Shown here one piece after another: positions 1 to 64,000 of a stretch of 64,000 nt of DNA. Numbering within the stretch: position 1 is the stretch's first letter; each line of letters starts with the position of its first letter. The stretch lies in assembly GCF_007859935.1 (NCBI RefSeq), contig NZ_SJPO01000002.1, positions 62,001-126,000 on the forward strand. The letters are read 5' to 3'. The notes under the pieces are model-generated. The model did not search any database and had not been told where the DNA came from. It saw only the letters and a program-made list of their open reading frames with translations. Both the position numbers and the translations under genes were made by a program. Origin of the DNA: Posidoniimonas polymericola (lineage in GTDB: Bacteria > Planctomycetota > Planctomycetia > Pirellulales > Lacipirellulaceae).

Positions 1-911
1 TGTCGCTTCTCGTCGTCGGTCAGGCCCTCGGGCAGCACGACCTGCAGCTCGACGTACAGGTCGCCGGCCGGCTTATCGGCGGGGCGGACCCCCTGCCCCT
101 TGAGCCGCAGCTTCTTGCCGCTCGAAGCGCCGGCAGGCACACTCACGGTGACCGCTCCGTGGGGGGTGGGGACGTCGATTTTGGCTCCCTCGACCGCCTC
201 GGCGAGGGTGATCGGCGCGACCACGTCGAGTCGGCTCCCGTGACGGGTGAACTCGGGGTGCGGCGCCACGTGGATAGTCAGCAGGATGTCGCCGTCCGTG
301 CCGCCGCCGGGGCCCGGCTCGCCCTGGCCGCGGAGGCGGATCTTCTTGCCGTCCTCGATGCCGGCCGGGATCTTGACGCTGATCGACTCGGTCTTGCCGT
401 TAGCGCGGCGGACGCTCAGCGAGGCCTCGCCCCCCTTCACGGCCGAGGAGAACGGCACGGTGAGCTCGTGCTCGAGGTCGGCTCCCTTGCGGGGCCCGGT
501 CCGTCCGCCGCGGGGGCCGCCCGCCGCTCCGGCGCCGCCGAAGTGCTTGAACAGGTCGGAGAAACCGCCCCCGCCGGCGCCGCCGAAGATGTCGTTGAGG
601 TCGACCTCGACGTTGCCGGGCCCCCCCGGCCCGCCCCCCGACCAGGTTCGTGGGCCTCCGCCCGACCAGCCTTGGGGCCCGCCGCCCATCGAGGCGAAAT
701 TCGGCCCGAACCGGTCGTACTGCTCGCGTTTCTTTGGGTCGCTCAGCACGTCGAACGCCTGCTGGACTTCCTGGAATTTCTCCTTGGCCGAGGCGTCCTT
801 GGGGTTGAGGTCCGGGTGGTACTTGCGCGCGAGGTCCCGGTAGGCCTTGCTGAGTTCGTCGGCGCTAGCAGAACGCTTAACGCCGAGGGTTTCGTAGTAA
901 TCTTTGGCCAT
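1..911 (-). CDS. DnaJ/CbpA-type J-domain chaperone (3' end outside window)
   Basis: The gene begins at the ATG at 911 and reads off the left edge, so the C-terminus is missing. The first ~70 residues are a J domain ([20 protein letters not shown]... with the HPD tripeptide in RKYHPDLN). A Gly/Phe-rich linker follows ([17 protein letters not shown] and similar), then a DnaJ C-terminal substrate-binding region. No CxxCxGxG zinc-finger repeats are present, so this is the CbpA-like (type II) architecture rather than classical DnaJ. J-domain proteins stimulate the ATPase of cytoplasmic DnaK and deliver unfolded clients to it. It is divergent from the uvrA-like gene across a ~196 bp gap. The family call is secure; the exact paralogue is not. 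Confidence 0.9.
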
Positions 912-1107
912 TCGCCTCTAAATCCTGCATCTCAGGCCGCGACCACCCGGTCCGGCAGCCCACTATTCTAGCCATCCCCGGCGGCCGGGGCGATCCTCTC
1001 CCGGGCCCGCCGCCATTGGTTTTCCGGTCGGTCTGGGTTACGCTAAGCGATTGCGCGCTGCCCCCCGATCGCCCGGTAATGCCAGTCCTGATGGCGCCCC
1101 GCACCGC

Positions 1108-3960
1108 ATGACGTCGCTCGCCAATCCCGAAACCCGTCGCGCCGCGCTCGCCGAGCCCGTGATCCGGATCCTCGGCGCCCGCACCCACAACCTGCGCGAC
1201 GTCAGCGTCGACATCCCCCGCAACCAGCTGGTGGTGATCACCGGCGTCAGCGGCAGCGGCAAGTCGTCGCTGGCGTTCGACACGCTGCTGGCCGAGGGGC
1301 AGCGGCAGTACATCGACTCGCTGAGCGTCTACAGCCGGCAGTTCTTCGACCAGATGCAGCGCCCCGAGGTCGACCTGATCGAGGGGCTGCAGCCGGCGGT
1401 CGCCATCGACCAGGGGGGCGCCAACCACGGCCCACGCAGCACGGTCGGCACCGTGACCGAGGTCTACGACTACCTCCGGCTGCTGTACGCGAGAGCCGCC
1501 GACTTGGTTTGCGCCGACTGCGGCGCCGCGATTTCGCAGCAGGAGCCCGAAGAGATCCAGCAGGTCATCGAGGCCATGCCGGAGCAGTCGCGGGTGATGA
1601 TCCTCTCGCCGCTGGTCCGCGGCCGCAAGGGGAAGCACGCCGACGTGCTCGACCGCGTCCGCAAGGCGGGCTTTGTGCGGGTCCGGGTCGACGGCGTCAC
1701 CTACCCGATCGAGGACGCCCCCGAGCTGGCCGCCGGCAAGTCCCACGACATCCAGGCGGTGATCGACAGGGTCGTGATCCGCGAGGGCATCACCGCCCGG
1801 CTCGAAGAGTCGGTCCGGCTGGCGATCAAGAACGGCGACGGCGTCGTGCTGCTGGTGTACCAGACGCCCGAGAGCAAGCAGCAGGACCCCGACAAGTGGC
1901 TGGAGCGGGTCTTCAACACCCGCTTCGCCTGTCCCGACTGCAAGAGCGGCGTGCTGGAGGTCGAGCCCCGCACGTTCAGCTTCAACAGCCCGTACGGCGC
2001 GTGCCCCGCCTGCCACGGCATGGGCGTCGACGAGGGGTTCGACCCAGAGCTGGTGCTGCCCGACCTGACGCTGTCGCTCGACGCGGGCGCGGTCGCGCCG
2101 TGGCGGGGGGCGACCGCCGCCGCGGCCAAGAAGCACGCCGCGGCGCTCGAGCCGCTGCTCGCCGCCCGCGGCGTCGGCGCCGACAAGCCGCTCGAGAAGT
2201 GGCCCGACGGCGCCATGCAGACCCTCTGGACCGGCGACGGCGACCAGTTCCCTGGGCTGCTGATGATGCTGGAGGAGGAGTTCGCCACCACCAAGCGGGC
2301 CGCCACCCGCGACAAGCTGGCGACCTTCCGCGGCGCGGTGACCTGCGCCGACTGCGGCGGCGCCCGGCTGCGGCCCGAGGCCCTGGCCGCCCGGGTCGGC
2401 GGCAGGGGCATCCACGAGGTGGTCGCGATGCCGATCCGCGACTCGCTCGCGTTCTTCGAGCAGCTCACCTTTGACGACGAAACGGCCCAGGTCGCCGCCC
2501 CGCTGGTCCGCGAGATCTCCCGCCGCCTGGCGTTCCTCGACAAGGCCGGCGCGGGGTACCTGACGCTCGCCCGATCGGCCGGCACGCTGTCGGGCGGCGA
2601 GCTGCAGCGCGTCCGACTGGCGTCGGGGCTCGGCAGCGGTCTGGTCGGGGTGATGTACCTGCTCGACGAGCCGTCGGTCGGCCTGCACCCCCGCGACAAC
2701 GACCGCCTGCTCGCCACGCTCCGCGAGCTGCAGCGGCTGGGCAACACCGTGATCGTTGTCGAGCACGACCGCGCGCTGATGCGCGCCGCCGACTGGATCA
2801 TCGACGTTGGCCCCGGGGCCGGCGACCGCGGCGGCACGATCGTCGCCGAGGGGACGCCCGACCAGCTCGCCGCCGCCGGCGGCTCGATCACCGGCCGCTA
2901 CCTGGCCGGCGAGTCGATGGCCGAGCAGCCGACCAGTCGCCGCAAGACCGCCAAGACCCGCTCGCTGCACCTCGAGGGCGCGACGCTCAACAACCTCCGC
3001 GACGTCAGCGTCGACATCCCGCTGGGGTCGCTGGTATGTGTGACCGGCGTCAGCGGCAGCGGCAAGAGCTCGCTGATTGTCGACACCCTCGCGCCGGCGC
3101 TCGCCAAGAAGCTGCACGGCGCGGTCCGCAAGCCGGGGCCGTACGCCTCGCTGCGTGGCGCGGCCCTGCTGGACCGCGTGGTGGAGGTCGACCAGTCGCC
3201 CATCGGCCGCACCCCGCGCAGCAACGCCGCCACCTACACCGGGCTGTTCGACGAGGTGCGGCGTGTCTTCACCAAGACCAAGCTCGCCCGGCAACGCGGC
3301 TACAAGGTCGGCCGCTTCAGCTTCAATGTGAAGGGGGGCCGCTGCGAGGCCTGCCAGGGTCAGGGGCAGAAGAAGATTGAGATGAACTTCCTGCCCGACA
3401 TGTACGTCACCTGCGACGAGTGCAACGGGGCCCGCTTCAACCGCCAGACGCTCGCCGTGAAGTACAAGGACCGGTCGATCGCCGAGGTCCTCGCGATGCC
3501 GGTCGACGAGGCGCGGGAGTTCTTCAGCGAGCACCCGGCCATCTCACGCATCGTCGGCGCGCTGCACGACGTCGGGCTCGGCTACCTGCCGCTGGGGCAG
3601 CCCTCCACCACGCTCTCCGGCGGCGAGGCCCAACGCATCAAGCTGGCCGACGCCCTGGCCACCGCCAGCGCCGAGGGCGCGCCCCACACCCACACCCTCT
3701 ACCTGCTTGACGAACCGACCACCGGCCTGCACGCGTACGACGTCGGCCGCCTGCTGGGCGTGCTGCAGAAGCTGGTCGACGCCGGCAACTCGGTGCTCGT
3801 CATCGAGCACGACCTAGACGTCATGCGGGCCGCCGATTGGATCATCGACCTCGGCCCCGAGGGGGGCGAGGAAGGGGGCCAAGTGGTCGCCACCGGCACG
3901 CCGGAAGACATTGCGGCCTGCGTGGAGAGCTTCACCGGCCAGTGGCTGGCGAAGGGCTAG
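1108..3960 (+). CDS. uvrA: UvrA-type excinuclease ATPase
   Basis: The protein has 950 residues from the ATG at 1108, the usual UvrA length. It carries two ABC ATPase modules: Walker A GVSGSGKS at about residues 46-53 and GVSGSGKSS again in the second half. Each module has an LSGGE signature ([20 protein letters not shown]) and a DEP Walker B. Cys pairs for zinc modules are visible (CADCG, CPDC/CPAC, and CEAC...CDEC around the MNFLPDMYV segment). UvrA dimers locate bulky DNA lesions and load UvrB in nucleotide excision repair in the cytoplasm. The segment that reads QKSTSHNPRSTVGT in E. coli UvrA is [15 protein letters not shown] here, so this may be a diverged paralogue rather than the housekeeping copy. 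An upstream in-frame start at 1051 is possible but lacks a clear ribosome site. Confidence 0.92.
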
Positions 3961-3983
3961 GTCTCGAGCCGGGCGTTCGTCAG

Positions 3984-4054
3984 CATCAGCTGGGGGGCGT
4001 TAGCCCCCGGTCAATTGGTGATTCAAACCGGGGGCTAACGCCCCGCGGCTGATG
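3984..4054. terminator. 28-bp inverted repeat between convergent genes
   Basis: The left arm is 3984-4011 and the right arm 4027-4054, matching at 26 of 28 positions around a 15-nt loop. The core is GGGGCGTTAGCCCCCGGT and its complement. It lies 23 bp past the uvrA-type stop and 27 bp past the stop of the convergent HEAT-repeat gene, so it could terminate both transcripts. No T-run follows, and the length and near-perfect symmetry also suit a dispersed REP-like element. Confidence 0.6.
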
Positions 4055-4081
4055 GCGGAATCGCTGGGCTTGCCTTGCGTG

Positions 4082-5758
4082 TTACAGCCCCGCCGCTACA
4101 CCCTCGGCCGCTTCGCGAACATCGCTGTTCGAGTCCGACTCGGCGGCCTTCTCGACCGCGGCCTTCAGCGGCAAGGCCGCCGGGCCGAGGCTGGCGATGG
4201 CGTCGATCGTCTCGATTCGGGCCTGCGGCTCGGAATTGCCGAGCCCTTCCTTCAGCACGCTCGCCAGCGTTGCGAGCTGCTCGCCGGACGGCTCCAGGCG
4301 GGCCAGGGTCCACGCGGCAGCGAGCTTCTCGAAGTCGTCCGAAGAGGACTTCATGAACGCGGCGACCTGGTCACGGGCGTCGGCTCCGCCGCCGGTCTGG
4401 CGGAGGGCGAAGAGCGCGCTCTGCCGGACCGCAGGGTCATCACTGGCAAGGCCGGCTGCGATCTGGGCCGCGGCCGACTCGGCCCCGGGGCCTATAGCGC
4501 CGAGGGCGAACTGGACGCGGGTCCGCTGCTCGTTCGAGGCGCCCTCCAGCTTGGCGGCCAGGGCTTCGGCGGCCGGCTCGGCGTCGGGGCCCATGCGGCC
4601 GAGGACCTCGATGGCGATGTCGGTGAACTGGGGTTTGTCGAGCGCGGCGATCGCCCGGTCGAGCGCTTTCGGGCCAAGGCTCGCCAGGGCGGCGGCGATG
4701 TTCGACTGCTGCGCGGCGTCGGCGCTCTCCAGGGCGCTCAGCAGGGCCGGCGCGACCACCTCCACCGGGGCGTCGAGCTTGCTCAGGCCGGTGGCGGCCG
4801 CCTCGCGGACCTCGGGGCGGTCGCTGGCGAGGGCCTTGGTCAGCAGGCCGACGGCCTGCTTCTCGGCGGCCGGATCATCCGGGTGCAGCTTCGCGATCGA
4901 CCAGGTCGCGACGAGCTGCTGGAACTCGCCCCCCTGGCTAGCGAGCCTGCGGAGCAGGTCGGTCGCCGACGAGTCGCCCAGGTTGCCCAGGGCGTAGCAG
5001 GCGGCGATGCGGACCGCGTCCGACTTGGTTTCGGCGGCCACCTTCTGGACGGCCGGCGCGGCTTGGTGGGCCGACTCGCCGAGCGCGGCCAGGGCCAACA
5101 GCGCCTGCTGCAGGGTCGCGTCGTCCTGCGAGCGGAGCAGCACCTTGGTCAGGCCGTTGCACGCGCCGGCGCAGTCCGGGCCGATCTGCTCAATCGCCAG
5201 CGCGGCCCAGTAGGCCGATTTTTCGTTCTCGAGGGCCCGCTCGAGCAGCGGCGTCGCGGCGCCGCCGGCCTCGATCAACGCGTCCAGGGCGTGCGACATC
5301 ACCGCCTGGTCGTCGGACTCCAGCACCTTCTCGAGCGCCGCGGCGAGCTTTTCCGGACCGGGCTTCAGCCGCTTGAGGGTCTGCAACGCCGTGCGGGCGA
5401 CCCGCTCGTCGGACGAGGCGACCTTCTCCATAATCGCTTCGACCACGCCGGGCGAGACGTCGCCGATCCGCGTCAGCGCGATCATGGCGTGCACCTGCAC
5501 CACAGGATCGTCATCGCCGAGCAGCCCCGCAAGCTGGTCGACGGCCGGCTTGTAGCCGAGGTTGCCGAGCGCCCGGGCGGCCCGCCAACGCTGCTGGGAG
5601 TCCTCGCTATCGAGGTACCCGACCAGCTTCTCGCCGGCCGCGTCCTGCTGGCTGAAGCCGAGGTCGTCAATGGTTTCGTAGGTTGAATTCGCTGCCCGCA
5701 ACGGAACGCAAACCAGGCAGGCACAGGCGGCGATAGCAATCAACAGGGGACGCATCAT
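4082..5758 (-). CDS. Secreted HEAT-repeat protein
   Basis: The protein has 558 residues. The N-terminus MMRPLLIAIAACACLVCVPLRA is a Sec-type signal peptide. The rest is about fourteen ~37-residue helical repeats with the HEAT/PBS-lyase pattern, such as DPVVQVHAMIALTRIG, DAVRIAACYALGNLG and DPAVRQSALFALRQTG. Such repeats form a solenoid used for protein-protein contacts; no catalytic motif is visible. With its signal peptide it should act in the periplasm-like compartment or outside the cell. Partner and role are unknown. It is convergent with the uvrA-type gene. Confidence 0.82.
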   Translation of the reverse strand: MMRPLLIAIAACACLVCVPLRAANSTYETIDDLGFSQQDAAGEKLVGYLDSEDSQQRWRAARALGNLGYKPAVDQLAGLLGDDDPVVQVHAMIALTRIGDVSPGVVEAIMEKVASSDERVARTALQTLKRLKPGPEKLAAALEKVLESDDQAVMSHALDALIEAGGAATPLLERALENEKSAYWAALAIEQIGPDCAGACNGLTKVLLRSQDDATLQQALLALAALGESAHQAAPAVQKVAAETKSDAVRIAACYALGNLGDSSATDLLRRLASQGGEFQQLVATWSIAKLHPDDPAAEKQAVGLLTKALASDRPEVREAAATGLSKLDAPVEVVAPALLSALESADAAQQSNIAAALASLGPKALDRAIAALDKPQFTDIAIEVLGRMGPDAEPAAEALAAKLEGASNEQRTRVQFALGAIGPGAESAAAQIAAGLASDDPAVRQSALFALRQTGGGADARDQVAAFMKSSSDDFEKLAAAWTLARLEPSGEQLATLASVLKEGLGNSEPQARIETIDAIASLGPAALPLKAAVEKAAESDSNSDVREAAEGVAAGL

Positions 5759-5814
5759 GGGAGACCCTTCCGGGTGGATTGATCGAGTCGGGGCGGCCGT
5801 CGGACCGGGCGCGG

Positions 5815-6474
5815 TTATGAGAAGTCGGCGTCTAGCTCACGGTCGAGCTTCAGCAGGAACCGGAGTGAAGGGCTGATGATGTCGTCGGCGAACTCACCAC
5901 GTTGCGCTGTCACCGCTGTGCGGAATTGCTTGATAAGGCTCTTGGCCTCAAGGTAGTCATCGCTCGAGAGCACGCCGTCGGCTCCCTTCTTGGCGAACGT
6001 GTCGTCCAACGGCTTGCGGAACTCGTCGAACGTCTCCTGCTTGAGCAGCGCCGGCCAGCTCACCTGCCCGGTTGTGGGGTCGAGCTCGTTGGCGGAGATA
6101 CTCTTGAGCATGTTGCGGTCGCGGACCTTGGCCCGCTCCTGAGCATCCTTGTACCGCTGCTCGGCTGTGTTCTCCTCGTAGATCTTCTTCCGCTCCCAGT
6201 AGGCGTTGGTCGCCTTGGTGCGGTTGTCGATATTGGCGCTGCGGGCATCCTCGATGTTCATGGCGGCCTGGGAGTCGGCCAGGTTCTTCTCGCCCTGGGC
6301 GCGGACCGCATCGGCCATGCCTCGTGCGTAGCTCTCGCCCGCAGTCGAGGCGTGGTAGCCGCCCCCGTAGCCGTTGTAGTAGGGCTGGCCGCCGCCGTAG
6401 TAGTACTGCGCCGAGGCCACCGCCGGGGCGGTGACCAACGCGACGACAAAGAGGTATCTCGAGAAGTTTTGCAT
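5815..6474 (-). CDS. Secreted Tyr/Gly-rich helical protein of unknown function
   Basis: I chose the ATG at 6474 because it places a clear signal peptide (MQNFSRYLFVVALVTAPAVASA) at the N-terminus. An in-frame ATG at 6510 would add 12 residues. The mature protein (about 197 residues) begins with a Tyr/Gly-rich stretch (YYYGGGQPYYNGYGGGYH). A charged, mainly helical region follows, with no catalytic motif I recognise. It lies between the HEAT-repeat gene and the fatty-acid operon, all on the same strand, but with gaps above 50 bp on both sides, so cotranscription is unproven. Confidence 0.7.
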   Translation of the reverse strand: MQNFSRYLFVVALVTAPAVASAQYYYGGGQPYYNGYGGGYHASTAGESYARGMADAVRAQGEKNLADSQAAMNIEDARSANIDNRTKATNAYWERKKIYEENTAEQRYKDAQERAKVRDRNMLKSISANELDPTTGQVSWPALLKQETFDEFRKPLDDTFAKKGADGVLSSDDYLEAKSLIKQFRTAVTAQRGEFADDIISPSLRFLLKLDRELDADFS

Positions 6475-6586
6475 GGGCAGCACCCGAACAGCTTTGAGAC
6501 CAGGCGTCATGGTGAATTTCTGCGAGTATAGCGCCCGCGGTTGGCGGACGCCAGCATTAACCGGTCGGATAACGCGTGCGAGGCGA

Positions 6587-7741
6587 TTATACCCGCTCGA
6601 AAACGGTCGCGACGCCCTGGCCGGCGCCGATGCACATCGTGGCCAGGCCGAGCGACGCGTCGCGGTCGACCATCGCGTGCAGCAGGGTCGTGGCGATCCG
6701 GGCCCCACTGGCGCCCAGCGGGTGGCCAATCGCGATCGACCCGCCGTTGACGTTCACCCGCTCGGGTTTCAGGTCGAGCGCCCGCACGCAGGCGAGCGCC
6801 TGGGCGGCGAACGCCTCGTTGAGCTCCACGAGCTCGATGTCGGACAGCTTGAGCCCGGCCCGCTTGAGCGCCTTACGCGTCGCGGGGACAGGGCCGGTCC
6901 CCATCACGCACGGCTCGACCCCGGCGACCGCGGTCGAGAGCACCCGCGCCATCGGCCGCAGGCCGAGGTCGCGGGCCCGCTGCTCGGACATGATCAGCAG
7001 GGCGGCGGCTCCGTCGTTCAGCGGGCTGCTGTTGCCGGCGGTGACTGTGCCGATCTTGGGCATGAAGGCCGGCTTGAGCGCGCCGAGCGCCTCGAGGCTG
7101 GTGTCGGCCCGCACGCACTGATCGCGTTCGATCAGGGTGCGGGCGCCGGCCTCGTCGCGGCCCCACACGGGGACGATCTCGGCCGTGAAGCGGCCGGCGT
7201 CGTACGCGGCGACCGCGTTCTGGTGGCTCGCCAGGGCAAAGGCGTCCTGGTCCGCGCGGCTGATGCCGTTCGTCTGGGCGAGGAACTCGGCCGTGACGCC
7301 CATCATCAACGCGGCCTTGCTGGTCCGGTGGAACAGCGCCGGGTTGATGTCGATGCCGGCGTCCATCGGGAAGTGTTGCATGTGCTCCAGCCCGCCGACG
7401 ATCTGCACGTCCTCGGCGCCGGCGGCGATGGCGTGCGCCGCCTGGTTGAGCGCCTGCAGGCTGCTGCCGCACAACCGATTGACCGACGCGCCGGCCGTAG
7501 TGAACGGCAGGCCGGCCATGATCGCCACCAGCCGGCCGACGTTCAGGCCCTGCTCGCCCTGCTGCTGCGTGCAGCCGAGGATGACGTCCTCGATCGCCGC
7601 CGGGTCGACCCCGGTCCGCGCGACCAGCGTCTTGATGACCTGGACCGCGAGGTCGTCGCTGCGCACGTCGCGGAAGGCCCCACGCTCGGGGTGAGCGCGG
7701 CCAATCGCGGTGCGGCAGGCGTCGATGATGACAGCGGACAT
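6587..7741 (-). CDS. fadA: Acetyl-CoA acyltransferase (3-ketoacyl-CoA thiolase)
   Basis: This is a full-length thiolase of 384 residues. The nucleophilic cysteine is Cys91 in [12 protein letters not shown]. The C-terminal catalytic motifs [16 protein letters not shown] and MCIGAGQG are intact. The enzyme cleaves 3-ketoacyl-CoA with CoA to acetyl-CoA and a shortened acyl-CoA in the last step of beta-oxidation, in the cytoplasm. It lies 59 bp downstream of fadB on the same strand, the usual fadBA order, so the two are very probably one transcript encoding the two halves of the trifunctional complex. Confidence 0.95.
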
Positions 7742-7800
7742 GAAGGAGGCGGTCGGTGGCTAGTGGTTAGTTCTGGTGGCTGGTGTCGATAGGGTGGCGG

Positions 7801-10041
7801 CTACAGGATGGTCTCTTTCGAACTCGGGCCGGCGTTCTGGGTCACGTCGTAGAACTTGCCCCCCTCGGCGGCGACCTGCTTGAGCATGTCGGTCGGCTCG
7901 AACCGCTTGCCGAGCGGCTCCAGTGGTTTGAGGCGCTCCAGGATCGCCGCGGCGCCGATCGTGTCGGCCCAGTGGAACAGCCCGCCCTTGTGCGGCGGGA
8001 AGCCAATCCCGAGGATCAACGCCAGGTCGACGTCACGGACGTCGGCCGCCACGCCGTCCTCGAGGGTGCGGGTCGCCTCGAGCAGCATCGGCAGCATCAG
8101 CCGGTCGACGAGCGTCTCTGGGGTTGGCGGCGCATCGACCGTGCGTTCGGCCGGCGACTGCGCGATCAGCTTCGCGACCTCGTCGCTCGGCACGCCGCGG
8201 GGCGGCTTGCCCGGCTTGGTGGGCGGGTAGTCGAAGAACCCGCGGCCGTTCTTCTGGCCCAGGCGTTGGTGCTCGACCAGCTGCTCGACGATCCCCGCCG
8301 GCACGACGCGGTCTGGGAACGCCTCGAGCATCACGCCGCCGGCGTGCAGGCAGGTGTCCAGGCCCACGACGTCGTACAGCGTGATCGGGCCCATCGGCAT
8401 GCCAAAATCTTTGGCGGCCCGCTCGATCTCCTTGATTGGATGCCCCTCACTGACCAGCAGGGCGGCCTCGTTCATGTACGGCAGCAGCAGCCGGTTCACC
8501 AAGAACCCGGGGCCGTCGTTGACGATGACCGGCGTCTTGCCGAGTCGGCGGGCGTAGTGCGCCATCGCGGAGATGGTCGCGTCGCTGGTCCGCTTGCCGC
8601 GGATTACCTCGACCAGCGGCATCTTCCGCACCGGATTGAAGAAGTGCAGGCCGCAGAACCGGTCGGGGTGGGCCAGCCCCTCGGCCAGTTGGCTGATTGG
8701 GATCGTCGACGTGTTGGAGCAGAGGATGGTCCGCTCGCCCAGGTGCCGCTCGAGCCGCTCGAACAGCTGACGCTTGGCCTCGAGGTTCTCGATGACCGCC
8801 TCGATGACGATGTCGGCCCAGCCGAGCTCGGCGTCCGATAGCGCGGCGTCGATCAACGCCGACCGCTCGACCGCCAGCTCCGGGTCGACCCCCTTGATCT
8901 GCTTGTTGTACGAGGCCTCGCGGACCACGCCAGAGATCCCCGCCTGCAGGGCCTCCTCACGCATGTCCGACATCGACACCGCGATGCCCCGTTTGACGTT
9001 GGCCGCGGCGATCCCCTGGCCCATAATGCCCGCGCCGATCACCGACACGCGGTTGGCGTGCTGCCAGTGCTCGGAGCTCTCGTCGGGCGACTGCCGCGAG
9101 CCGACATCGGTCTTCTTCGCGCGGTCCTGCAGGAAGAACACGTTGAGCAACGCGCGGTTGACGGGCGAGCCGAACAGCGGGGCGAACCGCGCGGCCTCCA
9201 TTTGGCACGCGGCGTCGAGGTCGACCTGCGAGGCCTCGAGCATCAGCTCGAGCGCCGCCAGCGGGGCAGGGTAGTGGCCGCCGGTCTGGCCCTGGATGTA
9301 CGCACTGGCGGTGGCGCCGAGGAACCCAAGCTCGGTCGGGTTGATCGCGATCGGCTCCGACCACTTGGCCCGGTCTGCCAGGTAGGCTCCGCTGGCGCGT
9401 TCGGCGGCAATCATCCGCCGGGCCGCGTCGAGCAGCTGCGTAGCGTCGCCGACCAGGTCGTCCGCTAGGCCGAGCTTCGCGGCCTCGTGGGCCGAGACCG
9501 ATTCGCCGCTGGTGACCAGCTCGACCCCGTTCGACAGGCCGATCATCCGCGGCGTGCGGGCGGTGCCGCCCCAGCCGGGGAACAGGCCGAGCTTGACCTC
9601 GGGGAAGCCGAGTTGGGTCTTGTCGCTGGTCGTCAGGATGCGGCGGTCGCACCACACGGCCAGCTCGGCCCCGCCGCCGACGCAGACGCCGTCGATCGCG
9701 GCGACCGTGATGTAGTCGCTCTTGGCCAGCCGGCCGAGCAGCAGCTGGCCCCGCCGCGCAACCTGCTGGACCTGTTCGTCGGATTGGTCGATGCCGGCGG
9801 CGAATTCGGTCAGGTCGGCGCCGGCGATGAAGATGCCCGGCTTGGCCGACAGGAACACCAGCCCGGTGACGCCCGACTGCCCCGGGGCGTCGGATTGCTT
9901 GTCGAGCGCGTCGAGGTGGGCCTCGATCTCGTCGAGCACGCCGCTAGAGAGCAGGTTGGCGCTGCTCCCCTGCCGATCGAGCGTGAGCACCGCCAACCCA
10001 TCTTCCTGGACAGCGAGCGACGTGTGAAAAGAGCCTGCCAT
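7801..10041 (-). CDS. fadB: Bifunctional enoyl-CoA hydratase / 3-hydroxyacyl-CoA dehydrogenase
   Basis: I chose the ATG at 10041 (746 residues) because it begins directly before the crotonase fold; upstream in-frame sequence to 10332 is Arg/Pro-rich and looks noncoding. Residues 1-190 are enoyl-CoA hydratase, with an oxyanion-hole GADLTEF at 74-80 and catalytic Glu candidates E126 (GGGAELA) and E148 (FPEVKLG). From about 330 comes the NAD-binding dehydrogenase with GAGIMG at 336-341 and the HFFNPV segment. A repeated C-terminal helical domain completes the FadB/FadJ architecture. It hydrates trans-2-enoyl-CoA and oxidises the 3-hydroxyacyl-CoA. It is upstream of fadA in the same operon. Confidence 0.94.
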   Translation of the reverse strand: MAGSFHTSLAVQEDGLAVLTLDRQGSSANLLSSGVLDEIEAHLDALDKQSDAPGQSGVTGLVFLSAKPGIFIAGADLTEFAAGIDQSDEQVQQVARRGQLLLGRLAKSDYITVAAIDGVCVGGGAELAVWCDRRILTTSDKTQLGFPEVKLGLFPGWGGTARTPRMIGLSNGVELVTSGESVSAHEAAKLGLADDLVGDATQLLDAARRMIAAERASGAYLADRAKWSEPIAINPTELGFLGATASAYIQGQTGGHYPAPLAALELMLEASQVDLDAACQMEAARFAPLFGSPVNRALLNVFFLQDRAKKTDVGSRQSPDESSEHWQHANRVSVIGAGIMGQGIAAANVKRGIAVSMSDMREEALQAGISGVVREASYNKQIKGVDPELAVERSALIDAALSDAELGWADIVIEAVIENLEAKRQLFERLERHLGERTILCSNTSTIPISQLAEGLAHPDRFCGLHFFNPVRKMPLVEVIRGKRTSDATISAMAHYARRLGKTPVIVNDGPGFLVNRLLLPYMNEAALLVSEGHPIKEIERAAKDFGMPMGPITLYDVVGLDTCLHAGGVMLEAFPDRVVPAGIVEQLVEHQRLGQKNGRGFFDYPPTKPGKPPRGVPSDEVAKLIAQSPAERTVDAPPTPETLVDRLMLPMLLEATRTLEDGVAADVRDVDLALILGIGFPPHKGGLFHWADTIGAAAILERLKPLEPLGKRFEPTDMLKQVAAEGGKFYDVTQNAGPSSKETIL

Positions 10042-10214
10042 ACCGGAAGAATACACCGCTGACGCCCGCCGGGCTACCGCGTGCCGCGTCCAATACAGCA
10101 GCGAGCGGTCCCCCGTGCCCGGCTGACCGGCGCAGTCCGATTGGCCGGCGTCTGGCCGGCCGGCGCAGGGCGAGCGTTGACACCCACCGCCGCGACGGGT
10201 CATCCTACGGCGAC

Positions 10215-10688
10215 ATGAGCGATTCTCCTGAACAAGACGGTCCCACCGGCCCGATGGCCAGTCCTGCCCGTGGCTGGGCGTTCCCGCTGCTGCTGATGGC
10301 GGTGCTGGGGGCCGTGGTGCTGTGGAACACAATCCGGAGCAGCCCCAACGTCAAGCCTGCCCCCACAAATGGCCCAGTTGAGGGCGAGGTTGTGGTCGAG
10401 TTGAACGTCGAGGGTCAGCCGCCGCTCGAACGGGCAGTTCCCCCGGTTGGCGGCAACGCCCTGTCGGCGCTCCAGGCCGCCGGAGAGGCGTCCGACGCGT
10501 TCCGGCCAGACGTCAGCGGGAGCGGGTCTTCGGCGTTTGTGGAGGCTGTCGGGGGGGTCGGAAATGAGGGCTTCGGGGGACGCAATTGGACGTTCGAGGT
10601 CAACGGCCGGCCGGCCGACCGCAGCGCGGCAATCACTCCAGTCAAAGACGGCGACCGCGTCTTGTGGAAGTTCGCCCCGCCCGAGTAG
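10215..10688 (+). CDS. Membrane-anchored DUF4430 (transcobalamin-like C-terminal) protein
   Basis: The protein has 157 residues. A short N-terminus is followed by one membrane helix at about 21-41 (WAFPLLLMAVLGAVVLW), then an extracytoplasmic domain. The pattern NALSALQAAG ... FVEAVGGVG ... WTFEVNGRPAD ... VKDGDRVLWKF matches DUF4430, the fold that forms the C-terminal domain of intrinsic factor and transcobalamin. The following gene encodes a DUF6580 membrane protein, a family resembling ECF transporter S components. Together they suggest a binding protein and carrier for a small cofactor, possibly cobalamin. The substrate is inference; no biosynthetic genes or riboswitch are adjacent. Confidence 0.82.
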   Translation: MSDSPEQDGPTGPMASPARGWAFPLLLMAVLGAVVLWNTIRSSPNVKPAPTNGPVEGEVVVELNVEGQPPLERAVPPVGGNALSALQAAGEASDAFRPDVSGSGSSAFVEAVGGVGNEGFGGRNWTFEVNGRPADRSAAITPVKDGDRVLWKFAPPE

Positions 10689-10827
10689 GATCTGGGGAGA
10701 CGCCGCGGCCGCTTGAGTGGGCCGGGCCTTGCGAAACGCTCTATTGAGCCTCGCGCCGACACTCGCAGTGGGTGGCCCTGAGTCAGGGACTCATCCACTG
10801 CGCAACTATCTACAGGAGCTTGGGACC

Positions 10828-11376
10828 GTGCGGGAACAGACGATTAGGGATTCGGTCATCTTCATGCTGCTCGTGGCGATTGGCGTGGCGGGCCGCTGGG
10901 GTCAACCCGACTGGTGCATCACCCCGATCGCCGCGACCTCGCTGCTGGCCGGCTACTGGTTCGGCCGGTCGTCGATTGCCGCCCTGGTCCCGCTGAGCAC
11001 GATGCTGATCAGCGACGCCGCGCTCGACGGCTACCAGAACTTCGGCGTGATGCTCGCCGTGTACGCCGCGATGGCCGCCCCGGTGCTGCTGGGCCGCTGG
11101 CTCCGCCGCGGCGAGGGCGCCCGCTGGGCCGCCAAGCTGGCCGCCAGCTCGCTGCTCCCCGCGACGCTGTTCTTCCTCGTCAGCAACCTGGCCGTCTGGG
11201 CCTGGTCGGCGCAGCCCTACTACGAGAAGACGCTCGCCGGCTTGGTGCAGTGCTACGCGATGGCGGCGCCGTTCTACGGCCGGATGCTCGCCGGCGACAT
11301 GGCGTTCACCGCTCTGCTGTTTGGCGCGATGCTGGTCGCCGCTGGCGACACCGCGAAGCAACGCGCGGCGGCCTAA
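10828..11376 (+). CDS. DUF6580 putative transport protein (ECF S-component-like)
   Basis: I chose the GTG at 10828 because AGGAG at 10814-10818 sits 9 nt upstream. An ATG at 10717 would add a poorly structured 37-residue extension. The 182-residue protein has about five hydrophobic segments. The family-typical N-terminal features are visible: CITPIAATSLLAGYWF and the LVPLSTMLISDAAL segment. DUF6580 proteins are predicted integral membrane transporters related in layout to ECF S components. The gene lies about 140 bp behind the DUF4430 gene on the same strand. No ECF ATPase or T component occurs in the window. Confidence 0.8.
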   Translation: MREQTIRDSVIFMLLVAIGVAGRWGQPDWCITPIAATSLLAGYWFGRSSIAALVPLSTMLISDAALDGYQNFGVMLAVYAAMAAPVLLGRWLRRGEGARWAAKLAASSLLPATLFFLVSNLAVWAWSAQPYYEKTLAGLVQCYAMAAPFYGRMLAGDMAFTALLFGAMLVAAGDTAKQRAAA

Positions 11377-11401
11377 CGCCCAACCGCCCAAGGCTCAACC
11401 G

Positions 11402-11446
11402 CCCGTGGCCCAACCACCCGTGGCCCAACCACCCGTGGCCCGGCCG
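11402..11446. repeat. 15-bp tandem repeat
   Basis: Three consecutive copies of CCCGTGGCCCAACCA occur, the last one degenerate. They lie in the 94 bp between the stops of the convergent DUF6580 and pectate-lyase genes. Related CCCAACCG/CTCAACCG units precede them. No open frame or terminator stem is evident. Confidence 0.75.
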
Positions 11447-11470
11447 CTGCCGGACCAGACCTGCTAAGGA

Positions 11471-14056
11471 TTAGCGGCGCCGCCAACCCGCGGCCGCTGC
11501 TGCCAGCACCATCCCAAGCGTTGCGGCTAGCGGCTCGGGCACACTCCTCTCGCTCGAGTTGCCGCTCGCCACAAGCTGCGAGGCGCCGTAGTTGTTGCGC
11601 CACAGGTCGTAGTCGCTCTGCTGGTACTGCGAGCCAAGGCCGGCCCGCCACACGGTGTAGTCGGCCGCGTCGACCACGCCATCGGCGTTGAAGTCGCCCG
11701 CCAGGCCGCCTGCCGAGAGCACCAGCTCGCCCCCCTGCTGCGCCAGGGTGAAGCCGGGCGTGATCGAGTCGAATGCGCCCGCAAAGCCGCTCGCAGTAGC
11801 GATCACCCACGAACCACTCGCCGGGTCGAAGCCGTCGAGCAGCGCGACCGCCAGCTCGCCTCCTAGCGTCAGCGTCCCGCCCACAAAGACCGCGTCCCCT
11901 AGCGTCGGCGACGCCAGGTCGATCGCGAGGACGCCGTCGTTCAAGGTCAGGTCGCCCAGCACCTCGGTCACGCCGATCGACTCGCCGGGCGACAGCGTGC
12001 CGCCGTCGTTGGTCAACGAGAAGCCGACCGTGTCGGCGCTGAGCACCCCGCCGGTGAAGTTGAACACGCCGCCGGCGCCCTTGAGCAGGGTCCCGGTGCG
12101 GAGCGCCCCGCCGGAAAGGTTCAGCGTGGCAGTGGCGGCCGGGTCGTCGCCGATGACCGTTGCGCCGTCGCTGAGGCCGTGCGGCGCGTCCTCGACCTCC
12201 AGCCAGCCCGCGGTGATGTTGAGCGTCGCGTCGCCGCCCGGCAGCGTGCCCAGCAGCAGGTTGCCGGCGTGCTGGCCGACCGCGTCGACCGCCACCGTGC
12301 CGGCGTCGATCACGGCGGTGTCGAACCGTGAGGGCTGCCACGGGTGCACGGCCGCGGCGTCGGGGTTGGCATCCCAGTTGAGGATGTGGGCGAAGCGGCC
12401 GTCGCCGTGGGCGTTGTTGAACACGATCGCGCCCGGCGCCGGCCAGGCGGCGATCTCGTTGAGGTACTCCTCGAGGTTCGTGTAGCCGTCGGAGTCGAAG
12501 TCGTCGGCGTCGTCCCGGGCGTTGGGGTCGAGTCCGTGCTTCAGCTCCCACGCGGTCGGCATGCCGTCGCCAACGCCGTAGCCGATGTCGGCCTCCGTGT
12601 CCCAGCCGGCGGCGCGGCTGGTCTGCGGCGTGTTCTTCAGGGCCCGCCACTCCTGGCCCTCGCTGGGGTCGTTGTCCCAGGGGTCGTCAGCCCAGGCGAC
12701 AATCTGACCGGTTCCGGTGCGGGTCTCGTGGACGATCCGCTCGTCGGGCGTGTCGATGACGTCGTCGCGGTTCCACCAGTTGGCGCCGACGTAGTCGAGC
12801 ACGCGGCTGTAGGCGTCCTCGGCCGATTCGGTAGCGCCGTTGTAGGTCACGACGCCGCCGGACCAGAACGGGGCCAGGCCGCTGAGGGAGATCGCGACGC
12901 TGTCGTCGGCGTCGCCGTCCTTGTTGGTGTCGATGCGGTTGCCGGAGCGGTACAGGCTAGAGCTGCTGAACACGCTGGTCCCGCCCCCTTGGGTGGTGAT
13001 CGCGGTGTTGTTGCCGCCCACCGGGTTGTCGCCGCCGTTGCCCGCCAAGTAGAAGTTGCCAACCAAGTTGGCCCTGGCCGAGCCGCGGATCGCGCCGGCC
13101 GTGCCCATCCAGTTGTAGAACACGTTGTTGCGGAAGTCGTAGTAGCCGGCGCCCCCCTGCATCTGTGGCACGCGGCTCTTGTGGTGCGCGTAGAGGTTGT
13201 GGTGGAAGCTGATCGCGGCGTTGTTGCCGGCCTCCAGCAGCGAGCCGAGCGCGTGCCCGGTGAAGCCGCCCCCCTCGGCGTCCCACTGCGGGTAGTTCTG
13301 GCTCTGTGAGATGTTGCTGTACTGGATCGTGACGTTGCTCGCGACCTCGTTCATGGAGATCGTTTCGTCGGTGGCGTACAGCGTCGTGACGTGGTCGATC
13401 ATCAGGTTCGTGCCAGCGATGTCCATCGCGTCGTAGACGGTGGCGTCCGGGTAGAGGCCGGGGCCGAGCGAAGAGGGCGTCGGCGTCGGGTTGTCGGGGA
13501 ACGCCTCGCCCGGCTTCCACCAGCCGCGTGTGCCGTAGCCCGAGGCGACCGTGATGTTGCGGATGACGTTGTTGTCGCCCTGCGGCTTGAGCCCGCCCCC
13601 CATGAAGATCACGCCGGCGCCCGGCGCGGTCTGCCCGGCCAGCGTGATGTTCGTGCCGCCGATCGACAGCCGCGACTGCGCGTCCCAGCCGTTGCCGTTC
13701 GGATCCCAGCCGGTCTGCGGCAGCCGGCCGAGGTTGAACACGCCGCCGACGTCGAACACGATGGTCCGCGGCACGCCCGCCGGGAAGTTGCTGTTGTTGA
13801 GCCCGTAGCGGAGCGTGCCGAAGTCGAACCGCTGGGAGTCGTCGATCGCGGAGTTGAGCTTCGTGACGTGGTACACAATGCCGCCACGGCCGCCGACCGC
13901 GTACGCCCCGGCCCCGTCGGCGCCGGGGAAGGCAGGCAGCGGTTGGGCCGCCGCAGCGGCCGCCAGCAGGGGTATCGCGGCGGCAGCCAGCAGGAGCGGC
14001 CGGGCGGCGCTGCGGAGGAGCACGAGGGGTGAGCAGGCAGGAGTGAAGGCGGTCAT
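11471..14056 (-). CDS. Secreted pectate-lyase-like protein with dockerin segment and PEP-CTERM signal
   Basis: The protein has 861 residues. A signal peptide (PLLLAAAAIPLLAAAAAAQP) is followed by a parallel beta-helix lyase domain. Recognisable parts are FPGADGAGAYAVGGRGG, SRLSIGGTNITLAGQTAPG, DHVTTLYATDETIS and FHHNLYAHHKSRVPQ. These match secreted polysaccharide lyase family 1-like pectate lyases, which cleave polygalacturonate by beta-elimination. A Ca-binding EF-type stretch (DPNARDDADDFDSDGYTNLEEY) follows at about 500. After an autotransporter-like Gly/Thr-rich region come a dockerin segment (GDFNADGVVDAADYTVWR) and a PEP-CTERM tail (VPEPLAATLGMVLAAAAAGWRRR). Such tails direct exosortase processing at the cell surface. 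No exosortase is in the window. Confidence 0.88.
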   Translation of the reverse strand: MTAFTPACSPLVLLRSAARPLLLAAAAIPLLAAAAAAQPLPAFPGADGAGAYAVGGRGGIVYHVTKLNSAIDDSQRFDFGTLRYGLNNSNFPAGVPRTIVFDVGGVFNLGRLPQTGWDPNGNGWDAQSRLSIGGTNITLAGQTAPGAGVIFMGGGLKPQGDNNVIRNITVASGYGTRGWWKPGEAFPDNPTPTPSSLGPGLYPDATVYDAMDIAGTNLMIDHVTTLYATDETISMNEVASNVTIQYSNISQSQNYPQWDAEGGGFTGHALGSLLEAGNNAAISFHHNLYAHHKSRVPQMQGGAGYYDFRNNVFYNWMGTAGAIRGSARANLVGNFYLAGNGGDNPVGGNNTAITTQGGGTSVFSSSSLYRSGNRIDTNKDGDADDSVAISLSGLAPFWSGGVVTYNGATESAEDAYSRVLDYVGANWWNRDDVIDTPDERIVHETRTGTGQIVAWADDPWDNDPSEGQEWRALKNTPQTSRAAGWDTEADIGYGVGDGMPTAWELKHGLDPNARDDADDFDSDGYTNLEEYLNEIAAWPAPGAIVFNNAHGDGRFAHILNWDANPDAAAVHPWQPSRFDTAVIDAGTVAVDAVGQHAGNLLLGTLPGGDATLNITAGWLEVEDAPHGLSDGATVIGDDPAATATLNLSGGALRTGTLLKGAGGVFNFTGGVLSADTVGFSLTNDGGTLSPGESIGVTEVLGDLTLNDGVLAIDLASPTLGDAVFVGGTLTLGGELAVALLDGFDPASGSWVIATASGFAGAFDSITPGFTLAQQGGELVLSAGGLAGDFNADGVVDAADYTVWRAGLGSQYQQSDYDLWRNNYGASQLVASGNSSERSVPEPLAATLGMVLAAAAAGWRRR

Positions 14057-14419
14057 CGGCAGTCTGGCAAGGAGCGGCTGCGGGGCGGTGGGAACAACCC
14101 ACTGCGAGGGAGCCGTTCATTATCGCGCCGTTCGCCAACGGAGTGGGCTTGGAGTCCCCCTATTTTCAGACGCACGGCCAGTCTGCAAAGAAGGGCGCCT
14201 TCTGCCAGCCGTCTTTGCGGACTCGGGCTCCACCGCCGGCCGCTGCCGCGGATGGACACAGCCGCGACGGAAAATTCCTGTTTTTGTGGCGGGTGTGGAC
14301 GGCGTTTCCGGCCCCTCTATTCGGCCGCTGCGCAACTCTCGTCGGGTGACGAACGCCGCGGCCATCGGGACGCGACCAGCTGGCGCCCCGATCGAGGACC
14401 TCTTCCCGAGCAATCCGCC
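14057..14419. other. Intergenic region, divergent promoters expected
   Basis: This 363-bp gap separates the divergent pectate-lyase and cytochrome genes. I see one short hairpin (AGAAGG/CCTTCT arms at 14189-14203) and no convincing gene. Open frames through it are artefacts of high GC. Confidence 0.5.
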
Positions 14420-15898
14420 ATGCCCTCGGACAAGCAGCCGGCCGCCCGGCGGCGCCGCCGTGCTCCCCTGTTTCTGCTGTTGCTAGCCGCGGTCGCGGGG
14501 TTAGAGTTAATCGCGGGGTTCGATTCCGCCGCCGCAGAACCGAACCAGCCGCGTCAGGCCAGCGGCCGGCGGCCCCAGCTCGCCGCGACGGCGCCGCTGC
14601 AGCAACGCCAACAGGCCCAGCAGCTGCCAACCCAGCTGCAAGCGAATCTGCAAGCCCAGCTGCAATCGCAAGGGCAGCAAACCCAGCAGCAGGCCCAGCA
14701 ACAGCAGACGCAGCAGCAACAACAGGCCGTCCAGTCGCTGCAGCCCGCCGAGGCCAGCCGCACCCGGTCCTTCCGGCCCGCCCGGCGGCCCCGCTTCCCG
14801 CAGCGGGACGCCTACGTCATCCTCGGGTTCAACGACCTCGGCATGCACTGCATGAACGAGGACTTCTCGCAGCTCTGCATCCTGCCGCCGTTCAACACGC
14901 TGCACGCGCAGGTGATCCAGCGCCGCCGCGAGCCCCGCATCATCGACGCGGGCGTCGAGGTGAAGTACCGCATCCCGGGCAACACCACCTCGGTCACCAA
15001 GACCAACTTCTGGGAGCACGATGTCGACCTGTTTGGCGTCGACATGCCGGCCGACGTTGGGCTGACCGGGTCGACGCTCGAGGGCTCGATGACCCCCACC
15101 GGCGACAACGACTGGTCGGTCGTCGGCGTGCCGCTCACGCCGATCACCGACAGCGGGGCCCTGAACGCCTACAAGCTGGCCGAGATCTCGGTCGAGTCGC
15201 AGGGCCAGGTGCTGGCGATCACGCACGCCGTGGCGCCGGTCTCGTGGGAGATCAGCTGCAACCTCTGCCACGAGCCCGGCATGCCCGGCCCGATGGTTGA
15301 CGCCGACATCCTCGCCAAGCACGACGCCAAGCACAACACGCAGCTGCTGGGCGGCCCGTCGGTGCTGTGCGCGTCGTGCCACTTCGACCCGGCGCTCGGC
15401 ACGCCCGGTGTGCCCGGCGTGTCGTCGCTCAGCGAGGCGATGCACGCCTCGCACGCTGGCCGCATGCAGCCGGTGTTCGACATGGGACTGACCAACGAGT
15501 GCTACGCCTGCCACCCCGGCTTCGAGACCAACTGCCAACGCGACGTGCACTTCGCCAAGGGCATCTTCTGCGACAGCTGCCACGGGGACATGGCCGCCGT
15601 CGGCGATCCGACGCGGATCCCGTGGGTCGACGAGCCGACCTGCGGCGGCTGCCACAAGGCGATGCAGCCCGAGTTCCACTACGAGGAGCCCGGCAAGCTG
15701 TTCAAGGAGTCGCGCGGCCACGGCGGAGTGCTGTGCGCGTCGTGCCACGGCAGCCCCCACGCGGTGGGTCCGGCGGTCACCCCGCAGGACAACGTCCAGG
15801 CGATTGCACTGCAGGGCCACGCGGGCCCCCTGAACGAGTGCACCGTCTGCCACACCACGCGGCCGGGATCGAAGTTTGAGCACCACTTTGACGACTAG
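14420..15898 (+). CDS. Secreted seven-haem c-type cytochrome with Gln-rich linker
   Basis: I chose the ATG at 14420 because it begins a basic N-terminus and a hydrophobic export segment (APLFLLLLAAVAGLELIAG). Seven CxxCH haem-binding motifs follow in the C-terminal half: CNLCH, CASCH, CYACH, CDSCH, CGGCH, CASCH and CTVCH. Between the signal and the domains lies a ~50-residue Gln-rich low-complexity linker encoded by CAG/CAA runs. A conserved-looking N-terminal domain starts with VILGFNDLGMHCMNEDF, which I recognise only as a segment found in some multihaem cytochromes. The protein should carry electrons outside the cytoplasmic membrane. No redox partner is adjacent, so its respiratory role is unknown. 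Confidence 0.88.
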   Translation: MPSDKQPAARRRRRAPLFLLLLAAVAGLELIAGFDSAAAEPNQPRQASGRRPQLAATAPLQQRQQAQQLPTQLQANLQAQLQSQGQQTQQQAQQQQTQQQQQAVQSLQPAEASRTRSFRPARRPRFPQRDAYVILGFNDLGMHCMNEDFSQLCILPPFNTLHAQVIQRRREPRIIDAGVEVKYRIPGNTTSVTKTNFWEHDVDLFGVDMPADVGLTGSTLEGSMTPTGDNDWSVVGVPLTPITDSGALNAYKLAEISVESQGQVLAITHAVAPVSWEISCNLCHEPGMPGPMVDADILAKHDAKHNTQLLGGPSVLCASCHFDPALGTPGVPGVSSLSEAMHASHAGRMQPVFDMGLTNECYACHPGFETNCQRDVHFAKGIFCDSCHGDMAAVGDPTRIPWVDEPTCGGCHKAMQPEFHYEEPGKLFKESRGHGGVLCASCHGSPHAVGPAVTPQDNVQAIALQGHAGPLNECTVCHTTRPGSKFEHHFDD

Positions 15899-15991
15899 CG
15901 GCGCCGATCCCGGCTGCTTGGCTGGGTCGAGGTTGCCCAGCCGCTGCTGTTTCGTCGGAATCTCCGAACAACTCCGCGGGATGACTCCACC

Positions 15992-17038
15992 ATGACTGCC
16001 GCCAACTCGCCTGCCGCCACCGCCGGTCGCCGCGTGGTCTGTTTCCTCATGACCGTTGGCGCCGTGCTGAGCGTCTGCGGTGGCAGCGCCGCCGCGTTTG
16101 AGATCCTCGACACGGCCGGGTTCGAGGGCTACAGCCCGGGCCCGGTCGTGGGGCAGTTCGGCGGGCTCAGCACCTGGACCACTGTCGGGGGGGGCGGCGG
16201 CTCGGCCCTGGTCGAGGACGCCGTCGGCATCGGCGGCACACGCGGTCTGCGTGTCGAGCGGGGCGACCGCTCCGACGACTGGTGGGCGGCGCCGTACAGC
16301 GGGTTCAACTTCCCCACCAGCCGGTTCGTGGTGGTCGAGTGGGACATGCGGGTCGAGGACCCGGGCGCGGCGGCCGGCGTCGAGGGTCCGTTTATCGGCG
16401 TCGAGGTGTACGACGACTCGTTCTACCCGCAGCTGCTCGGCTCGCTGGGCGTCGACGCCGCGACACGCGACCTGCTCTACCACGAGCCCGCCACCGGGGC
16501 ATTCGTCGAGACTGGCGTCACGGCCGACGAGCAGTGGCGCCACTACCAGATCCGGCTCGACTACCTGCACGACCAGTTCGCCGTGCTGGCCGACGGCGTG
16601 CTGCTGGCGGACGATCCGATCGCGTTCGTCGACGGCCCCTCCGACACCTTTGGCGACGCCGACCTGGCCGCGTACGCCGCCGCCGCCGACCAGGCCTCGC
16701 AGCGCCAGACCGCTGCCGCCTTCTTCGACAACCTGGCGGTTTGGGAGGGCTCGCCCGGCGACTACAACCTCGACGGCCGCGTCGACGCGGCCGACTACAC
16801 CGAGTGGCGGTCGAGCGTCGGCACGGCCAACCTGTTCGCCGACGGCAACGGCGACGGGGTCGTCAATCAGGGCGACTATGATCTCTGGCGTGCCAGCTAT
16901 GGCGGTTCCTACCACCAGCCGCTGGCCGGCCCGACATCGGCGCCCGAGCCCGCCGCGGCCACGCTCCTGCTGCTCGGCGCGTGCGGGATGGTTCGCCGCG
17001 GCGCCACCCGCCGACCGCGGTCAGAAGCGAGTTGCTAG
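15992..17038 (+). CDS. PEP-CTERM sorted protein with dockerin segment
   Basis: The protein has 348 residues. A signal peptide (RVVCFLMTVGAVLSVCGGSAAA) leads into a ~230-residue beta-rich region with the concanavalin/LamG-like feel of secreted planctomycete proteins (FEGYSPGPVVGQFGGLSTW at the start). The dockerin-like segment is GDYNLDGRVDAADYTEWR plus a second Ca-loop DGNGDGVVNQGDYDLWR. The C-terminus is APEPAAATLLLLGACGMVRRG, a PEP-CTERM variant with Pro-Glu-Pro. The protein should be exported and processed by an exosortase. Its ligand is unknown. It lies 93 bp after the cytochrome gene on the same strand and ends 12 bp from a convergent gene. Confidence 0.8.
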   Translation: MTAANSPAATAGRRVVCFLMTVGAVLSVCGGSAAAFEILDTAGFEGYSPGPVVGQFGGLSTWTTVGGGGGSALVEDAVGIGGTRGLRVERGDRSDDWWAAPYSGFNFPTSRFVVVEWDMRVEDPGAAAGVEGPFIGVEVYDDSFYPQLLGSLGVDAATRDLLYHEPATGAFVETGVTADEQWRHYQIRLDYLHDQFAVLADGVLLADDPIAFVDGPSDTFGDADLAAYAAAADQASQRQTAAAFFDNLAVWEGSPGDYNLDGRVDAADYTEWRSSVGTANLFADGNGDGVVNQGDYDLWRASYGGSYHQPLAGPTSAPEPAAATLLLLGACGMVRRGATRRPRSEASC

Positions 17039-17050
17039 CGCGGGCGGCGC

Positions 17051-18328
17051 TCAGTTGGCGCCGAGCAGGTCCGCGGCGTCTTCTTCGCCCTCTCCGCTCG
17101 CCTGGCAGCCGGCGACGCGGTCGATCTGATCGGCCATCGACCGCACGCTGTCGGTCACGTCCAGATCGATGTTCGAGGTTTTGTTGGCGGTGTCGATGGC
17201 GTTCTGCACCGCGGACTCGATCGTCTTGAGCGACTCGGCGTCCTGGCCCGCCAGCGGCTTGACCGCCGCGAGGCCCTTCTTGAGCTGCTCCAGCTGCGAC
17301 GCCAGCCCGGCCCGCTCGTACACCCAGCCCTTCTCGTCGGCGTGGAACCGGTTGGACTTCTCGAGCGCCGAGCCGAGCCCGCCGCGGCGGCGCTGGACCT
17401 CAACAAACTTCTCGGCCGCTTCACGCTCCGACGCGGCGACCGCGCACGCCAGGTTCTTGACGCCGCCGACCACCTCGTTGGCCACGGCCGGCGGCATGTC
17501 GTCCAGCGTCATCCGCTCCAGCAGCATCGCCGCGGTGCTGCGGGTCGCCAGGTCGACGTCCGGGTCGGTCACCAGCTTGGCGACCGCCTGGGCAAACACG
17601 CCGTCCTTGCCGGCCACGCCCATGTTGGCGATGGCGTTGGCGGCCTGCAGCTTGATCCAGTCCTGCACTTCTCGGCCGGTGCCGGGGCGGAAGTCCTCTT
17701 GGCCGGCCGCCTCGAGCAGCACGATGGCGGTCGCCTTCTGCTCGTTGGCGCCCAGCGCGGCGAAGTACTTGGTGTGGCGTTCGAGCCCGACCAACGCGGC
17801 GACCTCGATGTAGGTCGGCAGCTTCGCGCGGAACTTGACCACCTTGCACAGCATCACGTTGGCCTTGCCCAGCGGCACGACGCTGGGGTCGTTCTTGGTG
17901 GCGTACTTCTCGTCGAGCGAGCCGAGGATCAACGCCGCGTTGTAACGCATCGGCGCGGGGGCCCGGCTAGCGGCGAATACCTTCGACGCCCAATTGTACG
18001 CCTTCTCGGTCAGCTCCTTCTGCACCGTCGGGTGCGCGTCGTAGATGTAGCGGTTGAGCAAGTCGTCCCGCATGCCCGCCAGCTCGCCGAGCGACTCGGG
18101 GTCGGTCTGCTGCATGGTCGGGAAGTAGTAGCGGTCGAAGTACTGCTCGAACAGCTCGCGGTCGGCGCCGCTGACCGGCGACTTGATCATCCGCTGCACG
18201 GCGGTGCGCTTGAGGGCGAGCTGCCGCAGATTGATCTCGTCTTCCTGCGCGGCGGCCAGGCCGGGGGCGGCGAGCACCCACGCCACAGTCAGGCAAAACA
18301 GAGAACGCAGGCAGCTGAGGAAATGCAC
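17051..18328 (-). CDS. Secreted alpha-helical (HEAT-like) protein of unknown function
   Basis: The protein has 425 residues with a signal peptide (LFCLTVAWVLAAPGLAAAQ). The remainder is almost entirely predicted helix, with HEAT-like stretches (APAPMRYNAALILGSLDEKY, IKLQAANAIANMGVAG, LATRSTAAMLLERM). The C-terminal quarter is coiled-coil prone and ends in an acidic tail. No enzymatic motif is visible. It is the second secreted helical-repeat protein in this window and differs in sequence from the one at 4082-5758. It is convergent with the PEP-CTERM gene 12 bp away. Confidence 0.75.
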   Translation of the reverse strand: MHFLSCLRSLFCLTVAWVLAAPGLAAAQEDEINLRQLALKRTAVQRMIKSPVSGADRELFEQYFDRYYFPTMQQTDPESLGELAGMRDDLLNRYIYDAHPTVQKELTEKAYNWASKVFAASRAPAPMRYNAALILGSLDEKYATKNDPSVVPLGKANVMLCKVVKFRAKLPTYIEVAALVGLERHTKYFAALGANEQKATAIVLLEAAGQEDFRPGTGREVQDWIKLQAANAIANMGVAGKDGVFAQAVAKLVTDPDVDLATRSTAAMLLERMTLDDMPPAVANEVVGGVKNLACAVAASEREAAEKFVEVQRRRGGLGSALEKSNRFHADEKGWVYERAGLASQLEQLKKGLAAVKPLAGQDAESLKTIESAVQNAIDTANKTSNIDLDVTDSVRSMADQIDRVAGCQASGEGEEDAADLLGAN

Positions 18329-18595
18329 GGTCGAGCTCCGCGAGGAGTTGGGGGTTGTTCCAGGGGACGCGGCCGCGATTCGGGGCGGCCAGGCGTCGGG
18401 CGTTTGGCGTCGGCAACGGGGAGGCCACGCAAGGGTTCGTCACCCCCGCGGAGGAGTATTGCGGCCCCGCTCCGGTTCCGGCGGGCGTGCTTTGTGGGCG
18501 CAAGTAACCTCCACACTAGCAAGGGGTTGCGAAAAATGTCAAGCTTCCAATAGCAGACCTGCACGATTCTTCCCTACAACCCGGACAGAACCACC

Positions 18596-19564
18596 GTGAC
18601 CCTGCTCTACCGACACCCCCAATTCCTCCAGCACGACACGGGCCTCCAGCACGACACGGGCCTCCAGCGCGACACGGGCAGCCACCCCGAGAACCCCGGC
18701 CGGCTGCGGGCGATCGACCAGCGGCTCGACGCAACGGACCTGCCCGCCCGATGCCAGTCGCCGGACTGGGGTCCCGCCAGCCTGGCGGACCTGCTGCGGG
18801 TGCACACGCCGGGGCACCTCGACACGCTCGACGCGCTGGCCCACCGCGGCGGCGGTCAGGTCGACGCCGACACGATCGTGAGCCCGGCCAGCATGGACGT
18901 CGCGCGGCTGGCCGCCGGCGCCGCGACCGACGCCGTCCGGCGGGTGGTCGCCGGCGAGGACCGGCGGGCCCTCTGCCTGATCCGTCCGCCCGGCCACCAC
19001 GCCTCGGGCGACCGCGCCATGGGCTTCTGCCTGATCAACAACGTGGCGGTCGCCGCCCGGGCGGCGATCCAAGAGCTCGACCTCGACCGCGTGCTGATCG
19101 TCGACTGGGACGTGCACCACGGCAACGGCACGCAGGAGGTGTTCTACGGCGAGTCGAACGTCGGCTTCTTCAGCATCCACCGCTACCCGTTCTGGCCCGG
19201 CAGCGGCGCGACCGACGAGACCGGCGCCGGCGACGGCCTCGGCGCCAACCTCAACCTGCCAATCGAGATGGGCACGTCGCGCGACCGCTACCTGTCGTAC
19301 TTCGCGCGGGAGCTCGAAGCGTTCGCCGACAAGATCCAGCCGCAGTTGGTGCTGCTCAGCGCCGGCTTCGATGCGCATCGAGAGGACCCGGTCGGCTCGC
19401 TCGGCCTCGAGAGCGAAGACTTCGTCAGCCTGACGCAAACGGTCAAGGACGTGGCCGCCACGCATTGCGAAGGCCGGCTGGTGAGCCTGCTCGAAGGGGG
19501 CTACAACGCCCCCGTCCTAGCCGAGTGCGTCGCGCTGCACCTTGAAGAGCTATTGGACGGGTAA
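18596..19564 (+). CDS. Histone-deacetylase-family amidohydrolase
   Basis: The protein has 322 residues from a GTG start. It carries the full class II HDAC/acetoin-utilisation signature: RPPGHHASGDRAMGFC with the catalytic His pair at 134-135, zinc ligands in VDWDVHHGNGTQ (residues 169-180), and SAGFDAHREDP near the C-terminus. Bacterial members deacetylate acetylated polyamines or other amides, or act on protein lysines; the substrate here cannot be read. The N-terminal HDTG motif, normally single before HPE..RL, is triplicated by an 18-bp tandem repeat, giving HDTGLQHDTGLQRDTGSHPEN. The gene is isolated, divergent from the helical secreted protein. Confidence 0.9.
   Translation: MTLLYRHPQFLQHDTGLQHDTGLQRDTGSHPENPGRLRAIDQRLDATDLPARCQSPDWGPASLADLLRVHTPGHLDTLDALAHRGGGQVDADTIVSPASMDVARLAAGAATDAVRRVVAGEDRRALCLIRPPGHHASGDRAMGFCLINNVAVAARAAIQELDLDRVLIVDWDVHHGNGTQEVFYGESNVGFFSIHRYPFWPGSGATDETGAGDGLGANLNLPIEMGTSRDRYLSYFARELEAFADKIQPQLVLLSAGFDAHREDPVGSLGLESEDFVSLTQTVKDVAATHCEGRLVSLLEGGYNAPVLAECVALHLEELLDG
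18625..18678 (+). repeat. 18-bp in-frame tandem repeat x3 in the HDAC-like gene
   Basis: Three adjacent copies of CCTCCAGCACGACACGGG occur; the third has one change. Each encodes LQHDTG (or LQRDTG), multiplying a motif next to the active-site entrance of the HDAC fold. Confidence 0.95.
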
Positions 19565-19572
19565 GCCAAGCA

Positions 19573-19609
19573 CACTCCCTCCCCCTCCGGGGGCGGGCCG
19601 GGGTGGGGG
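19573..19609. repeat. Dispersed GC hairpin repeat (CACTCCCTCCC...GGCCGGGGTGGGGG)
   Basis: This sequence contains CCCCC-TCC-GGGGG at 19581-19593. A second copy lies in inverse orientation at about 60350-60388. It follows the HDAC-like stop by 8 bp and could also help termination. Confidence 0.6.
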
Positions 19610-19639
19610 CAAGCGGTATTAGCTCAGCCCCTCGATCCC

Positions 19640-19660
19640 GTAGGTCAGGCTGTGCCTGAC
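19640..19660 (+). repeat. 21-bp repeat flanking a PEP-CTERM gene, left copy
   Basis: The sequence GTAGGTCAGGCTGTGCCTGAC includes a small hairpin (GTCAGGC/GCCTGAC). An exact inverted copy lies at 20802-20822. The pair brackets the gene at 19729-20661. Confidence 0.85.
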
Positions 19661-19728
19661 GAATTTCCCACCCGGTAAGAGAACGGCCCTCTGGCAGGCC
19701 CGCCTTCCGTCGTTCGCCGCTCCGAAGT

Positions 19729-20661
19729 TCACCGGCTGCATTGCCTGGAACCAAAACCGAACGCCAACGCCGCAGTGATTAGCGGGCCCAAGCACGAGGG
19801 TTCCGGCACCGGATACTGAGTCACAAACATGTGATCTGCGGTAGAGAGTTCCCCAAGCAACTCAAGGTCGGCGCTGTAATGGCGAGGGTTCTCACTCCGA
19901 CTGCCTACCAGTAGATCGCCAGACGAAGTGACGAACATGTCTGCGGCGTAGGAAAAGTACTCGCTCTCTTTGACGTAGCCCCACTCCCAATCGACGCTCA
20001 GCAGGTTCTTGCCATTCAGTTGAGTTACGTAGACCGTGCTGTTGTCTGGGTTGTACTCGACGCCGACCACCCCACTGTACCTGAGACTGCTCGACCGGAC
20101 GCTGCGCCTAACCCACCCAGAAGGTGAGAGTTCCAGAATATCGTCTCGCACCGCGACTAGGAGTCCGTCGTCTGGGAGGATCTTGACGTCGTATACGTAA
20201 GTGCCGTACGAACCGCTGTAGATGATCTTGCCCGAATCCGGCTCGCCTATCTCAAATCGCGTCAGTTCTCCATCTCCCGCGACATAGATGTGCTTGTCGT
20301 CGACGGCAATCGTGCCGTAGCCATCGTCGCCATGCATGTAGGGCAGGTCCTGACCGTAGGGGAGTCGCAGCTCGTAGGACACCTGCACGACACCGTCTTC
20401 CGTCACCGCACGGACATCAAATCCTGCCCCTGTCCTGGGAACCGTAGTCATGTAGAGCAGCCCGTCGGGACCGAAGGCCATGCCGCGCACCTCCCGCCCC
20501 ATGTCAATCGAACCCACGACCTCTCCCGCCGGAGAGTGCTGTGTGATGACCCTTGAGCTGCGTTCCACCGTGTAGTAGTGCCCCGGGCTAAACATGATGG
20601 CGCCGCTGGCCACCGGGCATGCTACCAACAAGATCGCAAGCGAGAGCGTTGTTCGGATCAT
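19729..20661 (-). CDS. PEP-CTERM protein with beta-propeller-like repeats
   Basis: The protein has 310 residues with a signal peptide (MIRTTLSLAILLVACPVASG). The middle part has repeating blades (GMAFGPDGLLYMTT, YGTIAVDDKHIYVAGDGELTRF, DVKILPDDGLLVAVRDDILEL, VGVEYNPDNSTVYVTQL) like an NHL/SMP-30-type propeller. The tail VPEPSCLGPLITAALAFGFGSRQCSR is PEP-CTERM. The base composition is lower in GC than its neighbours, and exact 21-bp inverted repeats flank it, which hints at recent arrival or movement. It resembles in style, but is not clearly homologous to, the pair at 51329-53890. Function unknown. Confidence 0.75.
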   Translation of the reverse strand: MIRTTLSLAILLVACPVASGAIMFSPGHYYTVERSSRVITQHSPAGEVVGSIDMGREVRGMAFGPDGLLYMTTVPRTGAGFDVRAVTEDGVVQVSYELRLPYGQDLPYMHGDDGYGTIAVDDKHIYVAGDGELTRFEIGEPDSGKIIYSGSYGTYVYDVKILPDDGLLVAVRDDILELSPSGWVRRSVRSSSLRYSGVVGVEYNPDNSTVYVTQLNGKNLLSVDWEWGYVKESEYFSYAADMFVTSSGDLLVGSRSENPRHYSADLELLGELSTADHMFVTQYPVPEPSCLGPLITAALAFGFGSRQCSR

Positions 20662-20801
20662 GAGCCTGTGTCAGAGTCTTCGCGTTCGGTTTGCGCTGCT
20701 GCCGCTGGTTTGTCCACGCACGCGTCGATGCGGTTATTTCACGCCGGGGAGAGAGACGCAAGACTGAATTGCTTGTGAGCCCGTGTCGGGCAGGGAGGGC
20801 C

Positions 20802-20822
20802 GTCAGGCACAGCCTGACCTAC
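20802..20822 (-). repeat. 21-bp repeat flanking a PEP-CTERM gene, right copy
   Basis: The sequence GTCAGGCACAGCCTGACCTAC is the exact reverse complement of 19640-19660. Confidence 0.85.
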
Positions 20823-20848
20823 TGATCCGGCCGGTGACATAGCTATTC

Positions 20849-20876
20849 GGTGCCACTGTCCAGCTTGCTGGCAGTG
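20849..20876 (+). repeat. REP-like hairpin, copy 1 of an inverted pair
   Basis: The sequence GGTGCCACTG(T)CCAGC-TT-GCTGGCAGTG forms a hairpin with one bulge. Its near-identical inverse lies at 21029-21055. Two opposed hairpins ~150 nt apart resemble a REPIN arrangement. Confidence 0.7.
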
Positions 20877-21028
20877 CTGTGCGCCGACGCCGGATGGTCC
20901 CTTGGGCCCGACTTGGGCGTGGGGCAATCAACTCAATCGTTCTGTCGTTTCTGATTACGCACCGCTGCAATTGAATCCGCAGCGATCGGAGAGACACAGC
21001 TTCTACAGGCATGCTCTTGCGGTGTTCG

Positions 21029-21055
21029 CACTGCCAGCGAGCTGGCAGTGGCACC
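21029..21055 (-). repeat. REP-like hairpin, copy 2 of an inverted pair
   Basis: This is a perfect 10-bp stem CACTGCCAGC-GA-GCTGGCAGTG followed by GCACC, the inverse of 20849-20876. The 467-bp gap 20662-21128 otherwise holds no gene I can support. Confidence 0.7.
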
Positions 21056-21128
21056 AAAAGAATTCAGTACAAGGTGAAATCTCTCTGCTGATTGCTTAGA
21101 GCCTCTTCCCACGCCTAGATTCGCACCC

Positions 21129-22214
21129 TCAAAAATCCCCCCACAACCACTCCAACGCCCCCGCCAGCGTCTGCCGCTTAACCGCCCCGTCGCAGTGCTT
21201 CGAGCCCCGTGAAAAAACGAACTGGTAGTCGTACTCCTTGGCGGCCAGCACGCGGGCCATGCGTTGGTTGGCGATGACCCAGTCGTGCATGCCGTCGCGC
21301 ATCACGTTGGGGTTCAGCAGGTCGCGGTCGCTGACGTGCAGCCAGATCCGCAGCGGCTTCCGCGGGGAGTTGGGGATGATCCGTTCGTGGTAGTCCCACG
21401 CGCCGCCCGGCGTGTCGGGGTTCCAGGGCCACTGCTGGTTGACGTACGTGCCGGAGTAGCTCAGCACGCGGTGGTACAGGTCGGGGCGGTACCACGCCAT
21501 CGTCAGCGCGCACGCCGCGCCGGAGCTGCAGCCCATGGTCGCGCGGGCGTCCGGGTCCTTGGTGATCGTGACGCCGCACTCGCGCTCGACCAGCGGCAGC
21601 ACCTCGGTCTCGACGAACTCGGCGTACTTGGGCGAGAGGGTGTCGTACTCGAGGCCGCGCTGGCTCCCCTGGGCGTCGCCCGAGCCGTTGGCGATCGACA
21701 CCGCGACCATCGGCGGCACGCGCCCCTCGGCGATCAGGTTGTCGAGCGTGGCGAACAGCAGTGGGTCGGGCCCGTCGGCGCCGACGATCAGCGGCGCGGG
21801 CTGGCTGCGGTCGAGCTGCTGCGGCACGTAGACCTCGACCCGCCGCGTGTAGGGCGCCGGGCCGCTGGTCGTGACGATCAGCTTGGCCGGGTTGTCGGGG
21901 TCGGGCGTGCCGAACGTCCCCTGCTCGCGGGCGATGCCGGGGTAGAGCTTGCTGTCCTCCGACCGCATCGTCAGCTTGGTGACCTCGCCGCGGGGGACGC
22001 CCGGCTGCGGCTCGGTCGACGGGTCGACCTGGTACTCGGGGCCGATCGTGTAGTTGCCGATTGCGTCGACCGGCGGGAGGTGGCCCGCGGGGAGCTCGGT
22101 CATCTCAAGCGGCCCGTCGGCGTTCGGCTCACGCGCGGGCGGCTGGGCCTGAGCCGAGTGGGGGAGAGCGGCAACGAAGAGCAGCAGGGCGAGCAGTCGG
22201 GGCATGGCAGGCAT
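21129..22214 (-). CDS. Secreted esterase (Esterase D/enterochelin-esterase-like alpha/beta hydrolase)
   Basis: The protein has 361 residues with a signal peptide (LLALLLFVAALPHSAQAQ). After a ~110-residue N-terminal segment, the alpha/beta hydrolase core begins (RRVEVYVPQQLDRSQPAPLIVGADG). The nucleophile elbow is GCSSG at 228-232 (Ser230). A conserved-type block FSRGSKHCDG near the C-terminus supplies the candidate catalytic His. This is the layout of the Esterase D / IroE-Fes family, which hydrolyses esters including feruloyl and siderophore esters. With the signal peptide it should act outside the cytoplasm. No siderophore genes are near, so a plant-polymer ester is at least as likely a substrate. 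Confidence 0.85.
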   Translation of the reverse strand: MPAMPRLLALLLFVAALPHSAQAQPPAREPNADGPLEMTELPAGHLPPVDAIGNYTIGPEYQVDPSTEPQPGVPRGEVTKLTMRSEDSKLYPGIAREQGTFGTPDPDNPAKLIVTTSGPAPYTRRVEVYVPQQLDRSQPAPLIVGADGPDPLLFATLDNLIAEGRVPPMVAVSIANGSGDAQGSQRGLEYDTLSPKYAEFVETEVLPLVERECGVTITKDPDARATMGCSSGAACALTMAWYRPDLYHRVLSYSGTYVNQQWPWNPDTPGGAWDYHERIIPNSPRKPLRIWLHVSDRDLLNPNVMRDGMHDWVIANQRMARVLAAKEYDYQFVFSRGSKHCDGAVKRQTLAGALEWLWGDF

Positions 22215-22271
22215 CGGCTAGAGGTGCGAGGAGACTGGGGTCAGCGTACACCATCGGGCGCGCCGGCGCCG

Positions 22272-22355
22272 AGAAAGAGAGGAAGGACGGAAGCGGAGCT
22301 TCCGCAGGACTTCTGGGACCCCCTCACCTAACCTCTCCCCCTGCCGGGGAGAGGG
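22272..22355 (+). repeat. Intergenic repeat family A, unit 1
   Basis: The unit runs from GAGAGGAAGGACGGAAGCGG through the AGCGGAGCTTCCGC stem to CCCTCACCTAACCTCTCCCC and a closing GGGGAGAGGGA hairpin. It is the first of three units in the 1087-bp gap between the esterase and DUF11 genes. Confidence 0.75.
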
Positions 22356-22377
22356 ACTGAAGGGGGAGTCGAAAATC

Positions 22378-22445
22378 GGGGACTGGCTCGACGCGGCAAT
22401 ATGGTTGGACCCCACGGCAGACGTAGCGGCGCCGTGCCTGTCCCC
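22378..22445. repeat. Hairpin repeat family C, copy 1
   Basis: The left arm 22378-22397 begins GGGGACTGGCTC and the right arm 22426-22445 ends GTGCCTGTCCCC. About 16 of 20 positions pair. See the other copies at 22681, 61573 and 61682. Confidence 0.7.
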
Positions 22446-22502
22446 GTTTTTCGACGGACCCCAGGATAGATTCTTTTGAGCTGGTTCCGCCTCGGCGCCC
22501 GG

Positions 22503-22605
22503 GAGGAGAGGAAGGACGGAAGCGGAGCTTCCGCTGTGTTTCTTGTTACCCCCTCACCTAACCTCTCCCCCTTGGGGGAGAGGGATTGGTGGAATGAGTT
22601 GCCTT
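22503..22605 (+). repeat. Intergenic repeat family A, unit 2
   Basis: The same order of motifs as unit 1: GAGGAAGGACGGAAGCGGAG, a TTCCGCTGTGTT block, CCCTCACCTAACCTCTCCCC and GGGGGAGAGGGATTGGTGGA. Confidence 0.75.
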
Positions 22606-22680
22606 GGGCGCGGCGTCGTGCCAGTCCCCCTTTTCGACGGACTGCAGGGCAGAGTTCTGCGAGCTGCTCCCGCTTGAAAG

Positions 22681-22753
22681 GGGGACAGGCACACGACCGC
22701 AGTTGCGCTGATCCCACGGCTGGGAGTCGCTGTGCGGTCGCGAGCCAGTCCCC
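22681..22753. repeat. Hairpin repeat family C, copy 2
   Basis: The left arm is 22681-22701 (GGGGACAGGCAC...CCGCA) and the right arm 22733-22753 (TGCGG...GAGCCAGTCCCC). 18 of 21 positions pair. The conserved tips match copies at 22378 and 61.6 kb while the inner stem differs. Confidence 0.75.
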
Positions 22754-22799
22754 GTTTCAAGCTCGCCTGGTCTGTCCTGGCATCCGAGGTGGTTGTCAG

Positions 22800-22895
22800 G
22801 GAAGGACGTAAGCGGGGCTTCCGCTGTGTTGCTCTTACGCCCTCACCTGGCCTCTCCCCCCTTGGGGAGAGGGATTGATGGAAGGCGTTGCCTGC
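22800..22895 (+). repeat. Intergenic repeat family A, unit 3
   Basis: Diverged copy: GGAAGGACGTAAGCGGGG, TTCCGCTGTGTT, CCCTCACCTGGCCTCTCCCC and GGGGAGAGGGATTGATGGA. Shorter relatives of the CCCTCACCTAACCTCTCCCC part occur in inverse orientation at 32479-32519 and about 60297-60335. Confidence 0.7.
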
Positions 22896-23048
22896 GGGTA
22901 CTTGGCGATCCATCCGTATTGGCGGTTTGTTGTAGAGACATGCCACCGCGTCGGCTCTAATGGGGGAGGCAACGCCATGCAGCGAGGGTCTGAGGCGGTG
23001 GCCGCCGAGCGTTTTGTCCGGCTGAGGGCCGTTTGGGTGGAGCTCAAT

Positions 23049-23173
23049 GGACAAAACCCACGCCGCCCGAGGGGCGACGCGGGTTGTAAGTCGTTATGAA
23101 AATACACCTTGCGGCGATTGGGGCTGTCCGCGAGGCAGGGTTTTGTCCCCTCCGCTGGATATTCGGACAAAAC
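23049..23173 (+). repeat. 125-nt element with GGACAAAACCC ends, copy 1
   Basis: It starts GGACAAAACCC, has GTAAGT at offset 37, an internal GGGTTTTGTCC at 23138-23148 (perfect complement of the start), and ends CGGACAAAAC. The copies at 36585 and 54889 have the same length and motif spacing. More GTTTTGTCC and GGACAAAACC fragments lie nearby (about 23010 and 23279). Nothing else in 22215-23301 looks like a gene. Confidence 0.8.
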
Positions 23174-23301
23174 CCGTTCCGGGCAACTGGGCAGTAGGAG
23201 GAACACTAATCTTCGCTGATGCACGCTGGCGGGGCTCGCCCCAGAAATTAGCGCGTATCAGTGTTCCCAAAGACCTTCGGACAAAACCTTTCCGGAGAGG
23301 G

Positions 23302-25722
23302 CTACTCGTCGCCGAAGACGCGGGTGCTCTCTTCCTTGCGGACCGGCTGGGCCAGGTCGTCGGAGCCGACCTCGACCACCAGGCGGTGGTCGCCGGGCTG
23401 GGCGCCCTGCACGCGGACCTTGAAGGTCATCTCGGTCTGCGGCGGGAGCTGGCGGATTGGTTCGAACTGTACCGAGCCCGCCTGGATGCGGTGCCGGGCG
23501 TCGCCGGCGGCGGAGAGGATCCGCATGCCGGCCGGCGCGGCGGCACGAACTTGGACGTTCGTAGCGGCCTTGGTGCCCTGGTTGGCGACGCGGATCTCGT
23601 ACTCGGTCTCGCCGCCGACCTCGATCGGGTCTTCGAGGTCGAGCACGGTGAACTTGAGCGCGGCGATGCCCTCGACCTGGGTGGCGTGGGAGGTCTCGTC
23701 CCGCAGGCCCTCCTGGGCCTCGCCCCGGACCTGCAGCTTCTGCTCGCCGGCGACAACGGGCACCGCGGTCAGCTCAACGGCGCCGCTCTCGCCCGAGGGG
23801 AGCTCCGCCAGCGACCAGACCACCGCGTGCGAAGCGGGGTCGTACTCGCCCATGTTGTTGGCCTTCACGAACTTCATGCCGCGGGGGAGCTGAGTCACCA
23901 GACGCAGGTTGTGGGCCGGCGCCGTGCCGGGGTTGCCGATCTTGACGGTGTAGGTCGCCGGGCGTTCGAGGTACCGCTTGGACGGGCCGTCGACCGCGAC
24001 CTCCAAACCGGGGGCCACGACCTCGAACTCGACCTGCTGGTCAACCTGCAGGTTGCCGTCCGCCTGGGCGGTCAGCACGTTGACGACCTTGCCGGGCGTC
24101 TCGGCGACCATGTTGAGCTGCAGGCGGCGGGTCTCGCCGGCGCGGAGCGTGCCGACCTCGAACTCGAGCGTGGGCCCGGCCGAGTGGCGGAGGTTCTCGG
24201 GGACGTTCTCCAAGATCATCACGCCGGTGGCGTCGCCGGTGCCGGGGTTCTTGATCTCGATCTGGATCTGCTGCTCCTGCCCGACCAGCACGCTGCTGGG
24301 GGCGGTCATGCGGATCGCCAACTGGGGGCGCGTGCAGTTGGTCTGGACCGACGCCTCGGCGGCGAAGCTGACGGTCGCGACGCTGCCGATCGGGCCCTCC
24401 TCGACGGGAGTTAGTTCCATTGAGAGGGTCTTCTCCTCGCCGGGCGACATCTGGCCGAGCTCCCAGCGGAGCTCGTCGCCGTTGGCCTGGGCGGGCGGGT
24501 TGGTCGCGGTGAGCTGCACGCCGGCGGGCGCCTGGTCGTGCACCACCACATTGAGTGCGGGACGCTGGCCGACGTTGCGGACCTTGATCAGGAACTTGCA
24601 CGGCTTGCCGACCTGGATCTCGGCGGGGGCGAACTTCTGGATCGCGAGGCTCGGCTGCTGCTGGCCCTCGAGGGCGTGCTCGCCGGGGCGGCCCGAGCCA
24701 ACAGCGGCCACGCCGCCGCCGGAGGCATCGGCCGAGGGGAGCATCGCACGCGGCTCTTCGACCATCATCCTCGCCGGGGGCGCGTCGGCCATCGGGACCG
24801 AGAACGGCTGGGCGGCCGCGACGCGGGCCGGCTCGGCAAGGACCGAGCGCTGCTCGGGTTCGGACGCGACCGGGGCCGCGGGCTCCGCCGACTGACGCAG
24901 CGGGTTCGGCTCGGCCGGCAGGGAGTCAAAGTTGTTGTGGGGCGCCGGGCTTGGGGGGAACGAGGCCGGCGGCTGGTGGTCCGCCATCGGCAGCGGCGCC
25001 ATCGGCTCGTCGGCCACTGGCAGCGCGTCAAACGACGGCTCGGGCAGCGGAGCCTGGTCGGCCATCGGCAGGCCAAGCGGGGCGGGCGGGATTTCGTCCA
25101 GCGGCAGTTCTTCGAGCGGCTCAGCGGCGGCGACCTGCGTCACCTGCGAGTCGACAGGGCCGGCTCCGAACGCGGCCACGGCGGCCGGCGGCGGGCCGAT
25201 CGCGTCATCCCCGCTGTCGGCGAACGCGTCGCGGGCCGGCGCCGAGCCGTTCTCGTCGCTCCCCCGTGCCGGGCGGAGCGGGTTGCCCTCGGGCAGCGCG
25301 TTGGGCGCGGAAGCGAACGGCTCGTCGTCCAGGTCGTCGAGCGAGGGGTTCTGACCGCGGGCGATGGGTTCTTCGTCCACGCTGCCGTTCAGCAGCGGCA
25401 GCGGCGGCGTGGCCACCGCGTAGCGGTCGCTGGCGACCGGCGCGTACGGCGCTGGCATATCTTCTTGCGGCGGCAGCGGCGCCGGCGGCAGCCCGAGCGG
25501 CGTGCCATTCGCCAAGGCCATCGGTTCGGATCTCGGCGCCTGCGGGGCGTCCTGGGCCCAGGCCTCGGCGGCGGCGTCGAGGGTGGCGGCCTCGACCTGG
25601 GGCTCTGCTTGGTCGGCTGCCGGGTCCATCACCGTGTAGGCGCCATAGCCGCCTCCACCGAGCACGCCAGTGGCGAGCAGGACTTTCGCGAGCGGACGGA
25701 AACGCTTCATGCGTTGCGACAT
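23302..25722 (-). CDS. DUF11-repeat membrane-anchored surface protein
   Basis: The protein has 806 residues. A basic N-terminus and a weak hydrophobic stretch (LLATGVLGGGGYGAYTVM) suggest export or anchoring. Residues ~25-345 are a Pro/Ala-rich, low-complexity linker. From ~350 come four DUF11-like beta-sandwich repeats, each with the CKFLIKVRNVGQRPALNVVV or YEIRVANQGTKAATNVQV type motif. These repeats resemble CARDB/DUF11 modules in large surface proteins of planctomycetes. No enzyme motif is seen; a structural or adhesive role is the reasonable inference. Its 3' end adjoins the repeat-rich region. Confidence 0.82.
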   Translation of the reverse strand: MSQRMKRFRPLAKVLLATGVLGGGGYGAYTVMDPAADQAEPQVEAATLDAAAEAWAQDAPQAPRSEPMALANGTPLGLPPAPLPPQEDMPAPYAPVASDRYAVATPPLPLLNGSVDEEPIARGQNPSLDDLDDEPFASAPNALPEGNPLRPARGSDENGSAPARDAFADSGDDAIGPPPAAVAAFGAGPVDSQVTQVAAAEPLEELPLDEIPPAPLGLPMADQAPLPEPSFDALPVADEPMAPLPMADHQPPASFPPSPAPHNNFDSLPAEPNPLRQSAEPAAPVASEPEQRSVLAEPARVAAAQPFSVPMADAPPARMMVEEPRAMLPSADASGGGVAAVGSGRPGEHALEGQQQPSLAIQKFAPAEIQVGKPCKFLIKVRNVGQRPALNVVVHDQAPAGVQLTATNPPAQANGDELRWELGQMSPGEEKTLSMELTPVEEGPIGSVATVSFAAEASVQTNCTRPQLAIRMTAPSSVLVGQEQQIQIEIKNPGTGDATGVMILENVPENLRHSAGPTLEFEVGTLRAGETRRLQLNMVAETPGKVVNVLTAQADGNLQVDQQVEFEVVAPGLEVAVDGPSKRYLERPATYTVKIGNPGTAPAHNLRLVTQLPRGMKFVKANNMGEYDPASHAVVWSLAELPSGESGAVELTAVPVVAGEQKLQVRGEAQEGLRDETSHATQVEGIAALKFTVLDLEDPIEVGGETEYEIRVANQGTKAATNVQVRAAAPAGMRILSAAGDARHRIQAGSVQFEPIRQLPPQTEMTFKVRVQGAQPGDHRLVVEVGSDDLAQPVRKEESTRVFGDE

Positions 25723-25935
25723 GGTGAGTCTTTCGACCTGTCACGGGTTCGGTATTCGGGCGGCTTCTTGCCGCCGTGGGGTCTGGCCGGGGCGCAGGTC
25801 AGGGACCGCGCACGCCGATGGCCAGCGGGTGAATACCAAAACCGGGTCCGCCCGCAAAGGGCGATTCACCGGCCACGAACCCGGCGGCCTAGATCGCACG
25901 CCGCCATTCGGGATACCGGGCCGGTGCTGTCGCCG

Positions 25936-27030
25936 CTAGCGTGCGTACGAGAGCGCCATCAGGCTGTACGCGGTAACCAGGTTGGGGTCGCTCTCCATCC
26001 ACCGCTCGTCGGCGTTCACCCAGGACCCGTCGGCCCGCTGGGTCGAGGCGAGCTGCTCGATCAGGTCGACCCGCCAGTCGTGCTCGCCCGAGCTAGCGTC
26101 GAGCTTCTCGACGCCCATGGCGGCGAGCGCCTTGGCAAAGATGTGGTAGTAGTAGTACTGGCCCGACGAGCCCATGCCGGGGTTTTCGTCAAGCGTGTAG
26201 TGCTTGGTGATCCACGTGTAGGCCGCCTTGACCCGCGGGTCGTCCTTGTCGACGCCGGCGAACAGCATGCTCTTGAGGCCGGCGTAGGTCATCGAGCCGT
26301 AGCTCCGCAGTCCGCCCTCGGGGGTCTCGCCCGCCTGGCTCGAGCCGCCGGCGGCGACCGTGTAGTAGAAGCCGCCGTCGTTGACTTTAGCGGCGAATTC
26401 AGTCGGGTTGTGCTCGGTCTCGAGGTTCTGGCAGCGGCTGACAAACTGCAGCGCCCGCTGCATGGCCGGGTCGTCGGGGCCGGCGCCGAGTTCCTTCAGG
26501 GCCTCGATAAAGAAGCCTGTGTTCGACAGGTCGGGACGCTCGTGGCTGCCGTAGCCGGCGCCGCCGTAGCTCAGGCTCGACGCGTCGTGCCCCTCGCCGT
26601 CGTCCCACTGCAGCCCCTTGAGGAACCCGTCGGCCTTCTTCAGCAGCGCGTCGTAGCGGCCATCTTTGTTCGCCCGGCTCAGGCACATCACGGCCAGGCA
26701 GGTCTCGTAGTTGCGGTGGTTGGAGCCTTCGCCGTAGACGCCGCCGTCGGGCTTGGCGAAGCCGACGACATACGCCAAGGCCTTCTTCACGACCGGGTCA
26801 CTCGGCGTGCGGCCGTTGGCCATCAACGCCTCGGCGGCCAGGGCGGTAACCGCCGGGCCTGCATAGCCGCTCCAAGAGCCGTCCTCGGCCTGCGCGCCGA
26901 TGAGGTACTCCGTTCCCTGGCCGACAATCGATTCGTACTTGCTGGCGGCGTCGTTGGGCAGGTCGGCCGCCGGCGCCGCGGTCACGAGGCACAGCAGGGC
27001 AACGCAGGCGGAAAGGGCTCGAAGACGCAT
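25936..27030 (-). CDS. Secreted prenyltransferase/squalene-oxidase-repeat protein (alpha/alpha barrel)
   Basis: I prefer the ATG at 27030 because GAGG lies 6 nt upstream; an ATG at 27042 would add four residues. The ~364-residue protein has a signal peptide (LRALSACVALLCLVTAAPAA). Repeats follow of the terpene-cyclase-like alpha/alpha-barrel type (AQAEDGSWSGYAGPAVTALAAEALM, FAKPDGGVYGEGSNHRNYETCLAVMCL, RADGSWVNADERW...TAYSLMALSY). The DxDD cyclase motif is absent, so it is not a squalene-hopene cyclase. Similar secreted barrels are common in planctomycetes with unknown ligand. The same fold is the N-terminal domain of eukaryotic cobalamin carriers, of interest given the DUF4430 protein at 10215. 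Confidence 0.85.
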   Translation of the reverse strand: MRLRALSACVALLCLVTAAPAADLPNDAASKYESIVGQGTEYLIGAQAEDGSWSGYAGPAVTALAAEALMANGRTPSDPVVKKALAYVVGFAKPDGGVYGEGSNHRNYETCLAVMCLSRANKDGRYDALLKKADGFLKGLQWDDGEGHDASSLSYGGAGYGSHERPDLSNTGFFIEALKELGAGPDDPAMQRALQFVSRCQNLETEHNPTEFAAKVNDGGFYYTVAAGGSSQAGETPEGGLRSYGSMTYAGLKSMLFAGVDKDDPRVKAAYTWITKHYTLDENPGMGSSGQYYYYHIFAKALAAMGVEKLDASSGEHDWRVDLIEQLASTQRADGSWVNADERWMESDPNLVTAYSLMALSYAR

Positions 27031-27190
27031 AGGGGGCCTCATTCTGGGGAGGTTTGATCAGTTTCGGGGAGTCGGTGCGGCCAGTCGCGCCGGCAGAAGA
27101 CTCAACACCGCGACGGGCGTCGACTACCGCGGCGGCGCGTGTTCGGGGTGTCGCGTTTCGCGACACGCCTGCGCCGCGCGATGCGACACG

Positions 27191-27316
27191 TCAGCCACCG
27201 TAGGCAATCCAGGCGAGCAAGAGGATCCACCCCAGCCAAGCCAGGGCCGCGACCGCCAGCATCACCGGTCGCCGACGCGGCGGCGCCGGGCGGACAGGGG
27301 AGGGCGCGTCGGTCAC
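27191..27316 (-). CDS. 41-residue single-span membrane peptide
   Basis: A GTG start at 27316 overlaps the TGA of the upstream Minf_1886 gene by 4 nt (GTGA), which favours translational coupling. The product begins VTDAPSPVRPAPPRRR, a basic Pro/Arg-rich cytoplasmic tail. One hydrophobic helix follows (MLAVAALAWLGWILLLAWI) and it ends AYGG. The length, overlap and membrane topology (positive-inside) make it a believable small gene. I do not recognise a family. It is the last gene of the PSP1 - Minf_1886 run. Confidence 0.65.
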   Translation of the reverse strand: MTDAPSPVRPAPPRRRPVMLAVAALAWLGWILLLAWIAYGG

Positions 27317-27762
27317 TGCGACTTTTCGTTGCTTGATTGAAGCGTCTTGAACACGGTCTGCGTGGCGAAGCCGGTTTCGAAATCGAACACGTCCACAAAG
27401 TCTTCGCGGCGGTCCGACTCCGTCTTCCGCATCTGACCAATATCGATCAGGTTGAAGACGATCTCACCAAAGTCACCCGTCGAGGTGATGCCCCAGTGCT
27501 CCAGCACGCTGCGTGCCAACAGGCCGTACTGCTCCAGGGCGTAGCGGCGGATTGCCTCGCAGAGCTCCTGCCCCGTGACGTGGCGGTCGTCTTCGTCCTC
27601 GTCTTCGTCGAACTCATCGGTCGGGTCCGATGGCTGCGGGCGGCCCAGGTTCATCTGGTCCTGCCCGTACTTCAGCGCGTCGAACACGAAGACGTACGAG
27701 TCGAAGTGGTAGCGCTTGTCGCGGCGCAGCAGTTCGGCGAGGGGGTGGGTTGAGTCCAGCAT
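27313..27762 (-). CDS. Minf_1886 family protein
   Basis: The protein has 149 residues. The N-terminal RRDKRYHFDSYVFVFDALKYGQ and the central GQELCEAIRRYALEQYGLLARSVLEHWGI with STGDFGEIVFNLIDIGQM are the hallmarks I associate with the Minf_1886 family, conserved in Planctomycetes and Verrucomicrobia. An acidic insertion (DEFDEDEDEDDR) lies between them. The function is unknown and no catalytic motif is visible; no signal peptide, so cytoplasmic. It starts 11 bp after the PSP1/RicT gene and overlaps the following 41-codon gene, so these three genes form a tight operon. Confidence 0.82.
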   Translation of the reverse strand: MLDSTHPLAELLRRDKRYHFDSYVFVFDALKYGQDQMNLGRPQPSDPTDEFDEDEDEDDRHVTGQELCEAIRRYALEQYGLLARSVLEHWGITSTGDFGEIVFNLIDIGQMRKTESDRREDFVDVFDFETGFATQTVFKTLQSSNEKSQ

Positions 27763-27773
27763 GGGGAGCGCTG

Positions 27774-28889
27774 TCAGTCGGTCGGGTTGGACTTGGGAGG
27801 GGTGTCCGAGGCCGCGGGGGGCTGCTCTGGTTCGGGCTTCTGGGTCTGCTCGATGTCGGCCGGCTCGGTGTCGGTCTGCTCGGTAGTGGCCGGTTTGGCG
27901 TCGGCCGGCTCAGCGTCGACTCGCTCAGCGTTGGCCGGTTCAGCATCGGCCGGTTCAGCATTGGCAGGCTCGCGGGGCCGCGGCGGGCCCGAATCGCCCG
28001 ATCGCTTTCTCGGCCTGCGTTCTTCGCGCGGGCCGGAGTCTTGCTGCTTGCCGTCGTCTTGATTCTTTTCGGTTGGCGCCGAGCGGCTGATCACCGACAG
28101 CACCTGACTCTGGTCGATCACGATCCGCCGCGAGTCCTCGGTCTCGATCAACAGCTGTCCGGCCAGGATCTCCTGCGAGAGCACCCGGCCCTTGCCCTCG
28201 AGGGTCACGACCTCGGAGCCGACGCGGGGCAGCTCTCGCTGAATCTCTCGGTAGACGTCGTACTCGTATCGCAGGCAGCACTTCAGCCGACCACACCTTC
28301 CGGAGATCTTGGTTGGGTCGAGGGTCGCCTTCTGCAGCTTGGCCATCTTCATCGACACCGGCGGCATCTCTGAGAGGTGGGTGTTGCAGCAGACGGGCTT
28401 GCCGCAGTCGCCGTAGTCGGCGAGCAGCTTGGCCTCGTCGCGGACGCCGATCTGTCGCATCTCGATGCGGGTCTGCAGATCTTTCGCCAGCACCTTCACA
28501 AGCTCACGGAAATCAACGCGGTCCTCTGCTAAATAATAGAATATTACCCGCTCGCCGCCGTAAAGGTGTTCAACGTCCACCAGCTCCATTTCGAGCCCGA
28601 GCTCGGAAACCCGCTGGCGGCAGGTCGCAAGCTCCCTGGCCTGCTGCTCTTGCAGCTTCCGCAGCTCGACCTCGTCGTCATGTGTGGAGAGCCGCAAAAT
28701 GTGCCCGCCGCGGGTTTCTTTCATCTGCGAGATGACGTGGTCGGTCGCCTCGCACAGGACCTCACCCGATTCTTGCCCCCGGCTCGTCCGCGCGATTACC
28801 TGGTGTCCCCGCGCAAACCGATCACCGCCGCGCGTCGAAAAGACGCCCAGCCGACGCATGGCGCCGTAGCGGAGGACATATCGAGGCAT
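27774..28889 (-). CDS. PSP1/RicT-domain protein with Ala-Glu-Pro repeat tail
   Basis: I chose the ATG at 28889 (371 residues), which starts at MPRYVLRYGAM, as in the family. Residues to ~270 are the PSP1 domain. The Cys cluster GDCGKPVCCNTHL ... SGRCGRLKCCLRYE matches RicT (YaaT) of Bacillus, which with RicA and RicF binds Fe-S clusters and modulates RNase Y-dependent mRNA processing. In other bacteria the domain's job is less clear. The C-terminal ~100 residues are a disordered charged tail with degenerate EPADAEPANAE repeats. It leads the operon with Minf_1886. Domain identification is firm; the RNA-processing role here is inference. Confidence 0.88.
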   Translation of the reverse strand: MPRYVLRYGAMRRLGVFSTRGGDRFARGHQVIARTSRGQESGEVLCEATDHVISQMKETRGGHILRLSTHDDEVELRKLQEQQARELATCRQRVSELGLEMELVDVEHLYGGERVIFYYLAEDRVDFRELVKVLAKDLQTRIEMRQIGVRDEAKLLADYGDCGKPVCCNTHLSEMPPVSMKMAKLQKATLDPTKISGRCGRLKCCLRYEYDVYREIQRELPRVGSEVVTLEGKGRVLSQEILAGQLLIETEDSRRIVIDQSQVLSVISRSAPTEKNQDDGKQQDSGPREERRPRKRSGDSGPPRPREPANAEPADAEPANAERVDAEPADAKPATTEQTDTEPADIEQTQKPEPEQPPAASDTPPKSNPTD

Positions 28890-29010
28890 ATCAGCCTGGC
28901 AGAGCGGGGACCGAGGAGAGTGCGTGCTGACCCGAGTATACCGCGCGGCTGGCCTGCGCCATAGGCAAGCGTTTTGGCCGCGGGGCTGATTCCTGCTGCG
29001 GCCGGCGAAC

Positions 29011-29655
29011 CTACGGCGCAACCAGTCCGGTCCGGTAGGCGATTCGGGCCGCGTCGACCGACTTGTTGACGCCGAGCTTGCTCATCAGTCGGGTGCGGTG
29101 GTTCTCGACGGTGCTATCAGCCAGGTGCAGCCGGCGGGCCATCTCGGGAACCGACAGCCCGCTAGCGATCAGCCGGAGGACCTCGTGCTCGCGTGGGGTA
29201 AGCGAGCCGATCGCCACGCGGAGGCCCTGCCAGTCTGCCCCCAGCCGGTGGGGTGTCGTGGCGGGCGTGTGCGGCGTGGTGGCCCACAGACGCAGCAGCG
29301 CCTCGGCTACCTGTCGCCACGACGCGTGCCGTGGCGCTTCGAGCCGCGCCAGGTTCCCGTGGCCGTCGTGGCCGATCGTTTCGTTGCTGGGGAGTCGAGT
29401 GAGCAGCACGTACCCCGCCAAGTGGGCGCTCGACAACAGCGGCCGCCGCTCGCCGTCAACTTGGACGCCGTCGAGCAGCGCGATCGTCGCCCCTGTGTGA
29501 AGCGGCGGCTCGACGCGTTCGAAGCGGAGGTCTTGGTCTATCAGCACGCAGACCGCCTCCTGTACTAGCGGGAGCGAGAGCTCCACCACGACCCGAGCCG
29601 ACGCGGCGCGTTGCGGTTCACTTCGCGGTTGTTCTGGCTCGGTTTCGCAGATCAT
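29011..29655 (-). CDS. LuxR/FixJ-type transcriptional regulator without a clear receiver
   Basis: The protein has 214 residues. The C-terminal ~65 residues are a LuxR HTH (SLTPREHEVLRLIASGLSVPEMARRLHLADSTVENHRTRLMSKLGV). The N-terminal ~140 residues vaguely follow a response-regulator outline (VVVELSLPLVQEAVCVLI, GATIALLDGVQVDGE, YVLLTRLPSNE) but lack the canonical phosphoacceptor layout, so phosphorylation is doubtful. It is 121 bp upstream of the PSP1 gene, same strand. No histidine kinase lies near. The target is unknown. Confidence 0.82.
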   Translation of the reverse strand: MICETEPEQPRSEPQRAASARVVVELSLPLVQEAVCVLIDQDLRFERVEPPLHTGATIALLDGVQVDGERRPLLSSAHLAGYVLLTRLPSNETIGHDGHGNLARLEAPRHASWRQVAEALLRLWATTPHTPATTPHRLGADWQGLRVAIGSLTPREHEVLRLIASGLSVPEMARRLHLADSTVENHRTRLMSKLGVNKSVDAARIAYRTGLVAP

Positions 29656-29989
29656 CGGAGCGCGTCGGTGAGGTGGTCCACGGCATTGCTATACCGAAGC
29701 CGTCCTCCAACGCCAAACGCTCCGCACTCGGCTCCACCGGTGTCGTGGGCAGCGTCCTTCCGGCCGGTAAGCAAGGCAGCGCCAGCACTTGCGTGCGTGA
29801 ACTGTCGGACTCACCCCGCGGTAGGTGACACGCCGGTGTCACTCACCAACGCTTGTGTTTACAGAATTCGCACCAGCCGCCGCGGCGTTGTCTGTCGGGC
29901 TTCCAGTGCTAAAATCGCAGTGCAGGGCGGCCTGCTGACAGACCGGCCCTTGGAAATTCAACTCAGTACTACAGCTCAGGAGCTCCGCG
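29656..29989. other. Intergenic region, divergent
   Basis: A 334-bp gap lies between the divergent LuxR-type and pterin dehydratase genes, partly of lower GC. I see no gene, strong stem or repeat in it. It should hold both promoters. Confidence 0.4.
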
Positions 29990-30349
29990 ATGCCGGTTCA
30001 ATCCTGCGACACGCTCGCCAAGAAGAAGTGCCTGCCGTGCGAGGGCGGCGTCGATCCGATCTCCCCTGAGCAGGCGGCTGAGCAGCTCGAGGAGTTCCCC
30101 GGCTGGCGGATTACGCACGAGGGCAAGCGGATCCGCAAAGAGTGGGTAGTCAAGAACTTCACGGCCGGCATGAAGTTCTTCGAGGCCTGCGCGCAGGTCG
30201 CTGAAGCAGACGGGCACCACCCCGACCTGCACCTCGAAGGCTACCGCAACGTGGCGGTAGAGCTCTGGACCCACGCGATTGGCGGGCTCTCAGAGAACGA
30301 CTTCATCCTCGCCGCGAAGATCGACCAGCTTCCGATCGATCTAAAGTAG
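29990..30349 (+). CDS. phhB: 4a-hydroxytetrahydrobiopterin dehydratase
   Basis: The protein has 119 residues, the usual PCD size. The active-site pattern is intact: DGHHPDLHLEGYRNVAVELWTHA with His76, His77 and His95, then GGLSENDF. The enzyme dehydrates 4a-hydroxytetrahydropterin to the quinonoid dihydropterin, recycling the cofactor of aromatic amino acid hydroxylases. A short Cys-containing N-terminus (SCDTLAKKKCLPCEGG) precedes the fold, common in bacterial homologues. No phenylalanine hydroxylase is nearby; some bacterial PCDs serve other pterins such as molybdopterin. Confidence 0.93.
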   Translation: MPVQSCDTLAKKKCLPCEGGVDPISPEQAAEQLEEFPGWRITHEGKRIRKEWVVKNFTAGMKFFEACAQVAEADGHHPDLHLEGYRNVAVELWTHAIGGLSENDFILAAKIDQLPIDLK

Positions 30350-30403
30350 CCAAGCTGGCTTCGCAGCGAAGCGAGAATCGAAATCGCGTTCGCAAGCAGT
30401 CGG

Positions 30404-30652
30404 CTAGCTGTACGCCGGCTCGCTGCTGATGCCGGTCGGGTTGACCACGACCAGGGCGTTCTCGATCCGGCTGACGCCGTCGATGTTGTCGAGCAGCGAC
30501 TGCGCAATCTGCTTCAGGTGGAACGTCGGAACCCGCCCGTCGAGCCGCAGCACCCCTTCGCGGAAGCGGCACGAAACCGACCGGCGGAACAGGTGCGAGC
30601 TGTGTTCCAGCTTCTCGGTGGCGGTGAGTTCGACTCGTTCTTCGAATGACAT
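30404..30652 (-). CDS. Small BON-like domain protein
   Basis: The protein has 82 residues from the ATG at 30652. The pattern VSCRFREGVLRLDGRVPTFHLKQIAQSLLDNIDGVSRIENALVVV is a shortened BON-type alpha/beta fold (beta-beta-alpha-beta with the LxGxVxxxxxxxxAxxxxxxVxGVxxVxN outline). BON domains bind phospholipids or partners. No signal peptide is seen, so the protein may be cytoplasmic. It is convergent with phhB and divergent from the AcuI-like gene. Confidence 0.75.
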   Translation of the reverse strand: MSFEERVELTATEKLEHSSHLFRRSVSCRFREGVLRLDGRVPTFHLKQIAQSLLDNIDGVSRIENALVVVNPTGISSEPAYS

Positions 30653-30925
30653 CGCGGTCCTCGGCAATGCAGGGTTGACTCCCCACCCCAGGGGAGATTG
30701 TGTTAGAAAGTAGGCGGCATTGGGAAGATCACTTTCCCCGGCAGGCTCGGTGCATAACGTGTGCCGAACGACTCCGTTGTGGCGGCCGTGGGCAGGGCGC
30801 CCTCGACGGGCCCTCGACCGCCGTGGTTTTTCGATTCCGGCCCGCCCGGCTTCCGCCGCCGCCAGCAGTGGTGGCGCCCATTGCTTGGGCGGCGACTGCG
30901 AGACGATTGAACAACAAGCGCGCTT

Positions 30926-31930
30926 ATGAACCTTCAACAACCCTTCCCCGCCCTCGTGGTCCGCTCGGCCGGCGACTCGGCCGCCGCGTCTGTCGAGAAT
31001 CTTACGCTCGCCGACCTCCCCCCCGGCGAGGTGGTGATCGAAGTCGAGTACTCCTCGCTCAACTACAAGGACGCCCTCGCCTCGCAGGGCCACCCGGGTG
31101 TGGTCCGCCAGCTGCCGCACGTCCCCGGCATCGACTGCGCCGGCCGGGTGGTCGACAGCACCTCGGACGACTACCAACCCGGCGACGCCGTGCTCGTCAC
31201 CGGCTACGAGCTGGGCAGCCCCGGCTGGGGCGGCTACAGCCAGTACGTCCGCGTGCCTGCCGAGTGGGTCGTCGCGATGCCCGCGGGCCTGACGCCCCGC
31301 CAGGCGATGATCTACGGCACGGCCGGCTTCACCGCCGCCCAGTGCGTCGCCGCCCTCATCCACCACGGCGTCGAGCCCTCCTCCGGCCCGGTGGTGGTCT
31401 CCGGCGCCACCGGCGGGGTCGGCACGCTGTCGGTCGCGATCCTCGCCAAGCTCGGCTACGAAGTGACCGCTGTCTCTGGCAAGGCCGACCGACACGACGC
31501 GCTGCGCGAGCTCGGCGCGGCCGAGGTCGCCGGCCGCGAGCTGCTGTCCGCCGACGCCGATCGGCCGCTGCTCAAGTCCCGCTGGGCCGGCGTGGTCGAC
31601 ACGGTCGGCGGCGTGCCGCTCGCCACGCTGATCCGCTCCACTACGCACCGCGGCTGCGTCGCCGCCTGCGGTCTGACCGCCGGCGAACAGCTGCCGCTCA
31701 CCGTCCACCCGTTCATCCTCCGCGGCGTGAACCTGGCCGGCATCGACTCCGCCAAGTGCCCCCGCGGCCCCCGCATGGAGATGTGGCGCCACTTATCGGG
31801 CGACTGGCAGGTCGACCTGCCCGACCAGTTCATCTGCGAGGTCACCCTCGACCAGCTCCCGCAGCAGATCGAGTCGATGCTCGCCTCCAAGCACTTCGGC
31901 CGCACGCTGGTCGTCCCCAAGATCGGCTGA
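30926..31930 (+). CDS. acuI: YhdH/YhfP-family quinone oxidoreductase (acrylyl-CoA reductase AcuI-like)
   Basis: The protein has 334 residues of the medium-chain dehydrogenase/reductase fold. YhdH-specific features are EYSSLNYKDALASQG near the N-terminus, VPGIDCAGRVV, IYGTAGFTAAQCVAAL and the NADPH-binding VVVSGATGGVGTLSVAILAKLGY. No zinc-ligand Cys cluster is present, consistent with the subfamily. AcuI enzymes reduce acryloyl-CoA to propionyl-CoA with NADPH, detoxifying a reactive product of DMSP or 3-hydroxypropionate metabolism. Family membership is secure; the substrate is transferred from homologues. It is followed 21 bp later by the next gene and is probably cotranscribed. Confidence 0.9.
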   Translation: MNLQQPFPALVVRSAGDSAAASVENLTLADLPPGEVVIEVEYSSLNYKDALASQGHPGVVRQLPHVPGIDCAGRVVDSTSDDYQPGDAVLVTGYELGSPGWGGYSQYVRVPAEWVVAMPAGLTPRQAMIYGTAGFTAAQCVAALIHHGVEPSSGPVVVSGATGGVGTLSVAILAKLGYEVTAVSGKADRHDALRELGAAEVAGRELLSADADRPLLKSRWAGVVDTVGGVPLATLIRSTTHRGCVAACGLTAGEQLPLTVHPFILRGVNLAGIDSAKCPRGPRMEMWRHLSGDWQVDLPDQFICEVTLDQLPQQIESMLASKHFGRTLVVPKIG

Positions 31931-31950
31931 CGCAGGGCGAACCCGACGGT

Positions 31951-32445
31951 ATGGAACCTCAGCCGAATACCGAACCGCATGCTCGCCCGAAGCGGCTGCT
32001 GCCGCCGGTGGCGCTGCTGCTCTCGATCGCCGCAATGATCGCCCTCGACGCTTGGCTGCCGATCGTGGAGCTGCCGGCCGCCTCGCCGTGGGATGCGTGG
32101 CTCCGCTGGCTTGGCTGGGCTGCCATCGTCGCCGCGCTGACAGTCAACAGCGCGATCGCGCTCTCGTTCAAACGCCGCGGCACCACGGTCTTCCCGTTCC
32201 GCGAGTCGTCGGTGCTGGTGACCGGCGGCCTGTTCCGCCGCACCCGCAACCCGATCTACGTCTCGATGGTGGTGGTGCTCTTGGGCGTCGCTGCGGTGCT
32301 CGGCAGCCTCGGCCCGCTGGTGGTGGTCCCGCTGTTCATGCTCTGGATCACCCACAACGTGATCCGCGTCGAAGAGCAGATGCTCACCGCCGCCTTCGGC
32401 GACGACTACCACGACTACCAACGCCGCGTGCGCAGGTGGATCTAG
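31951..32445 (+). CDS. Isoprenylcysteine carboxyl methyltransferase-like (phospholipid methyltransferase superfamily) protein
   Basis: The protein has 164 residues with four hydrophobic segments. The C-terminal catalytic module is recognisable: GGLFRRTRNPIYVSMVVVLLG (the RNPxY motif that contacts SAM) and VIRVEEQMLTAAFGDDYHDYQRRVRRWI (the EExxL...FGxxYxxY motif). Bacterial members methylate small lipids or thiols; the substrate is unknown. It follows the acuI-like gene by 21 bp on the same strand. Confidence 0.88.
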   Translation: MEPQPNTEPHARPKRLLPPVALLLSIAAMIALDAWLPIVELPAASPWDAWLRWLGWAAIVAALTVNSAIALSFKRRGTTVFPFRESSVLVTGGLFRRTRNPIYVSMVVVLLGVAAVLGSLGPLVVVPLFMLWITHNVIRVEEQMLTAAFGDDYHDYQRRVRRWI

Positions 32446-32478
32446 GGAAGGACTCAGCGTTGCTTCCTCATTCAATGC

Positions 32479-32519
32479 CTCTCCCCGAAGGGGAGAGAGA
32501 TTAGGTTAGGTGAGGGGGC
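32479..32519 (-). repeat. Family A hairpin, inverse copy
   Basis: A perfect stem CTCTCCCC-GAA-GGGGAGAG at 32479-32497 is followed by ATTAGGTTAGGTGAGGGGG, the inverse of the motif in the 22 kb units. It lies 33 bp past the methyltransferase stop and could also act as its terminator. Confidence 0.65.
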
Positions 32520-32570
32520 AAAGAAACTGCGGAGCGCTGCTCCTCCACTCCTACGACCGTTCTTGCGAGC

Positions 32571-32617
32571 CGACTTTTGTCCCCAATTCGCACATCGATT
32601 CATAGGGACAAAAGTCG
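32571..32617. repeat. 13-bp perfect inverted repeat CGACTTTTGTCCC
   Basis: The arms are 32571-32583 and 32605-32617 around a 21-nt loop. The GGGACAAAAG core resembles the ends of the 125-nt GGACAAAACCC family. Related TGTGTCCC...GGACAAAACTC sequence lies at about 32700-32740. The rest of 32446-33022 shows no gene. Confidence 0.7.
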
Positions 32618-33022
32618 GGCCCCACTGGCGGCCGCGAGGGCCGTTTCACGCTGCTATTTCAGTCTCCGCGGGTTTTGTCTCCCAGTTGGAACCCCGACTT
32701 GTGTCCCTTTCTGCTCGTTGGCATGGACAAAACTCACGGTCGCCCCCGCCCAAGTATCCAGCAACCATGGGCGGAAGCCGTTGGCGCCAATCGCTGCCAC
32801 CAGAGCCGATTCCGACGCCTGCAAGAACCCCAGCCAGCCCCTTCATTGGACCACGCTCGGCGGCGCTTCTCTACCACGAAATCGCCAGCAGGCCAACCAG
32901 CCTGCGCGCCCACCTGGGCCCAGCAAGCCCCGCCCTCCTCTTCAACCGCTGGGATCCAGAGCAAGATCCTTACCGCCCCGGCGAATACCCGCGCAACCAC
33001 AAGTTCATTTGGAGCACTAAAC

Positions 33023-33331
33023 ATGGGCTGGGGACGCACCCTCTTGCTAGGCGACATCGGCAACCGACTCGACATCGCCGACACCGAGCGCGACATCAAC
33101 CACCTCCGCCGCCGCCTGCGGTCGCAGTCACGCGTCGACGACGCACAGGACGACCGCCTCGACCGGCTGGAAGAAGAGAACGCCCAGCTCAAGCTCTACC
33201 TCGCGGCCCTGCTGCGGCTGCTGGTCGCCAAGGGAACGCTCAGCGAAGCCGAGCTCACCACCTTCGTCGATGTGATCGACGCCGGCGAGAGCGAGTGGGC
33301 CGACGAGGTCGGCGGCTCGGTGCTGGACTAG
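33023..33331 (+). CDS. Small coiled-coil protein of unknown function
   Basis: The protein has 102 residues from the ATG at 33023, with GGAG 8 nt upstream. Residues ~18-65 are a charged heptad-like coiled coil (TERDINHLRRRLRSQSRVDD, DRLDRLEEENAQLKLYLAAL). A helical C-terminus follows (GTLSEAELTTFVDVIDAGE). No signal peptide. I do not recognise a named family, but the ribosome site and codon use support a real gene. Confidence 0.7.
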   Translation: MGWGRTLLLGDIGNRLDIADTERDINHLRRRLRSQSRVDDAQDDRLDRLEEENAQLKLYLAALLRLLVAKGTLSEAELTTFVDVIDAGESEWADEVGGSVLD

Positions 33332-33608
33332 GCGGCCGGGAGGGGGCAAGCAAAAAAGCACCCAAGGGGATGGAGCGTGCGGCCGTGCTCTTCTTGCGCC
33401 CTTTCGCGCCTGCTTTGTGACGAACATCTCCGTTCATTCAATCGGTAGAGGACGGGGAGTCATCGGGGCATTCTGACACCCATTCCGAGCAGCGGAATCT
33501 GCGAAGGACGATGCAGGTTGGGCAGGCGGCCTTCGGTGCTCAGGAGTTCCACACCTGTGCACGTACGGACATCGGCTAGAATGCGTCGAATGATGAAGCT
33601 GAGGAGGG

Positions 33609-33690
33609 ATAACGCCGGCGATCACACGGCGGCGACAAACGATCTTCCACTTTAAACAACGCGACTTCGCCGCTCGTTGTGCATCGCATT
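33609..33690 (-). other. attC recombination site, split by the group II intron
   Basis: Read on the + strand this half starts ATAAC (33609-33613); its partner GTTAT lies beyond the intron at 35705-35709. With the intron removed, the strand folds as ATAAC/GTTAT, an unpaired spacer, GCGAT/ATCGC, CACA/TGTG, CG/CG and GCGGCGA/TCGCCGC. One extra unpaired base (C, T, T) sits on the same arm between each stem part, and a variable loop closes it. R-box stem, spacer, L-type stem with extrahelical bases and variable terminal loop are the defining features of a folded attC bottom strand. In cassette orientation it would read ACATAACAATGCGATGCACAA at its start and GCCGGCGTTATCC at its end, typical integron attC edges. 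Confidence 0.7.
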
Positions 33691-35704
33691 GTGTACGCCC
33701 GGCACGGGCGTGATTGTTGTGGGGTGCAAGTCCCCTGTACGAGACTGGGAGTCTCACGGAGATCAGTCTACCAAATGCCGGCTCCGATCGACAAAGTACT
33801 AGACGAGGGCAACTGCGGAAGGGCGACCGACCGTGGGGAGGAAGCCTGCGAATGCGTGCGTAAGCACCGGCCTGATTTCGCCGCCGGTCGCATTCTCGTC
33901 AAAGCTGCGAGGCTACGAACAGAAACGCCATACAAGGCCGGTTCGACCAGGCGAGTGAGCACAACATCACGAAGCCGTTCCCAGTCGGTCGCTCAGGTAA
34001 ATGGCGAGCTTGCGCAGCGAAGCATCACGCTCTTATCCGGGGAGACCTGCCCGACGGCCTGCGAGCCGTCGGTCGCTCCAGCGAGTAAGGCTTGCCTGAA
34101 AGGCTGGAACGCCGCGGAGCCATCCACGGCGGGCGAGGCAGGAGTCAGCCGAGGTCGTAGTACCGACCCTCGAAAACCAATCGAGACGGGAAGGACCGAA
34201 CGATGAAGAACAAGGAGGAGCCATCGACCAACTCGCTACGAGGGAACCCCTCGGCGCCAACCCAGCAGGACCACCCTGCTGGCCGAGGCGACGAGACCAC
34301 ACGTTCACTATCCCGACCGGGACGAACCGTAGCGGCGCGGGCCGAGCAGCCAGCCTTGAGCTTATTCCCGATGTCTTTGATGGAGGCCGTTGTCGACCAG
34401 GCCAACCTCGAAACCGCCTGGAGAAACGTGAAAGCGAACCGCGGAGCCCCCGGCCCCGATGGGATCACGATCACGAAGTTCCCCGACTGGTTCCGAACAC
34501 GGTGGCCGCAGGTCCGACAGCAGCTCCTCGGTGGGACGTACCGGCCAGGACCGGTGCGGCGCAAAACCATCGACAAACCCGATGGCGGCCAGCGGTTGCT
34601 CGGTATCCCAAACGTGCTCGACCGACTGATTCAGCAAGCCATCGTCCAGGTCCTGACGCCGATCTTCGACCCGCATTTCAGCGAGTCGAGCTTCGGTTTT
34701 CGGCCCCAACGCTCTGCTCATGGAGCAGCCAAGCAGGTCGGGCGTACGATCCGTCGTGGTCATCGCTATGCCGCCGACATCGATCTGTCGAAGTTCTTCG
34801 ACCGAGTTCAGCACGACGTCCTGCTGACGCGTGTCGCTCGTCGAGTCGACGACAAGCTGCTGCTGCGATTGATCGGCCGCTACCTGCGAGCGGGCGTGAT
34901 GGTCGATGGAGCTCTGCAACCAACCGATATTGGCACGCCCCAAGGCGGTCCACTCAGCCCGATCTTAAGCAACATCCTGCTTGACGATCTGGACAAGGAG
35001 TTGGAACGCCGAGGGCTGCCGTTCGTGCGGTACGCGGATGATTTCGCCGTCTTTGCGAAATCGAAACGTAGTGCCGAGCGAATCATGACATCGGTCTCGC
35101 GCTACTTGACTGGCGCCCTTCGCTTGGTGGTGAACCAAGAGAAGAGCCAGGTTGTCGCCAGCACAGAATTCGAGTTCCTTGGATTCGCATTCGTCAAATC
35201 GCGCGCGACGATCAACGTAGCGGCGAAGTCCGTCCGGAAGTTCAAGCAGCGTATCCGCGAGATTACCGGCCGCAGCCGGGGCATCTCGATGGAGGATCGC
35301 TTGGGCAGACTGCGACGATACGTTCGCGGCTGGATGGGCTACTTCGGCTTGGCGTCTCAGTTGAAGCTGTTCGACAGACTCGACCAGTGGATACGTCGTC
35401 GCATTCGAATGTGTCACTGGAAACAGTGGCGTCGGCCGAAACGCCGACGCGAAATGCTCATTCGGCTCGGCGTTCCGCGACGTCAAGCGATTCGCCACGC
35501 ACGCAGTCGCCAAGGCTACTGGCACATGTCCAAAACCATCGCCAGCGGCGTGGGGCTCAACAATGCGTGGCTTGCAGAACAGGGACTCCTCAGCATCAAG
35601 ACACTCTGGGCAGAGCTTGCTCCCCTTCGTCGAACCGCCTAGTGCGGACCCGCATGCTAGGTGGTGTGGGGAGGGTCACCGGCAACGGTGGCCCTTACCC
35701 GGTT
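33691..35704 (+). mobile_element. Group II intron (class C, attC-inserted type) with maturase
   Basis: The 5' end GTGTACGCCCGGCACGGGCGTG is a group II 5' start with its first domain I hairpin. About 500 nt of ribozyme precede the reverse transcriptase gene. After the gene stop, the region 35641-35676 (AGTGCGGACCCGCATG...) has the look of domain V, and 35675-35697 (GGGTCACCG-GCAA-CGGTGGCCC) of domain VI. Start and end were set so that the rejoined exons read GCATT-GTTATG, restoring the attC; the 3' boundary could be a few bases earlier. Class C introns of this group are known to insert in attC bottom strands of integron cassettes, opposite to cassette genes, exactly the arrangement here. Confidence 0.8.
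34203..35642 (+). CDS. ltrA: Group II intron reverse transcriptase/maturase
   Basis: The protein has 479 residues; an AAGGA lies 7 nt before the ATG. Reverse transcriptase motifs are intact: GAPGPDGI at ~81-88, RLLGIPNVLDRLIQQAI, the DIDLSKFFDRVQHD block near 192-205, TPQGGPLSP at 245-253 and the catalytic YADD at 277-280. A maturase (X) domain (RLRRYVRGWMGYFGLA) and basic C-terminus follow. There is no HNH endonuclease domain, as in class C introns that use single-stranded or hairpin targets. It promotes splicing of the intron RNA and retrohoming. All motifs are intact, so the element is probably functional. Confidence 0.95.
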   Translation: MKNKEEPSTNSLRGNPSAPTQQDHPAGRGDETTRSLSRPGRTVAARAEQPALSLFPMSLMEAVVDQANLETAWRNVKANRGAPGPDGITITKFPDWFRTRWPQVRQQLLGGTYRPGPVRRKTIDKPDGGQRLLGIPNVLDRLIQQAIVQVLTPIFDPHFSESSFGFRPQRSAHGAAKQVGRTIRRGHRYAADIDLSKFFDRVQHDVLLTRVARRVDDKLLLRLIGRYLRAGVMVDGALQPTDIGTPQGGPLSPILSNILLDDLDKELERRGLPFVRYADDFAVFAKSKRSAERIMTSVSRYLTGALRLVVNQEKSQVVASTEFEFLGFAFVKSRATINVAAKSVRKFKQRIREITGRSRGISMEDRLGRLRRYVRGWMGYFGLASQLKLFDRLDQWIRRRIRMCHWKQWRRPKRRREMLIRLGVPRRQAIRHARSRQGYWHMSKTIASGVGLNNAWLAEQGLLSIKTLWAELAPLRRTA

Positions 35705-35705
35705 G

Positions 35706-36107
35706 TTATGTGTCGTTTGCGTCCATCTCACGTTCAAGTTTGCGAATACATGCTTTTGTGGAAATGTCGCCCCGTCGGTATTCGGCAAGCAATTCCGGAG
35801 TTGGTTTACGACGTTGAGGCAGGAATCCGACCCAGTTGGGAAATAGTTTAACACATTGATCCCAGAATTCATTGTCCGGATCGGTGTCATCGAGCATCAA
35901 TCGCGTGCGGTACGCGAATAGTTGCCGGAGCGCCCAGATTACATAAACCGGAGTTTCAGCATTGGTTTCATCCGACCAGATCAGCGCGCCCGACATCAGT
36001 TCGTACGTTGCAGTGGCAGAAGGATTGGGTGTGTCGATTGAATTGAGATGATCTGCGTGTGTCGTCAGTTGGTAGAGCCCATCGTATTTCGAATCGTCTT
36101 CGGACAT
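35706..36107 (-). CDS. Integron-cassette-like ORF of unknown function
   Basis: The product has 133 residues from the ATG at 36107; a GTG at 36119 would add MSNP. It is acidic and Trp/Tyr-containing (LMSGALIWSDETNAETPVYV, FWDQCVKLFPNWVGFLPQRR) and matches no family I know. There is no signal peptide or membrane segment. Base composition is clearly lower in GC than the flanks, a sign of transfer. The TAA stop (35706-35708) lies inside the attC R box and an attI-like core sits just upstream, the expected anatomy of a gene cassette. Without the intron the cassette would be about 497 bp. Confidence 0.75.
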   Translation of the reverse strand: MSEDDSKYDGLYQLTTHADHLNSIDTPNPSATATYELMSGALIWSDETNAETPVYVIWALRQLFAYRTRLMLDDTDPDNEFWDQCVKLFPNWVGFLPQRRKPTPELLAEYRRGDISTKACIRKLEREMDANDT

Positions 36108-36110
36108 TGG

Positions 36111-36137
36111 ATTAGACACATAACTTGTTATTAGACA
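36111..36137 (-). other. attI-like core site
   Basis: In cassette orientation it reads TGTCTAATAACAAGTTATGT. ATAAC-AA-GTTAT is a palindrome flanked by 8-bp direct repeats (ATTAGACA at 36111-36118 and 36130-36137). It resembles the attI1 core AAAACAAAGTTAG, and recombination at G/TT would place the cassette start at 36123. It is not preceded by attC-like arms. A 27-codon frame (36195 to 36112) runs into it. No integrase gene lies within reach. Confidence 0.45.
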
Positions 36138-36139
36138 GA

Positions 36140-36175
36140 AACTTCTTCAGTATGCCCGGCATATTGAAGGAGACC
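36140..36175. repeat. 15-bp hairpin upstream of the cassette
   Basis: The stem CTTCAGTATGCC-C-GGCATATTGAAG contains the palindrome TATGCCCGGCATA with one wobble pair, extended by three more pairs outside. It might belong to the attI-adjacent region or be a terminator of an earlier transcript. Confidence 0.45.
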
Positions 36176-36584
36176 TTCAGTAAGCAGACTGCCATTCTAG
36201 CGGGCTACCGCGCGCCTTCTCAAGCTTCCTGCTTCTCGACAGCGATGGCAATCTCCTGCGGCAATCGGGCAGGCAGCTAGCGCGCTGAGGTTGTCTCAAA
36301 CTCGGTTAGCACTCGGTACGGCAACTGGGCGGCGGCATCATCCGCCGACGCTGCGATCCTTGCTGACTCCGCGGAGACATCTTCGCCTGCCACCCTGCCC
36401 TTCTTCCCATTTCCTTGTAGAAACCACCCACCCCTCATGGTCCAATGAGGGGTCTGCGCACGGTCTTGGGTTGGCGTAGTGTCGGCTCGATTCGCGTAGT
36501 TGGCCGGAGACCCTCCGACTTCCGCCGGAGGTTGCTGCGGTGGGGCAGGCAGCGTGGGGCGGTTTCTGCCGGGCGGGGCGTGGC

Positions 36585-36709
36585 GGACAAAACCCGGCGG
36601 GGTGGCTGCTTGCGGTGGTCGTAAGTTGTTTGCTGATGGCGGTTTGCGGTGGCTTGGAGCTAGGCGTGCCGGGGGTTTTGTCCCCTCCGATCGATATTTC
36701 GGACTTAAC
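36585..36709 (+). repeat. 125-nt element with GGACAAAACCC ends, copy 2
   Basis: It starts GGACAAAACCC, has GTAAGT at offset 36, internal GGGTTTTGTCC at 36673-36683, and ends CGGACTTAAC. It ends 138 bp before the DUF1593 start codon and so could be part of that leader. The rest of 36176-36847 holds no gene I support. Confidence 0.8.
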
Positions 36710-36847
36710 GCGGCGGCCCCAGCGAGGGGGGGGCGGTGCAAGCGGGCGGGGTCCGAATGCGGCCTCGCCGTGGGCTCGTTGGAATAGAATCGGGGCTGCC
36801 CGTTCGGGCGTGTTGGCTCTTCTTGTCTTGCTTTAGTAGGAACTGTG

Positions 36848-38275
36848 ATGCATCGCTTTTTCGGTTGCTTAGGTTTGTTGGTGATCGTGGCGGCGGCCTC
36901 GCTGGCCTCGGCGGGCGAGCGGCACCGGCTGTTTGTGCTGACCGATATCGAGAACGAGCCGGACGACGCGATGTCGATGGTGCGGCTGCTGGTCTACGCC
37001 AACGAGATCGACATCGAGGGCCTGACGGCGACTACCTCGGTGCACCAGCAGAACCGCGTTGCGCCGGAGCGGATCCGGCGGATTGTTGACGCGTACGGCC
37101 AGGTCCAGCCGAACCTCCTGAAGCATGACGATCGGTACCCGGCGGCCGACGAGCTCCGCAAGCTGATCTACACCGGCCTGCCGGTGTTTGGCATGCAGGG
37201 TGTCGGCGAAGGAAAAGACTCCGAGGGGTCCGAGGAATTGATCAAGGCCGTCGACCGTGACGACCCGCGGCCGCTGTGGGTCACGGCGTGGGGCGGCGCG
37301 AGCGTGCTCGGTCAGGCGTTGTGGAAGGTCCGCGCGACGCGCTCAGCAGAGGAGCTCGAGAAGTTCGTCAGCAAGCTGCGGGTGTACACGATCTCCGACC
37401 AGGACGACGCCGGGCCGTGGCTGCGTGAGCAGTTTCCGAATCTGTTCTATGTCTGCAGCCCCGGCTACCACGCGGGCGGCGCGTACCACCACGCCACCTG
37501 GAGCGGCATCAGCGGCGACCGCTTCCACGGCCGCTTTACCGGCGCCGACTTTGGCCTGGTGACCAACGAGTGGCTGGAGGAGCACGTCCGCAGCAAGGGG
37601 CCGCTTGGCGGCGAGTACCCGGAGTGGGAGTTCCTGATGGAGGGGGACACGCCGTCGTTCCTCAATTTGATCGACAACGGGCTGGCCGACCCCGAGCACC
37701 CGAACTGGGGCGGCTGGGGCGGGCGGTACGAGTTCTACACGCCGCCGATGCAGAAGTGGTTCGCCCAGGAGGAGACGCGTCCGTTCTGGGCGACCGCGCA
37801 GGACGAGGTCCTGGGGGTCGACGGCGCGTGGCACACCGGCAACCACGCCACGATCTGGCGGTGGCGCTCGGCGTACCAGAACGATTTCTCGGCGCGGATG
37901 GACTGGACCATCAGGCCGCCGGCCGAGGCCAACCACCCGCCGGTCGTGAAGCTTGACCACGACGCCAAGCTCACCGCCAAAAAAGGGGATCGCGTCGAGC
38001 TTGCCGCGACCGCTTCTTCGGACCCGGACGGCGATGAGCTCACCTACCAGTGGTTCGCCTACAACGAGACCGGCACGTTCTGCACGTCCAGCGGCAGCAG
38101 CGGCCAGCCGGTCGCCATTGAGACGGCCGACCAGCCACGGGCGACGCTGCTCGTGCCCGCGGGCCGGGTGATGCCGCCCGGCGTGGGGACGCTGCACGTG
38201 ATCCTGCAGGTGACCGACCAGGGCGTGCCGCCGCTGACGCGTTACCAGCGGGTGATTGTGGATATTGTCGAGTAG
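36848..38275 (+). CDS. Secreted DUF1593 (nucleoside-hydrolase-like) protein
   Basis: The protein has 475 residues from the ATG at 36848 (AGGAA 5 nt upstream). The signal peptide is [20 protein letters not shown]. The N-terminal domain starts [22 protein letters not shown], which resembles the Asp-rich Ca site of nucleoside hydrolases (DxDxxxDD) in modified form. [19 protein letters not shown] and [17 protein letters not shown] are typical of DUF1593. The last ~100 residues ([20 protein letters not shown]... [14 protein letters not shown]) form a PKD/Ig-like beta-sandwich. Members are secreted and often sit in polysaccharide-use loci; a sugar-ester or glycosidic substrate is likely but unproven. 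Confidence 0.88.
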
Positions 38276-38445
38276 CGCGGTAGCGGTTTGATTAGGCCCG
38301 GTGTTTGCGTTTGAGGCACGCTGCTCGCCAGCGAGCCGCCAACTATTGATTTGGATTCATCGACCTGACTGGTTGATGGTCAGATTGGTCGTGCGGCAGT
38401 CAGCGTCGAGCCGACTCGCTTCGAACCAATACCCCGCGGACTGCT

Positions 38446-39918
38446 ATGCCCCTGCTTGATACGTTGCGTCGATTGCTTCTGGTTTCGGTGGTTGTTGGTG
38501 CGGCTCCACTGGCGGTAGCGCAGGAGGACGCGAGCTCGCCTCCCGCTGACGCCGCGGAGGCCAAGCCCAAGTCCGACCCCGCCGAAACCAAGGAGGTGAG
38601 CGTCGCGCCGACCGCCGAGGACGACGACATCGCCGAGCGGCTGACCGGCATCCTGCGGGCGACCGACTGGTTCGAGTCTCCGGAGATACGAGTCGAGGAG
38701 GGCGTGGCGTTCCTGTCCGGCGTGGCCGACAGCGAGGAGCACCGGGCGTGGGCCGAGCGGCTCGCCGGCCGGACCGAGGACGTCGTGGCGGTGGTGAACC
38801 AGATGGGCGTGGTGACGCCGAGCATGCTCGACTTCTCGCCCGCCACCAGTCAGCTCGACGGGATGGTGCGGTCGTTCATCCAGGCGACCCCGACCTTCCT
38901 GGTGGCGGCGTTGCTGCTGCTCTTGACCTGGTGGGCCGCGGGAATCGCGGCGCGGATCGGCAAGCACGTGGCCCAGAGTCGTGTCGAGAACGTGCTGCTC
39001 CGCGGCATGGTCGGGCGGTTCGCGGCCGTGCCGGTGCTGCTGCTGGGGGCGTACATGGCGCTCCACGTGGCGGGGCTGACGCGGCTGGCGGCGACCGTGC
39101 TGGGCGGCACGGGCCTGCTGGGCATCGTGGTGGGGTTTGCGTTCCGCGACATCGCGGAGAACTACCTGGCGAGCATCCTGATCAGCATGCGGCGCCCGTT
39201 CGAGATCGGCGACCTGGTGACCATCGGCGACCACAAGGGCTTTGTGCAGACGGTCACCTCGCGCGGAACGCAGATCATGACGCTCGAGGGCAACCACGTG
39301 CAGATCCCCAACTCGCTGGTGTACAAGAGCGTGATCGAGAACCAGACCGCCAACCCGAACGTGCGGCTCAGCTTCACGGTCGGCATCGACTACAGCGACT
39401 CGGCCGCGGCGGCGCAGCAGGCGGTGCTGCAGACCCTCCGCGACCACGACGCGGTGCTCGCCGACCCGGAGCCGCTGGTGCTGGTCGACGCCCTCGCCGC
39501 GTCGACGGTCAACCTGGCGATCTACTTCTGGGTCGACGCGTCGCACTACAGCCACATCAAGGTCCGTTCGGCGGTGATGCGGCTGGTGAAACGCCGGCTG
39601 CAGCAGGGCGGCTTCACGCTGCCGGACGAGTCGCGTGAGATGATCTTCCCGCAGGGCGTGCCGGTGCGGTTGATCCAGGAGGAGGGCGGCCCGGGCCGTC
39701 CTGCCTCGGCGACGACCGAGAGCAACGCGGCGGCCGCTGACCAAGCGGCCGAGCCGGCCGACGAGGGCGAGCCGGAGCTCGAGGCCACCGAGGCCGAGGG
39801 CAACCTGGTTTCCGAGAAGCACGAGATCCAGCAGCAGGCCGCCGGCGCCCGGCCGCTGAGCGACGGCGAGAATCTGATCGATTCGCAGCCCGAGGAGAGG
39901 AGCGAGCGGGCCCGCTAA
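38446..39918 (+). CDS. Mechanosensitive channel (MscS family) with N-terminal BON-like domain
   Basis: The protein has 490 residues. A signal peptide (LLLVSVVVGAAPLAVAQ) is followed by an acidic linker. A BON-like domain spans ~60-125 (IRVEEGVAFLSGVADSEEHRAWAERLAGRTEDVVAVVNQMGV). Three membrane helices start near 145 (TFLVAALLLLLTWWAAGI, VPVLLLGAYMALHVAGL, LGIVVGFAFRDIAENYLASI), the last being the pore-lining helix. The MscS beta domain has RRPFEIGDLVTIGDHKGFVQ and GNHVQIPNSLVYKSVIEN. A charged C-terminal tail ends it. It opens under membrane tension to release solutes. Its stop overlaps the convergent FAD oxidoreductase by 4 nt. Confidence 0.92.
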   Translation: MPLLDTLRRLLLVSVVVGAAPLAVAQEDASSPPADAAEAKPKSDPAETKEVSVAPTAEDDDIAERLTGILRATDWFESPEIRVEEGVAFLSGVADSEEHRAWAERLAGRTEDVVAVVNQMGVVTPSMLDFSPATSQLDGMVRSFIQATPTFLVAALLLLLTWWAAGIAARIGKHVAQSRVENVLLRGMVGRFAAVPVLLLGAYMALHVAGLTRLAATVLGGTGLLGIVVGFAFRDIAENYLASILISMRRPFEIGDLVTIGDHKGFVQTVTSRGTQIMTLEGNHVQIPNSLVYKSVIENQTANPNVRLSFTVGIDYSDSAAAAQQAVLQTLRDHDAVLADPEPLVLVDALAASTVNLAIYFWVDASHYSHIKVRSAVMRLVKRRLQQGGFTLPDESREMIFPQGVPVRLIQEEGGPGRPASATTESNAAAADQAAEPADEGEPELEATEAEGNLVSEKHEIQQQAAGARPLSDGENLIDSQPEERSERAR

Positions 39919-41552
39919 CGAGTCAATACCTGCTGTTCGTCGAGCAGCACCTGCTCGAGCTCGGCGTACGGCACCGCGAGGGCGTCGACGTCGCGGTCGA
40001 TAGCGATCGACGCGGCCGCGACCGACGACTGCGAGAGCACCATAAACACCGGCTCCATGCGGATCGAACCGAACGCGATGTGTGACGCCGACAAGCAGAA
40101 CGGCGCCCACAGGTTGGTGCACTCCTGCTGCTTGGGCACGAGCGCACGGTACGAGATCGGGTACGGGGGGAAGCCGCCGACCTGCACGTCCCCCTCGTTG
40201 CGGGCGTGGCCGTTGGCGTCGGCGTAGCGCTGCACGTTGTGGGAGTCCATCGTGTAGGCCGCCATGCCGACCGAGTCGCGGGCGACTTCGCGGCCTTGGC
40301 AGTGGTGCTGCGTCATGACCGTGGCTCCGACCATCCGGCGGGCCTCGCGGACGTAGAGCTCGGGGGGCCAGCCCTCGGTGTCGGTGAACTCGTCGCGGCA
40401 GACGCCCCACTGCGACATCTGGCTGCGTACCTTGTCGGGAACGCGAGGGTCGTTGGCGAGCACCCACATCAGACCCTGCTGGTAGGCGAGGTGCTCGCGG
40501 CGGATCTCGTCGCGGCGGTCGTAGCTCGCTTCGGGGTAGTCGTAGCTGTGGCCGATGAAGTCGGTCGATACGCCTGTGTTGTTGTTGCTGTCGGTCTTGT
40601 GGTTGGGCATCGGAGAGAGCGTGAGCGGCGCCTTGGCGAGGCCGGCCTCAAAGTTCCGCAGCAGCAGTTCGTAGGTGGCCGGTTCGAAACCGGCGGGCTT
40701 TGCGACCGGCACGCGGTTGTCCGGGTGGTTGGTCAGGCACATGCGGTAGCAGTACGCCTGCACGCGGTGGTCGCGGGCGCCTTCGTCGCCTGGGCCGGTG
40801 GGGTCGACGCCGGGCAGCAATCCGCTGGCAGGGTCGCCAGGTTTGACGTAGGCGCTGACGTCGGGGAGGAGTTGATGCTTAACCGCGTGGCTGGTCTGGA
40901 CTCCGTTGAGGGTCTCGTCGTAGGTGGCGTTGGCCTCGCGGCCGACGATGTAGGTGACGCCGGCGGCGGCGAGCAGGTCGCCCTCGTAGGTGGCGTCGAT
41001 GAACGCGCGGCCAGAGACGACCGCGCCCGACTCGAGCCGGATCGAGCGGATCCGCCCCCCGGACTTCTCGACCCCGTCGGGCCGGACGAGCCGTTCGTCA
41101 CGCAGCACGGGGACGCCGTCCCGCGCGAGCCACTGCTCGTACACGGCGAGCGCGGCGCTCGGCTCGAAGGTCCACATCGCCCGGCCGTCCGACTGTTTCA
41201 CGCCCTGGCCGGTGTAGTTGTAGTCGTCGGCCCGCTGCTGCCGCCACGCGTCGGGCGACTGGTAGTACTGGTGGATGGCCTGGTAGAACTCCAGCGCGAT
41301 CCCGCCCACCACGTGCTTGTTGCCGATGTCGGTGAGCCCCAGGCCGTTGGTGGTCAGCCCGCCGATCCGCCGGTCGGGAGCAATCAGCACGACCGACTTG
41401 CCGTGCCGACGGGCCGCGACAGCGGCAGCGATCCCGCCGGAGGTCCCGCCGTAAACAACGATGTCGTACGTGTGGGACGGCGCCGGTGTGGTGGGCGCCG
41501 CGGTGATGGGAGGGCAGCAAATGAGCAAGAGTAGCAGTGTCGGCAGTCGCAT
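39915..41552 (-). CDS. Secreted FAD-dependent oxidoreductase (FAD_oxidored family)
   Basis: The protein has 545 residues. A signal peptide (LPTLLLLLICCPPITAAP) precedes the Rossmann FAD site YDIVVYGGTSGGIAAAVAA with a downstream KSVVLIAPDRRIGGLTTNGLG. AFIDATYEGDLLAAAGVTY is the second FAD-contacting block. This matches the FAD_oxidored family found in planctomycete and Bacteroidetes secreted enzymes. Export of a folded FAD protein would normally need Tat, but no twin-Arg is visible. The substrate is unknown; a sugar or xanthan-like polysaccharide context is possible. Confidence 0.86.
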   Translation of the reverse strand: MRLPTLLLLLICCPPITAAPTTPAPSHTYDIVVYGGTSGGIAAAVAARRHGKSVVLIAPDRRIGGLTTNGLGLTDIGNKHVVGGIALEFYQAIHQYYQSPDAWRQQRADDYNYTGQGVKQSDGRAMWTFEPSAALAVYEQWLARDGVPVLRDERLVRPDGVEKSGGRIRSIRLESGAVVSGRAFIDATYEGDLLAAAGVTYIVGREANATYDETLNGVQTSHAVKHQLLPDVSAYVKPGDPASGLLPGVDPTGPGDEGARDHRVQAYCYRMCLTNHPDNRVPVAKPAGFEPATYELLLRNFEAGLAKAPLTLSPMPNHKTDSNNNTGVSTDFIGHSYDYPEASYDRRDEIRREHLAYQQGLMWVLANDPRVPDKVRSQMSQWGVCRDEFTDTEGWPPELYVREARRMVGATVMTQHHCQGREVARDSVGMAAYTMDSHNVQRYADANGHARNEGDVQVGGFPPYPISYRALVPKQQECTNLWAPFCLSASHIAFGSIRMEPVFMVLSQSSVAAASIAIDRDVDALAVPYAELEQVLLDEQQVLTR

Positions 41553-41718
41553 AGAGAGGCTCGCGGGGGTTCAAGGGCGCGACCCAATTCTATCCGATCC
41601 CGAACCACGGGCGCCAACCGCGGCTGGACGCACCGGCGCGGTCGACAAGAAAAGCGTCAGCGCCGGTGGCTGGCGCTGACGCTGTATCGAATCCTGCGGG
41701 CGTGGTACGCCAGCCGGT

Positions 41719-41994
41719 TTAGTTTTCGTCTTCCGCGGGGAAGTCAACGTCGACATCGGGGACGGAGACCTCCGTCTCTTCCAGGTCCACATCCGGAACT
41801 GTCACCTTCTGCTTTTCGGTGCTGACGTCCACGTCCGGACCGGTGACGTCGACTTCGGGCATCTCACCTTCTTGCACTTCGACTTCTGGCAGTTCTCCAG
41901 AGTCTTCCACGTCGACGTCGCAACCCGCGAGGCCAATACAGCAAGCGGCGGTGAGCATGCCAGCCGACATCTTCTTAACGATCAAGTAACGCAT
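41719..41994 (-). CDS. Small acidic lipoprotein with PDVDV repeats
   Basis: The protein has 91 residues. A lipoprotein signal (MLTAACCIGLAGC, lipobox LAGC with Cys at 25) is followed by a very acidic, repetitive tail: PEVEV, PEVDV, PDVDV, PDVDL, PDVDV. The alternating Asp/Val/Pro pattern suggests an extended, Ca-binding or charged surface tether. I know no named family. A hairpin CGCGGCGA/TCGCCGCG lies at 42027-42048 in the leader, 33 nt upstream of the start. Confidence 0.75.
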   Translation of the reverse strand: MRYLIVKKMSAGMLTAACCIGLAGCDVDVEDSGELPEVEVQEGEMPEVDVTGPDVDVSTEKQKVTVPDVDLEETEVSVPDVDVDFPAEDEN

Positions 41995-42346
41995 TTTCGT
42001 CCTCCAAACACTTTGTCTTAGATAGTCGCGGCGAGGGTAGTCGCCGCGGTCTTATCAATCCCTTTGCAAATAAACTAATCGCACCGGCCTCCGAGCGGCA
42101 GCGATGCGCTGGCTCCTCCAGCTGTTCGGAACATCCCGTTCGAGAAAGGGAATGGCAAAGAGCGTGCCAATGCGTCGGTGAGGCAGATCGCCGATGTGGT
42201 GACCCAGTGGCACGGTCGAGGCTGGTCGAAATTCCCCCAGGCTGGCCGGCGGGCGGTCGGCCGGGAGGAGCGGCGCCGGCCGCTTCTTGCGGCTCGGCGC
42301 CTGCTGTGCCCCTGCCATCGGGTTGTGGGCCGCCGGGCGGAAGGCG
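41995..42346. other. Intergenic region
   Basis: A 352-bp gap. It contains the leader hairpin at 42027-42048 (CGCGGCGA-GGGTAG-TCGCCGCG) and the palindrome AGGCGCTAGCGCCT at 42342-42355 that includes the stop codon of the next gene. An 87-codon minus-strand frame (42055-42318) lacks any support beyond length. Confidence 0.45.
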
Positions 42347-43798
42347 CTAGCGCCTAGAGCGTCGGGATGCGCCGCCGAGCAAGCCCAGCAACGCCGCGGC
42401 GGCCGAGGGCTCGGGGACCACAGAGCCAGTGGCGGTGACCTGCATCGCGTTGATGTAGGCGAACTGCCCCTGGATCAGGGTCAGGTCGACAAACACCTGG
42501 CCGAACTCGTCCGGCTGCACATCGACCAGCACTGCGGTCTGGTCGTCGTTGCCGTCATACATGCCGTCGGCGCCGATGTTGTTGCCGGAGGTCGCCAGCT
42601 GGATCACCGACTCGTTGGCGCCATGCACTCGGTACTCGGTGATCCGTTGCTCGGAGGTGTTGCGGGAGCCGAAGAACTCGAACTCGTACAGGTAATCGGG
42701 ATTCAGTCCGGTCAGCATGAACCCGCCGCCGGTGTCGTCGTCGCCGCCCCCCTGCAGGCCGTCGGCGGTGCTGAAGAAGAAGTCACCGGTGGCGTTGTGA
42801 TCAGCAAAGTCGCCGAGCAGGTTCTCGTCGGGGTTGAGCAGGCCGCCGTGGTTAAAACCGTTCAGCTGGAAGCCCGCGGTCAGCACGAGGCCGATCTCCG
42901 TGGCGTCGCCGGACGTGGTCACCAGGCCGCCGATGTGCTCGCCCGCGTTCACCGTCAGGCCGCCGGAGGCGCGGCTGGTCCAGTTGTTCCAGTGGTTGCC
43001 GCGGGAGTCGGGGCTGGCGGTGGGGAGGCCGTTGCTGCTGTCGGTCGGGCCGAAGTCCATCAGCAGGCTCTCGCCGATCGCCAGCGAGTTCGGGTTGACC
43101 GCCAGCGGCTTGTCGGGCGCGAAGGCGGCCTCGATTTGGGGGCGGATGATCGTGGTCCAAAAGTCGTAGCCGTCGCGGTTGAGGTGGATGCTGTCGACGA
43201 ACTTCGACGTGAAGCCGGCGCCGCCGTAGGGGTTGAGCGTTTCGAACGCGGCGGGCAGGTCGATGTAGTGCAGCCGCGAATCGCCGGCCGCGGCCGCCGC
43301 AATCGTGCTGTTGGCGATGTCTTCCTGCGGGCGGTTGCCCTGGCGGCCCGGCGTGGGCATCACGCCGAGGTAGAAGATGTGCGTGTTGGGCAGCGAGTTG
43401 TGCACCGCCGACACGAAGTTCTGGTAGTCGGCCGCCACCTCGGCGCCATTACTGCCGGAGGCGAGGTCGTTGGTGCCGGCCCACACCACGACGCCGCGCG
43501 GGGAGTAGTCGAGCACGAGGTCGTTGACCTGGGCCACCACATCGTCGAACAGGGCGCCGCCGATGCCGCGCTGGACAACGTTGTAGTCGGCGAAGTCGTG
43601 GGTGAGCTGCTCCCAGCGGCGGATGCTGGAGCTGCCGACAAAAACCAACCCGTTGTCTGAAACGGGATCGAGCGCGTCCTGGGCGTTCCAGCGGGCGATC
43701 TCGGCGTTGTACTGCGCGGCCGCCGGGGAGAGGCAGGCGCCGAGCACGAGGAGCGAAAAACAGGCGGCGCAGCCGCGCGCCGCGGAGGTGACGGACAT
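42347..43798 (-). CDS. SGNH/GDSL-type hydrolase with PEP-CTERM signal
   Basis: I chose the ATG at 43798 (483 residues) for its GAGG site 5 nt upstream; a TTG at 43813 is possible. After a signal peptide (CFSLLVLGACLSPAAAQ) comes an SGNH domain: block I GLVFVGSSSIRRW, the Gly block VVQRGIGGALFDDVV, the Asn block VVVWAGTNDLASG and the Asp-His block DSIHLNRDGYDFW. Such enzymes deacetylate or de-esterify carbohydrates. The second half (~245-455) is a beta-rich domain shared with the neighbouring protein at 43899. The C-terminus VPEPSAAAALLGLLGGASRRSRR is PEP-CTERM. It should be sorted to the cell surface. Confidence 0.88.
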   Translation of the reverse strand: MSVTSAARGCAACFSLLVLGACLSPAAAQYNAEIARWNAQDALDPVSDNGLVFVGSSSIRRWEQLTHDFADYNVVQRGIGGALFDDVVAQVNDLVLDYSPRGVVVWAGTNDLASGSNGAEVAADYQNFVSAVHNSLPNTHIFYLGVMPTPGRQGNRPQEDIANSTIAAAAAGDSRLHYIDLPAAFETLNPYGGAGFTSKFVDSIHLNRDGYDFWTTIIRPQIEAAFAPDKPLAVNPNSLAIGESLLMDFGPTDSSNGLPTASPDSRGNHWNNWTSRASGGLTVNAGEHIGGLVTTSGDATEIGLVLTAGFQLNGFNHGGLLNPDENLLGDFADHNATGDFFFSTADGLQGGGDDDTGGGFMLTGLNPDYLYEFEFFGSRNTSEQRITEYRVHGANESVIQLATSGNNIGADGMYDGNDDQTAVLVDVQPDEFGQVFVDLTLIQGQFAYINAMQVTATGSVVPEPSAAAALLGLLGGASRRSRR

Positions 43799-43898
43799 GA
43801 GACCCTCGAGCAAGAAAGAGGGCCGCCGGCGGCGGTCCGATCGGGACGCGCCGCCAGTGGCGTGAGAAAAACCAGCTGCAATCCGGACGCGGCGCCGA

Positions 43899-44702
43899 CT
43901 AGCGGCGACGACGGATCCGGGCGGCGAGCACGCCGCCGAGCGAGAGCAGCATCGCCGAGGTCGGCTCGGGGACCGAGTGCTCGGTGATGCCGAGGATGCC
44001 GACGTACGAGAAGCCGCCCTCGTTGGTGAGCATGTCGATCATGATCGAATTGCCGCCGCCGGGAACGAGGCCCAGCAGCGACACGGTGTCGTCGTCGTTG
44101 CCATTGGGGTGGGCCGCAGAACCGGCGCCGCCGCCCGAGGTCTGCAGGATCGCCGAGAGCACGCTGCCGTTGGCGTCCGTCGCTCGGTACTGGGTGCGAC
44201 GGGCGCCGCCAGTGTCGCGGGTGGCGAAGAACTCGAGGTCGTAGGTCGACGTGGGGTTCAGGCCGGTAAGGCTGAAGCTGGCCGAAGACTGGGTGGTGAA
44301 GAAGTAGTCGCGGGTGGCGGTCTCGATGGCGAAGTCGCCAAGAAGCCCAGAGTCGGGGCCGAGCAGGCCGCCGTTCTGGGCGCCGTTGGCTTCCCACTCG
44401 TTGTTGCCGGTAGAGTCGAGCAGCTGGATGCCGATGGTGCTCGCGTTGTTGGCGTCGTCGACCAGGCCGCTGAGCAGCGCGTCGTCGGGCACGTCGAGGC
44501 TGCCGGTGTTCGAGTTGTAGGCCTCTTTGTCGAAGTTGTTCCAGTAGTAGCCATTCACATCGGGGCTCGGCGTGATGGCGCCCTGGCCTCCGCCGGTAGC
44601 GACGTCATTGCGACCGAAGTCGACGAGGTAGCGGGCGGCGTTCGCGGGCAGGACCGGCGCGGCGAGTGCCAGCATGAGCAGCGCAGTTGTGGTAGTTTTC
44701 AT
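43899..44702 (-). CDS. PEP-CTERM protein, paralogue of the SGNH hydrolase's C-terminal domain
   Basis: The protein has 267 residues. After a signal peptide (ALLMLALAAPVLPANA) a single domain spans nearly the whole length. It shares order and motifs with the neighbouring hydrolase's second half: YLVDFG / LLMDFG, YYWNNF / NHWNNW, GGLLGPDSGLLGDFA / GGLLNPDENLLGDFA and LTGLNPTSTYDLEFFATRDT / LTGLNPDYLYEFEFFGSRNT. The tail VPEPTSAMLLSLGGVLAARIRRRR is PEP-CTERM. The domain alone has no catalytic motif and may bind carbohydrate. The gene is 100 bp upstream of the hydrolase on the same strand, so they may be coexpressed. Confidence 0.85.
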   Translation of the reverse strand: MKTTTTALLMLALAAPVLPANAARYLVDFGRNDVATGGGQGAITPSPDVNGYYWNNFDKEAYNSNTGSLDVPDDALLSGLVDDANNASTIGIQLLDSTGNNEWEANGAQNGGLLGPDSGLLGDFAIETATRDYFFTTQSSASFSLTGLNPTSTYDLEFFATRDTGGARRTQYRATDANGSVLSAILQTSGGGAGSAAHPNGNDDDTVSLLGLVPGGGNSIMIDMLTNEGGFSYVGILGITEHSVPEPTSAMLLSLGGVLAARIRRRR

Positions 44703-44883
44703 TAGTTCAGGATCCTAGATGCTACGAGGCGAAGGAGACCCCCCGCGCGGACGCGGGGACAGAAAAAGAGAATGCGGAAGCGTTATCAGTTGTTGGAAAT
44801 CCGTGAGAACCGGCTAGAGAAGCAACGCAAATCGCCGTGATTCACAGCAGTTGAAAGCAGCAGTAAGAAAAGAATGGGGTCGA

Positions 44884-44952
44884 AATTGCATGCCAGGTAT
44901 TAGCAATTGTATGCAATGATCGCGTGCAATTGCAAGCATTATGTATACAATG
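44884..44952 (+). promoter_or_regulatory. AT-rich promoter and probable GntR operator cluster
   Basis: Several TTGCAT/ATGCAA-type palindromes crowd here: ATTGTATGCAAT at 44906-44917, TGCAATTGCA at 44925-44934 and TGTATACA at 44942-44949. TNGTNNACNA-type palindromes are typical operators of the FCD branch of GntR regulators, and the regulator gene begins 48 nt on, so autoregulation of the malonate operon is the likely meaning. Confidence 0.65.
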
Positions 44953-44999
44953 TCGTCAGGGACCTCTTTCTGACGGACTTTTCACGGAATTGCCAATCA

Positions 45000-45704
45000 A
45001 TGAATGACGCCCCAGCACGCAGCTCTCGACAAATCAGCGATGCTATCGAGGACGACATCGTCACCGGAAAGCTGGCGCCGGGAGCCAAGCTGGACGAGGC
45101 GGGCCTGAGCCAGCGATTCGAGATTTCTCGCACCCCAGTCCGTGAGGCCCTCCGCTTCCTCTCCGAGCGGGGCATGGTCCGGCTGATCCGCAACCGGGGC
45201 GCGTTCGTCGCGGAGATGACCGTGCCCGAGCTCGTCGAAATGTTCGAGGTGATGGCCGAACTCGAGGGGATGTCCGCCCGGCTGTGTGCTCGGCGGCTCA
45301 CCCCGCAGCTTGCCAAGGAACTGCAGGCCGCCCACCAAGCCTGCGGCGACGCCAGCCAGCAGCAGGAGGAGGCCGACGACTACTACTACTGCAACGAGGC
45401 CTTCCACGACGTGATCTACCGCGGCTGCCAGAACACATTCCTGGTGGAGCAGGCGCGGCTCCTCCGCCGTCGGCTGCAGGCGTACCGGCGGATGCAGCTG
45501 CGTTTCCCGCGCCGCATCAACGACTCGGTGGGCGAGCATCAGGAAATCGTCGACGCCATCCTGGCCGGCGACGGCGGTCGGGCCGAGCGGCACGCCAAGA
45601 ACCATGTGCTGATCCAGGGCGAACGCTTCGCCGACTTTGTGGCCATGATCGGCGCCGAAGCCCACGCCAACCGCACCGCGGGCCGCCCCGCAAGCCGCCC
45701 CTAG
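45000..45704 (+). CDS. GntR-family (FCD) transcriptional regulator of the malonate operon
   Basis: The protein has 234 residues from the ATG at 45000. The N-terminal winged helix is clear (IEDDIVTGKLAPGAKLDEAG, FEISRTPVREALRFLSERGM, IRNRGAFVAEM). The C-terminal ~140 residues are an FCD ligand domain (MFEVMAELEGMSARLCARR, NEAFHDVIYRGCQN, VGEHQEIVDAILAGDGGRAERHAKNHVL) with the His/Asp metal-site pattern. It is 15 bp upstream of madL and reads the same way. MatR of Rhizobium, the known malonate regulator, is also of the GntR family, so malonate or a derivative is the likely effector. Confidence 0.9.
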   Translation: MNDAPARSSRQISDAIEDDIVTGKLAPGAKLDEAGLSQRFEISRTPVREALRFLSERGMVRLIRNRGAFVAEMTVPELVEMFEVMAELEGMSARLCARRLTPQLAKELQAAHQACGDASQQQEEADDYYYCNEAFHDVIYRGCQNTFLVEQARLLRRRLQAYRRMQLRFPRRINDSVGEHQEIVDAILAGDGGRAERHAKNHVLIQGERFADFVAMIGAEAHANRTAGRPASRP

Positions 45705-45719
45705 GGCCCGCCGAAGACC

Positions 45720-46127
45720 ATGGCCATCTACGGTACCGCGCTGCTGTCGTTCTGCCTGATCTGCGGGCTGGTCGTTGGCAAGCTGATTGGTTTGGCGATC
45801 GGCGTCGACGCCAACGTCGGGGGCGTCGGTTTTGCCATGCTGCTGCTGATCGTGTTGTCGGACCGGCTGCGGGCCGCCGGGGTGCTGGCCGAGCCGACGC
45901 AGCGTGGGGTGTTGTACTGGAGCGCGATCTACATTCCCATCGTCGTGGCGATGGCCGCCACCCAGAACGTCTACGCGGCGATTAGCAGCGGAGCGGTCGC
46001 GATTGTAGCCGGCGCGGGCGCCGTGGTCATCGGCCTGGCGATGCTCCCGCTGGTCGCCCTGCTCGGTCGATCGGACAGCGACGAGTCCTGGCCGGCCGGT
46101 CCGACCCCGCCGGGGGACCCGCGGTGA
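45720..46127 (+). CDS. madL: Malonate transporter subunit MadL
   Basis: The protein has 135 residues with four membrane segments (LLSFCLICGLVVGKLIGLAIG, FAMLLLIVLSDRL, WSAIYIPIVVAMAATQNVYA, VIGLAMLPLVALLG). The sequence and its pairing with the larger MadM match the two-subunit sodium-dependent malonate:H/Na importer MadLM first described in Malonomonas rubra. Its stop overlaps the madM GTG start by 4 nt (GTGA), ensuring coupled synthesis. Located in the cytoplasmic membrane. Confidence 0.93.
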   Translation: MAIYGTALLSFCLICGLVVGKLIGLAIGVDANVGGVGFAMLLLIVLSDRLRAAGVLAEPTQRGVLYWSAIYIPIVVAMAATQNVYAAISSGAVAIVAGAGAVVIGLAMLPLVALLGRSDSDESWPAGPTPPGDPR

Positions 46128-46900
46128 ACGCCATCTGGCCATCCATCGAAGCGGTGCTCACCAAGTACTCGCTCGTCACTGCCTTCACGCTCGTCGGGGC
46201 GGTGGTGTGGGTGGCCTACGCGATCGCGGGTCGGCTCGCCGGCGGTCGCCTGCACGGCTCGGCGATCGCGATCCTGATGGGGCTCGCGGCGGCGTACGTG
46301 GCGGGCTCGTTCACCGGGGGAGCCAAAGGGGTCGCCGACATCGGCTGGCTGGCGGGCGTGGGGCTGATGGGGGGCGCCATGCTCCGCGACCTGGCGATCG
46401 TCGCCACGGCGTACGGCGTGCGGCTCGAAGAGTTCATCAAGACCGGCCTCAGCGGTGTGGTAAGCCTGCTGCTGGGGGTGTTCTCGGCGTTCTTATTTGG
46501 CGCCACGGTGGCCTACGCGTTCGGTTTCCGCGACCCCGTCGCGCTGGTCACGATCGGCGGGGGAGCCGCCACCTACATCGTCGGACCAGTCACCGGCACG
46601 GCGCTAGGGGCCTCGAGCGACATCATCGCTCTGAGCGTCGGCGCCGGCCTGGTGAAGTCGGTGCTGGTGATGACGCTGACCCCCTTGGCAGCGCGCTGGA
46701 TCGGTCTCGACAACCCGCGGGCTGCGATGATCTACGGCGGCCTGCTCGGCACCACGAGCGGCGTGGCGGGGGGGCTCGCCGCCACCGACGAGCGGCTCGT
46801 CCCCTACGGTGCGATGACCGCAACCTTCTACACCGGTTTGGGCTGCTTGCTGGGGCCCTCGGTAGCGTATATTGCAGTCCGCGCTGTTGTTGGATCGTGA
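46124..46900 (+). CDS. madM: Malonate transporter subunit MadM
   Basis: The protein has 258 residues from a GTG start that overlaps madL. About eight hydrophobic spans alternate with Gly-rich motifs such as GLAAAYVAGSFTGGAKGVAD, GVGLMGGAMLRDLAIVATAYG, TIGGGAATYIVGPVTGTALG and YGGLLGTTSGVAGGLAATDE. This is the large subunit of the MadLM malonate carrier. In this operon it supplies malonate to the malonyl-CoA synthetase encoded next. Confidence 0.94.
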   Translation: MNAIWPSIEAVLTKYSLVTAFTLVGAVVWVAYAIAGRLAGGRLHGSAIAILMGLAAAYVAGSFTGGAKGVADIGWLAGVGLMGGAMLRDLAIVATAYGVRLEEFIKTGLSGVVSLLLGVFSAFLFGATVAYAFGFRDPVALVTIGGGAATYIVGPVTGTALGASSDIIALSVGAGLVKSVLVMTLTPLAARWIGLDNPRAAMIYGGLLGTTSGVAGGLAATDERLVPYGAMTATFYTGLGCLLGPSVAYIAVRAVVGS

Positions 46901-48422
46901 GTCAACGTTGGAGGTTCCCCTGAGTCCGCTGCTGCCTATTATCGCTCGTGCGTCGACACACGCGGGGCGAACCGCCGTTTCTTGTGCCGCCCAGAACACG
47001 ACCTACCAGCAACTGCTCGACCAATCCGAGGGGCTGGCGTTGCGGCTGCTCGACGGCCGTGACGACCTCGGGGAGGCGCGGGTTGCGTTCCTGGTTCCTC
47101 CCGGCGCCGGCTATGTTGCCTCACTGTGGGCGATCTGGCGGGCCGGCGGCGTCGCGGCGCCGTTGAGTCTGTCCGCCACCAAGCACGAGCTCGAGTACAC
47201 ACTGACCGACGCGGGCGTCGAGGCGGTCGTGGTTGCGGACGACCTCGCCGAACGCGTGGCGCCGCTGTGCGAGCGGTTGGGGTTGCGGCGCCTGTCGCCC
47301 GCCGCCGCCGAGTCCGCAATCGTCGGGCCGGCCGCGACGCTCCCAACGGTGGCGACCGACCGCCGGGCGATGATCCTCTACACCAGCGGCACCACCAGCA
47401 GGCCAAAGGGGGTGATCACCACGCACGCGTGCATCCAGGCCCAGGTCGAGTCGCTCATCCAGGCCTGGAGGTGGAGCGCCGACGACCGCATCCCGCTGTT
47501 CCTCCCGCTGCACCACATCCACGGCATCATCAATATCCTGTCGTGCGCCCTGTGGGCGGGCGCCCAGGTCGAGGCCTTCGCGTGGTTCATCCGCGAAGCC
47601 GTGCTGCAGCGGGTTGCGGGCGGAGCCTACACGCTGTTCATGGCGGTGCCGACCATCTATGTCAAGCTGATCGACTGGCTCGAGAACGCGCCCGCCGACC
47701 AGCGCGACGCCGTGCTGGGCGGCTTCGCGGGCATGCGGCTAATGGTCTCTGGCTCGGCCGCGCTGCCCAGCAGCGTGCACGCCCAGTGGGCCGAGCTCAC
47801 CGGCCAGCCGCTGCTGGAACGCTACGGCATGACCGAGATCGGCATGGCGCTGTCCAACCCGTACGATGGCGAACGCCGTCCCGGCGCGGTCGGTCGGCCG
47901 CTGCCCGGCGTCGAGGTCCGGCTGCAGGACGAGTCCAACGTGGTGGTGGCCCAGGAAGGCAGCCCGGGCGAGATCCACGTGCGGGGGCCGAACGTGTTCC
48001 GCGAGTACTGGAACCGCCCCGAGGCGACCGCCGCCGCGTTTGTGGACGGCTGGTTCCGCACCGGGGACATCGCGGTGGTCGAGGACGGCTACTACCGGAT
48101 TATGGGACGCAGCAGCGTCGACATCATCAAGAGCGGCGGCTACAAGCTTTCGGCACTCGAGATCGAGGCCTGCCTGCTGAACCACCCCGCCATCGCCGAG
48201 TGCGCCGTCGTCGGCGTGCCGGACGACAAGTGGGGCGAGCGCGTCGCCGCCGCGGTGGTGCTGGTCGACGGCGCGGAGCTCTCGCTCGATTCGCTCCGCG
48301 AGTGGAGCGAACAGCGGATTTCTTCGTACAAGGTCCCGCGGCTGCTGCGTGGCGTCGACAGCCTCCCCCGCAACGCGATGGGCAAAGTCAAGAAGCCGGC
48401 AGTCGTGAAGCTGTTTGGCTAG
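46872..48422 (+). CDS. matB: Malonyl-CoA synthetase (MatB-like acyl-CoA ligase)
   Basis: An ANL-family adenylating enzyme of about 500-516 residues. The P-loop is LYTSGTTSRPKG at ~169-180, the A5 block LERYGMTEIGMALSNPYDGE, the A8 hinge region GWFRTGDIAVVEDGYYRIMGR and the A10 lysine in NAMGKVKKPAV. LFLPLHHIHGIINILSCALW and the SNPYDGERRPGAVG stretch resemble MatB malonyl-CoA synthetases. It makes malonyl-CoA from malonate, CoA and ATP. The start is uncertain: TTG at 46872 or 46908 are in frame, but the best ribosome site (TTGGAGG, 46908-46914) points to a CTG at 46920. No malonyl-CoA decarboxylase is present. Confidence 0.9.
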   Translation: MQSALLLDRESTLEVPLSPLLPIIARASTHAGRTAVSCAAQNTTYQQLLDQSEGLALRLLDGRDDLGEARVAFLVPPGAGYVASLWAIWRAGGVAAPLSLSATKHELEYTLTDAGVEAVVVADDLAERVAPLCERLGLRRLSPAAAESAIVGPAATLPTVATDRRAMILYTSGTTSRPKGVITTHACIQAQVESLIQAWRWSADDRIPLFLPLHHIHGIINILSCALWAGAQVEAFAWFIREAVLQRVAGGAYTLFMAVPTIYVKLIDWLENAPADQRDAVLGGFAGMRLMVSGSAALPSSVHAQWAELTGQPLLERYGMTEIGMALSNPYDGERRPGAVGRPLPGVEVRLQDESNVVVAQEGSPGEIHVRGPNVFREYWNRPEATAAAFVDGWFRTGDIAVVEDGYYRIMGRSSVDIIKSGGYKLSALEIEACLLNHPAIAECAVVGVPDDKWGERVAAAVVLVDGAELSLDSLREWSEQRISSYKVPRLLRGVDSLPRNAMGKVKKPAVVKLFG

Positions 48423-48462
48423 CGGCTGAACCGCTTGCTCGCCATCCACAGCGGCGCCGTGT

Positions 48463-49947
48463 CTAACGCCCGACGCCGGCGGCTTGGTCCGACGTGTTGG
48501 AGGCACCTGGATCAAGCACAGGCCGCGGCGTCGGCATCTGCGCGTTGACCTGCCGCTTCCACGCCTCGAGATCGTCGAACAGTTCCGCCGCACGCTCGGG
48601 ACGCGCGGCGGCCAGGTCGTGCTGCTCGTGCGGGTCGGCTGCCAGGTCGAACAGCAGCCGCCGGTCGTCCTCGTGCATGTGGATCAGCTTCCAGTCGCCG
48701 CGTCGCACGGCGCTGTAGGGCGTCGTGCGGTGGTAGTGCGGGTAGTGCCAGTACAGCGCCTCGCGGTCGATGCCGCCGTTGCCGGTTAGCACCGGCGACA
48801 AGTCGACGCCGTCGGCGTGCTGATCGGGCCGCAGCGGCAACCCGGCCAGCGACAGCAGCGTCGGGTAGAAGTCCATGCCGATGATCGGCGTCGACGACTT
48901 GGAGCCGGCGCCGATGCGGCCGGGCCATACGACGCAGGCCGGCTCGCGGACGCCCCCCTCGAACTCGGTCCCCTTGCGGCCGCGGAGGCCGCCGCACGCG
49001 TCGTGGCGGTCGCCGCCGTTGTCGCCGGTGAACACGATGATCGTGTCGTCCGCCAAGCCGACCTCGTCGAGCTTGGCGACGATCCGGCCGATGCTCTGGT
49101 CGAGGCTGCGGTGCATCGCCGCGTAGTTGGCCAGCGTCCTCAGCTCGTTCTCGGTCGGCGGGTTGTCGCGGTCGGCGAGCACCCTGCGGTAGTGCTCGAC
49201 ATCGGCCGGCTTGCCCATCAGCGGCGTGTGCACCGTGTAGTAGGACAGGTACAGCAGGAACGGTTTCGCGTTCTCCCCTTGCTCTGCTGTGTCGAGCAGC
49301 TTGAGCGCCTCGTCGGTCAGCCGGTCGGTCAGGTACTCGCCCTCTTCGCCCGAGCGGATGCCCGGCATGTCGAACGGGTAGAAGTACCGCCCGCGGCCCT
49401 TCGGCTGGCCCCACTCGCGGCCGGCGATGTTGACGTCGAACCCGTGCGCCTGGGGCGTGTGCTTCGCCTGCTCGAGACGCGTCCGCTGGTCGGACCACTC
49501 GTCGTAGATCGGCATCAGGTGCCACTTGCCGAGAAACCACGTGCGGTAGCCGTGGTCGCCCAGCGCCTCGGGCAGGGTCACCAGGCCCGGGTCGATCTCC
49601 CGCGACCAGTCCGGCACGGCCAGCGGCGCCTCGGGGCGCCCGTGGCCCGGGATCCAGTCGGTCAGGTGGAGCCGCGCCGGGTAGCGGCCGGTGAGGATCG
49701 CCGCCCGACTCGGCGAGCAGACCGTGCACGCCGCGTAGGCGTTGTCGAACCGCATCCCGCGGGCGGCGAGCGCGTCGAAGTTGGGCGTGTCGTGCAGCTC
49801 GGCGCCGTACGAACTGAGCGCCCCCCAGCCGAGGTCGTCGACCAGCAGGAACAAAATGTTGGGCGGTCGGTCACTGCTAGCCGCGGTAGCAGGAGAGGCA
49901 AGCAACAGCAACGCGGCGGATGCCGGCAAGACTTGGAAGAGGTTCAT
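48463..49947 (-). CDS. Secreted sulfatase
   Basis: The protein has 494 residues from the ATG at 49947, which gives a good signal peptide (FQVLPASAALLLLASPATAA). The N-terminal metal site is NILFLLVDDLGWG. The formylglycine motif CSPSRAAILTGR starts at Cys77 (C-x-P-x-R type), so maturation by formylglycine-generating enzyme is expected. Further sulfatase blocks are WFLGKWHL, FTGDNGGD and GKG-like REPACVVWPG. It hydrolyses sulfate esters of glycans such as algal polysaccharides outside the cytoplasm. It lies alone next to the malonate operon. Confidence 0.93.
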   Translation of the reverse strand: MNLFQVLPASAALLLLASPATAASSDRPPNILFLLVDDLGWGALSSYGAELHDTPNFDALAARGMRFDNAYAACTVCSPSRAAILTGRYPARLHLTDWIPGHGRPEAPLAVPDWSREIDPGLVTLPEALGDHGYRTWFLGKWHLMPIYDEWSDQRTRLEQAKHTPQAHGFDVNIAGREWGQPKGRGRYFYPFDMPGIRSGEEGEYLTDRLTDEALKLLDTAEQGENAKPFLLYLSYYTVHTPLMGKPADVEHYRRVLADRDNPPTENELRTLANYAAMHRSLDQSIGRIVAKLDEVGLADDTIIVFTGDNGGDRHDACGGLRGRKGTEFEGGVREPACVVWPGRIGAGSKSSTPIIGMDFYPTLLSLAGLPLRPDQHADGVDLSPVLTGNGGIDREALYWHYPHYHRTTPYSAVRRGDWKLIHMHEDDRRLLFDLAADPHEQHDLAAARPERAAELFDDLEAWKRQVNAQMPTPRPVLDPGASNTSDQAAGVGR

Positions 49948-50232
49948 GCCCGCTATGGTCGCAGAGCGGGGCGCGGGACGCAAATCGGGCGGCTACACCC
50001 TCTGCCAACGCCGGCGCCGCCCTGTTGCCAGAAACCGCTAGGCACAATCGATTTGGCGGATTCTGCTCGCCGCGGATTCAAGGGCTATTGTAAACGCGTC
50101 GCGAACTGATCTACTGCGCTGCGCCAAGAGCTCTTCCATTCAGGTCGATGCACCCCTCCTACCAATCAGGCGATTCTTGGCGCCGGAGATGGGGGGCGGC
50201 AAAGGGTTCCTTTTCTACAAGGGGTCTGTCTC

Positions 50233-51225
50233 GTGAAAACGACATCGGTGGGTTTTGTGTGCGCGTGCGCGGTCTTGTCTTTCGTCTCCCCGGCCCGCGC
50301 CTACCTTGGGAGCTTCTCGCCGTCCGACGGCTACGACGTGCAGTCCGGACTCGTCTACGGCGACGTCAGCTACTACGACGCCGGCCAGTACGGCGCCAAC
50401 GCCGGCGGCGGCGCGGGGCCGAATCAGATCGCGGCCGATTCGGGGCTGTGGTCGGTAGCGAGCCCCGTGGGCGGCTACTTCAGCACCCTCGCCGACCGCG
50501 CGAACTACACCGCGGCGACGCCCCCCTACCCGGTCACCGGCGCGAACGCCCTGGCGGCCTACGTGGTCGGCAACCACTCGCCCGGCCGGACCGACTCCAG
50601 CAGCCTCGCCATCCGCAACGACACGCCGCTCGGCGTCACCGGCCCGCTCGTCTACAACTACGACCTCGACGCGTTCGACTTCAACGGCGTCACGCCTTCG
50701 ACCATCAACGGCGGCGTGGTGCAGATGGGCCTGTACTTCTGCCCGAACCCGGGCGACACGCCGCAGCCCGGCACGGCGCCGCGGGAGAAGTTCACGATGT
50801 CGCTGGTCGACGGCGGCGGCAACATCGGCCTGGAGTGGGGCTACGGCCGCGACAACTCGGTCACCTGGCGTGATGGTCCCACGAGCGCCTGGAACATCAC
50901 CTCGTTTATCGCCGACCAGACCAACTGGGACGGCGTGCAGTTCGACCTCGACCTGACCGCCGACACGTTCTCGATGGACTACTACGACGTCTCGGCCAAC
51001 ACGTGGACCAACCTGGTCCCAGCCGGCACGGCGATGGGCCAGCCCATGGGCGACTTCACGCACATCCGCTGGCAGCTAGAGGACGGCCTGTCCGCGGGCG
51101 TAGGGGGCAAGAACTTCTTCGACGACTTCAGCTTCACGACCCCGGTCCCCGAACCGGCGGGCGCCGTGCTGTGTGTATTCGGCGGGGCGATGGTCGGCGC
51201 CACGCGGCGCCGCACCAAGGATTAG
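50233..51225 (+). CDS. PEP-CTERM sorted protein
   Basis: The protein has 330 residues from a GTG with AAGGGG about 9 nt upstream. The signal peptide is GFVCACAVLSFVSPARA. A beta-rich middle (YNYDLDAFDFNGVTPSTING, FTMSLVDGGGNIGLEWGYGR, NFFDDFSF) looks like a lectin/LamG-type sandwich, but no family can be named. The C-terminus VPEPAGAVLCVFGGAMVGATRRRTKD is a PEP-CTERM signal. It should be exported and processed by an exosortase. The gene is flanked by divergent and convergent genes. Confidence 0.8.
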   Translation: MKTTSVGFVCACAVLSFVSPARAYLGSFSPSDGYDVQSGLVYGDVSYYDAGQYGANAGGGAGPNQIAADSGLWSVASPVGGYFSTLADRANYTAATPPYPVTGANALAAYVVGNHSPGRTDSSSLAIRNDTPLGVTGPLVYNYDLDAFDFNGVTPSTINGGVVQMGLYFCPNPGDTPQPGTAPREKFTMSLVDGGGNIGLEWGYGRDNSVTWRDGPTSAWNITSFIADQTNWDGVQFDLDLTADTFSMDYYDVSANTWTNLVPAGTAMGQPMGDFTHIRWQLEDGLSAGVGGKNFFDDFSFTTPVPEPAGAVLCVFGGAMVGATRRRTKD

Positions 51226-51328
51226 TTCTGCGGGTGTAGTCAGCACGCCGCACCGTGGCTCAGGCCGCGGTGCGGCTAGGGGCTCGGTTCGTTCTGAATC
51301 GGCGGTCGCGTAACGGCGAGTTGAAGGC

Positions 51329-52507
51329 TCACACGCCCCCTGTCCGCCGACGCATACCGCCAGCCGCAACGATGCCGCAAGTGAGCAGCAGCAAGGCGCC
51401 CGGTTCGGGAACGGTCTCTACAACGTCCCAGAGTTGGTAGTAGGAATGGATCGTGCCGGGGGCCGGATCTTCAAACGAGTTAAAGATCGCACCAAGTTTC
51501 TCGCCGGTGTGGAGGTCGAACCAGGTAAATCCGTTTTCCTCTTCGATACCGTGCTGCACGAATAGCTTTCCGGTACTGGTGATCCGCAGGCTCGTACTCG
51601 CGCTCGGGAAGTGGAGGTAGTTGAACTCTGGCTGCTCGGCGAAGACCCCCAGGTCCTCGCCGGTCAGCGCGTCCATCTTTCGGATTGTCTGCTTGCTCGG
51701 GTTGAAAACAGAGTTGCTGTCGTATTCGGTCTGCACGTAGTACAGGATGTTGTCGGGCCCGAGGCGGTGCTCGAACGAGTTCTCCGGAAGTGGGTAAGAT
51801 CCAATCGGGTCGAAGAAGGTGGTTGCTCCGTCGTACTCTTCTTCGTAGACATTCACGGTTCTATTGCTCTTCTCGTAAACGCGCGACTGCGGTCCCAGCA
51901 GCCCAGGCCCGAAGGTGAAGATCTGGTCGAACGCCTGACTCACGAGGCCGGTCTGGCTGTCAAAGAGCACATCGTGCCGGGGCGCGCGGAAAGAACCAAG
52001 ATTGCCCGGGTCCTCGTACACCCCGCGCACCAGGTAGTCGGCACCGCCGGCGGGGGCCGAGCTCCGTTGAGAGATGTCAATATGCGGGAGCATCACCGAC
52101 TGGGCGTCTAGCGGCGCGAACTCACTCACACTCGACGCGTTGTAGAGAGGCTGGTCGGCCGCGACTCCGTAGTGGTGGTGGTAGCGGTCCGGGGTTTTCC
52201 CCAAGAAATCACTCGTAGCGAGGTCGTACTCATAGCCCCAGGAAAAAGACCCGTAGGCGGCCCAGGTTGTGAAGTAGGTCTGGTCGTCGCTCAGGTCTGT
52301 CAAGCTCTTGATCGCGTCGTTGGGCTGGGTCTGCCCTGGCGGGTAGTAGCGGACAACCTCGCCGTTGTCGTCCAGCAGGTAGATGCGTTCTCCGTAGAAA
52401 CCGGGCAGGAAGAGTTCAAACCCGGTGCTGGGCGACGCCTGTAGCAGGATCAACGCCAAGCCGAAGATGCCGGCTGTTTCGGCGATCATCGAGGACCGTC
52501 GGGTCAT
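51329..52507 (-). CDS. PEP-CTERM protein of a local tandem pair (copy 1)
   Basis: The protein has 392 residues with a signal peptide (IFGLALILLQASPSTGF) and the PEP-CTERM tail VPEPGALLLLTCGIVAAGGMRRRTGG. The body aligns with the next gene at block after block: ADYLVRGVYED / ADYLVRDVYLD, PRHDVLFDSQTGLVSQAFDQI / TFDVLFDLRTGVVRQVFDEV, MDALTGEDLGVFAEQPEF / MDPLTGEDLGVFAVKSQF and LFVQHGIEEENGFTWFDLHT / LYVQHGSIEGAIEVGTAFTK. It is a tandem duplicate. The repeated beta pattern suggests a propeller. Function unknown. Confidence 0.82.
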   Translation of the reverse strand: MTRRSSMIAETAGIFGLALILLQASPSTGFELFLPGFYGERIYLLDDNGEVVRYYPPGQTQPNDAIKSLTDLSDDQTYFTTWAAYGSFSWGYEYDLATSDFLGKTPDRYHHHYGVAADQPLYNASSVSEFAPLDAQSVMLPHIDISQRSSAPAGGADYLVRGVYEDPGNLGSFRAPRHDVLFDSQTGLVSQAFDQIFTFGPGLLGPQSRVYEKSNRTVNVYEEEYDGATTFFDPIGSYPLPENSFEHRLGPDNILYYVQTEYDSNSVFNPSKQTIRKMDALTGEDLGVFAEQPEFNYLHFPSASTSLRITSTGKLFVQHGIEEENGFTWFDLHTGEKLGAIFNSFEDPAPGTIHSYYQLWDVVETVPEPGALLLLTCGIVAAGGMRRRTGGV

Positions 52508-52594
52508 GAGGGGGATCTCTCCTCGCGGGGGTTGCGAGAGTGGATTGGCCTTGGTTTGCGCAACATGGCATTCGAGAGTTGCGGGATATGCCAG

Positions 52595-53890
52595 TTAGGC
52601 TGTTGTCACACTGCGCCGCCGATTAGTCAACTGGCCCAACACAGTAACGCCGCCGCAGGCTAACAGCAGAACGCTGCTCGGCTCGGGAATGCCCTCAACG
52701 ATCTCCCAGCTTCTGATGTACGAGTTGAACTTTGGAGCGACGAAACCGCCTACCTTTTCACCGGTCGTGAGATCGAACTTCGTGAATGCGGTTCCGACTT
52801 CGATGGCCCCCTCAATGCTCCCATGCTGCACGTATAGGAACCCGTCTGTAGAAGTGCGAACGCTACTCAAAGTAGGGATGCTAAAGGAGGGGTACTTGAT
52901 CTCAATTTGATCGAACTGCGACTTCACAGCGAACACCCCAAGGTCTTCTCCAGTCAGCGGATCCATGCGACGAATGGCCGCGGAATCCGGAATGCTTTGC
53001 TGGGTATTCTCGTCGTACTCGGGACCCACGAAGTAGAAGAAGCCATCGTTTGCGAGTTCGAGTTCTCGCGTGTTCGCGGGGAACGGGTAGGATGCTATCG
53101 GATTGAATTGTGTTGCCGGATTGAATTGCGGTGCCTGGAACGTAAGCACCTCATCGTAGACGATGATCGAGTTTCCCTGACGCGCGTAGAGCCGTGACTC
53201 CCGGCCCATTGGGCCGGGACCCAGTGCAAGAACCTCGTCAAAGACCTGACGCACGACGCCCGTTCGAAGGTCGAACAGCACGTCGAAGGTGTCGCCGGTG
53301 GAGCCCCAATGACTGCCGTCCAGGTACACATCGCGTACGAGGTAATCGGCTCGCCCCGTCGGGGAACCAAAGGTTACACTTCTTCGGGTCATCGACGGGT
53401 GCGGTGGCGCCGGTAGTTGCCCCCACTCTGACCCATGCAAAGAGGCTTTGAGGAGTTCGCCTTCGATTGCCGGGTAGAGGTAGTACGGTTGCGAGGGGGA
53501 GGGGCTAGAGCCTAAGTGCTCTCCGGTGCGGACATCGTAGCGGTAGCCGGTCATGAATCCGACCGATTTAGCCCAATAGGTAAAGTAGGACTTGTCGGGG
53601 CTAAGGACCGCCTTCTCGACGGCTTCTTCCGCGTCGATTTGGGAACCCGGCTCCCACGAATAGTCGCGGAGGATGGCTCCAGATTCCGATAGGAGTCGCG
53701 CAGGGTCACGGTAGCCCGACACAAAAATGGCCGCGGCGTTGCTCTCCTTGGCCACGAGTCCGGAAAGCACGAGGGCGACTGCCGCGGCAGTTCCAAACTT
53801 CACGGCGAAGTTCTGAGGGGTGAGGCGAGTGCTGCCGAGTCTTCGGAGGAACATTTGATCTGCCCGGGAAAGGAGTCGCTTCGTCCGCAT
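52595..53890 (-). CDS. PEP-CTERM protein of a local tandem pair (copy 2)
   Basis: The protein has 431 residues if started at 53890 (an ATG at 53854 is also possible); the signal segment is GTAAAVALVLSGLVAKESNAA. The tail IPEPSSVLLLACGGVTVLGQLTNRRR is a PEP-CTERM variant. It is a paralogue of the gene at 51329-52507, 87 bp away on the same strand. GC is below the local average in both copies, as in the propeller-like PEP-CTERM protein at 19729. No catalytic residues are evident. Confidence 0.8.
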   Translation of the reverse strand: MRTKRLLSRADQMFLRRLGSTRLTPQNFAVKFGTAAAVALVLSGLVAKESNAAAIFVSGYRDPARLLSESGAILRDYSWEPGSQIDAEEAVEKAVLSPDKSYFTYWAKSVGFMTGYRYDVRTGEHLGSSPSPSQPYYLYPAIEGELLKASLHGSEWGQLPAPPHPSMTRRSVTFGSPTGRADYLVRDVYLDGSHWGSTGDTFDVLFDLRTGVVRQVFDEVLALGPGPMGRESRLYARQGNSIIVYDEVLTFQAPQFNPATQFNPIASYPFPANTRELELANDGFFYFVGPEYDENTQQSIPDSAAIRRMDPLTGEDLGVFAVKSQFDQIEIKYPSFSIPTLSSVRTSTDGFLYVQHGSIEGAIEVGTAFTKFDLTTGEKVGGFVAPKFNSYIRSWEIVEGIPEPSSVLLLACGGVTVLGQLTNRRRSVTTA

Positions 53891-54059
53891 GCAAAAGAGG
53901 ACGCAGCAGAAGAGCCAGCGAATGAGAAAGGATTAAGCGGTCTCCCGTAGACTAACAGCTAGGCGACCCGCAGGCAAACATTCCGGTGTAGGGTGCACTC
54001 GGAGAGGTGTCGGAAACCGGCCCGGAGGTCCTTTCCTCGCCAACCTTTGTGAGGGCGTT

Positions 54060-54578
54060 CTACATGCCCTGCTTGGAGGCTTGAATACCGACGGCTTCCG
54101 CTGGCGGTTGCTGGGGGAGTGTGGGCGACCGTGGCGGCTTGGCCGGGACCATTGCCTGCGCCGGCGTTGGATTTGGGCGTTTTGCCAGAACGTCGTGGCA
54201 GCGGGCTTGGGGGGGTCTAATAGAAGCGGCGCGGTTGGTGTCGCAGTCGGCCAGGGCGAGCGCCGCCGCCGCGACCGATTCGAGTTCCGCTAGCAGCGAT
54301 GGTGCGTCGGCGGCTTGCAGGGCGGCCTGCTCCTCGGCGGCCGCCAACTGGGTGTGGGCGGTCTCGCGGTCGCCAACGCGTAGCGTCTCGAAACAGCTCC
54401 GCACCGCCAGCACCCGATCCTTGGCGGCGCCTGCTGTGACGAGCCGGTCGACCTGCGGCAGCTGGGCGTCGTAGATCTCGACCGCCAAGCGGAGGTCAGG
54501 GTTCGGCCCGGCCGCCCTCGCCCGGGTTGCGTGCCAGCAGCCGACGACCAGGACCGTAATCAGTAGGAGTCGCTGCAT
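54060..54578 (-). CDS. Small secreted protein with Pro-rich C-terminal tail
   Basis: The protein has 172 residues with a signal peptide (LLLITVLVVGCWHATRARAAG). The middle is helical (RLAVEIYDAQLPQVDRLVTA, AALQAADAPSLLAELESVAAAALAL). The last ~45 residues are Pro-rich (PAKPPRSPTLPQQPPAEAVG) and lie in DNA similar to the sequence at 36520-36537, so the tail may derive from a dispersed repeat. I do not recognise a family. It is plausible as a real gene because of the clean signal peptide and helix pattern. Confidence 0.6.
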   Translation of the reverse strand: MQRLLLITVLVVGCWHATRARAAGPNPDLRLAVEIYDAQLPQVDRLVTAGAAKDRVLAVRSCFETLRVGDRETAHTQLAAAEEQAALQAADAPSLLAELESVAAAALALADCDTNRAASIRPPQARCHDVLAKRPNPTPAQAMVPAKPPRSPTLPQQPPAEAVGIQASKQGM

Positions 54579-54888
54579 GCTTCTAGTTGTGGCAAGACGG
54601 GAGGTTTCGATCGAGGATCCGCACCCTAGCTGGGTCGCAACTTAGCACACCCACGGTCCGAAACGAACACCGCTGGTCAGCCAGGCGAGACTCCGACATC
54701 TCACCGATTCTTGGTGGAAAATGGCCACCCAGCGCGGTCCAATCGTGTTGACGGTAGAAGTCCGATAGCCGCCTGCGGGAGCCGGCGGTGACGTGTGCGG
54801 CTGCGCGGTGTGGTTGGTCAACTGCCGGCTGCCGCTGACAGCGGCGTGTCGGCCGCGATGGGGATCGTGTCCCGTGCGTCGCGCGACA

Positions 54889-55013
54889 GGACAAAACCCT
54901 CCGGCGGGTGCGACGGGGGTTGTCGCAAGTGATTTGTTCGTATTGGTTTAGGGGTTGTGTCAGTTGGTGCGCGGCGGGGTTTTGTCCCCTTGGATCGTTT
55001 TTTCGGACTAAAC
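54889..55013 (+). repeat. 125-nt element with GGACAAAACCC ends, copy 3
   Basis: It starts GGACAAAACCC, has GCAAGT at offset 36, internal GGGTTTTGTCC at 54977-54987, and ends CGGACTAAAC. It lies between the small secreted protein and the penicillin-acylase gene, in a 588-bp gap (54579-55166) with no gene I support. Confidence 0.8.
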
Positions 55014-55076
55014 GAACGGGGGAACGCGTGTGATCGCTGCGGGGAAGGCTGCGGGGAAGTCTGTTGGCGTGAGAAT

Positions 55077-55099
55077 CCCCTCCCCCTACCGGGGAGGGG
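55077..55099. terminator. GC hairpin downstream of the penicillin-acylase gene
   Basis: A perfect 9-bp stem CCCCTCCCC-CTACC-GGGGAGGGG lies 68 bp beyond the stop of the minus-strand gene. It belongs to the dispersed CCCCTCCCC hairpin type, so terminator function is a guess. Confidence 0.45.
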
Positions 55100-55166
55100 G
55101 GATTTGTGGGCGCGGCGGAGCCGCGACGCTGCATGACCAATAACTAACCCCCAGCCACCAAACGAC

Positions 55167-57392
55167 CTACTTCGCGTCCGGCGACAGCACCTTGTAGCGG
55201 CCGCTAGTCCACAGCGCGACGTCGGTCTGGTACCACTTGCTGAAGGCGTTCTCGCTGGGGCCGCCCGGCAGGTTCGAGTGGGCGACGTCTTCGGTCATGT
55301 CGGTCACGAAGTGGTAGCTGGGGGCGAAGGTCGCCTCGCGGGTGGCGGTCTGCAGCAGGTGCCCCTGGAACGGGGTGGCGTGGTTGCCGGGCATGGGGGT
55401 TTCGGTCTTGCGGATGCCCAGCAGGCGTCCGGTCATGCTGGCGCCGAAGAAGCGGTTCACAAAGTGGAAGCGGTTGATCTGACCCCAGGTCTGTTCCGGC
55501 TCGGCGGCGGCGCGTTCGGCGGCGCGGCGGATCATCTCGCCTTTGTCGCGCTCGCGCCACCAGCTGCTGGTGACCTTCCGCAGCATCCGGTCGGCGGCGG
55601 TCAGCACCATCCGCGAGAAGCCCATGCGGGTGGTGAGGTAGAACATCCGCCGCCAGCCGATGCCCTGGTCGTGGCCGAAAATCTCCAGCAGCACGTGGCG
55701 GTAGAAGTGCATAAACAGCGTGGCGTCGGTGCTCTCGAGGTTGTAGCGGCGGTCCCACTTTTCCAGCCGCCGCTTCAGCGGGCAGTCGCCGACGTGGGCC
55801 AGCAGCACCGGCAAGAGGTCGGCCGCCTGCAGGCTGGTGACGTCGTACTGCAGGGCCTGCATCTCGGCGAGGGTGGCCTGGGGCAGCTCGGTGAGCCGCT
55901 GCACGATGCGGCGTTTGCGGTAGTCGGCCAGGCCGAACGCGTGCAGCGGCGGGCCGTCCTTGCGGTAGAGCTCCTCGTTGGCGCTGGCGACAAAGCCGAT
56001 CGGGGGGTCGTACTCGCAGGGCAAGAGCTCGCCCGGCACCACGCCGAGCCAGTGGTTCGACTCGTCCCAGGCGGGCAGCGGGGTGAAGCCGCCGATGCCG
56101 GGCCGGCGGCGGGGCAGCCAGCCGCTCGCCTGCGAGCCGATGTGCCCCGCGCGGTCGGCGAACACCCACACGAGCGACGGGTGGGGCGACTCGCGGACGG
56201 CGTCCATCGCCTCGCGGACGCTGCCGGCGGCGATGACGTCGAGCCACGTGCCGATCGCGCGGCCGCCGCCCCTCTGCGAGCCGATCCAGCTCGCCGACAG
56301 GTGTTTGCCGGGCTGCTCCGGAGTGAGCGCCAGGGCGCCGACGTCGTTCTCGTAGACGGGCAGCTCGATCGGGTCGGCGCCCTTGGGCTTGAGCGTTTCG
56401 GTGCGGACGCGGAAGTCGCGCCAGTCGTCCTCGCCGCGGCGGTACTGCCAGCCGGTCTGGCCGCCGGGGCGGCAGTCCTCGATGAAGTAGTCGCTGGTGT
56501 CGGCGTGCATGTAGGTCACGCCCCACGACAGGTTGCGTGTCCGGCCGACGGCCATCAGCGGGCAGCCGGGCAGCGTCGCGCCGATGGCGTACTCCTTCTC
56601 GATGTCGTCGGGGCCGCCCCAGTTGAGGGCGACCTCGTACCAGATCGCCGGCAGGCGGTTGACCTCCAGGTGCGGGTCGGAAGCCAAGAGCGCGCCGCCC
56701 GAGTCGCTCCGCGCGGGGCTCACCGCCCAGGCGTTGCTGCCGGCCAGCCGCGGCAGGTCGGAGAGCAGCTCGAGCGCCTCGTCGCTCAGGCGGCGGGAGA
56801 GGTGGATGTCGCGGAGCGGCTCGAGGTCGATACCGTCGAGGTACGGACTGAACAGCTCGCGGAGGTGCTCGGAGTCCATGCCGAGCTGGATCAGCTCGAG
56901 CAGCTGCCGCTCGGCCTCCTGCTGGCCCACGGCCAGTCCGGCGAACGACAGCAGGTTGCCGATCAGCATCACCGACTCGATGTCCCACGGCGCGGGCCGG
57001 TAGCCGGTAACCCACATCGGCAGCGTGGGGCCGATCCACGCGTCGGCCGACTCGAGCATGCCGTCGTTCAGGCCCTGGCAGTACCACTCGATCTGCTGCA
57101 CGACCTGCGGCTGCAGCACCGACGCCTCTTGCTCAAGCCGCAGGTGGATCCCCGCGCGGCGGAGGAACAGGTCCATCTCCAGCAGCTCGGGCTTGTTGGC
57201 GATCCGCTCCGACGCGACGCCGCTGGCGACCGCGCGGGCGAAGTGCACCTGCGTCGGCCGGTCGAGGGCGTGCAGGTAACCGAGGGCGTAGACGGCGTGG
57301 CGCCAGCTGTCGGCGTGCACGTGCGGCACGCCCGCGGCGTCACGCTCCGCCCGGAACTCGTACCGCGCCGCCTTGGGGTTGATCGCCTCCAT
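55167..57392 (-). CDS. Penicillin-acylase-family Ntn hydrolase
   Basis: The protein has 741 residues. The proenzyme layout is visible: an alpha-chain region to ~218, then the new N-terminal nucleophile Ser219 in LAGSNAWAVSPARSDSG, followed by LLASDPHLEVNRLPAIWYEV. ASANEELYRKDG near 470 and PGNHATPFQGHL near the end are beta-chain motifs. Such enzymes self-cleave and hydrolyse amides: beta-lactams, acyl-homoserine lactones or acylated amino compounds. Unlike most relatives it shows no signal peptide, the protein beginning MEAINPKAARYEFRAERDAA. It lies 102 bp downstream of the DUF58 gene on the same strand. Confidence 0.88.
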   Translation of the reverse strand: MEAINPKAARYEFRAERDAAGVPHVHADSWRHAVYALGYLHALDRPTQVHFARAVASGVASERIANKPELLEMDLFLRRAGIHLRLEQEASVLQPQVVQQIEWYCQGLNDGMLESADAWIGPTLPMWVTGYRPAPWDIESVMLIGNLLSFAGLAVGQQEAERQLLELIQLGMDSEHLRELFSPYLDGIDLEPLRDIHLSRRLSDEALELLSDLPRLAGSNAWAVSPARSDSGGALLASDPHLEVNRLPAIWYEVALNWGGPDDIEKEYAIGATLPGCPLMAVGRTRNLSWGVTYMHADTSDYFIEDCRPGGQTGWQYRRGEDDWRDFRVRTETLKPKGADPIELPVYENDVGALALTPEQPGKHLSASWIGSQRGGGRAIGTWLDVIAAGSVREAMDAVRESPHPSLVWVFADRAGHIGSQASGWLPRRRPGIGGFTPLPAWDESNHWLGVVPGELLPCEYDPPIGFVASANEELYRKDGPPLHAFGLADYRKRRIVQRLTELPQATLAEMQALQYDVTSLQAADLLPVLLAHVGDCPLKRRLEKWDRRYNLESTDATLFMHFYRHVLLEIFGHDQGIGWRRMFYLTTRMGFSRMVLTAADRMLRKVTSSWWRERDKGEMIRRAAERAAAEPEQTWGQINRFHFVNRFFGASMTGRLLGIRKTETPMPGNHATPFQGHLLQTATREATFAPSYHFVTDMTEDVAHSNLPGGPSENAFSKWYQTDVALWTSGRYKVLSPDAK

Positions 57393-57494
57393 GCGAGGAG
57401 TGTACGCGGTCCTGGGGGATTGGGCTACTGCGGTGTTGGGGGGATGACTGTTTGGGCGCCGGGGGCGCTCCCGGCGCCCGTGCTGCTGGCGGCG

Positions 57495-59090
57495 CTAGAG
57501 AAGATGCCGGGCTTTGATTTCCATGTACTGGTTGACCAGCGGGGCGGTGAGGTTCTCGGGGAAGGTGTCGACCAGCAGGACGCCGCGGGTCTCGAGGTTG
57601 GCCAGCACGCGGCGCCGCCACAGCAAGATATCGGCCGCGGCGGCGGCCGGGTACAGGCGGTGCTCTGGGATCGACAGCACGCCGCCCGGCGTGTTGTCGC
57701 CGGCGGCGGCGTGGGCCTCGTAGTCGTCCTCCACGGCGTTGATCGGGTCGAATAACGCGTGGTCGCGCAGCATCACGCCCATCGGCAGGTGCTTGCCGGA
57801 GAGCGTCGTGAGGTGGCGGCTGATCTGGTGGGCGTTGACCTCGTCGATGACGTTGGTGATCAGGATCACGAGCGCCCGCTTGCGGACGGTCTCGGTCAGG
57901 CGGTGGAACGCCTCGTCGTAGCGGGACTCGACCATCCGCGGGAACTGGTTGTAGCTGGCGTGCAGGATGCGGTTCATCTGCTCGCGTCCCCCCTTGGGCG
58001 GCAGCAGCGAGTGCACCTCGTCCGAGAAGCACATCAGGCCGACCTGGTCGTTCTGCCGCAGCGCGACAAACGAGAGCAGCAGCGCCGAGTTGAGCGCGTG
58101 GTCCAGCATGCTGACGCCGGCCGCCTCGCCGGTCATCATCCGGCCGCAGTCGACCATGAACACCACCCGCTGGCTCTGGTTGGCCTGGAAGTCCTTGACG
58201 GTCAGCTTGCCGCGGCGGGCCGTGCTGCGCCACTCGATGTGCTTGTAGTTGTCGTCGACCGTGTAGTCGCGGAGCCGCTCGAACTCGTTGTCCTGGCCGA
58301 TCTTCCGCGTCCGCCGCAGCCCCATCAGGCTCAGCCGGTTGGTGCGGGCGAGGATGGCGTACTCGCCGAGCTGCTTCATGTCGGGGTAGACGTTCAGCCG
58401 CGACTCGCACGGCAGCCGCAGCAGCCGCTGCCACAGGCCCCAGCGGCTGCTGACGCTCAGGTGCACCTCCTTGAGCAGAAACTCGCCGCGGCTCGACGCC
58501 CGCAGGTCGTACCGCAGCGTGCTGCGGCTGGCGGGCGTCAGGCTGATGAGGAACTCCTCGGGATCGGCCGACAGCTCCGGCGGGACGCCGTCGCGGATAC
58601 GGACCGGCTGGCCGCGGCCGGCACGGTTGCTGATCGTCAGCGACACCGGGTGCGGCTTCGCCAGCGACGCCGTGAGGCCGACCTGACGCTCGGCCTCGAA
58701 CGACTGCTGACGCGCCAGCGAAAACAGGTCGACCGCGGCGGCCGCGGCGATCAGCCCGTTCAGCACCGCCAGCCCGACCCACACGCCCGGCAAGAACACC
58801 ACCGAGACCGACAGCACCGCCGGCACGACCAGCAGCAGCACCAGCGGGCGGTTGGGGTAGGTCGATCCCCACCACGCCAGCAGCCCGAGCGTGACGCCGA
58901 GCACCACCAGCAGGAAGACGATCGGCGGGCCCTCGATGAACGACTGGCGGCCCCACTCGATGAAGAATGGCGTCCACACCAGCGCGGTCGCCCAGCGCAC
59001 CGTGCGGCGGCTCCAGCCGAGCACCTCCCGACCGAGCCACGCCAGGAGCGTCAGCAAGAGCGCGGCGGATAGCAGGTAGGGCAAGAACAT
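57495..59090 (-). CDS. DUF58 domain membrane protein (MoxR partner)
   Basis: I chose the ATG at 59090 (531 residues), giving the hydrophobic N-terminus MFLPYLLSAALLLTLLAWLG. Two further membrane segments precede residue ~140 (GPPIVFLLVVLGVTLGLLAWW, LVLLLVVPAVLSVSVVFLPG). The DUF58 core is GQDNEFERLRDYTVDDNYKH, then IEWRSTARRGKLTVKDF. A von Willebrand A-like fold follows (RVVFMVDCGRMM with a partial MIDAS, LVILITNVIDEVNA). DUF58 proteins work with MoxR AAA ATPases in assembling or activating membrane or cell-envelope complexes. It follows the MoxR gene by 89 bp. Confidence 0.9.
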   Translation of the reverse strand: MFLPYLLSAALLLTLLAWLGREVLGWSRRTVRWATALVWTPFFIEWGRQSFIEGPPIVFLLVVLGVTLGLLAWWGSTYPNRPLVLLLVVPAVLSVSVVFLPGVWVGLAVLNGLIAAAAAVDLFSLARQQSFEAERQVGLTASLAKPHPVSLTISNRAGRGQPVRIRDGVPPELSADPEEFLISLTPASRSTLRYDLRASSRGEFLLKEVHLSVSSRWGLWQRLLRLPCESRLNVYPDMKQLGEYAILARTNRLSLMGLRRTRKIGQDNEFERLRDYTVDDNYKHIEWRSTARRGKLTVKDFQANQSQRVVFMVDCGRMMTGEAAGVSMLDHALNSALLLSFVALRQNDQVGLMCFSDEVHSLLPPKGGREQMNRILHASYNQFPRMVESRYDEAFHRLTETVRKRALVILITNVIDEVNAHQISRHLTTLSGKHLPMGVMLRDHALFDPINAVEDDYEAHAAAGDNTPGGVLSIPEHRLYPAAAAADILLWRRRVLANLETRGVLLVDTFPENLTAPLVNQYMEIKARHLL

Positions 59091-59179
59091 AGCAAAAGGG
59101 GAAAGGGGAAAGGGGAGAGCAGCAGCGTCCGCCGCAAGCAGTCTCAGCCCACCCCGCCAGGGGTGGGACAACGCAACAA

Positions 59180-60244
59180 CTACATCCGCGGAACCTCGAC
59201 TGTGCGGATCAGCTCCGAGAGCACCTGGTCGACCTCGCGGCCCTCGACCTCGGCCTCGGCGGTGAGGAACACGCGGTGCCGCAGCGCCGGGAGGACGATC
59301 TCCTGGACGTCGTCGGGGATGGCGTAGTCGCGGCCGCTGAACGCGGCGAGCGTCCGCGCGCCCTGCACCAAAGCGATGCCCGCCCGCGGCGACGCGCCGA
59401 GGTGGATGGTCGGCCACTCGCGGGTCTGGCGGACGATCTGGTTGATGTAGTTGATCAGCTTCTCCTCGACCCGCACCTGCCCGCACAGCCGGGTCGCCTT
59501 GACCAGCTGGTCGGGCGACGTGATCGTGCGGACCTCCTCCTCCAGCCGCTTGTCGATCTCGATTTGCTGGCTGTGCTCGCGGAGCACGCGGGCCTCTTCG
59601 TCGACGGTCGGGTAGTCGACCATCACCTTGAACATGAAGCGGTCGAGCTGAGCCTCGGGCAGGTTGTAGGTGCCTTCGCTCTCAACCGGGTTCTGGGTCG
59701 CCATGACGAGGAACGGCGGCGGCAGCTTGTGCGTGGTGTTCTCGACCGTGACGCGGCGCTCCTGCATGATCTCCAGCAGCGCGGCGTGGGTCTTGGCGGG
59801 CGAGCGGTTGATCTCGTCGGCCAAGAGCAGCTGCGTGAAGACCGGGCCCGGGCGGAAGTCGAACTCCTGGGTCTTCATGTTGAAGATCGGCGCGCCGGTC
59901 ACGTCCGACGGCATCAGGTCGGCGGTGAACTGGATGCGGCCGAAGTCGCACCCCAGCACCTTGCCGAGCGTGCGGACGAACAACGTCTTGCCGAGGCCGG
60001 GCACGCTCTCGATCAGCACGTGACCGCCCGAGAAGAGCGCCACCAGGGTCGACAGCACCAGCTCCTCCTGGCCGACGTACACCTTCGCGACCTCGCGGGT
60101 GATGGCCTCGTAGAGCTTCTCAATCGAGGACTTCTCCCTGCCGGGCGACGGCGCGGGCGCCGCAGCGGGCGGCTGCGGATTGAGCGCCTCGCTGACCGAG
60201 GGGTCAAGGATGATATCGGGTTCGTTGCTGGGATCGTCGGACAT
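59180..60244 (-). CDS. MoxR-family AAA ATPase
   Basis: The protein has 354 residues. Walker A is ESVPGLGKT at 79-87, Walker B LLLADEINRSP near 138-148, followed by EIMQERRVTV and the sensor-1-like MATQNPVESEGTYNLPEAQLDRF. ASPRAGIALVQGARTLAA is the sensor-2 Arg segment. MoxR ATPases act as chaperones for metal insertion or assembly of complexes, usually together with a DUF58/VWA protein as encoded next. A Pro/Ala-rich N-terminal extension of ~40 residues precedes the AAA fold. Cytoplasmic. Confidence 0.94.
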   Translation of the reverse strand: MSDDPSNEPDIILDPSVSEALNPQPPAAAPAPSPGREKSSIEKLYEAITREVAKVYVGQEELVLSTLVALFSGGHVLIESVPGLGKTLFVRTLGKVLGCDFGRIQFTADLMPSDVTGAPIFNMKTQEFDFRPGPVFTQLLLADEINRSPAKTHAALLEIMQERRVTVENTTHKLPPPFLVMATQNPVESEGTYNLPEAQLDRFMFKVMVDYPTVDEEARVLREHSQQIEIDKRLEEEVRTITSPDQLVKATRLCGQVRVEEKLINYINQIVRQTREWPTIHLGASPRAGIALVQGARTLAAFSGRDYAIPDDVQEIVLPALRHRVFLTAEAEVEGREVDQVLSELIRTVEVPRM

Positions 60245-60296
60245 TGCGAACCGGGTGTTCGTTACTGGTTTGTCGTTGGGAAGTCGAATGTGTCTA

Positions 60297-60388
60297 AGTC
60301 CCCTCCCCCCTTGGGGGAGGGTTAGGGTGAGGGCGCCCCGCTAGCAGGTCACCCCCACCCCGGCCCCCCCTCAAAAAGGGAGGGAGTG
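60297..60388 (-). repeat. Two dispersed hairpin repeats between MoxR and DUF4350 genes
   Basis: One part (TCCCCTCCCCCCTTGGGGGAGG then GGTTAGGGTGAGGG) is a relative of family A in inverse orientation. The second (CACCCCCACCCCGGCCCCCC ... GGGAGGGAGTG) is the inverse of the repeat at 19573-19609. They split an otherwise compact operon. Confidence 0.65.
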
Positions 60389-60419
60389 CTGTTAGGACTG
60401 AAGCTAATGGCTCGGTTGA

Positions 60420-61538
60420 TCATTGCCTACGCTCCGTGAAGTACTTTCTTACCAAGCCGCTCGCGAACGCCCGGTCGCGGGTCGCCGACAACAGGCGTGA
60501 CAGCGCGGTGACGTGCTTGCTGAAGTCGGTCAGGGCCGGGCGCTCGAGCCGGCGAGGGACGCCAAAAATCGGGAACTGGGCCAGCGCGAACACGATGCCG
60601 AGCGCCGCCGCCTGGGCGAGCACGGCGCCGATCGGCCAGATGCGGAACAGCTCGAAGCCGGTCGGCGGGTTCTGGTTCGGGTCGGTGTCGCTGATGGTGG
60701 GGCTGGCGTCGGACTCCAGGAACACGACGTCCTTCTCCGGTGCGCCGGCGTAGTCCACCACGCGGCCCGCCAGCTTGCGGTGCTCGTGGTTCACCACCGA
60801 CGCGTTTAGCAGGAACGAGCCGTTTTCGATGACCAGCACGCTCGACCCGTCGGACGACCACTCGTCGTCTTCGGAGTAGATCAGCTCGCTCACCAGCGGG
60901 TGGCCGGCGCCGTCGGCCAGCAGCACGTCGAGGCTCTTGTTGGGGAAGACCGTCCCGCTCTGCTCGATCGCCGCCTTGCTCGCGTCGACGCCGATCGACC
61001 ACGGGCCGGTGAGCGTGGTCACCTTGCTGGTCGTGCCGGGCGCGGTGAGGTCGTACCAATCGCCAACCGTGCCCTTGCCGCCTGTGCCGCTGCCGAGCGG
61101 GCCGTCGAGCTGGGCCTTGCGTAGCTTGGCGGCGTACTCGGTCTTCAGGCCGGCGGGCGCGCGGGGCTGGGTCTCGCGCCAGTAGAACTCCTCGGCCGAG
61201 TAGGCCCGGCCGACCACGATCAGCGTCTTTTCCTGGAGCTCGTAGGTGTCGTCGTCGTAGCTGTAGCGGAGCCAGTCGTCGAGCCAGGCGACCGCGTCGG
61301 TCGACAGCGGCTGGCTCTCGCTCGGGAAGTAAACAATGACGTCGGCCTTGGCCAACGAGGGGGACATCAGCCGCCACGACCGCACGCGGTGCCCGGCGTC
61401 CTCGAACATCTGGCCAAGCACGGTCGTGCCATTGACGCTTCTCGCGCCGTACCCGGTACGGGTCCCGTACTCGGTGCGGATGCCCTTCTCACGGCACCCG
61501 ACCGACAGCAGCACGGCAGCAAGCAGAAGCATTGGCAT
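60420..61538 (-). CDS. DUF4350 domain membrane protein
   Basis: From the ATG at 61538 the protein has 372 residues. It begins with a lipoprotein-like segment (MLLLAAVLLSVGC), then the DUF4350 domain (SVNGTTVLGQMFEDAGHRVR, ADVIVYFPSESQPLSTDAVA), and a second membrane helix near 310 (IGAVLAQAAALGIVFALAQF). Another ATG at 61802 is in frame and overlaps the DUF4129 stop (ATGA), as other genes here do. The 88 extra residues it adds run through two hairpin repeats. I infer that repeats were inserted between an original coupled start and the gene, or that the N-terminus now includes repeat-encoded residues. DUF4350 proteins accompany MoxR/DUF58 operons. Confidence 0.82.
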   Translation of the reverse strand: MPMLLLAAVLLSVGCREKGIRTEYGTRTGYGARSVNGTTVLGQMFEDAGHRVRSWRLMSPSLAKADVIVYFPSESQPLSTDAVAWLDDWLRYSYDDDTYELQEKTLIVVGRAYSAEEFYWRETQPRAPAGLKTEYAAKLRKAQLDGPLGSGTGGKGTVGDWYDLTAPGTTSKVTTLTGPWSIGVDASKAAIEQSGTVFPNKSLDVLLADGAGHPLVSELIYSEDDEWSSDGSSVLVIENGSFLLNASVVNHEHRKLAGRVVDYAGAPEKDVVFLESDASPTISDTDPNQNPPTGFELFRIWPIGAVLAQAAALGIVFALAQFPIFGVPRRLERPALTDFSKHVTALSRLLSATRDRAFASGLVRKYFTERRQ

Positions 61539-61572
61539 CAAGAAGGCCCAAGTGCGGGGTGAGCAGAAAACA

Positions 61573-61643
61573 GGGACTGGCTCTCGAACGCAGTGTGGAT
61601 GGTCTTCGTGCGTTGCGCGTGGTTGCGTTCGAGTGCCTGTCCC
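61573..61643. repeat. Hairpin repeat family C, copy 3
   Basis: The left arm is 61573-61592 (GGGACTGGCT-CTCGAACGCA) and the right arm 61624-61643 (TGCGTTCGAG-TGCCTGTCCC). 18 of 20 positions pair. The tips match copies at 22 kb; the inner ten bases are different but perfectly paired. Confidence 0.8.
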
Positions 61644-61681
61644 TCTCTTGTGCGGCGTCCTCGCGCGGCCCGCCGGAAAAA

Positions 61682-61750
61682 GGGGACAGGCACGACGCTG
61701 GAAACTCGAACTTGGTTCCGAGCCGGTCCACTGCGTCGAGCCAGTCCCCT
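61682..61750. repeat. Hairpin repeat family C, copy 4
   Basis: The left arm is 61682-61698 (GGGGACAGGCACGACGC) and the right arm 61734-61750 (GCGTCGAGCCAGTCCCC). 15 of 17 positions pair. It is 38 bp from copy 3, within the possible N-terminal coding extension of the DUF4350 gene. Confidence 0.8.
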
Positions 61751-61798
61751 TTTGTCCAGCTACTCTGTTCGTGGGATCCGCGTTTCTGATTACGTTGC

Positions 61799-62605
61799 TC
61801 ATGCGGTTGCCTCCTCGACGGCCAGCAGCCGCTCGAACTCAGTGGCTTCCTGCCAGCAATCCTCGAACGCCTCGCGGGTGGGCGGGTGCGCGCCGAAGAA
61901 CGCGGCCTCGAACAGCCGCACCGTCCGCGCGAGAATGTCCGCCAAGCGTGGCGAAGGCCCCACGCCCCGCCGCAGCTCGCTGAGGTACTGCCGATTGGTT
62001 TTGCCCTTGACCAGCCGCAGCCGTGCGGCGCGGTCGAGCTCGAGCAGCTCGTGGCTGAACAGGTAGACGATCGCCTTGCTCAGGTCGCCGGAGTCGTACG
62101 CGTCGCGGGCGGCCTGCAGGTAGTTGTCGACCTTCTCGGCGAGGGTGACCGGCAGGGCCTCGACCCGCTGCAGGTGCGCCTTGGCGTCGAACTCCTCGGC
62201 GGCGGTCGCCGCGGCAACCTGCTCGGTTTCTTGGTAGGCGCGGATCATCGCCACGATCAGCCACAGCAGCAGCCCGGCCACCACGATCCACAGCAGGAAG
62301 ATCAGCACGTCGCCGAAGTTCCAGCCGAACCCGCTGAACAACCCATCGAACCAATCCCAGATGGGCCACGGCTTGCTGCGTTTCTTGGGCTTTGGAAGGT
62401 TGACCGGCGCAAAGTCGTCGGACTGGTCGTCGTACCAGGGGAGGTCCCACTGCTCGGAGAGCGCTTCCTTGCCGGCCTCGATTGCGACGTCGGGTTCGGT
62501 GAGGTCATCGGCGCCCGCGACCCCTGCAGAGAGCGCGACCAGCAGCAGCGCGCAGAAACGCAGCCGAGCACAACCGCACAGCCGGAGTGTGGGCGAACCG
62601 GTCAT
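61799..62605 (-). CDS. DUF4129 domain membrane protein
   Basis: From the ATG at 62605 the protein has 268 residues and overlaps the upstream stop (ATGA). A signal or first helix (CALLLVALSAGVAGAD) is followed by an extracytoplasmic segment and a membrane helix near 95-115 (VLIFLLWIVVAGLLLWLIVAMI). The cytoplasmic C-terminal region has the DUF4129 pattern (DNYLQAARDAYDSGDLSKAI, LFSHELLELDRAARLRLVKGKTNRQYLSEL). DUF4129 is commonly linked with transglutaminase, MoxR and DUF58 genes in bacterial envelope operons. Its own stop overlaps the possible upstream start of the DUF4350 gene. Confidence 0.88.
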   Translation of the reverse strand: MTGSPTLRLCGCARLRFCALLLVALSAGVAGADDLTEPDVAIEAGKEALSEQWDLPWYDDQSDDFAPVNLPKPKKRSKPWPIWDWFDGLFSGFGWNFGDVLIFLLWIVVAGLLLWLIVAMIRAYQETEQVAAATAAEEFDAKAHLQRVEALPVTLAEKVDNYLQAARDAYDSGDLSKAIVYLFSHELLELDRAARLRLVKGKTNRQYLSELRRGVGPSPRLADILARTVRLFEAAFFGAHPPTREAFEDCWQEATEFERLLAVEEATA

Positions 62606-63414
62606 GCCATCCCCCTGGCGAGCTTGGCGGCCTCGCTCCGCATCGTGAGCTCGACCTCCCACCCCTCGCGGCGGATCCGCAGGTCGAGGTAGGCCAGGAA
62701 CCGCACCACCGTGAAGAAGCAGACAACCGCCCAGGTGCAGGCCGGCGTCAGCACGGTAATTAGCTGGGTGTGTGTGACCTGATACCCCCCCAGTTGCGAG
62801 GCGGCCGTGTGAACGCCCCCGACCAACGCCATCACCAGCAGCGAGCCGGCGCTGAGCGCGGCGAGCCAGTGGCCGAACAGGTCGCCGCTGGCGCTGCGGT
62901 GCAGGTTGCGGCTGCGGCGGCGGGTGGTCATCCGCTTCGCGCGGCCGGCGAACATCGGGTTGCGCTCCAGCAGGATCAGCTCCTGCGTGAACGGCCAGAA
63001 CCCGTACGGCAGCACCAGCCCGATGATCGTTACGGCCATGGCCGCCCGGAACACGGTGTGCATCAGCAGCTGCGGCAGGCTCCGCCAGTAGTCCGACACA
63101 ATCCGCCGCGGGTCGGTCTGTTGCTGGAACGTCACCTGGCCCATGTAGAGCGTGATTGGGGCGGTCGCCAGCGGCGTCTGGACCGCGATCACCAGTGTCA
63201 TCAGCGTCAGGAAGCCGGGGGTCTCGTCCCAGATGTCGAGGTCCGAGACCATGCCGTTCAGCAGCAGCCCGTTGGCCGCCGCCCACGGCGCGACGCCGGC
63301 CAGCCCGCACAGCACTAGCGGTCCGAGGTGCGCGCGGACCACCTTCAGCGCGAGGTCCATCACCTCGGCAAAGCCGCGTTCTCGGATCACGATGTGGGTG
63401 CTGTCGAAGTTCAT
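62602..63414 (-). CDS. Multi-span membrane protein of the SpoIIM-MoxR operon
   Basis: The protein has 270 residues with about five hydrophobic segments (LVLCGLAGVAPWAAANGLLL, LTLMTLVIAVQTPLATAPIT, AMAVTIIGLVLPYGFWPF, HWLAALSAGSLLVMALVGGV, LTPACTWAVVCFFTVVRFLAYL). LDLRIRREGWEVELTMR at the C-terminus is a pattern I have seen in planctomycete proteins of this operon type, but the family has no function. It overlaps the DUF4129 start by 4 nt and follows the SpoIIM gene by 10 bp, so it is part of the same transcript. Confidence 0.8.
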   Translation of the reverse strand: MNFDSTHIVIRERGFAEVMDLALKVVRAHLGPLVLCGLAGVAPWAAANGLLLNGMVSDLDIWDETPGFLTLMTLVIAVQTPLATAPITLYMGQVTFQQQTDPRRIVSDYWRSLPQLLMHTVFRAAMAVTIIGLVLPYGFWPFTQELILLERNPMFAGRAKRMTTRRRSRNLHRSASGDLFGHWLAALSAGSLLVMALVGGVHTAASQLGGYQVTHTQLITVLTPACTWAVVCFFTVVRFLAYLDLRIRREGWEVELTMRSEAAKLARGMA

Positions 63415-63424
63415 TTAGTGCGAG

Positions 63425-64000
63425 CTAGCGGAGCGCCAGTTGCTCGTCGGCGTCGTCGTCGGGTTGGGTCGAGTAGCCGAGCACGACCAGGTAGCCGAGC
63501 AGCAGCAGCGAAGAGATCATGGCGACCAGCGCCTTGATCGGGTACGGGATCGCGGACGGGGAGATGAAGCCCTCGATAAACGCGGCGCCGATAAACAGCA
63601 GCACCGCGGCCATCATCGTTGGCAACGCCTGCCGCGCGGCCGCCAGCACCGACTCCCGCCGGCTGAGGCCGTTCGTCTTGACGATCGCGAAGCCGAGCCG
63701 CATGCCGGCCGCGCCCGACATCACGATCGCGGTCAGCTCGAACGGCCCGTGGGCGGTGACAAAGTTGAAGAAGTTCTCGCTCTGGGCGGTGGTCGACATG
63801 TGCCCAAAGATAGCGCCAAGGTAAACGGCGTTGAAGGTGATGGCGAACAGGCCCCCGACCCCGAGGAAGATGCCCATCACGAAGCACCGCAGGCCGATGC
63901 CGGCGTTGTGGAAGATGTAGAAGCCCGCCATCTGGGCGTTCTGGTTGAAGCCGCGGCCGAGGCTCGGTGGGTCGGCGTACATCTCCTCAACGGCGAGCAT
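63425..64000 (-). CDS. SpoIIM-family (stage II sporulation protein M) membrane protein, 5' end outside window
   Basis: At least 191 residues are visible and the reading frame is open to the window edge, so the true start may lie beyond 64000. Membrane segments include FHNAGIGLRCFVMGIFLGVGGL, NAVYLGAIFGH, the AHGPFELTAIVMSGAAGMRLG motif and AVLLFIGAAFIEGFISPS. The HGxxELxAI and IEGFxxP motifs are characteristic of SpoIIM/DUF95 proteins. In spore-formers SpoIIM joins peptidoglycan remodelling during engulfment; in non-sporulating planctomycetes the family occurs next to MoxR/DUF58 genes with unknown function. It is the first gene of the operon within the window. Confidence 0.9.
   Translation of the reverse strand: MLAVEEMYADPPSLGRGFNQNAQMAGFYIFHNAGIGLRCFVMGIFLGVGGLFAITFNAVYLGAIFGHMSTTAQSENFFNFVTAHGPFELTAIVMSGAAGMRLGFAIVKTNGLSRRESVLAAARQALPTMMAAVLLFIGAAFIEGFISPSAIPYPIKALVAMISSLLLLGYLVVLGYSTQPDDDADEQLALR

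Follow-up and report, generated by a model that had tools for sequence, protein, structure and literature searches.

Three stretches of 125 nt recur in the window, i.e., the whole 64,000-nt stretch of Posidoniimonas polymericola DNA that was analysed, and they raise the question of whether such repeats are structured RNAs or non-autonomous mobile elements, as the earlier note suggested, or elements of another kind. Re-reading of the sequence confirms the three copies at 23049-23173, 36585-36709 and 54889-55013 with the motifs assigned to them, and one of these motifs is more frequent than expected by chance: GGACAAAAC, with at most one mismatch, occurs 19 times in the window, compared to 7.0 expected from 100 shuffles (sd 2.7), none of which reaches 19.

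Units in the window and in the genomes

The 125-nt copies are real, but they constitute only the 3′ half of a larger unit, which has a promoter-like motif upstream. The unit is composed of this 44-nt motif, a body that is not conserved, and a module of fixed layout in which a palindromic core has arms on either side. In the 5′ to 3′ direction, the module reads arm a1 (..TTTTGTCC), arm b1 (GGACAAAA..), core, arm a2 and arm b2; arm a1 is unreadable in many units, and arm b2 is often followed by GAATCGGACAAAAC in a second genome of the same genus (G001). The arms are mutually complementary, as claimed before, although there are up to four of them rather than three. The four units of the window are 250-312 nt each (those of the family roughly 250-310 nt):

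22924..23173, plus strand: unit 1, whole, from promoter-like motif to arm b2 (sequence, arm search, promoter profile)
22924..22967, plus: promoter-like motif of unit 1, -10 TCTAAT (36.4 bits; in training set)
23011..23019, plus: arm a1 of unit 1, GTTTTGTCC (arm search)
23049..23057, plus: arm b1 of unit 1, GGACAAAAC (arm search)
23085..23113, plus: core of unit 1, class-1 dyad TGTAA..TTGCG, 29 nt (sequence)
23140..23148, plus: arm a2 of unit 1, GTTTTGTCC (arm search)
23165..23173, plus: arm b2 of unit 1, GGACAAAAC (arm search)
36409..36709, plus: unit 2, whole, no exact arm a1 seen (sequence, arm search, promoter profile)
36409..36452, plus: promoter-like motif of unit 2 (48.0 bits; in training set)
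36585..36593, plus: arm b1 of unit 2 (arm search)
36620..36648, plus: core of unit 2, class-1 dyad CGTAA..TTGCG (sequence)
36675..36683, plus: arm a2 of unit 2 (arm search)
36701..36709, plus: arm b2 of unit 2, degenerate, GGACTTAAC (sequence)
54706..55013, plus: unit 3, whole, no exact arm a1 seen (sequence, arm search, promoter profile)
54706..54749, plus: promoter-like motif of unit 3 (46.5 bits; in training set)
54889..54897, plus: arm b1 of unit 3 (arm search)
54924..54952, plus: core of unit 3, class-1 dyad CGCAA..TTAGG, last pair degenerate (sequence)
54979..54987, plus: arm a2 of unit 3 (arm search)
55005..55013, plus: arm b2 of unit 3, GGACTAAAC (arm search)
32571..32882, minus strand: unit 4, whole, containing the "smaller relatives" of 32571 and 32700 (arm search, promoter profile)
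32839..32882, minus: promoter-like motif of unit 4 (44.9 bits; outside training set)
32725..32733, minus: arm a1 of unit 4, type-1 letters (arm search)
32695..32707, minus: arm b1 of unit 4, GGGACACAAGTCG, one mismatch to type 2 (sequence)
32643..32667, minus: core of unit 4, class 2 (sequence)
32605..32617, minus: arm a2 of unit 4, CGACTTTTGTCCC (sequence, arm search)
32571..32582, minus: arm b2 of unit 4, GGACAAAAGTCG (sequence, arm search)

The "smaller relatives" noticed at 32571 and 32700 are parts of a fourth unit, on the minus strand and mostly of the other arm type. The window also holds a group II intron at 33901-35642, in which an RT/maturase ORF at 34203-35642 (RVT_1, GIIM) comes after the Rfam domains D1-D4 at 33901-34196. 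A penicillin-amidase-like gene adjoins unit 3, and the four relatives found for it are in planctomycete records.

In the source genome (G000; 6.26 Mb, 27 contigs), the pattern GGACAAAACCC N{60,90} GTTTTGTCC gives 43 forward and 41 reverse matches, while the reversed pattern gives 0. With the strands merged, the strict arm pattern is found at 48 places in G000 and 70 in G001, 118 copies together, and from its start through GTTTTGTCC the pattern spans 98-104 nt, except for one copy of 93 nt; the expectation of a genome-wide family of nearly fixed length is therefore borne out. The other 37 relatives yield a single match in three genomes only. A sequence-only profile (R1), with 150 candidates scored per genome and both strands of one place able to count, gives at least 148 matches at E <= 0.01 in G000 and at least 148 in G001. 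The total for G000 is about 101 places, composed of 67 listed profile rows at E <= 3.3e-12, HTH-gene copies included, and 34 places with the second arm type described below, no listed row of which coincides with the 67. Profile matches are present in 15 of the 43 family genomes, and closer searches, counting both strands, give 43 in G050, 28 in G040, 27 in G021 (genus g13) and 8 in G055. The class-2 core word TGCTATAGAAGCGT occurs in 3 of 196 genomes of the order, and the plasmid collection contains no match to the first copy. The results listed by literature searches, largely without subscription papers, include no report of these units, and of the 416 papers that contain one of the four arm-letter strings, none of the ten listed concerns planctomycetes.

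The units lie nearly all outside genes, the exception being six of the 118 copies, which are inside ORFs of one HTH protein family. The gene caller, trained on the window only and calling 64% of bases coding, missed the six HTH ORFs around copies. In the four G000 cases that were read out, the copy is in frame near the C-terminus (GTKP..GFVPSLRVFGQN), and the end of a G021 HTH ORF, ..GSFGPTNLDPGSCPKTN.., is encoded by that genome's own arm letters. By eye, the HTH genes have upstream of them a start motif like that of the units. Of three HTH proteins tested, one is above the cut-off for PF13384. The protein was rejected as an exclusive partner of the units, being present in 36 of the 43 family genomes, several of them without a profile match.

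Promoter-like start, core and arms

The 118 copies were oriented by their conserved 26-nt tail. On the tail side, called genes of G000 lie at -4 to 30 nt in several cases, while there are none within 141 nt on the other side. The words enriched opposite the tail lead to a motif close to TTSTTGTNGAAACCGGCCACCNNGCGYGGTCYAATR, which played no part in finding the units. At least 20 of its 28 positions are matched upstream of 103 of the 118 units, compared to 1/118 for reversed sequence, 1/118 for the opposite strand and 4/118 for random places in the same loci, which can contain other units; at 17 of 28 positions, 33-42 of 118 controls already match. Of the six HTH-gene copies, five are among the 15 copies below the threshold, having fewer than 17 matches, and another of the 15 lies near a contig end. 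A promoter profile was built from 105 copies, three of the four window units being in the training set, and it gives four matches above 10 bits in the window, each at a unit, whereas the best of ten mononucleotide shuffles has 7.9 bits. It was the match outside the training set (32839-32882, minus) that exposed the fourth unit at 32571-32882. In G021, 7 of the 16 chosen loci have both hexamers 16-17 nt apart with different spacer letters, as expected of a promoter, and the two-hexamer pattern has no match elsewhere in these loci. Matches to the strict promoter pattern are present at 2 of 14 G040 loci, while the 14 loci of G050 and the 7 of G055 have none.

A quasi-palindrome, GTG..TACG..GTACAC, is often seen by eye just after the -10 motif (L067-L135, in G001), most clearly in front of HTH genes, and is a candidate operator. 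A role of the unit as cis-regulator of the next gene was rejected, as the called downstream genes are 29 same and 19 opposite in orientation in G000, and 31 same and 38 opposite in G001 (one without call).

The class-1 cores are CGYAA...TTRCG dyads with an 11-7-11 arrangement, the central nucleotides of which vary between copies. Among 157 sequences, 41 class-1 pairs lie 24-34 nt apart, and the span is 29 nt in 40 of them and 28 nt in one, although the count was made without a length preference; the reversed-sequence control has 1 match. Class-2 cores are centred on CACTGCTATA.., and the class-1 dyad of G021 is by eye a near-perfect inverted repeat. Relative to independent columns, the halves of the 40 class-1 cores show no pairing excess at 10 of 11 positions (e.g., 22/40 vs 24.2 expected at position 3), the exception being position 8, with 24/40 vs 16.4. 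The core was therefore rejected as an RNA stem, and the near absence of excess argues for a dyad of duplex DNA. An invertible promoter segment was also discarded, since the occurrence of class-1 cores in forward and reverse orientation is explicable by the near-palindromic core. In G040, extra class-1 half-sites adjoin the module at L191, L193, L195 and L199, as if the cores were arrayed.

A second type of arms, GGACAAAAG...CTTTTGTCC, is found at 34 places in G000 and 45 in G001 (79 together; controls 0), and at none in G021, G050, G055 and G011. The mixed b1/a2 combination, GGACAAAAC...CTTTTGTCC, is present at one place in G000 and six in G001, and at a single place each in G050 and G055. In a set of 151 units, which takes in 7 mixed units on purpose, the variable bases are complementary between a1 and b1 in 50 of 56 readable cases and between a2 and b2 in 97 of 106.

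The covariation was examined by swapping partners 2000 times among units having all four arms exact. For 42 units of G001, swapping lowers the complementarity of a1-b1, a2-b2 and a2-b1, with 0 of 2000 swaps reaching the observed value, and a1-b2, for which no pairing is required, passes as well (p = 0.001). For 8 units of G000, the p values are 0.40 for a1-b1, 0.008 for a2-b2, 0.017 for a2-b1 and 0.27 for a1-b2. G021 shows no covariation (six rows representing four distinct places), and the two units of G040 are too few. When the swaps are confined to one arm type, G001 gives p = 0.045, 0.026 and 0.64, and G000 nothing. The arms are mutually complementary, as proposed before, but their covariation comes down largely to a single switch of the whole module from one arm type to the other and is weak within a type. 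The types agree within a unit. The numbers of class-1/class-2 cores are 22/22 for type 1, 3/6 for type 2 and 1/0 for mixed arms in G000, and 51/17, 2/21 and 1/5, respectively, in G001, so that arm type and core class combine freely, all four combinations existing in each genome. Other inverted repeats adjoin profile matches in G050 (L168-L210), such as 'gcgctaatcttcgc..' and 'gtgccactg..cagtggcac'.

Unit positions in two species

A BLAST of 77 unit loci of G000 against 112 of G001 provided a list from which 18 homologous pairs were picked, most of them homologous on one flank only. In 15 of the 18, as read by the author, side and orientation of the unit agree between the two species. The exceptions are L044/L089, with a different orientation, L034/L325, with a different side, and L035/L105, where the units lie on opposite sides of a tRNA-Gly. 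The gene separating the two positions of the latter pair, a tRNA-Gly(CCC) (L035:2304-2375 and L105:1107-1178), gives the appearance of independent insertion. L047 and L113 differ by about 700 nt in how far the unit lies from the common flank. The gene behind unit 2 has a G001 homologue without a unit directly upstream, a type-2 unit being listed ~1.9 kb upstream of it. In five of the 15 pairs, the arm type differs between the species (window unit 3/L293, L021/L320, L052/L327, L335/L106 and L272/L331).

The segments could be compared for the 8 of 15 pairs that the script could segment. The identity of the bodies, 0.32-0.61, is at the shuffled level (0.31-0.57), while that of the promoters is 0.55-0.80 and of the modules 0.61-0.69, compared to 0.51-0.56 after shuffling; the tail is at or below the shuffled level in two of the pairs. 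Random G000/G001 pairs give 0.57-0.75 (median 0.66) for the promoter and 0.60-0.72 (median 0.65) for the module. The likeness of paired units is thus no greater than that of units taken at random, and vertical retention and re-insertion at the same spots are therefore not separated. As both members of a pair were chosen by their motifs, the identity comparison cannot show selection. The paired units may be old orthologues that were kept close to the consensus of the family, or they may stem from re-insertion at favoured spots.

Explanations and related systems

The reading that we tentatively prefer, while regarding it as somewhat short of probable, is a transcribed, dispersed, promoter-bearing and mostly intergenic family of units of a planctomycete lineage, the 125-nt copies being its 3′ modules, bound as DNA by protein. 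RNA polymerase would start at a sigma-70-like (or ECF-like) promoter and transcribe through the body as far as the module. A dimeric protein would bind the 11-7-11 dyad or the class-2 palindrome in double-stranded DNA, with the arms serving as accessory sites or folding as hairpins, and dyad and arms together could act in ending or handling the transcript, or in marking the site. The family probably spread in the distant past as a non-autonomous element, given that the promoter-like start and the module are common to the longer HTH-gene units, and many members would now be kept by selection on promoter and module. The promoter-like start, the fixed geometry and the recurring positions point to a transcribed, protein-read element, possibly kept by selection. 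With regard to the acting molecule, the core would speak for DNA, while the arms allow both DNA and RNA.

A paralogous family of small-RNA genes, forming either a pair of hairpins (a1-b1 and a2-b2) or a single long stem (b1-a2) as a bistable switch, would account for the promoter-like motif, for the complementary arms of coordinated type, and for the own partners surpassing swapped ones in G001 (a1-b1, a2-b2, a2-b1) and G000 (a2-b2, a2-b1). It is less easily reconciled with the weak covariation within a type, the a1-b2 pair that passes and the G000 a1-b1 pair that fails the swap test, the absence of covariation in G021, and the core positions lacking a pairing excess. The folding is divided: z-scores are -1.1, -1.3, -0.5 and -3.6 for window units 1-4, and -1.8, -3.0, -2.7 and -3.8 for four other stretches, the -1.8 belonging to L333, a stretch that cut off the module and contains the tail hairpin and downstream DNA only. 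At the gathering threshold, Rfam has no match at the window units, its only matches in the window being two group II intron domains, and in permissive mode the eight matches at six loci are all below gathering. Three of the four window modules fold at z no better than -1.3. A structured RNA, as the earlier note had it, is possible, and we consider the small-RNA family doubtful. The main alternative to a transcribed, protein-read element is mobility, which is strengthened by the random-pair control. A selfish MITE- or REPIN-like miniature element, moved by a trans-acting recombinase with dyad and arms as its binding sites and having the HTH-gene units as longer relatives, would fit the high copy number, the inverted arms, the lineage-specific expansion (15 of 43 family genomes), the start and module common to HTH genes, the three of 18 loci with displaced or turned units, and the paired units being no more alike than random ones. 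The copies are, however, far from identical, 15 of the 18 loci keep side and orientation, and none of the three HTH proteins tested has a transposase domain in Pfam. The non-autonomous mobile element proposed initially agrees with the copy number and some displaced insertions, and finds no transposase in those proteins; we regard the selfish element as unlikely.

In a phage attP site of a tyrosine recombinase, inverted core sites enclose a 7-nt centre, and arm-type sites lie on the outside; the crossover centre of such att sites is conserved, and the recombinase is linked to them. The units are similar in their inverted core halves around a 7-nt centre and in the inverted arms on either side at a nearly fixed distance, as would suit arm-type and core-type sites for such an enzyme. 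Unlike attP, they are multicopy, with about a hundred sites per genome, and their central nucleotides differ between copies, which makes site-specific recombination sites very improbable. The integron attC was rejected: the common arm letters do not conform to its motif, RYYYAAC/GTTRRRY, the degenerate b2 of unit 2 being an exception, and the unit copies in the window are spaced 9-19 kb from each other.

The known kinds that come closest are CREE, QMITE1 and REPINs. The Correia repeat enclosed elements (CREE) of Neisseria are reported with more than 100 copies per genome, mostly intergenic, of 69-151 bp, with inverted repeats and a core, a 26-bp Correia repeat and associated promoters, and are called unique to Neisseria (PMC5039591). 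The units resemble them in copy number, intergenic position, inverted repeats with a core, and association with promoter-like sequence, and differ in their length (250-312 nt in the window), in having a promoter-like start and a body, in the number of arms, which is up to four, and in coming with two arm types and two core classes. A similar size, copy number and promoter are found in QMITE1 of Coxiella burnetii, which is reported with 300-400 bp, ~50 copies, sigma-70 promoters, transcription at several loci, inter-strain linkage and direct repeats of 2-3 nt (PMC5896051); the unit bodies, on the other hand, are not alignable between the paired units examined (8 pairs). REPINs are extragenic inverted doublets able to form hairpins (PMC3116915), and share with the units the extragenic position and the inverted repeats, but not up to four arms, a 29-nt dyad and a promoter-like start. 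GTAG-/CGTC-tagged REPs, palindromes of 20-40 bp, are reported from Planctomycetes too (PMC3733652). A genome with REPINs or REPs has a dedicated RAYT (Y1 transposase). By eye, the consensus has no GTAG/CGTC tag beside arms or core, although the promoter-like motif itself is often TTGTAG. A MITE has terminal inverted repeats and target-site duplications, and shares its ends with an autonomous transposon; the inverted arms of the units lie inside the unit.

A more far-reaching form of the preferred reading, which we hold to be quite unlikely, would see a network across the chromosome in which about a hundred or more non-coding units are each transcribed from a promoter of their own and end in an exchangeable address, made up of one of two arm types and one of two palindromic cores. 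This address would be swapped as a block between species at fixed loci, and the HTH genes, carrying it in frame, may encode its reader.

A related species often has a unit at the same spot, and the units may therefore serve the cell. Repeat families of this size are usually put down to selfish DNA, but this one would have a function for the host if its units are transcribed and retained at their positions; its two arm types and two core classes would then offer a concrete way to its readers, be they proteins or RNAs. If the units are mobile, the family would represent a miniature element that carries a promoter together with an unusual, exchangeable module, found also within the coding frame of HTH genes.
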